Source: an uncultured Ruminococcus sp.
Lineage (GTDB): Bacteria > Bacillota > Clostridia > Oscillospirales > Acutalibacteraceae
Length of the DNA stretch: 13,542 nt
Assembly (NCBI GenBank): GCA_951800855.1
Contig: CATOLC010000011.1
Location: forward strand, 1-13,542
Direction: 5' to 3'
Of the stretch, positions 1 to 13,542 are shown one piece after another. A program made the position numbers and the translations under genes. The notes below the pieces were generated by a model. The model had not been told where the DNA came from. It saw nothing but the letters and a program-made list of their open reading frames with translations, and made no database searches. Each line of letters starts with the position of its first letter. The stretch's first letter is position 1.

Positions 1-1218
1 GAGCAGAACCATGGGAAGATGTGCCATCCATAAAAGTTGTGTTTGACTCCCTTTCACCATAAAAGGTCTTTTGGCTTTTGGGTCTATCCGGCGGAGCTTT
101 AAAAATGCTGGAAGAACAATTACATAAGAAAATAGGAGCATAACCATGTTTAAAGCAAAAAAGCTCCAAAATATATCCTGACTGGGAATAAACGGTGCTA
201 CCAGAACCATCAATGAGGCGATAATACCATTACATATATTTGCCCCCATCGGCATACCAGATTTATCTGTTTTTCCAAGAATTTCCGGTAAACTCCCTTG
301 ATTTGCCGCATACATAGTAACATAGTTTACTCCAAGAGCCCAGGAAATAAGGTTTGAGGCAAGAGTATAAAGGAACATCAGCCCGAATATTATAATTATT
401 GGCCCACCGGCTTGTCCGGTAAGAAGCACAAAGCTTTCTATCAGCCCGCTTGATGCACTAAGTTCTTCTTTGGGAATGGCAACGCCTATTCCAAATGCGG
501 CAAGAAGGTAGAACCCTGCAATAAATATTCCGCCAAGAATAATTGCCTTTGGTATTTCTTTACTCGGGTTTTTCATTTGTGAAGCAAAAGTTGTAACGAC
601 TTCAAAACCTAAAAAATTAAATAAAATTACTGAAATATTAGATAAACTTTGAGTGTCTAGCGAAGGGACAAATGAACTAATAGCAAATTCGTTTGCAGAG
701 CCTTTTGTTATAGCTGTATAAATACCAAGTCCCCCGATTAGAAGCATTATAGTTGCCTTAAAAAAGGCTGCGAGATTTAAAATCCATTTGCTTTCACTTA
801 CTTTAAATCCGCTTACCAGAACTACTCCCCAGATGAACAAAAACTGTATTAAAATAGCAGTGAAAGTGTTAATTTGGTGTCCGGAAATCTGGGTTATTAC
901 GTCTGTAAAGAGAACAGCAAGAGAACCCATCCATAACGGGAAATTAATAAAATAATACCATGCTATCCTGCTTCCCCATTTGTTTCCATAAGCTTTTTTA
1001 ACCCAATCATAAATCCCCCCTTCGTCTTCATAGGTTGTGCCTAGCTCTGCTGAAATTAACCCATACGGTAGGAAAAAACCAATAAGAACAAAAATCCACC
1101 AGAAAAACTGGGAATTACCAATGGCAGCTGCTGGAGCGGCCGATTCTACCACAAGAACAACACAAACTGCGGCTAAAACTGCGTCAAATAAACGAAGATG
1201 TTTTACTTTTTCAGCCAA
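1..1218 (-). CDS. aguD: Agmatine/putrescine antiporter, APC family (3' end outside window)
   Basis: This is an amino-acid/polyamine permease of the APC superfamily, probably the antiporter that imports agmatine and exports putrescine in the agmatine deiminase pathway. About 406 codons are visible with no stop, so the C-terminus lies beyond the left edge. The start is a TTG at 1218 with GGGAGGG (1226-1232) seven bases before it; no better start exists. The product is strongly hydrophobic with repeated membrane segments. Near the N-terminus it carries VESAAPAAAIGNSQFFWW and then YGLISAELGTTY, and later KNPSKEIPKAI; these resemble AguD/AgcD proteins of enterococci as I recall them. It lies only 17 bp after ptcA on the same strand, matching the ptcA-antiporter order of known agmatine operons. 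Agmatine deiminase and carbamate kinase genes would be expected further left. The exact substrate is inferred from context and similarity. Confidence 0.86.
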   Translation of the reverse strand, partial: MAEKVKHLRLFDAVLAAVCVVLVVESAAPAAAIGNSQFFWWIFVLIGFFLPYGLISAELGTTYEDEGGIYDWVKKAYGNKWGSRIAWYYFINFPLWMGSLAVLFTDVITQISGHQINTFTAILIQFLFIWGVVLVSGFKVSESKWILNLAAFFKATIMLLIGGLGIYTAITKGSANEFAISSFVPSLDTQSLSNISVILFNFLGFEVVTTFASQMKNPSKEIPKAIILGGIFIAGFYLLAAFGIGVAIPKEELSASSGLIESFVLLTGQAGGPIIIIFGLMFLYTLASNLISWALGVNYVTMYAANQGSLPEILGKTDKSGMPMGANICNGIIASLMVLVAPFIPSQDIFWSFFALNMVMLLFSYVIVLPAFLKLRRIDPKAKRPFMVKGSQTQLLWMAHLPMVLL

Positions 1219-1235
1219 TTTAATTCCCTCCCAGT

Positions 1236-2246
1236 CTATAAAATTTTAAAAAGTGCTTCATGAAGTTTGCTTTTTAATCCCGAAACCACCGTTTTTTCAG
1301 CTAAACTGTGCCTTAAGAGGTATACAAGTATTGCTCTTATAGAAGTCAGTCTATTTTCCGCTTGGGAAAATGCCACTGAATATGGAGCATCCAGGACCCC
1401 ACTCGTTACCTCTTCACCTCGGATGGCTGGCAAACAATGGAGAAATTTAGCATGCGGGGCAGCTTTTTGCATCATTTTTTCACTTACTTGATATTTTGGC
1501 ATAAAAACTTTTAACCGCTCTTCTTTTGAAAGTTCTTTATTGTAAAGGCCGTACCATACGTCGGTATATACAAAATCTGCATCGCTTAAAGCTTCATCTT
1601 CATTTTCTGTTACCGAGCAGTTTCCTCCAGAAGCTAAACAATTTTGCCTTCCTATATCTAAAAGTTGTTCAGATAATTGGTGCCCTTTCGGCCCAAAGTG
1701 GACAAAATTCATGCCCATCTTTGTAGTTATCATCATTGTAGAGGTGCAGACCTGGGTTGCATCTCCTACGAAAACGATTTTACAGTCGTCTATCTTTTTT
1801 CCTTGTGGCAGATACTCAAGGATAGTTGTTAAATCTCCTATTTCTTGCGTGGGATGATTATAATCAGACATACCGTTTATAACCGGTACATCGGAAGATT
1901 TTGCAAGATTTACTACTGTTTCATGTGAATCAACCCTAGCCATTAGTATATCGGTGAGAGTTGATAAAACTTTCCCAGTATCTTCCATGCTTTCATGTGC
2001 TCCAAGTTGTATTTGTCCGGGAGCTAAATACTGAGCATGTCCGCCCAACTGGTGCATAGCTGTTTCAAATGAAACTCTTGTTCGAGTGGAGCTTTGCTCA
2101 AATATCATTCCTAAAGTCTTGTTTTTTAAAATTTGTGGGTAATAGCCTTTTTTAATACATTTTTTGATAACTATCCCTAGATTTACAATGTTGAGTATTT
2201 CTTCTTTAGTAAAATCCTGAGTGTTTAATAGATCTTTAACAGACAT
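1236..2246 (-). CDS. ptcA: Putrescine carbamoyltransferase
   Basis: In the agmatine pathway this enzyme converts N-carbamoylputrescine and phosphate to putrescine and carbamoyl phosphate, which carbamate kinase then uses to make ATP. The 336-residue protein has the transcarbamylase carbamoyl-phosphate motif STRTR (residues 53-57), HPTQ (131-134) and HCLPA (270-274). Where ornithine enzymes carry an SMG loop it has WYGLY (231-235), characteristic of putrescine carbamoyltransferases, and it has the family's extra C-terminal helix. Length and long stretches such as YYPQ-LKNK-LGMIF fit enterococcal PTCase. I start at ATG 2246, preceded by GGAGAGG; an in-frame TTG at 2261 overlaps that ribosome binding site and is rejected. 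It is the first gene of a unit with the antiporter 17 bp downstream. No convincing promoter was found in the AT-rich 230 bp upstream. An ornithine carbamoyltransferase is the alternative, made unlikely by the YGLY loop and the neighbour. Confidence 0.93.
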
Positions 2247-2418
2247 CTTTTCCCTCTCCAATTATAAATTTTAACTTTATTATTTCACTTGAAATTTATT
2301 TTATTCCTTTAATTAATTTAAAATTTAATTTGGAAAAGGATAGAATATACTATTTACTAATGCACAAAAGAAATATGTAAAAATATTAAATTAAGAAGAA
2401 AGAAGGCTAAAGAAGTTC

Positions 2419-2447
2419 TTTACAAGACATTTGAAATATGATATAAA
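2419..2447 (+). promoter_or_regulatory. Promoter of the secreted 184-residue protein
   Basis: TTTACA (2419-2424), a 17-base spacer and TATAAA (2442-2447) match a housekeeping sigma-A promoter, 5/6 in each box. It lies just over 30 bp before the TTG start and its AAGGAGAGG ribosome binding site (2466-2474). Assigned by pattern only. Confidence 0.6.
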
Positions 2448-2478
2448 ATAGTTATAAATTTAAAAAGGAGAGGTTAGT

Positions 2479-3033
2479 TTGAAAAGTCTGTTAAAAAAGT
2501 TAGTTTTGGGCGTTTTTGTTTTAATGAATGTTGGGATGACAATGGTCGGTGCAAGTCCGGATGATCCAACTGCTGTTTATACAGAAGTAAAAGCTACTGT
2601 GGCCAAGCTTAAAGAGGAGTTAGAAGGAAAAGGGTGTCTTGGATATGGACCTCGTAACTATTCTAAATTTGAAACTTATACATTTACAACTGATGTTCCA
2701 CCATGCATAGCAGGGCGGGAAATTTATCTATATAAAAATTGTAGTATGGGGAGTAACGATTTGCTTGTGATTTATGCATGTTACAATAAAGGACACTTTG
2801 AGACTACTTGCCTGAATGATGTACTTATTAGAGGAACCTGTAGATTAGGAGGAGGCGTTATGCAAAGAACCCGATCCATATTGTCCACGACATACACTTT
2901 AAAAGATTTTATTAGGTCGCCACTTTTGTGTCTAAACGATTTGGCTATTAATTTTATTAAAGAAAATGACCCTGATTGGCAACCAGCTAGTAAAATTACA
3001 GTCAATGAACATTTTGAAATTGTGGAAGAGTAA
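2479..3033 (+). CDS. Secreted cysteine-containing protein of unknown function
   Basis: The 184-residue product starts at a TTG with AAGGAGAGG a few bases upstream; no better start exists. Residues 1-25 form a classic signal peptide: KSLLKK, a hydrophobic core and a probable cleavage site VGA|S. The mature part of about 159 residues has no membrane segment, no LPXTG and no lipobox. It contains seven cysteines (53, 76, 88, 101, 111, 121, 151), an odd number, so three disulfides plus one free thiol are possible. A glycine-rich LGGG stretch lies near 123-126 and the end is acidic. I do not recognise the family. It has its own promoter and a terminator-like hairpin right after its stop, so it is a single-gene unit. 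A small extracellular protein, such as an inhibitor, adhesin or toxin, is possible, but nothing here decides among these. Confidence is for a real exported protein, not a function. Confidence 0.75.
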   Translation: MKSLLKKLVLGVFVLMNVGMTMVGASPDDPTAVYTEVKATVAKLKEELEGKGCLGYGPRNYSKFETYTFTTDVPPCIAGREIYLYKNCSMGSNDLLVIYACYNKGHFETTCLNDVLIRGTCRLGGGVMQRTRSILSTTYTLKDFIRSPLLCLNDLAINFIKENDPDWQPASKITVNEHFEIVEE

Positions 3034-3063
3034 TATTAGCAGTATAATTATTTTTCTGTTTTA

Positions 3064-3102
3064 AAAAATATCATTGTCTTAATTTAAGGCGATGATATTT
3101 TT
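3064..3102 (+). terminator. Hairpin terminator, possibly bidirectional
   Basis: AAAAATATCAT (3064-3074) pairs exactly with ATGATATTTTT (3092-3102), and inner bases extend the stem with GTC/GGC-type and TTA/TAA pairs. The symmetric A and T flanks give a T-run on either strand. It ends the secreted-protein gene (stop 31 bp before) and would also end the small minus-strand gene whose stop is at 3114. Confidence 0.65.
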
Positions 3103-3113
3103 AATGCTTTTTA

Positions 3114-3297
3114 TTATGTCCACAGATAAATGTGTTCATTATACAAGGCCACTGTTGCTTTAAAATGTTTTTGCAAGACTTCAATAAATTTACTGAATAT
3201 AAGTACATATCCTGTGTGAGAGTATTTTTGACGGCTCATTTATATTCAGAGTTATATTAATTTTTTCTAAGGATTTGTCTGAAATACTATACTTCAT
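3114..3297 (-). pseudogene. Small minus-strand gene apparently broken by a one-base shift
   Basis: Reading from ATG 3297, which has AGGTG (3305-3309) seven bases before it, gives 35 residues beginning MKYSISDKSLEKINITLNI and then a stop at 3190. A second frame, open from 3239 to a stop at 3114, ends HFKATVALYNEHIYLWT. Removing one base from the A5 run (3225-3229 on the plus strand) joins both into one 60-residue protein of normal composition with no internal stop. A TATAAT box (3345-3350, minus) lies upstream and a symmetric hairpin (3064-3102) begins 11 bp after the final stop, giving the outline of a complete gene. I do not recognise the family. Alternatives are a sequencing error, two unrelated chance ORFs, or true frameshifting. 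The open second frame without its own ribosome binding site favours a broken or misread single gene. Confidence 0.4.
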
Positions 3298-3393
3298 ATA
3301 TAAGCACCTGGGTACCTCAAGAATTCGCAGATATACAATATTAAATTATACTATAAAAATTTAAAATCTAATCTATTTATTTTTAAAAATATA

Positions 3394-3422
3394 TTGTATT
3401 TTGTTTTTGAGTGTGTTATACT
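3394..3422 (+). promoter_or_regulatory. Promoter of BspA-type gene 1 (family-shared)
   Basis: TTGTAT (3394-3399), a 17-base spacer and TATACT (3417-3422) with an extended TGn just before the -10. The same arrangement and surrounding bases (ATATTG...TTTTTGAGTGTGTTATA...TTAATATTAAGAG) recur before BspA-type genes 2 and 3, which supports a conserved promoter. The -35 box is weak, so the extended -10 probably matters. Confidence 0.6.
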
Positions 3423-3477
3423 TAATATTAAGAGAAAAGGAGGCTATGTTTTAAAAATTATGAAAAGGAGAAAAATT

Positions 3478-4206
3478 ATGAATTTTGAAAAAAAGAAAAT
3501 GGGTTTAGCTGCTAAAATTAGCGTAGCTATGGTTTTAGGCATAGGTTTTATAGGAGCTCTTCCCAGCGTGATGCCAAATAGCAGTGTGGTAAGTGCAGAA
3601 GAAATTGAGATAGGCGTTAATTATTATGATGAACAAACCAAAACCTTAACTTTCACGGGCATAGAAATTGATGATATCGAGTTATTTGACTCAAGAAAGG
3701 TTTCTACAGACCAAATAGAACATGTTGAGATTTCAGATGGAGTAACATTGATTCCGTATTGGGCTTTTCAAAATTTTACTAATCTTAAGTACGTTACAAT
3801 TCCTAGTAGCGTAGAGTCAATTGGGTGGGGCGCTTTCGGAGGTTGCACCTCTCTTGAAAATATTGTCCTACCTGAGAACTTAACAAAAATTGAGCGGGAA
3901 GCTTTCGCTGACTGCACCTCTCTTCAACACATTGAAATTCCTAATGGTATAAAATCAATTGGGATTCGAACTTTTAGTAACTGCAGTAATCTTACAGCAA
4001 TTATACTTCCTGATAGTATAAAGTCAATTGAGTACGGTGCTTTCAAAGACTGCACCTCTCTTAAATACGTGATCTGGCCTGAGAGCGTAACGTCAATTGA
4101 TATGTGCGCTTTTGAGAATTGTATTGCTTTGCCCAAACCTAGTCTTCCTAAAAGGGTGGTCGTTGGACAAAATGCTTTTAGAGGTTGCCAGCCTGAACAA
4201 AATTAA
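3478..4206 (+). CDS. BspA-type leucine-rich-repeat exported protein 1
   Basis: The 242-residue protein has a signal peptide (about residues 1-40, MNFEKKK then a hydrophobic core, probable cleavage VSA|EE), a short N-terminal region with YYDEQTKTLT, then about six 23-residue LRR_5/BspA repeats of the form I-IP-SV-SIG-AF-CTSL, ending in PEQN. Repeats of this family form a solenoid used in surface binding to host or microbial partners. No LPXTG, SLH or other anchor is visible, so how it stays at the cell is unclear. I start at ATG 3478 with AAAAGGAG seven bases upstream; an upstream TTG at 3394 lies in the promoter and is rejected. A second ribosome-binding-like AAAAGGAGG (3435-3442) is followed by a two-codon ATG TTT TAA. 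It is the shortest and plus-strand member of a family with 7692-9116 and 9467-10285, and its last repeat and 38 bp of 3' flank nearly match copy 2. Confidence 0.88.
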   Translation: MNFEKKKMGLAAKISVAMVLGIGFIGALPSVMPNSSVVSAEEIEIGVNYYDEQTKTLTFTGIEIDDIELFDSRKVSTDQIEHVEISDGVTLIPYWAFQNFTNLKYVTIPSSVESIGWGAFGGCTSLENIVLPENLTKIEREAFADCTSLQHIEIPNGIKSIGIRTFSNCSNLTAIILPDSIKSIEYGAFKDCTSLKYVIWPESVTSIDMCAFENCIALPKPSLPKRVVVGQNAFRGCQPEQN

Positions 4207-4244
4207 ACCGCCTGCTGGCGTAGATACAATTAGGACTGATATTT
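4207..4244 (+). repeat. 38-bp 3' flank shared with BspA-type gene 2
   Basis: The 38 bases after the stop codon are repeated with only two mismatches, in inverted orientation, after the stop of BspA-type gene 2 (7654-7691). A small CGCC-TGCT-GGCG hairpin sits at its start. The similarity ends sharply here, marking one edge of the duplicated unit. Confidence 0.85.
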
Positions 4245-4291
4245 TCCTAGCTTGTATAGATGGATAAACATCACAAATATACTCGAATAAC

Positions 4292-4324
4292 TATGGACCA
4301 CTGTTCTACTAACGGTGGTCCATA
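4292..4324 (+). terminator. Terminator of BspA-type gene 1
   Basis: TATGGACCAC (4292-4301) pairs perfectly with GTGGTCCATA (4315-4324), extended inward by G-C and T-A pairs around a five-base CTACT loop. TTATATTT follows, a modest T-tract. It lies 85 bp after the stop of gene 1 and upstream of the kinase promoter. Confidence 0.7.
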
Positions 4325-4344
4325 TTATATTTAATAGCTTCAGG

Positions 4345-4364
4345 ATAATAAATTTGAGATTTTT
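4345..4364 (+). repeat. 20-bp direct repeat, left copy
   Basis: A 20-base sequence (ATAATAAATTTGAG followed by ATTTTT) recurs exactly and in the same orientation at 5904-5923. The two copies bracket the kinase gene with its promoter. Possible meanings are target-site or recombination duplication, or a short remnant of a larger duplicated flank. Confidence 0.75.
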
Positions 4365-4446
4365 GATTTTATAGGAAGTATTTCAAATAAACACATACTG
4401 TTTTATTTTATTAAAATCTCATTCTTGTTTTTTAATTTAAATTTCA

Positions 4447-4475
4447 TTGACTTTAATATTTGTGTTATGTATTAT
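4447..4475 (+). promoter_or_regulatory. Promoter of the kinase gene
   Basis: TTGACT (4447-4452), a 17-base spacer and TATTAT (4470-4475): 5/6 in both boxes with ideal spacing. It gives a leader of roughly 25 bases before AAGGGGTG and the ATG at 4509. It shows the kinase is transcribed on its own, after the terminator at 4292-4324. Confidence 0.65.
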
Positions 4476-4508
4476 ATATAAAAATAATATAAATAAGGGG
4501 TGATTTTT

Positions 4509-5660
4509 ATGCCACAGAAACAAAGAAGGAGACTAAAAAGAAGAGATGCGAAAGACTTGCGTCCAGTTTCGGAAGAGGAGATGAGGAATCTCGTTCGTAA
4601 AAAAAAGGCTGACGAAGAGCAGGCTAACGAAGAACAGTCTGACGAAGAACAGTCTGACGAAGAGTGGAAAAACATACCGGAAAAAACCAGAAAAATTTTT
4701 GCGAAGTATGTACTGGAAGACAGAGGTTATCAAATTATTAGATTTTTAGGTCAAGGTGCTTATAGTACAGTTTATGAATGTAAAAATCCACAAGGGGAAC
4801 CGGTCGCCGCAAAAGTTGTAATGTCGAATAAAGATGACATAGACGGACTTGTAGATTTGCTGACTGAGGTGGACGCAGTGGCGGACCTTGCAAAAATGAA
4901 ACCAATAGATTGGGACAAATACTCAGATTCATTTTTGGAAAGTATTGCTTTGAAAGCTAAAGGGCAAGCTCAAACAGCGAAAAAGCGAGCTGAGCATTAT
5001 TATAAATATATTAACCGGCCTGTTAATAAAGGTGCATACGAATATCAGAATGGAAAAAAATATTATTCTATCTATGAGGCTCCGATAGCCACAATGGATG
5101 CTTGGACTGAATTTATTGAAAAGAAAGGTCCAATTGATTATGAAGAGGTAAAAAGAATGTTGGACCAAGTTTTAAAAGCTTTGGTTTTTCTTCATAGTCA
5201 TGGAAGAGTCCATCTTGATATAAAACCTCAAAATATTCTTCGAGGAACCAAACCAAATGGCAAAAGTTTATCTCAATTATCTGATATGGGACTTATAGAT
5301 GTTGTTGTTGGTCCTGATGGTACTGATAACACTGCTAATATCAGATGGAAAGTAACCGAGTGGTATAAAGCCCCGGAACAATTGGATGAGTGTATTCTTG
5401 ATCCTAAACAGATTTATAAAATTGATATTTACTCTTTGGGAGCAACTTTACTTCAGATTTATTTATCAAAAAAGGGGGAACCTGCTGGCAATACACGTTC
5501 GCAAGTCGTGAAATTGCAGGCGGGGACATATATAAGAGAAGAACACTCTGAAATTGGACGCAGATTATTGCATCTTTTAAAAAAAATGACAGCTAAAAAT
5601 CCTGAAGACAGACCTACAGCTCTCGAGATTTTTAAAGACCCTTTCCTATCTAAGAAATGA
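4509..5660 (+). CDS. Soluble Hanks-type Ser/Thr protein kinase
   Basis: The 383-residue protein is a eukaryotic-like kinase that phosphorylates serine or threonine. Core motifs are present in order: glycine loop GQGAYSTV (81-88), AAK lysine K102, a likely alpha-C glutamate E120, catalytic loop HLDIKPQN (235-242), DMG (259-261, in place of DFG), APE (288-290), DIYSLG (306-311) and R368. The catalytic aspartate is preceded by L rather than R, making it a non-RD kinase that may not need activation-loop phosphorylation. There is no membrane segment and no PASTA domain, so it is not a PrkC/StkP orthologue and should be cytoplasmic. The N-terminus is basic (RRRLKRR) and then acidic, with four 15-bp tandem repeats encoding xDEEQ. 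The ATG at 4509 follows AAGGGGTG; the GTG at 4500 lies inside that site. The substrate is unknown; the gene sits beside exported LRR proteins and a PBP. Confidence 0.92.
   Translation: MPQKQRRRLKRRDAKDLRPVSEEEMRNLVRKKKADEEQANEEQSDEEQSDEEWKNIPEKTRKIFAKYVLEDRGYQIIRFLGQGAYSTVYECKNPQGEPVAAKVVMSNKDDIDGLVDLLTEVDAVADLAKMKPIDWDKYSDSFLESIALKAKGQAQTAKKRAEHYYKYINRPVNKGAYEYQNGKKYYSIYEAPIATMDAWTEFIEKKGPIDYEEVKRMLDQVLKALVFLHSHGRVHLDIKPQNILRGTKPNGKSLSQLSDMGLIDVVVGPDGTDNTANIRWKVTEWYKAPEQLDECILDPKQIYKIDIYSLGATLLQIYLSKKGEPAGNTRSQVVKLQAGTYIREEHSEIGRRLLHLLKKMTAKNPEDRPTALEIFKDPFLSKK
4608..4667 (+). repeat. Four 15-bp tandem repeats inside the kinase gene
   Basis: Four consecutive 15-base units (4608, 4623, 4638, 4653) of the form KCTRACGAAGARCAG encode ADEEQ, ANEEQ, SDEEQ, SDEEW. 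The reading frame is kept for any copy number, so slippage would change the length of an acidic linker before the kinase domain. Confidence 0.85.
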
Positions 5661-5689
5661 AGATATAGTAGATAAAAAATGAGAATGCT

Positions 5690-5719
5690 AAAGTGAGCTT
5701 GCTGTGCTTGGTTGACTTT
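5690..5719 (+). terminator. Weak possible terminator after the kinase gene
   Basis: AAAGT (5690-5694) can pair with ACTTT (5715-5719), with a few more pairs and mismatches inside, and a T-run follows (ACTTTTT). It starts about 30 bp after the kinase stop. The stem is imperfect, so this is tentative. Apart from this and the 20-bp repeat at 5904, I see no feature in 5661-5945. Confidence 0.3.
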
Positions 5720-5903
5720 TTAAAATTTAATAATTAAACTCTCTACAAAATCAAAGAAATATGGTAAAAAGTTTTGTGCTTTTTATAAATATAACCTTAA
5801 AATTGCGAAATTTTCCATTTTAAAGTCCAATATAATGCAATATATTTTATTTTTTACTTATGATTATATTTTGATTTCGAAGGAAATCTAATATAAAAAC
5901 AAA

Positions 5904-5923
5904 ATAATAAATTTGAGATTTTT
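5904..5923 (+). repeat. 20-bp direct repeat, right copy
   Basis: Exact copy of 4345-4364 in the same orientation, 22 bp beyond the 3' end of the PBP gene. Together the copies enclose 1.5 kb holding only the kinase unit. Confidence 0.75.
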
Positions 5924-5945
5924 TGGAATTTATATTTTAAAATGT

Positions 5946-7559
5946 TTATTCTATGAAAATTTCCGGGATATCGGTATAAATTCTATCTATGATTTCCTTA
6001 AAAACTGGTCCGCAACTTTCTCCTCCTCCGGTTCCGTCTTCGGCGAGAACGACTATAGAATATTTTGGATTTTCAAAAGGGAAAAATCCTGCGTACCAAG
6101 CTTGTGTTACCTCTTTACCATCTTTATTTTTTATTCCTGTTTGTGCTGTAGATGTTTTAGCTGCAGCACTTGACTTTTCTGGTTTTCCTTTTTCACTTGT
6201 CCCATATTCCACCGATGCAGACATATACCTTTTTAGCTTTTCGGCGGTATCTTTGGAAATTATCTTTTCAGATTTTTTGTTTTCCTGTTTTGTTATCTTC
6301 ATTTTTTCATCTGCAAAACCGTATACCAATTTAGGCTCGGTGTATATTCCATTGGAAGCAATAGCATTAATCATTCCGCACACTTGCAAAGGTGTCACTG
6401 TCAATTTACCTTGTCCAAAGGAAAAATTTGCAAGTATTCCTGTTTTAGCAAGGCTTTCTTCTTCCGGTAAGGTTCCTTTGCAGCAAATTACCCCTGGAGC
6501 AAGTTCAATATTCTCACCAAATTTAAATTTCTTTGCCATAGATAGAAGTGCATTCCCTCCGATTTTTCGTGCAATTTCAATAAAATAGCCATTGCATGAA
6601 TAAGCCAAGGCTCTTTCCATGTCTTCCATGCCGTGAGCCTTGCCGGCAAAACATCTAAACTTATTTCCATCGATTTCGTCAGCACCTGTGCAATCATATT
6701 CAAAATTTTCGCTTATTCCTTTTTCAAGTGCTGCTGCAGCGGTCACAAGTTTAAATATGGAGCCAAAATTATATGACATCAACACTCGATTTACAAGAGG
6801 AGAATCTTCATCATTCAGATATTTTGATATTGATAACGGCATAAATCCTGGAAAACTTGAAATTGCTCTTATTTCGCAACCGGGAACCTCTGTGATTATT
6901 ACAGCACCCTTTGAAATATACTTATTTGCAACTTCTTCGGTCAAAGATTGCAGCCTTTGATCTATGTTTAAAACTACTCCCTTAGTCAAAAGATATGATT
7001 TATCGTCTGTAAAACTATTCCCGCCAAATAGAAGCTGATTAGACGCTCCTACGCTGTACCTCACGCATATATCTTGTTCTGTACAGCATAGATAATCGTC
7101 ATAAGCTTTTTCTATTCCGGATATTCCTTTGCTTTCGTTTGAAAGATATCCGATTATATGGGCTGCTGGTACTATAGAAGAATATCTTATTGGAATTTCA
7201 AAAGTTTTAACTCCCGAGCAATTTATATTTTTGTTTACTTCTATTACAAAAGGTTCGTTGCGAGATAAATTTTTCCATAAATCGCCAAGCCTTTCCTCTG
7301 AAACAGCAGCTGAAAGGTCTCCAAATATTTTTGTCTCAGGTACAACAGCTGCTATGAGTTTTTTTGTTTTATTTACTATCGGAGTTAACCTACAATCATA
7401 AATAGTTCCACGCACAGAGGAAATTTTTAATTTATATGACCTTTGATATACAGCTGCATCATGTAGAATTTCTTGATTGGATAAATTATCCAGTCTAAAA
7501 ATGGCAATACAAAAGCAGACCATAATAATTGAAAAAAATAAAATGATTCTTTTGAACAT
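5946..7559 (-). CDS. Class B penicillin-binding protein (transpeptidase)
   Basis: The 537-residue protein is a membrane-anchored peptidoglycan D,D-transpeptidase acting outside the membrane. One N-terminal membrane segment (about residues 4-21) is followed by the class B PBP signature RGTIYD (50-55) and the dimerisation region. The transpeptidase domain has the active-site SIFK (nucleophile S267, K270), SCN (321-323), SFGQG (380-384) and AAKTSTAQTG. The third motif is thus KTS (468-470) instead of KTG, a change next to the active-site strand that could affect beta-lactam binding. Length is near that of short PbpA/FtsI/SpoVD-like proteins of Clostridia; no PASTA domain is seen. The ATG at 7559 has AGAGG (7569-7573) nine bases before it, buried in a hairpin (7560-7612). 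It converges on the kinase gene and lies 132 bp after BspA-type gene 2 on the same strand. Whether it serves elongation, division or sporulation cannot be told here. Confidence 0.92.
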   Translation of the reverse strand: MFKRIILFFSIIMVCFCIAIFRLDNLSNQEILHDAAVYQRSYKLKISSVRGTIYDCRLTPIVNKTKKLIAAVVPETKIFGDLSAAVSEERLGDLWKNLSRNEPFVIEVNKNINCSGVKTFEIPIRYSSIVPAAHIIGYLSNESKGISGIEKAYDDYLCCTEQDICVRYSVGASNQLLFGGNSFTDDKSYLLTKGVVLNIDQRLQSLTEEVANKYISKGAVIITEVPGCEIRAISSFPGFMPLSISKYLNDEDSPLVNRVLMSYNFGSIFKLVTAAAALEKGISENFEYDCTGADEIDGNKFRCFAGKAHGMEDMERALAYSCNGYFIEIARKIGGNALLSMAKKFKFGENIELAPGVICCKGTLPEEESLAKTGILANFSFGQGKLTVTPLQVCGMINAIASNGIYTEPKLVYGFADEKMKITKQENKKSEKIISKDTAEKLKRYMSASVEYGTSEKGKPEKSSAAAKTSTAQTGIKNKDGKEVTQAWYAGFFPFENPKYSIVVLAEDGTGGGESCGPVFKEIIDRIYTDIPEIFIE

Positions 7560-7612
7560 AATAAAAAGCCTCTACTTATTTTATCTATACATTAAGTATT
7601 GGCTTTTTTATT
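7560..7612 (-). terminator. Terminator-like hairpin overlapping the PBP ribosome binding site
   Basis: On the minus strand AATAAAAAAGCC pairs with GGCTTTTTATT, followed inward by a two-base internal loop, a second stem TACTTA/TAAGTA and a 14-base loop. The right arm ends in a T-run directly before the PBP ATG and the AGAGG ribosome binding site lies within it. It can be read as the intrinsic terminator of BspA-type gene 2, or as a structure controlling PBP expression by attenuation or by hiding the ribosome binding site. Confidence 0.5.
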
Positions 7613-7653
7613 AAATTAATTCGATTACTTTTATTAAATACCTAAAATAAGAG

Positions 7654-7691
7654 AAATATCAGTCCTAATCGTATCTACGCTAGCAGGCGGT
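7654..7691 (-). repeat. 38-bp 3' flank shared with BspA-type gene 1
   Basis: Inverted copy of 4207-4244 with two mismatches, directly after the stop of BspA-type gene 2. It marks the outer end of the duplicated gene unit. Confidence 0.85.
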
Positions 7692-9116
7692 TTAATTTTG
7701 TTCAGGCTGGCAACCTCTAAAAGCATCTTGTCCAACGACCACCCTTTTAGGAAGACTAGGTTTGGGCAAAGCAGTACAATTCTCAAAAGCCTTAATCCCA
7801 ATCGACGTTATACTTTCAGGAAAGTTTACGTGTTCGAGAGACCTGCAGCCACTGAAAGCCGCCCACCCAATTGATGTTAAGCCAGCAGGGAGGATAATGT
7901 CATGAAGAGAGGTGCAGCCAGCGAAAGTCCCGCAACCAGTTGATGTCATACCACTAGGAATGATAATTTCTGTAAGTTTTCTGCAGTTATTGAAAGCATA
8001 GTTCCCAATGGATTCTACACTATCAGGGATTTCAATCTGTTCAAGAGAGAAACAGTTAGCGAAAGCATTGTCTCCAATTTCTGTTAATCCCGCCGCAGGG
8101 AGGGCAACATGTCTTAGAGAGGTGCAGTTTTGGAAAGCGTTGTAACAAATTGATGTCACGCTATTATTGATTGTAATGTATTCAAGAGAGGTGCAGTTTC
8201 TGAAAGCGTATCTCCCAATTGATTTTACGCCATCAGGAATTATAATTGCTGTAAGATTACTGCAGTGCTCAAAAGCGCTATCTCCAATTGATGTTACATT
8301 ATTAGGGATTTCAATGCCTTCAAGAGAGGTACAGTTATCGAAAGCCCTGTTTCCAATTCCTGTTAAGCTCACAGGGAGGACAACATTTCCAAGAGAAGTG
8401 CAGTCAATGAAAGTGCACCTCTCAATTGATTTTACGCCATCAGGAATTATAATTTCTGTAAGATTACTGCAGTGGCCAAAAGCGTGGGCTCTAATTGACG
8501 CTACGCTACTAGGAATTTCAATGCGTTGAAGAGAGGCGCAGCCAGCGAAAGCGAAGTCCTCAATTGCTGTTAAGCTCTCAGGGAGGACAATATTTTCAAG
8601 AGAGGTGCAACCAGCGAAAGCGTGGGCTCTAATTGACGCTACGCTACTAGGAATTTCAATGCGTTGAAGAGAGGTGCAACCAGCGAAGGCGAAGGCCTCA
8701 ATTGCTGTTAAGTTCTTAGGGAGGACAATATTTTCAAGAGAGGTGCAGCCTTCGAAAGCGTGGGCTCTAATAAACGCTACGCTACTAGGAATTGTAACGG
8801 ACTTAAGATTAGTAAAATTATTTTTAAAATCCCAATACGGGATCGATATTACTCCATTTAAAATCACAACATGTTCTATTTGGTCTGTAGAAACATGTCT
8901 TGAGTTAAATAACTCGATATCATAAACTTGTCTGCCCGTGAGAGTTAAGGTTTTGGTTTGTTCATCATAATAATTAAAGCCTATCGTAATTTCTGCGGCA
9001 CTTACCACACTGCTATTTGGCATCACGCTGGGAAGAGCTCCTATAAAACCTATGCCTAAAACCATAGCTACGCTAATTTTAGCGACTAAACCCATTTTCT
9101 TTTTTTCAAAATTCAT
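7692..9116 (-). CDS. BspA-type leucine-rich-repeat exported protein 2
   Basis: The 474-residue protein is the longest of the three family members. It has the same signal peptide (residues 1-40, cleavage near VSA|AE) and YYDEQTKTLT region as protein 1, then about sixteen 23-residue LRR_5/BspA repeats alternating IEIP-SVASI-HAF and IVLP-LTAI-FAF types, and the same C-terminus GCQPEQN. Such solenoids usually act in adhesion or recognition; the repeats carry a cysteine at a regular site (GCTSL). No cell-wall anchor is seen. I start at ATG 9116 with AAAGGAG (GGAG 9124-9127) seven bases upstream; longer readings up to 9245 run back through the promoter. The DNA has 69-bp periodicity with nearly identical 138-bp double repeats at 8482 and 8620, showing recent expansion. 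It lies upstream of the PBP gene on the same strand with a hairpin between them. Confidence 0.9.
   Translation of the reverse strand: MNFEKKKMGLVAKISVAMVLGIGFIGALPSVMPNSSVVSAAEITIGFNYYDEQTKTLTLTGRQVYDIELFNSRHVSTDQIEHVVILNGVISIPYWDFKNNFTNLKSVTIPSSVAFIRAHAFEGCTSLENIVLPKNLTAIEAFAFAGCTSLQRIEIPSSVASIRAHAFAGCTSLENIVLPESLTAIEDFAFAGCASLQRIEIPSSVASIRAHAFGHCSNLTEIIIPDGVKSIERCTFIDCTSLGNVVLPVSLTGIGNRAFDNCTSLEGIEIPNNVTSIGDSAFEHCSNLTAIIIPDGVKSIGRYAFRNCTSLEYITINNSVTSICYNAFQNCTSLRHVALPAAGLTEIGDNAFANCFSLEQIEIPDSVESIGNYAFNNCRKLTEIIIPSGMTSTGCGTFAGCTSLHDIILPAGLTSIGWAAFSGCRSLEHVNFPESITSIGIKAFENCTALPKPSLPKRVVVGQDAFRGCQPEQN
8482..8795 (-). repeat. 138-bp tandem repeats within BspA-type gene 2
   Basis: Units start at 8482, 8620 and 8758, the last partial. 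Each full unit covers two 23-codon LRRs (46 residues) and the first two copies differ at only a few bases. Units stay in frame, so unequal crossing-over would add or remove pairs of repeats without breaking the gene. Confidence 0.88.
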
Positions 9117-9174
9117 AATTTTTCTCCTTTTTATAATAATTTTTAAAATATAGCTTACTTTCCTCTTAATATTA

Positions 9175-9203
9175 GTTATAACACATCCAAAAATAAAACG
9201 CAA
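9175..9203 (-). promoter_or_regulatory. Promoter of BspA-type gene 2 (family-shared)
   Basis: On the minus strand TTGCGT (9203-9198), a 17-base spacer and TATAAC (9180-9175) with TGT just before it. The flanking bases match those before genes 1 and 3, including TTAATATTAAGAG-like sequence downstream of the -10. Confidence 0.58.
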
Positions 9204-9262
9204 TATATTTTTAAAAATAAACAAGATTAAGAGTATTGTTTTCAAATAATATTATATTGAGG

Positions 9263-9494
9263 TCATTTTTGCTTAGGAAAAAAAGATGTTTCAACATTTC
9301 TAAGTTGCTTAGTTTTTACAATCTTATCTACCAGATTGGGATTATTCAGAGTAATATTAGTAATGGGGCATTCAGAAAAAGCCCAAACCCCAATTGATGT
9401 TATACTCGAAGAAATAGTAACGGATTTAAGATTCAGAAACCTTCGAAAGCGATGTTCTAATTGATTTTATCCTAGCAGGGATTGTTGTAAGATT
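9263..9494 (-). pseudogene. Frameshifted 3' remnant of a BspA-type gene
   Basis: Downstream of and overlapping the end of BspA-type gene 3, repeat-like protein sequence continues in changing frames. NLTTIPARIKSIRTS is encoded in one frame from 9494, AFEG in another near 9445, and in a third LNLKSVTI, ITSIGVWAFSECP and a tail ending FFPKQK before a TGA at 9263-9265. These are clear LRR_5 repeats interrupted by at least two small indels. The simplest reading is that gene 3 once continued here and its 3' part has decayed, with the present stop at 9467 arising after a shift. A separate truncated copy is also possible. It is not expected to make a normal protein. Confidence 0.75.
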
Positions 9495-10285
9495 TCCCCA
9501 TCTGGGGGTTGCGCATTATACCTATGGGTTTTATTATTATTAAAATTTGAGCACCTATCAAAATCAGCTAGAGCGTTTTTGATCATTCGAATTGGTACAC
9601 TATTAGGTAATTTAATGTCAGTAAGGTTTGAACAACCAAAGAAAGCACAATTCCAAATTGATGTTACACTATTGGGTATGATAATATTATTAAGCTTTGA
9701 GCAATTATAGAAAGCAAAGCTTCCAATTGATGTTACACTGTCGGGTATGATAATATTATTAAGTTTTGAGCAATTATAGAAAGCACCATCCCCAATTGAC
9801 GTTACGCTTGTAGGGATAGTAATAGAGGTAAGGCCTCTGCAGCCATCGAAAGCATATTTCCTAATTGATGTTACATTATCAGGTATGATAATATTATTAA
9901 GTTTTGAGCAACCATAGAAAGCGTAGCATCCAATCGACGTTACATTACTAGGTATCGTAATGTTAGTGAGTTGTGCACAATTCTCGAAGGCATACGCAGG
10001 GATTATTGTTGTTTGTTCTGAAATTACGATGTTCTCTACTTCGCTTTTGATATTATCGTCTATATCCAGAACATCATTATTCCTGATGGTCGGAACAGTT
10101 AAAGTTTTTGTTTGGGAACAATAAAATATATTAGAGTTGCGGTTGTTTATTTTAATTTTTTCTGCGTTTACCATGCCGATATTCGGCACCACGCTAGGAA
10201 GAACCCCCATAAGACCTACGCCTAAAACCATAATAGATGCACTGATTTTAGCAACTAAACTCATTTTCTTTTTTTCAAAATTCAT
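9467..10285 (-). CDS. BspA-type leucine-rich-repeat exported protein 3 (3' end probably altered)
   Basis: The 272-residue protein has a signal peptide closely related to those of proteins 1 and 2 (MNFEKKK, core to about residue 40, cleavage near VNA|EK), a short N-terminal region with SQTKTLTV, and six 23-residue LRR_5/BspA repeats richer in asparagine (NCSKLNNIIIP type). From the seventh repeat on the pattern fails, and the last 30 or so residues (FNNNKTHRYN onward) do not resemble the PEQN ending of its relatives. Real repeat sequence resumes in other frames immediately downstream (9263-9494), so this C-terminus is likely the product of a frameshift. I start at ATG 10285 with GGAG (10292-10295) six bases upstream; the longer reading to 10447 passes through the promoter. 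It is more divergent from the other two than they are from each other. Surface or secreted binding is inferred from the family. Confidence 0.82.
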   Translation of the reverse strand: MNFEKKKMSLVAKISASIMVLGVGLMGVLPSVVPNIGMVNAEKIKINNRNSNIFYCSQTKTLTVPTIRNNDVLDIDDNIKSEVENIVISEQTTIIPAYAFENCAQLTNITIPSNVTSIGCYAFYGCSKLNNIIIPDNVTSIRKYAFDGCRGLTSITIPTSVTSIGDGAFYNCSKLNNIIIPDSVTSIGSFAFYNCSKLNNIIIPNSVTSIWNCAFFGCSNLTDIKLPNSVPIRMIKNALADFDRCSNFNNNKTHRYNAQPPDGEILQQSLLG

Positions 10286-10311
10286 AATTTTCTCCTTTCC
10301 TCTTGATATTA

Positions 10312-10340
10312 ATTTTAACACACTCAAAAACAAATCACAA
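10312..10340 (-). promoter_or_regulatory. Promoter of BspA-type gene 3 (family-shared)
   Basis: On the minus strand TTGTGA (10340-10335), a 17-base spacer and TAAAAT (10317-10312) with TGT just before it. The flanking sequence (ATATATTG, TTTTTGAGTGTGTTA, TTAATATCAAGAGG) aligns with the promoters of genes 1 and 2. Here the leader is about 30 bases shorter, lacking the duplicated ribosome-binding segment. Confidence 0.57.
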
Positions 10341-10349
10341 TATATTTTT

Positions 10350-10481
10350 GGTAGTGCAGAGAGTATAGATAAAAACAAGAATAAAATTATCTGCGAAATA
10401 CAATTTTTAGTGTACAACAATTTTAAACAACCATTTTCTTTATTCAATCTCTATCATTTTTTCTATACCTTCTCTGCTACC
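10350..10481 (-). repeat. Imperfect inverted repeat upstream of BspA-type gene 3
   Basis: GGTAGTGCAGAGAGTATAGA (10350-10369) is the reverse complement of TCTATACCTTCTCTGCTACC (10462-10481) apart from two two-base gaps, with further pairing inside (GAATAAA with TTTATTC). The arms are 92 bp apart and the inner arm ends 10 bp upstream of the promoter of gene 3. It may be a large hairpin, a decayed small mobile element, or a regulator binding region. No ORF with a good start lies within it. Confidence 0.5.
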
Positions 10482-10517
10482 ATGTTTTTAAAATAAAGTT
10501 GAAATTTTGTAATATAA

Positions 10518-10539
10518 AGAGGAGGGAAAATCCTCCTCT
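10518..10539 (-). terminator. Terminator of the Nif11-like two-gene unit
   Basis: AGAGGAGG and CCTCCTCT form a perfect eight-base stem with a six-base loop (10526-10531), 31 bp after the stop of the downstream gene. On the minus strand TTATATT follows, a short T-tract, while the plus strand has none, so it is assigned to the minus strand. Confidence 0.65.
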
Positions 10540-10570
10540 AAAGTATTAATATTCAAAAAACTATATAAGG

Positions 10571-10969
10571 TTACAACCAGAATATTGAATGCTGCATCCC
10601 GCCATTATCATTTTTTTCATCATTAACCTGGGAAGCAATAGAATTTATTAATTGATAAGTCCCGGCATTATTTAATACTGATGAACCAGCAGCAGCATCT
10701 TCAAAAAATTCATCGGGTAGCTCGGTTTTTGTTACAGAAGCTTTAACCATTTCAATAAAATCATCAATTTCTTTTTCGCTTAGTACTACACCTCTATTAT
10801 TAAATAATTGTTGCATAGATTTTAAGGTTTTTTGAGAAATTAATTTTTCTACAAATTCTTTATCCATTGCAAGAGCTCCCAATGCTTCTTTTTGGTCACT
10901 CAATACCAAACCGCATTCTTGATTCGTTAAAATGATATCGTCTTGTATGTTTTTATTATCTTTTTCCAT
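10571..10969 (-). CDS. Nif11-like leader protein, possible RiPP precursor
   Basis: The 132-residue product has a helical, acidic region (about residues 35-85: ALAMDKEFVEKLISQ, FNNRGVVLSEKEIDDFIEMV) with the pattern of Nif11-type leaders, followed by ELPDEFFEDAAAG. That ending resembles the LSDEEL-VAGG double-glycine-type site where leaders of ribosomally made peptides are cut. The part after it, about 37 residues from SSVLNN to SIFWL, is rich in S, N and Q and has no cysteine, so a lanthionine or thioether core is unlikely. I start at ATG 10969 with AAGGAGG nine bases upstream; an upstream in-frame start at 11002 precedes that site and is rejected. It is the second gene of a unit with 11024-11443, which has a related leader. 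No modifying enzyme or peptidase-containing transporter lies in the window. The family assignment is by eye and tentative; the gene itself is well supported. Confidence 0.68.
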   Translation of the reverse strand: MEKDNKNIQDDIILTNQECGLVLSDQKEALGALAMDKEFVEKLISQKTLKSMQQLFNNRGVVLSEKEIDDFIEMVKASVTKTELPDEFFEDAAAGSSVLNNAGTYQLINSIASQVNDEKNDNGGMQHSIFWL

Positions 10970-11023
10970 GATATGTAACCTCCTTACATAAGCACATCTC
11001 ACCCTTTACTCTCTATTAATATA

Positions 11024-11443
11024 TTAATTTATTTCCCATAAAACTCTGGTTCTAAGATATTTTTTTTTAGCCCCAAAAATAAGGCATGAAATCGCAAATA
11101 TCCCTTTGGAAATAGTTTCTCCATCATAAATTTTTTTATTCAAAAAGAAGTCTTGAGGATATTTATTTTTGCTATTGTAAAAAAAATTATATAAATCCTC
11201 GTTAAAATTTCCTCCAACTCCTATATTCTTTCCAGCTTCTTTAATAATATTTGAGTCTTCTTCGTCCAAAATACTTTCATTTTTTTCCAGATCATAAACA
11301 ATATTTTTTATTTTTTCTACATCCTTCAATTCAACATCAATACCTTTTTTGTACAGAGCACTCTTAACTTGGTCATATGATCGGAAGCTGAGAATTTGCT
11401 TTAAAAGATTTTGATCTTCGGATAAAGCTGATAAGTTATTGAT
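11024..11443 (-). CDS. Nif11-like leader protein with an ATC at the expected start
   Basis: The reading frame is open from a stop at 11444-11446 to the stop at 11024. Its N-terminal part (NLLKQILSFRSYDQVKSALY, then KKGIDVELKDVEKI) aligns with the leader-like part of the neighbouring protein, so translation should begin near the frame's start. The strong site GGGGGTG (11450-11456) lies six bases before ATC at 11443, exactly where ATG belongs, and no in-frame ATG exists; the first TTG (11329) would cut off the conserved region and lacks a ribosome binding site. Either ATC is used, or the start was lost by mutation or misread. From ATC the product would be 139 residues. A GVGG that could be a cleavage site lies about residue 75, followed by a 60-residue part with one cysteine and a hydrophobic stretch (GIFAISCLIFG). 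It is first in a unit with the gene at 10571-10969. Function unproven. Confidence 0.55.
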   Translation of the reverse strand: MNNLSALSEDQNLLKQILSFRSYDQVKSALYKKGIDVELKDVEKIKNIVYDLEKNESILDEEDSNIIKEAGKNIGVGGNFNEDLYNFFYNSKNKYPQDFFLNKKIYDGETISKGIFAISCLIFGAKKKYLRTRVLWEIN

Positions 11444-11484
11444 TTAAATCACCCCCAGTTGTTTAAAAACACTTTATACAGTAT

Positions 11485-11513
11485 ATAATATATCAATTTT
11501 TGTTAAATGTCAA
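11485..11513 (-). promoter_or_regulatory. Consensus promoter of the Nif11-like unit
   Basis: On the minus strand a perfect TTGACA (11513-11508), a 17-base spacer and TATTAT (11490-11485). This is the best sigma-A promoter in the window. It starts 25 bp after the mltG stop, with no terminator between, and gives a leader of about 35 bases to the GGGGGTG site. Confidence 0.78.
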
Positions 11514-11538
11514 GAGAATTTTGTTTATTTACAATAAT

Positions 11539-13113
11539 TCATACAAGCCCTGCTTTTTTTAAGTTTTCTAGGTGTACATCGTTTGTTTTTGCGTAGTATG
11601 CGGTGCCGGAAGAACTGTGGCAAAAATAAAAATATTCAGTGTTTTCGGGATTTAGAGCTGCATAAATTGCCTGTATGCCAGGGTTGCATATCGGACCGGG
11701 AGGAAGTCCAACAATATCATATGTGTTATATGTGCTTTTAAATGTGCTTATAATATCCTCTGGAACTGTATTTTTTGTTCTGTAAGGATACCAAACTGTT
11801 GAATCTATACCAAGATTAGAGAGACCATATTCACCAAATTTATTTATTCCATTTGAGGAAAGTGTCCCAAGCCGGTTGTAAATTACGGAAGAAACTTTGT
11901 ACATATCGTCATTATTGGCGGCCTCATCCTGAATCATAGAAGAAATATTTAGGATTTCATCTAGGCTTTTCCCTTTTTCCTCACAAATGTATTTTATACT
12001 TGTATTGTGCTCATAACCTTCTATATTGGTCAGTTTAATAAGTTTTCTTTGTAAATTGTTTAAAAATCTTTTTATTACGCTGGCAGGGTCTTCGTTTTTA
12101 TAAAATTCATAGGTGTCTGGGAATAAATATCCTTCTAGCTTGTAGTATCTAGCGTTTTTATTCTTTATTTCTTTCAAAAATTCATATTTATCGTCAAATT
12201 CATCAGAGTTACATTTTTCAAGAAATTCATTTTCTTCACATACTTCATTTTCAGCCAATGCAGCCGCATATTCATAGATGTTCATTCCTTCTTTAAATGC
12301 AATTTCTACAGCGTTTGCTTCTACAATATGACTCCTTAGTTTGTTTATTAAGACCTGATAATCCATATTTGCCTTGAGCTCATAAGTTCCAGGGACAAAG
12401 CCTTTAGAGCTTTTGGTAATCAAAGAGTAAAGTTTGAAAAAAATTTCTTGCTTAATTATACCTTTTTCCTTAAATATCCGTGCAACTGTATCTATATTGG
12501 CCTGCTCCGGAATATCAACTGTTATAATGTTGTCGCTTTCTCCTAATCCAAGCATATCGTTCATGGCAATCAAAAAATACCCTGCTAAAAGAGTAGAGAT
12601 TAAACTTAAAAATATAATCCAGATTACCCGGAAAAGAAATTTATTCTTTTTGGATTTAACAATTATTTTTTCCTTTGGGGAGTTGAGGGATATTTCATTT
12701 TCTTTAGAATATATATCGATTTTTTTTTGGCTTTCTTGTGACTCCATTTCATGAGACAGACTATTTTGTTTTTTATTAAGGGATTCTTCTTGTCCAAAAT
12801 CCTCTTCAAGGAAATCTTCTGATAAGTTACTTTCGGTGTTATGCGAGTCATAATCAAAATTATTTAAAAGATTTTCTGTTTCACTTTCTTTTTTCTCACT
12901 TTCTGAGGAGATATTTTTAAATTTATCAGGTATATTTTTATCATATGCAAAGTAAGATTTATCGGAATTTATATCTTCATAAATTTTATTTTTATTTTCT
13001 GTTGAATTAGTTTTTGAATTAGTTTTGCTTGATTTTTGCTGTTTCCCCATCAGGTTTTCTTTTTTACGTTTCCACCTTTTAAACCGTTTAAAGCCTTTTT
13101 CTTCATTTTTCAT
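11539..13113 (-). CDS. mltG: Endolytic murein transglycosylase MltG (YceG-like)
   Basis: MltG cuts nascent glycan strands at the outer face of the membrane and helps set peptidoglycan chain length. The 524-residue protein has an unusually long N-terminal cytoplasmic part (about 155 residues, rich in K, E, S and N, likely disordered), one membrane segment (about 159-184), a LysM-like part with GTYELKANM (242-250), the family motif LEGYLFPDTYEF (326-337), a catalytic-loop motif SMIQDEA with likely catalytic E397, and LPPGPICNPG (470-479) near the end. The C-terminal YYAKTNDVHLENL is typical. ATG 13113 has AAGGGG (13121-13126) seven bases before it. The gene follows the cyclo-ligase gene by 18 bp, so they are probably cotranscribed. 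No terminator is seen after it, so readthrough into the Nif11-like unit is possible. Low-GC relatives often carry such cytoplasmic tails, which may be sites of kinase or division-protein contact. Confidence 0.93.
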   Translation of the reverse strand: MKNEEKGFKRFKRWKRKKENLMGKQQKSSKTNSKTNSTENKNKIYEDINSDKSYFAYDKNIPDKFKNISSESEKKESETENLLNNFDYDSHNTESNLSEDFLEEDFGQEESLNKKQNSLSHEMESQESQKKIDIYSKENEISLNSPKEKIIVKSKKNKFLFRVIWIIFLSLISTLLAGYFLIAMNDMLGLGESDNIITVDIPEQANIDTVARIFKEKGIIKQEIFFKLYSLITKSSKGFVPGTYELKANMDYQVLINKLRSHIVEANAVEIAFKEGMNIYEYAAALAENEVCEENEFLEKCNSDEFDDKYEFLKEIKNKNARYYKLEGYLFPDTYEFYKNEDPASVIKRFLNNLQRKLIKLTNIEGYEHNTSIKYICEEKGKSLDEILNISSMIQDEAANNDDMYKVSSVIYNRLGTLSSNGINKFGEYGLSNLGIDSTVWYPYRTKNTVPEDIISTFKSTYNTYDIVGLPPGPICNPGIQAIYAALNPENTEYFYFCHSSSGTAYYAKTNDVHLENLKKAGLV

Positions 13114-13131
13114 GATAATTCCCCTTAGATT

Positions 13132-13542
13132 TTAACGTCTTCCAAATTTAGAAAATTTATTTTTAGGTTTATATGGTTCCTCTCTGTAAATATTATGTAT
13201 TTTTTTAATATATTTATCATTAACGATTATATCGACTGCTCTGTCGAATTTTCCGTTTGGAAGGTAAAATTTCATGCAGTTACTATAGCAAATACCTATC
13301 TTAATTCCTTTAAATTTTTGGAAAAATCTATCGTAATATCCATGACCATATCCTAATCTATAGCCATTTTGATCAAAACAAAAGCCAGGAACAATACAAA
13401 GTCCCCTTGAGCCTACGTTGAACATTTCACATTTTTCTTTTATAGGTTCATACAGACCAAATGCTCCTTTTTCCAGGTCGTCCATGGAGTTTATATAATA
13501 AAAATCCATGCTTTTGTCTTCGGTGTTACAGCGGGGAACAGC
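13132..13542 (-). CDS. 5-formyltetrahydrofolate cyclo-ligase (5' end outside window)
   Basis: This enzyme uses ATP to turn 5-formyltetrahydrofolate into 5,10-methenyltetrahydrofolate, returning a stored folate form to one-carbon metabolism in the cytoplasm. The visible 136 residues are the C-terminal two thirds. Early residues AVPRCN are followed by GLYEP and then the family signature VPGFCFDQNGYRLGYGHGYY with DRFF, which forms the ATP/Mg and folate site. The frame is open to the right edge through 13510-13542, so the ATG at 13509 is internal and the true start lies beyond. The C-terminus has a basic tail (KNKFSKFGRR). The mltG gene begins 18 bp after its stop on the same strand, so the two are likely one transcript. 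Confidence 0.92.
   Translation of the reverse strand, partial: AVPRCNTEDKSMDFYYINSMDDLEKGAFGLYEPIKEKCEMFNVGSRGLCIVPGFCFDQNGYRLGYGHGYYDRFFQKFKGIKIGICYSNCMKFYLPNGKFDRAVDIIVNDKYIKKIHNIYREEPYKPKNKFSKFGRR

Follow-up and report, generated by a model that had tools for sequence, protein, structure and literature searches.

Nif11-type leaders are usually taken as a sign of RiPP biosynthesis. One of the closest described counterparts of the locus analyzed here is the combination of Nif11-derived peptides (TIGR03798) with the exporter TIGR03794/03796/03797, in the account of Haft et al. 2010 (PMC2887384). The shared features include a helical leader with an ELSDEELxxVxGG-like end, paralogous sets of leader proteins and an exporter consisting of two ABC proteins and an HlyD-like protein. 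The two proteins described here, denoted A and B, differ from those in that account in that they are not scored by TIGR03798, their leaders end with A-G and their predicted cores comprise 68 and 37 amino acids (the table in PMC2887384 gives 23 residues behind the N11P leader); in addition, the HlyD-like component in relatives scores below the model cut-off.

Two other systems are relevant for comparison. The Lah system of Lachnospiraceae C6A11 (LahT/LahA), which belongs to a related phylum group, also combines several Nif11-type leaders and diverse cores with one C39 transporter, and LahT150 is described as accepting very different cores (PMC6363468). However, Lah is a lanthipeptide cluster in which the precursors are encoded beside the transporter, whereas in the present case the leader genes are dispersed, and a search of the six exporter-encoding genomes discussed below revealed no LanC-like enzyme. 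Class II microcin and bacteriocin export, as described for microcin V (PMC10231218), resembles the present case in that unmodified small proteins are exported behind a GG leader, but involves a single ABC protein and an outer-membrane route, unlike the two-ABC exporter and long leader found here in a Gram-positive-type lineage. In that system, cargo of 26-66 amino acids is reported to be exported well and cargo of 116 amino acids poorly (PMC10231218), a range that fits the core of B, makes the core of A a borderline case (just above) and speaks against the large leader proteins considered below unless the exporter differs.

The A-B gene pair

The window, that is, the entire stretch of 13,542 nucleotides that was analyzed, is contig C11 of a 951-kb MAG (genome G000) with a completeness of 77%, about a quarter of the genome being missing. 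As originally predicted, the window contains two adjacent genes, A and B, which form an operon-like pair on the minus strand, downstream of an mltG-like gene (read by eye). The features of this region are as follows.

11024..11443, minus strand: gene A, 139 codons plus stop; ortholog in genome G001, homologs P0012-P0015
11231..11443, minus strand: predicted Nif11-type leader domain of A, with the end ...IIKEAG (leader profile and hhalign)
11027..11230, minus strand: predicted core of A, 68 amino acids, one cysteine, conservation equal to that of the leader
10571..10969, minus strand: gene B, 132 codons plus stop; homologs P0004-P0011
10685..10909, minus strand: predicted Nif11-type leader domain of B, with the end LPDEFFEDAAAG (leader profile and hhalign)
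10574..10684, minus strand: predicted core of B, 37 amino acids, without cysteine, variable among homologs
11485..11513, minus strand: site resembling a promoter, TTGACA-17-TATTAT, preceding A and matching the consensus at 11 of 12 positions
10518..10539, minus strand: terminator-like stem after B (consensus scan)
11441..11456, minus strand: ribosome-site-like GGGGGTGAT followed by ATC, probable non-AUG start of A, with the spacing kept in G001

A promoter-like site corresponding to the consensus promoter that had been claimed for the pair is present, and its TTGACA is retained upstream of the A ortholog in G001 (the one additional genome of this genus among the samples used); the consensus scan yielded 9 such sites, compared with 6.5 +/- 2.5 in shuffled sequences. 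The terminator-like scan yielded 2 sites, compared with 0.5 in shuffles. Gene B starts with the ATG at 10969, which has a good ribosome site, the longer GTG frame extending to 11002 being less likely. The frame of gene A contains no ATG, GTG or TTG before codon 39 and opens with ATC at 11443, directly after a stop codon. The distance from the G run of GGGGGTGAT to this ATC is eight bases; in the G001 ortholog, an equal distance separates the G run of GGGAGG from an ATA, and an ATG follows three codons further on. Gene A probably starts at a non-AUG codon (ATC), a feature that is possibly conserved in the congener. Because the ortholog keeps both the ribosome site and its distance, such a start is preferred, if not proven, over the possibility that gene A is damaged, which we set aside. 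The database protein P0012, which differs from A by one residue, is likewise called from an internal TTG of the A frame.

Eight database homologs of B were identified, with 52-71% identity, and four of A, namely, a near-copy of 101 amino acids, two full-length proteins and one fragment. In G001, the gene order is 5-formyl-THF cyclo-ligase, mltG, A, B, PBP (the three neighbors were named by eye), so that the pair is conserved together with its flanking genes in a second species; in the window, two LRR_5 (BspA-type) genes are located between B and the PBP-like gene. Among 60 relatives, the profile of B produced matches at E <= 0.001 in three genomes, G000, G001 and G006 (paralogs in the latter), and in G001 it detected gene A (3e-5) along with B. 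A contig-level scan with the B sequence alone gave no match, and the same scan with the B alignment gave one locus, in the congener. Leader-bearing orthologs are also found in the same place behind a ybbR-like gene (identified by eye) in both genomes of the genus (L107:1854-2348 in G000:C2 and L108:2076-2627 in G001:C1), and appear to be further fixed chromosomal leader genes of the genus. Elsewhere in the window, three LRR proteins of the BspA type that share one signal-peptide region are encoded at 7692-9245, 9467-10447 and 3394-4206 (the first two with Pfam LRR_5 matches, the third recognized by eye), and a protein with a protein kinase domain (Pfam Pkinase, 113 bits), a charged N-terminus and no visible membrane anchor at 4500-5660.

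Remote homology to double-glycine leaders

A leader profile was constructed from 11 canonical double-glycine leaders encoded in genomes G000, G001, G006 and G034, with A and B left out. This profile matched B with 43.4 bits (E 8e-12, model positions 2-71 of 72) and A with 30.7 bits (E 7e-8, model positions 5-65 of 72), compared with 12.0 bits for the best of 3000 shuffled decoys. Profile-profile comparison with the GG-leader alignment using hhalign yielded an E-value of 6e-12 for B, over columns 2-72 of 72 and reaching the last G, and 4e-11 for A, over columns 6-69 and ending before the cut site is reached; A requires an extra residue beside that site in the joint alignment. The similarity between the helical parts of A and B, which had been noticed by comparison of the two sequences, is above chance (profile-profile E 1.4e-6 over 55 columns), and both proteins match a leader profile that contains neither. 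Comparison at this level supports the presence of a Nif11-type leader domain in both A and B, so that the original prediction of Nif11-like leaders appears to be correct as a statement of remote homology.

The search against TIGR03798 that had been suggested as a check recovers neither protein, with no match for A or B at E <= 10 (the model cut-off is 32.3 bits). The top TIGR03798 match in the same genome, C110, which has the site GGG, itself reaches 19.1 bits, below the cut-off; B matches C110 at E 2e-5, and the homology of A and B to TIGR03798 leaders is reached via intermediates only. Along with C110, the genome contains two further leader genes, C21 and C2, and a weaker fourth case, C16. 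Among PDB sequences, the best match of the leader profile is 9zn4, a "Nif11 domain-containing protein", at a weak level (E 0.004 and 0.001). The AlphaFold2 models of A and B are all-helical, with a fair pLDDT for A (71) and a poor one for B (54), and in Foldseek searches of these models against PDB there was no match at E <= 0.001.

Several other matches were set aside as unsupported: D-alanine ligase and nucleotidyltransferase (NCBIfam) for A/B (weak, E >= 0.02), DUF2789 for B (17.3 bits, cut-off 27), ZSWIM4-8_C and Transketolase_C for A (weak), and a PHROG of unknown function for A (21.1 bits). Also set aside was a PHROG match of B (25.7 bits, E 2e-5) to a family annotated as "DNA binding protein", although this is the least easily dismissed of these matches.

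Predicted cut site and divergence of the cores

The predicted cut site reads A-G in both proteins and in both species, and the double-glycine end is absent; the leader end DAAAG given in the original prediction is that of B. In the nine-row alignment of B, six rows have AAG, and the others have SAG, SVG and AAG after I. Among 58 leader proteins (E <= 1e-6) in the loci examined, 47 align to GG, whereas A and B of both species and C21 from the same genome, the leader of which also ends with AAG, align to AG. The six other non-GG cases are partly misalignments, with L111 and one L120 frame showing GG in a second match. The cut motifs named for C39 exporters are GG, GA and GS (PMC6363468).

The tail of B is more divergent than its leader in all eight comparisons with P0003 (p from 0.015 to 1e-6, the comparisons not being independent). 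Among P0004, P0005 and P0006, the leaders are identical (0 of 74 positions differ) and the tails differ at 5, 7 and 2 of 34 positions (p 0.0025, 0.0002 and 0.10). For A, no difference between the rates of leader and core was detected in any of six comparisons. The hydropathy of the B tail is low (0.33) relative to most other cores, and the median core of the 58 leader proteins is 60 amino acids long.

An NHLP-type exporter in the same genome

Genome G000 encodes an ABC2 protein (TIGR03797, contig C23) that scores 693 bits against a cut-off of 709. Directly upstream is a remnant of ABC1, 5'-open at the contig end, with 510 bits over positions 321-709 of 710. The exporter is thus present, and its peptidase half would be located beyond the contig end, the contig beginning inside the ABC1 frame. 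Peptidase_C39 was not found in this incomplete genome, and the HlyD-like part was not seen in it, the contig ending inside ABC1. In G001 and G006, ABC1 (899 and 894 bits, respectively; cut-off 853), ABC2 and a short HlyD-like protein are encoded together, the HlyD-like proteins scoring below their cut-off (94.5 and 82.7 of 156.2 bits) and ABC2 likewise below its own. The description of the pair as an orphan therefore holds for the window but not for the genome, which has the NHLP-type exporter (ABC1 remnant and ABC2) and the additional leader genes. The same applies to the reported lack of LanM, radical SAM, cyclodehydratase and peptidase-transporter: none was recognized in the window, but the genome encodes such a transporter and one SPASM radical SAM protein.

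The leaders and the exporter co-occur. Six of the 60 relatives have ABC2 at >600 bits, and all six have a TIGR03798-type match (E <= 0.01), as opposed to 3 of the 54 others; a single genome of the 60 has a match over the TIGR03798 cut-off. In a family sample of 150 genomes, with ABC1 matches counted at a threshold of 1e-120, leader matches were found in 11 genomes and ABC1 matches in 25, with all 11 contained within the 25. In 10 of the 11 leader genomes, ABC1 exceeds the curated cut-off, and the eleventh is G000 with its remnant. When the four genomes used to build the profile are excluded, ABC1 is present in 7/7 leader genomes versus 21/146 (5e-7, uncorrected for relatedness). Fourteen genomes show an ABC1 match without a leader match; three of these, at 456-542 bits, may encode other transporters, and the remaining ones must have other cargo or leaders missed by the profile.

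G001 encodes, in addition, a bacteriocin transporter of the classical C39 type (TIGR01193, 1039 bits; L030:40-4603, G001:C66), in a locus that also contains HlyD-like and LytTR-like genes (identified by eye) and a small GG-leader peptide.

Modification enzymes

LanC-like enzymes were detected in 0/6 exporter genomes, compared with 1/14 in the control set. No modification enzyme was recognized beside A and B in the window (gene names assigned by eye) or beside the pair in G001. SPASM proteins are present in all six exporter genomes. Of the 12 SPASM proteins listed, 5 were classified: one each in G001, G006 and G034 is a SCIFF maturase; for the G000 protein and the second one of G001, the best models are TIGR04103 and TIGR03913, far below the cut-offs (for G000, a nif11-class maturase model, 207 bits versus a cut-off of 725). 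Short GG peptides adjoin both of these non-SCIFF proteins, three of the four with PLYG or KYGVP-like motifs (by eye). The respective loci, L129:6800-8592 (G000:C24) and L130:7454-9711 (G001:C11), combining the SPASM radical SAM protein with peptides that have a ...ELGEIAGG-like leader end, likely represent a separate small RiPP system of the genus. G037 and G041, which are relatives at the order level, each encode a SPASM protein near the exporter and leader genes; hence, the wider group includes genomes with the classical RiPP arrangement.

Probable unmodified cargo and the alternatives

The finding of nothing beside the pair that would modify a peptide, together with a matching exporter in the genome, suggests that the leader serves as a tag for the export of plain proteins. 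We infer, with a probability of roughly 0.6, that the NHLP-type exporter carries A and B as leader-tagged cargo that remains unmodified. Of the three options offered in the original prediction, namely, a remote precursor set, an unmodified secreted peptide system and a non-RiPP use of the fold, the second fits best. Under this scenario, ABC1 would bind the helical Nif11-type domain of A and B through its C39 peptidase part and would cleave each protein at the end of the leader, in this case after A-G; the complex of ABC1, ABC2 and the HlyD-like protein would release the unmodified cores of 68 (A) and 37 (B) amino acids outside the cell. Conceivably, though with low confidence, the cores might act together as a two-part system in which A is the constant component and B the variable one. 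Several observations count against the cargo reading: A-G is outside the named GG, GA and GS motifs, the alignment of A stops before the site, the C39 part was not found in G000, curated models are silent on A and B, B has its PHROG match, and SPASM proteins occur near the exporter and leaders in two order-level relatives.

Some of the same observations would be accommodated if A and B descended from exported leader proteins and retained the leader while staying in the cell, where the leader fold would bind the exporter or another partner, as a decoy, regulator or helper. The A-G in both A and both B orthologs, set against the GG of most leader proteins, the core of A that is conserved as much as its leader, the low hydropathy of the B tail and the match of B to a DNA-binding family all fit this possibility, which we nevertheless regard as unlikely: C21 of the same genome also has AAG, which suits a shared processing habit, and conservation of the leader of B alongside change in its tail is the pattern predicted for a leader that is recognized by some partner and a tail that is set free.

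That A and B are RiPP precursors, with the enzyme encoded at another locus or in the part of the genome that is lacking, appears less probable still. In its favor, RiPP precursors with Nif11 leaders are known (PMC2887384), the available genome lacks about a quarter of its sequence, and a SPASM radical SAM protein is common to G000 and G001, in G000 with its best, if low-scoring, match to a nif11-class maturase; but that protein has its own short GG peptides adjoining in both genomes, LanC-like enzymes are lacking in the six exporter genomes, the core of B contains no cysteine and that of A only one, and the core of A is long and conserved. A chance likeness of helical proteins, with A and B being an unrelated cytoplasmic pair, could account for the lack of a curated family match and for the lack of fold matches in PDB at E <= 0.001, the model being poor for B and fair for A. 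This explanation is, however, largely refuted by the leave-out profile with its shuffle control and is further at odds with the profile-profile matches and the 11/11 co-occurrence of leaders with the exporter, and we consider it highly improbable.

Large proteins with leader-like N-termini in related genomes

Several features of this system are unusual: the A-G site, the contrast in B (not seen in A) between a conserved leader and a rapidly diverging tail, the non-AUG codon at which A probably starts, and the large leader-like proteins of relatives. In related genomes, leader-like N-termini are found on four proteins of 380-557 residues, in which a leader or leader-like GG end precedes about 270-490 residues.

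L111:1081-2754: 557 residues, AAA (28 bits); leader support good (1e-9)
L114:2000-3358: 452 residues, APH-like kinase (APH, 34.5 bits); leader support weak (TIGR03798, 0.002)
L015:8854-10266: no Pfam match; leader support weak (0.0004)
L112:1081-2223: no Pfam match; leader support weak (0.006)

In all four proteins, a hydrophobic stretch directly follows the GG. In the titles and abstract openings listed by literature searches outside the subscription journals, we found no mention of large unmodified proteins with Nif11 leaders.

A possible, if doubtful, generalization is that, in one group of Eubacteriales, most of them with small genomes, the NHLP/Nif11 bacteriocin exporter became a general protein secretion system, in which the leader would be a detachable tag on unrelated proteins, from tails of about 30 residues to the 557-residue AAA protein and the 452-residue APH-like kinase, with A and B as A-G members; the cargo may act on a eukaryotic partner, for example, a protist. 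The eukaryotic partner is a guess motivated by the Ras-family proteins of G006 and by the protein kinase and BspA-type LRR proteins of the window. The pairing of leaders with the exporter (11/11), the lack of LanC-like enzymes (0/6) and the large leader proteins make it a testable question whether NHLP exporters move ordinary proteins; whether the C39 peptidases of this clade accept A-G is testable as well. These findings also carry a warning, in that some "orphan RiPPs" reported by genome mining for Nif11 leaders may not be RiPPs.

The three Ras-family GTPases of G006 are encoded at L014:6734-7582, L072:69-887 and L110:2162-3199 (Pfam Ras, 89, 71 and 34 bits, respectively), and two of them start with a Sec-like signal (identified by eye). 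All three are encoded on contigs that were examined for other reasons, and Nif11-type leader pairs (C52, C61) are present on two of these. In the same genome, a predicted exported protein with a sub-threshold ubiquitin match (18.7 of 25.4 bits) is encoded beside ABC1-ABC2 (L032:6632-7411, G006:C71).
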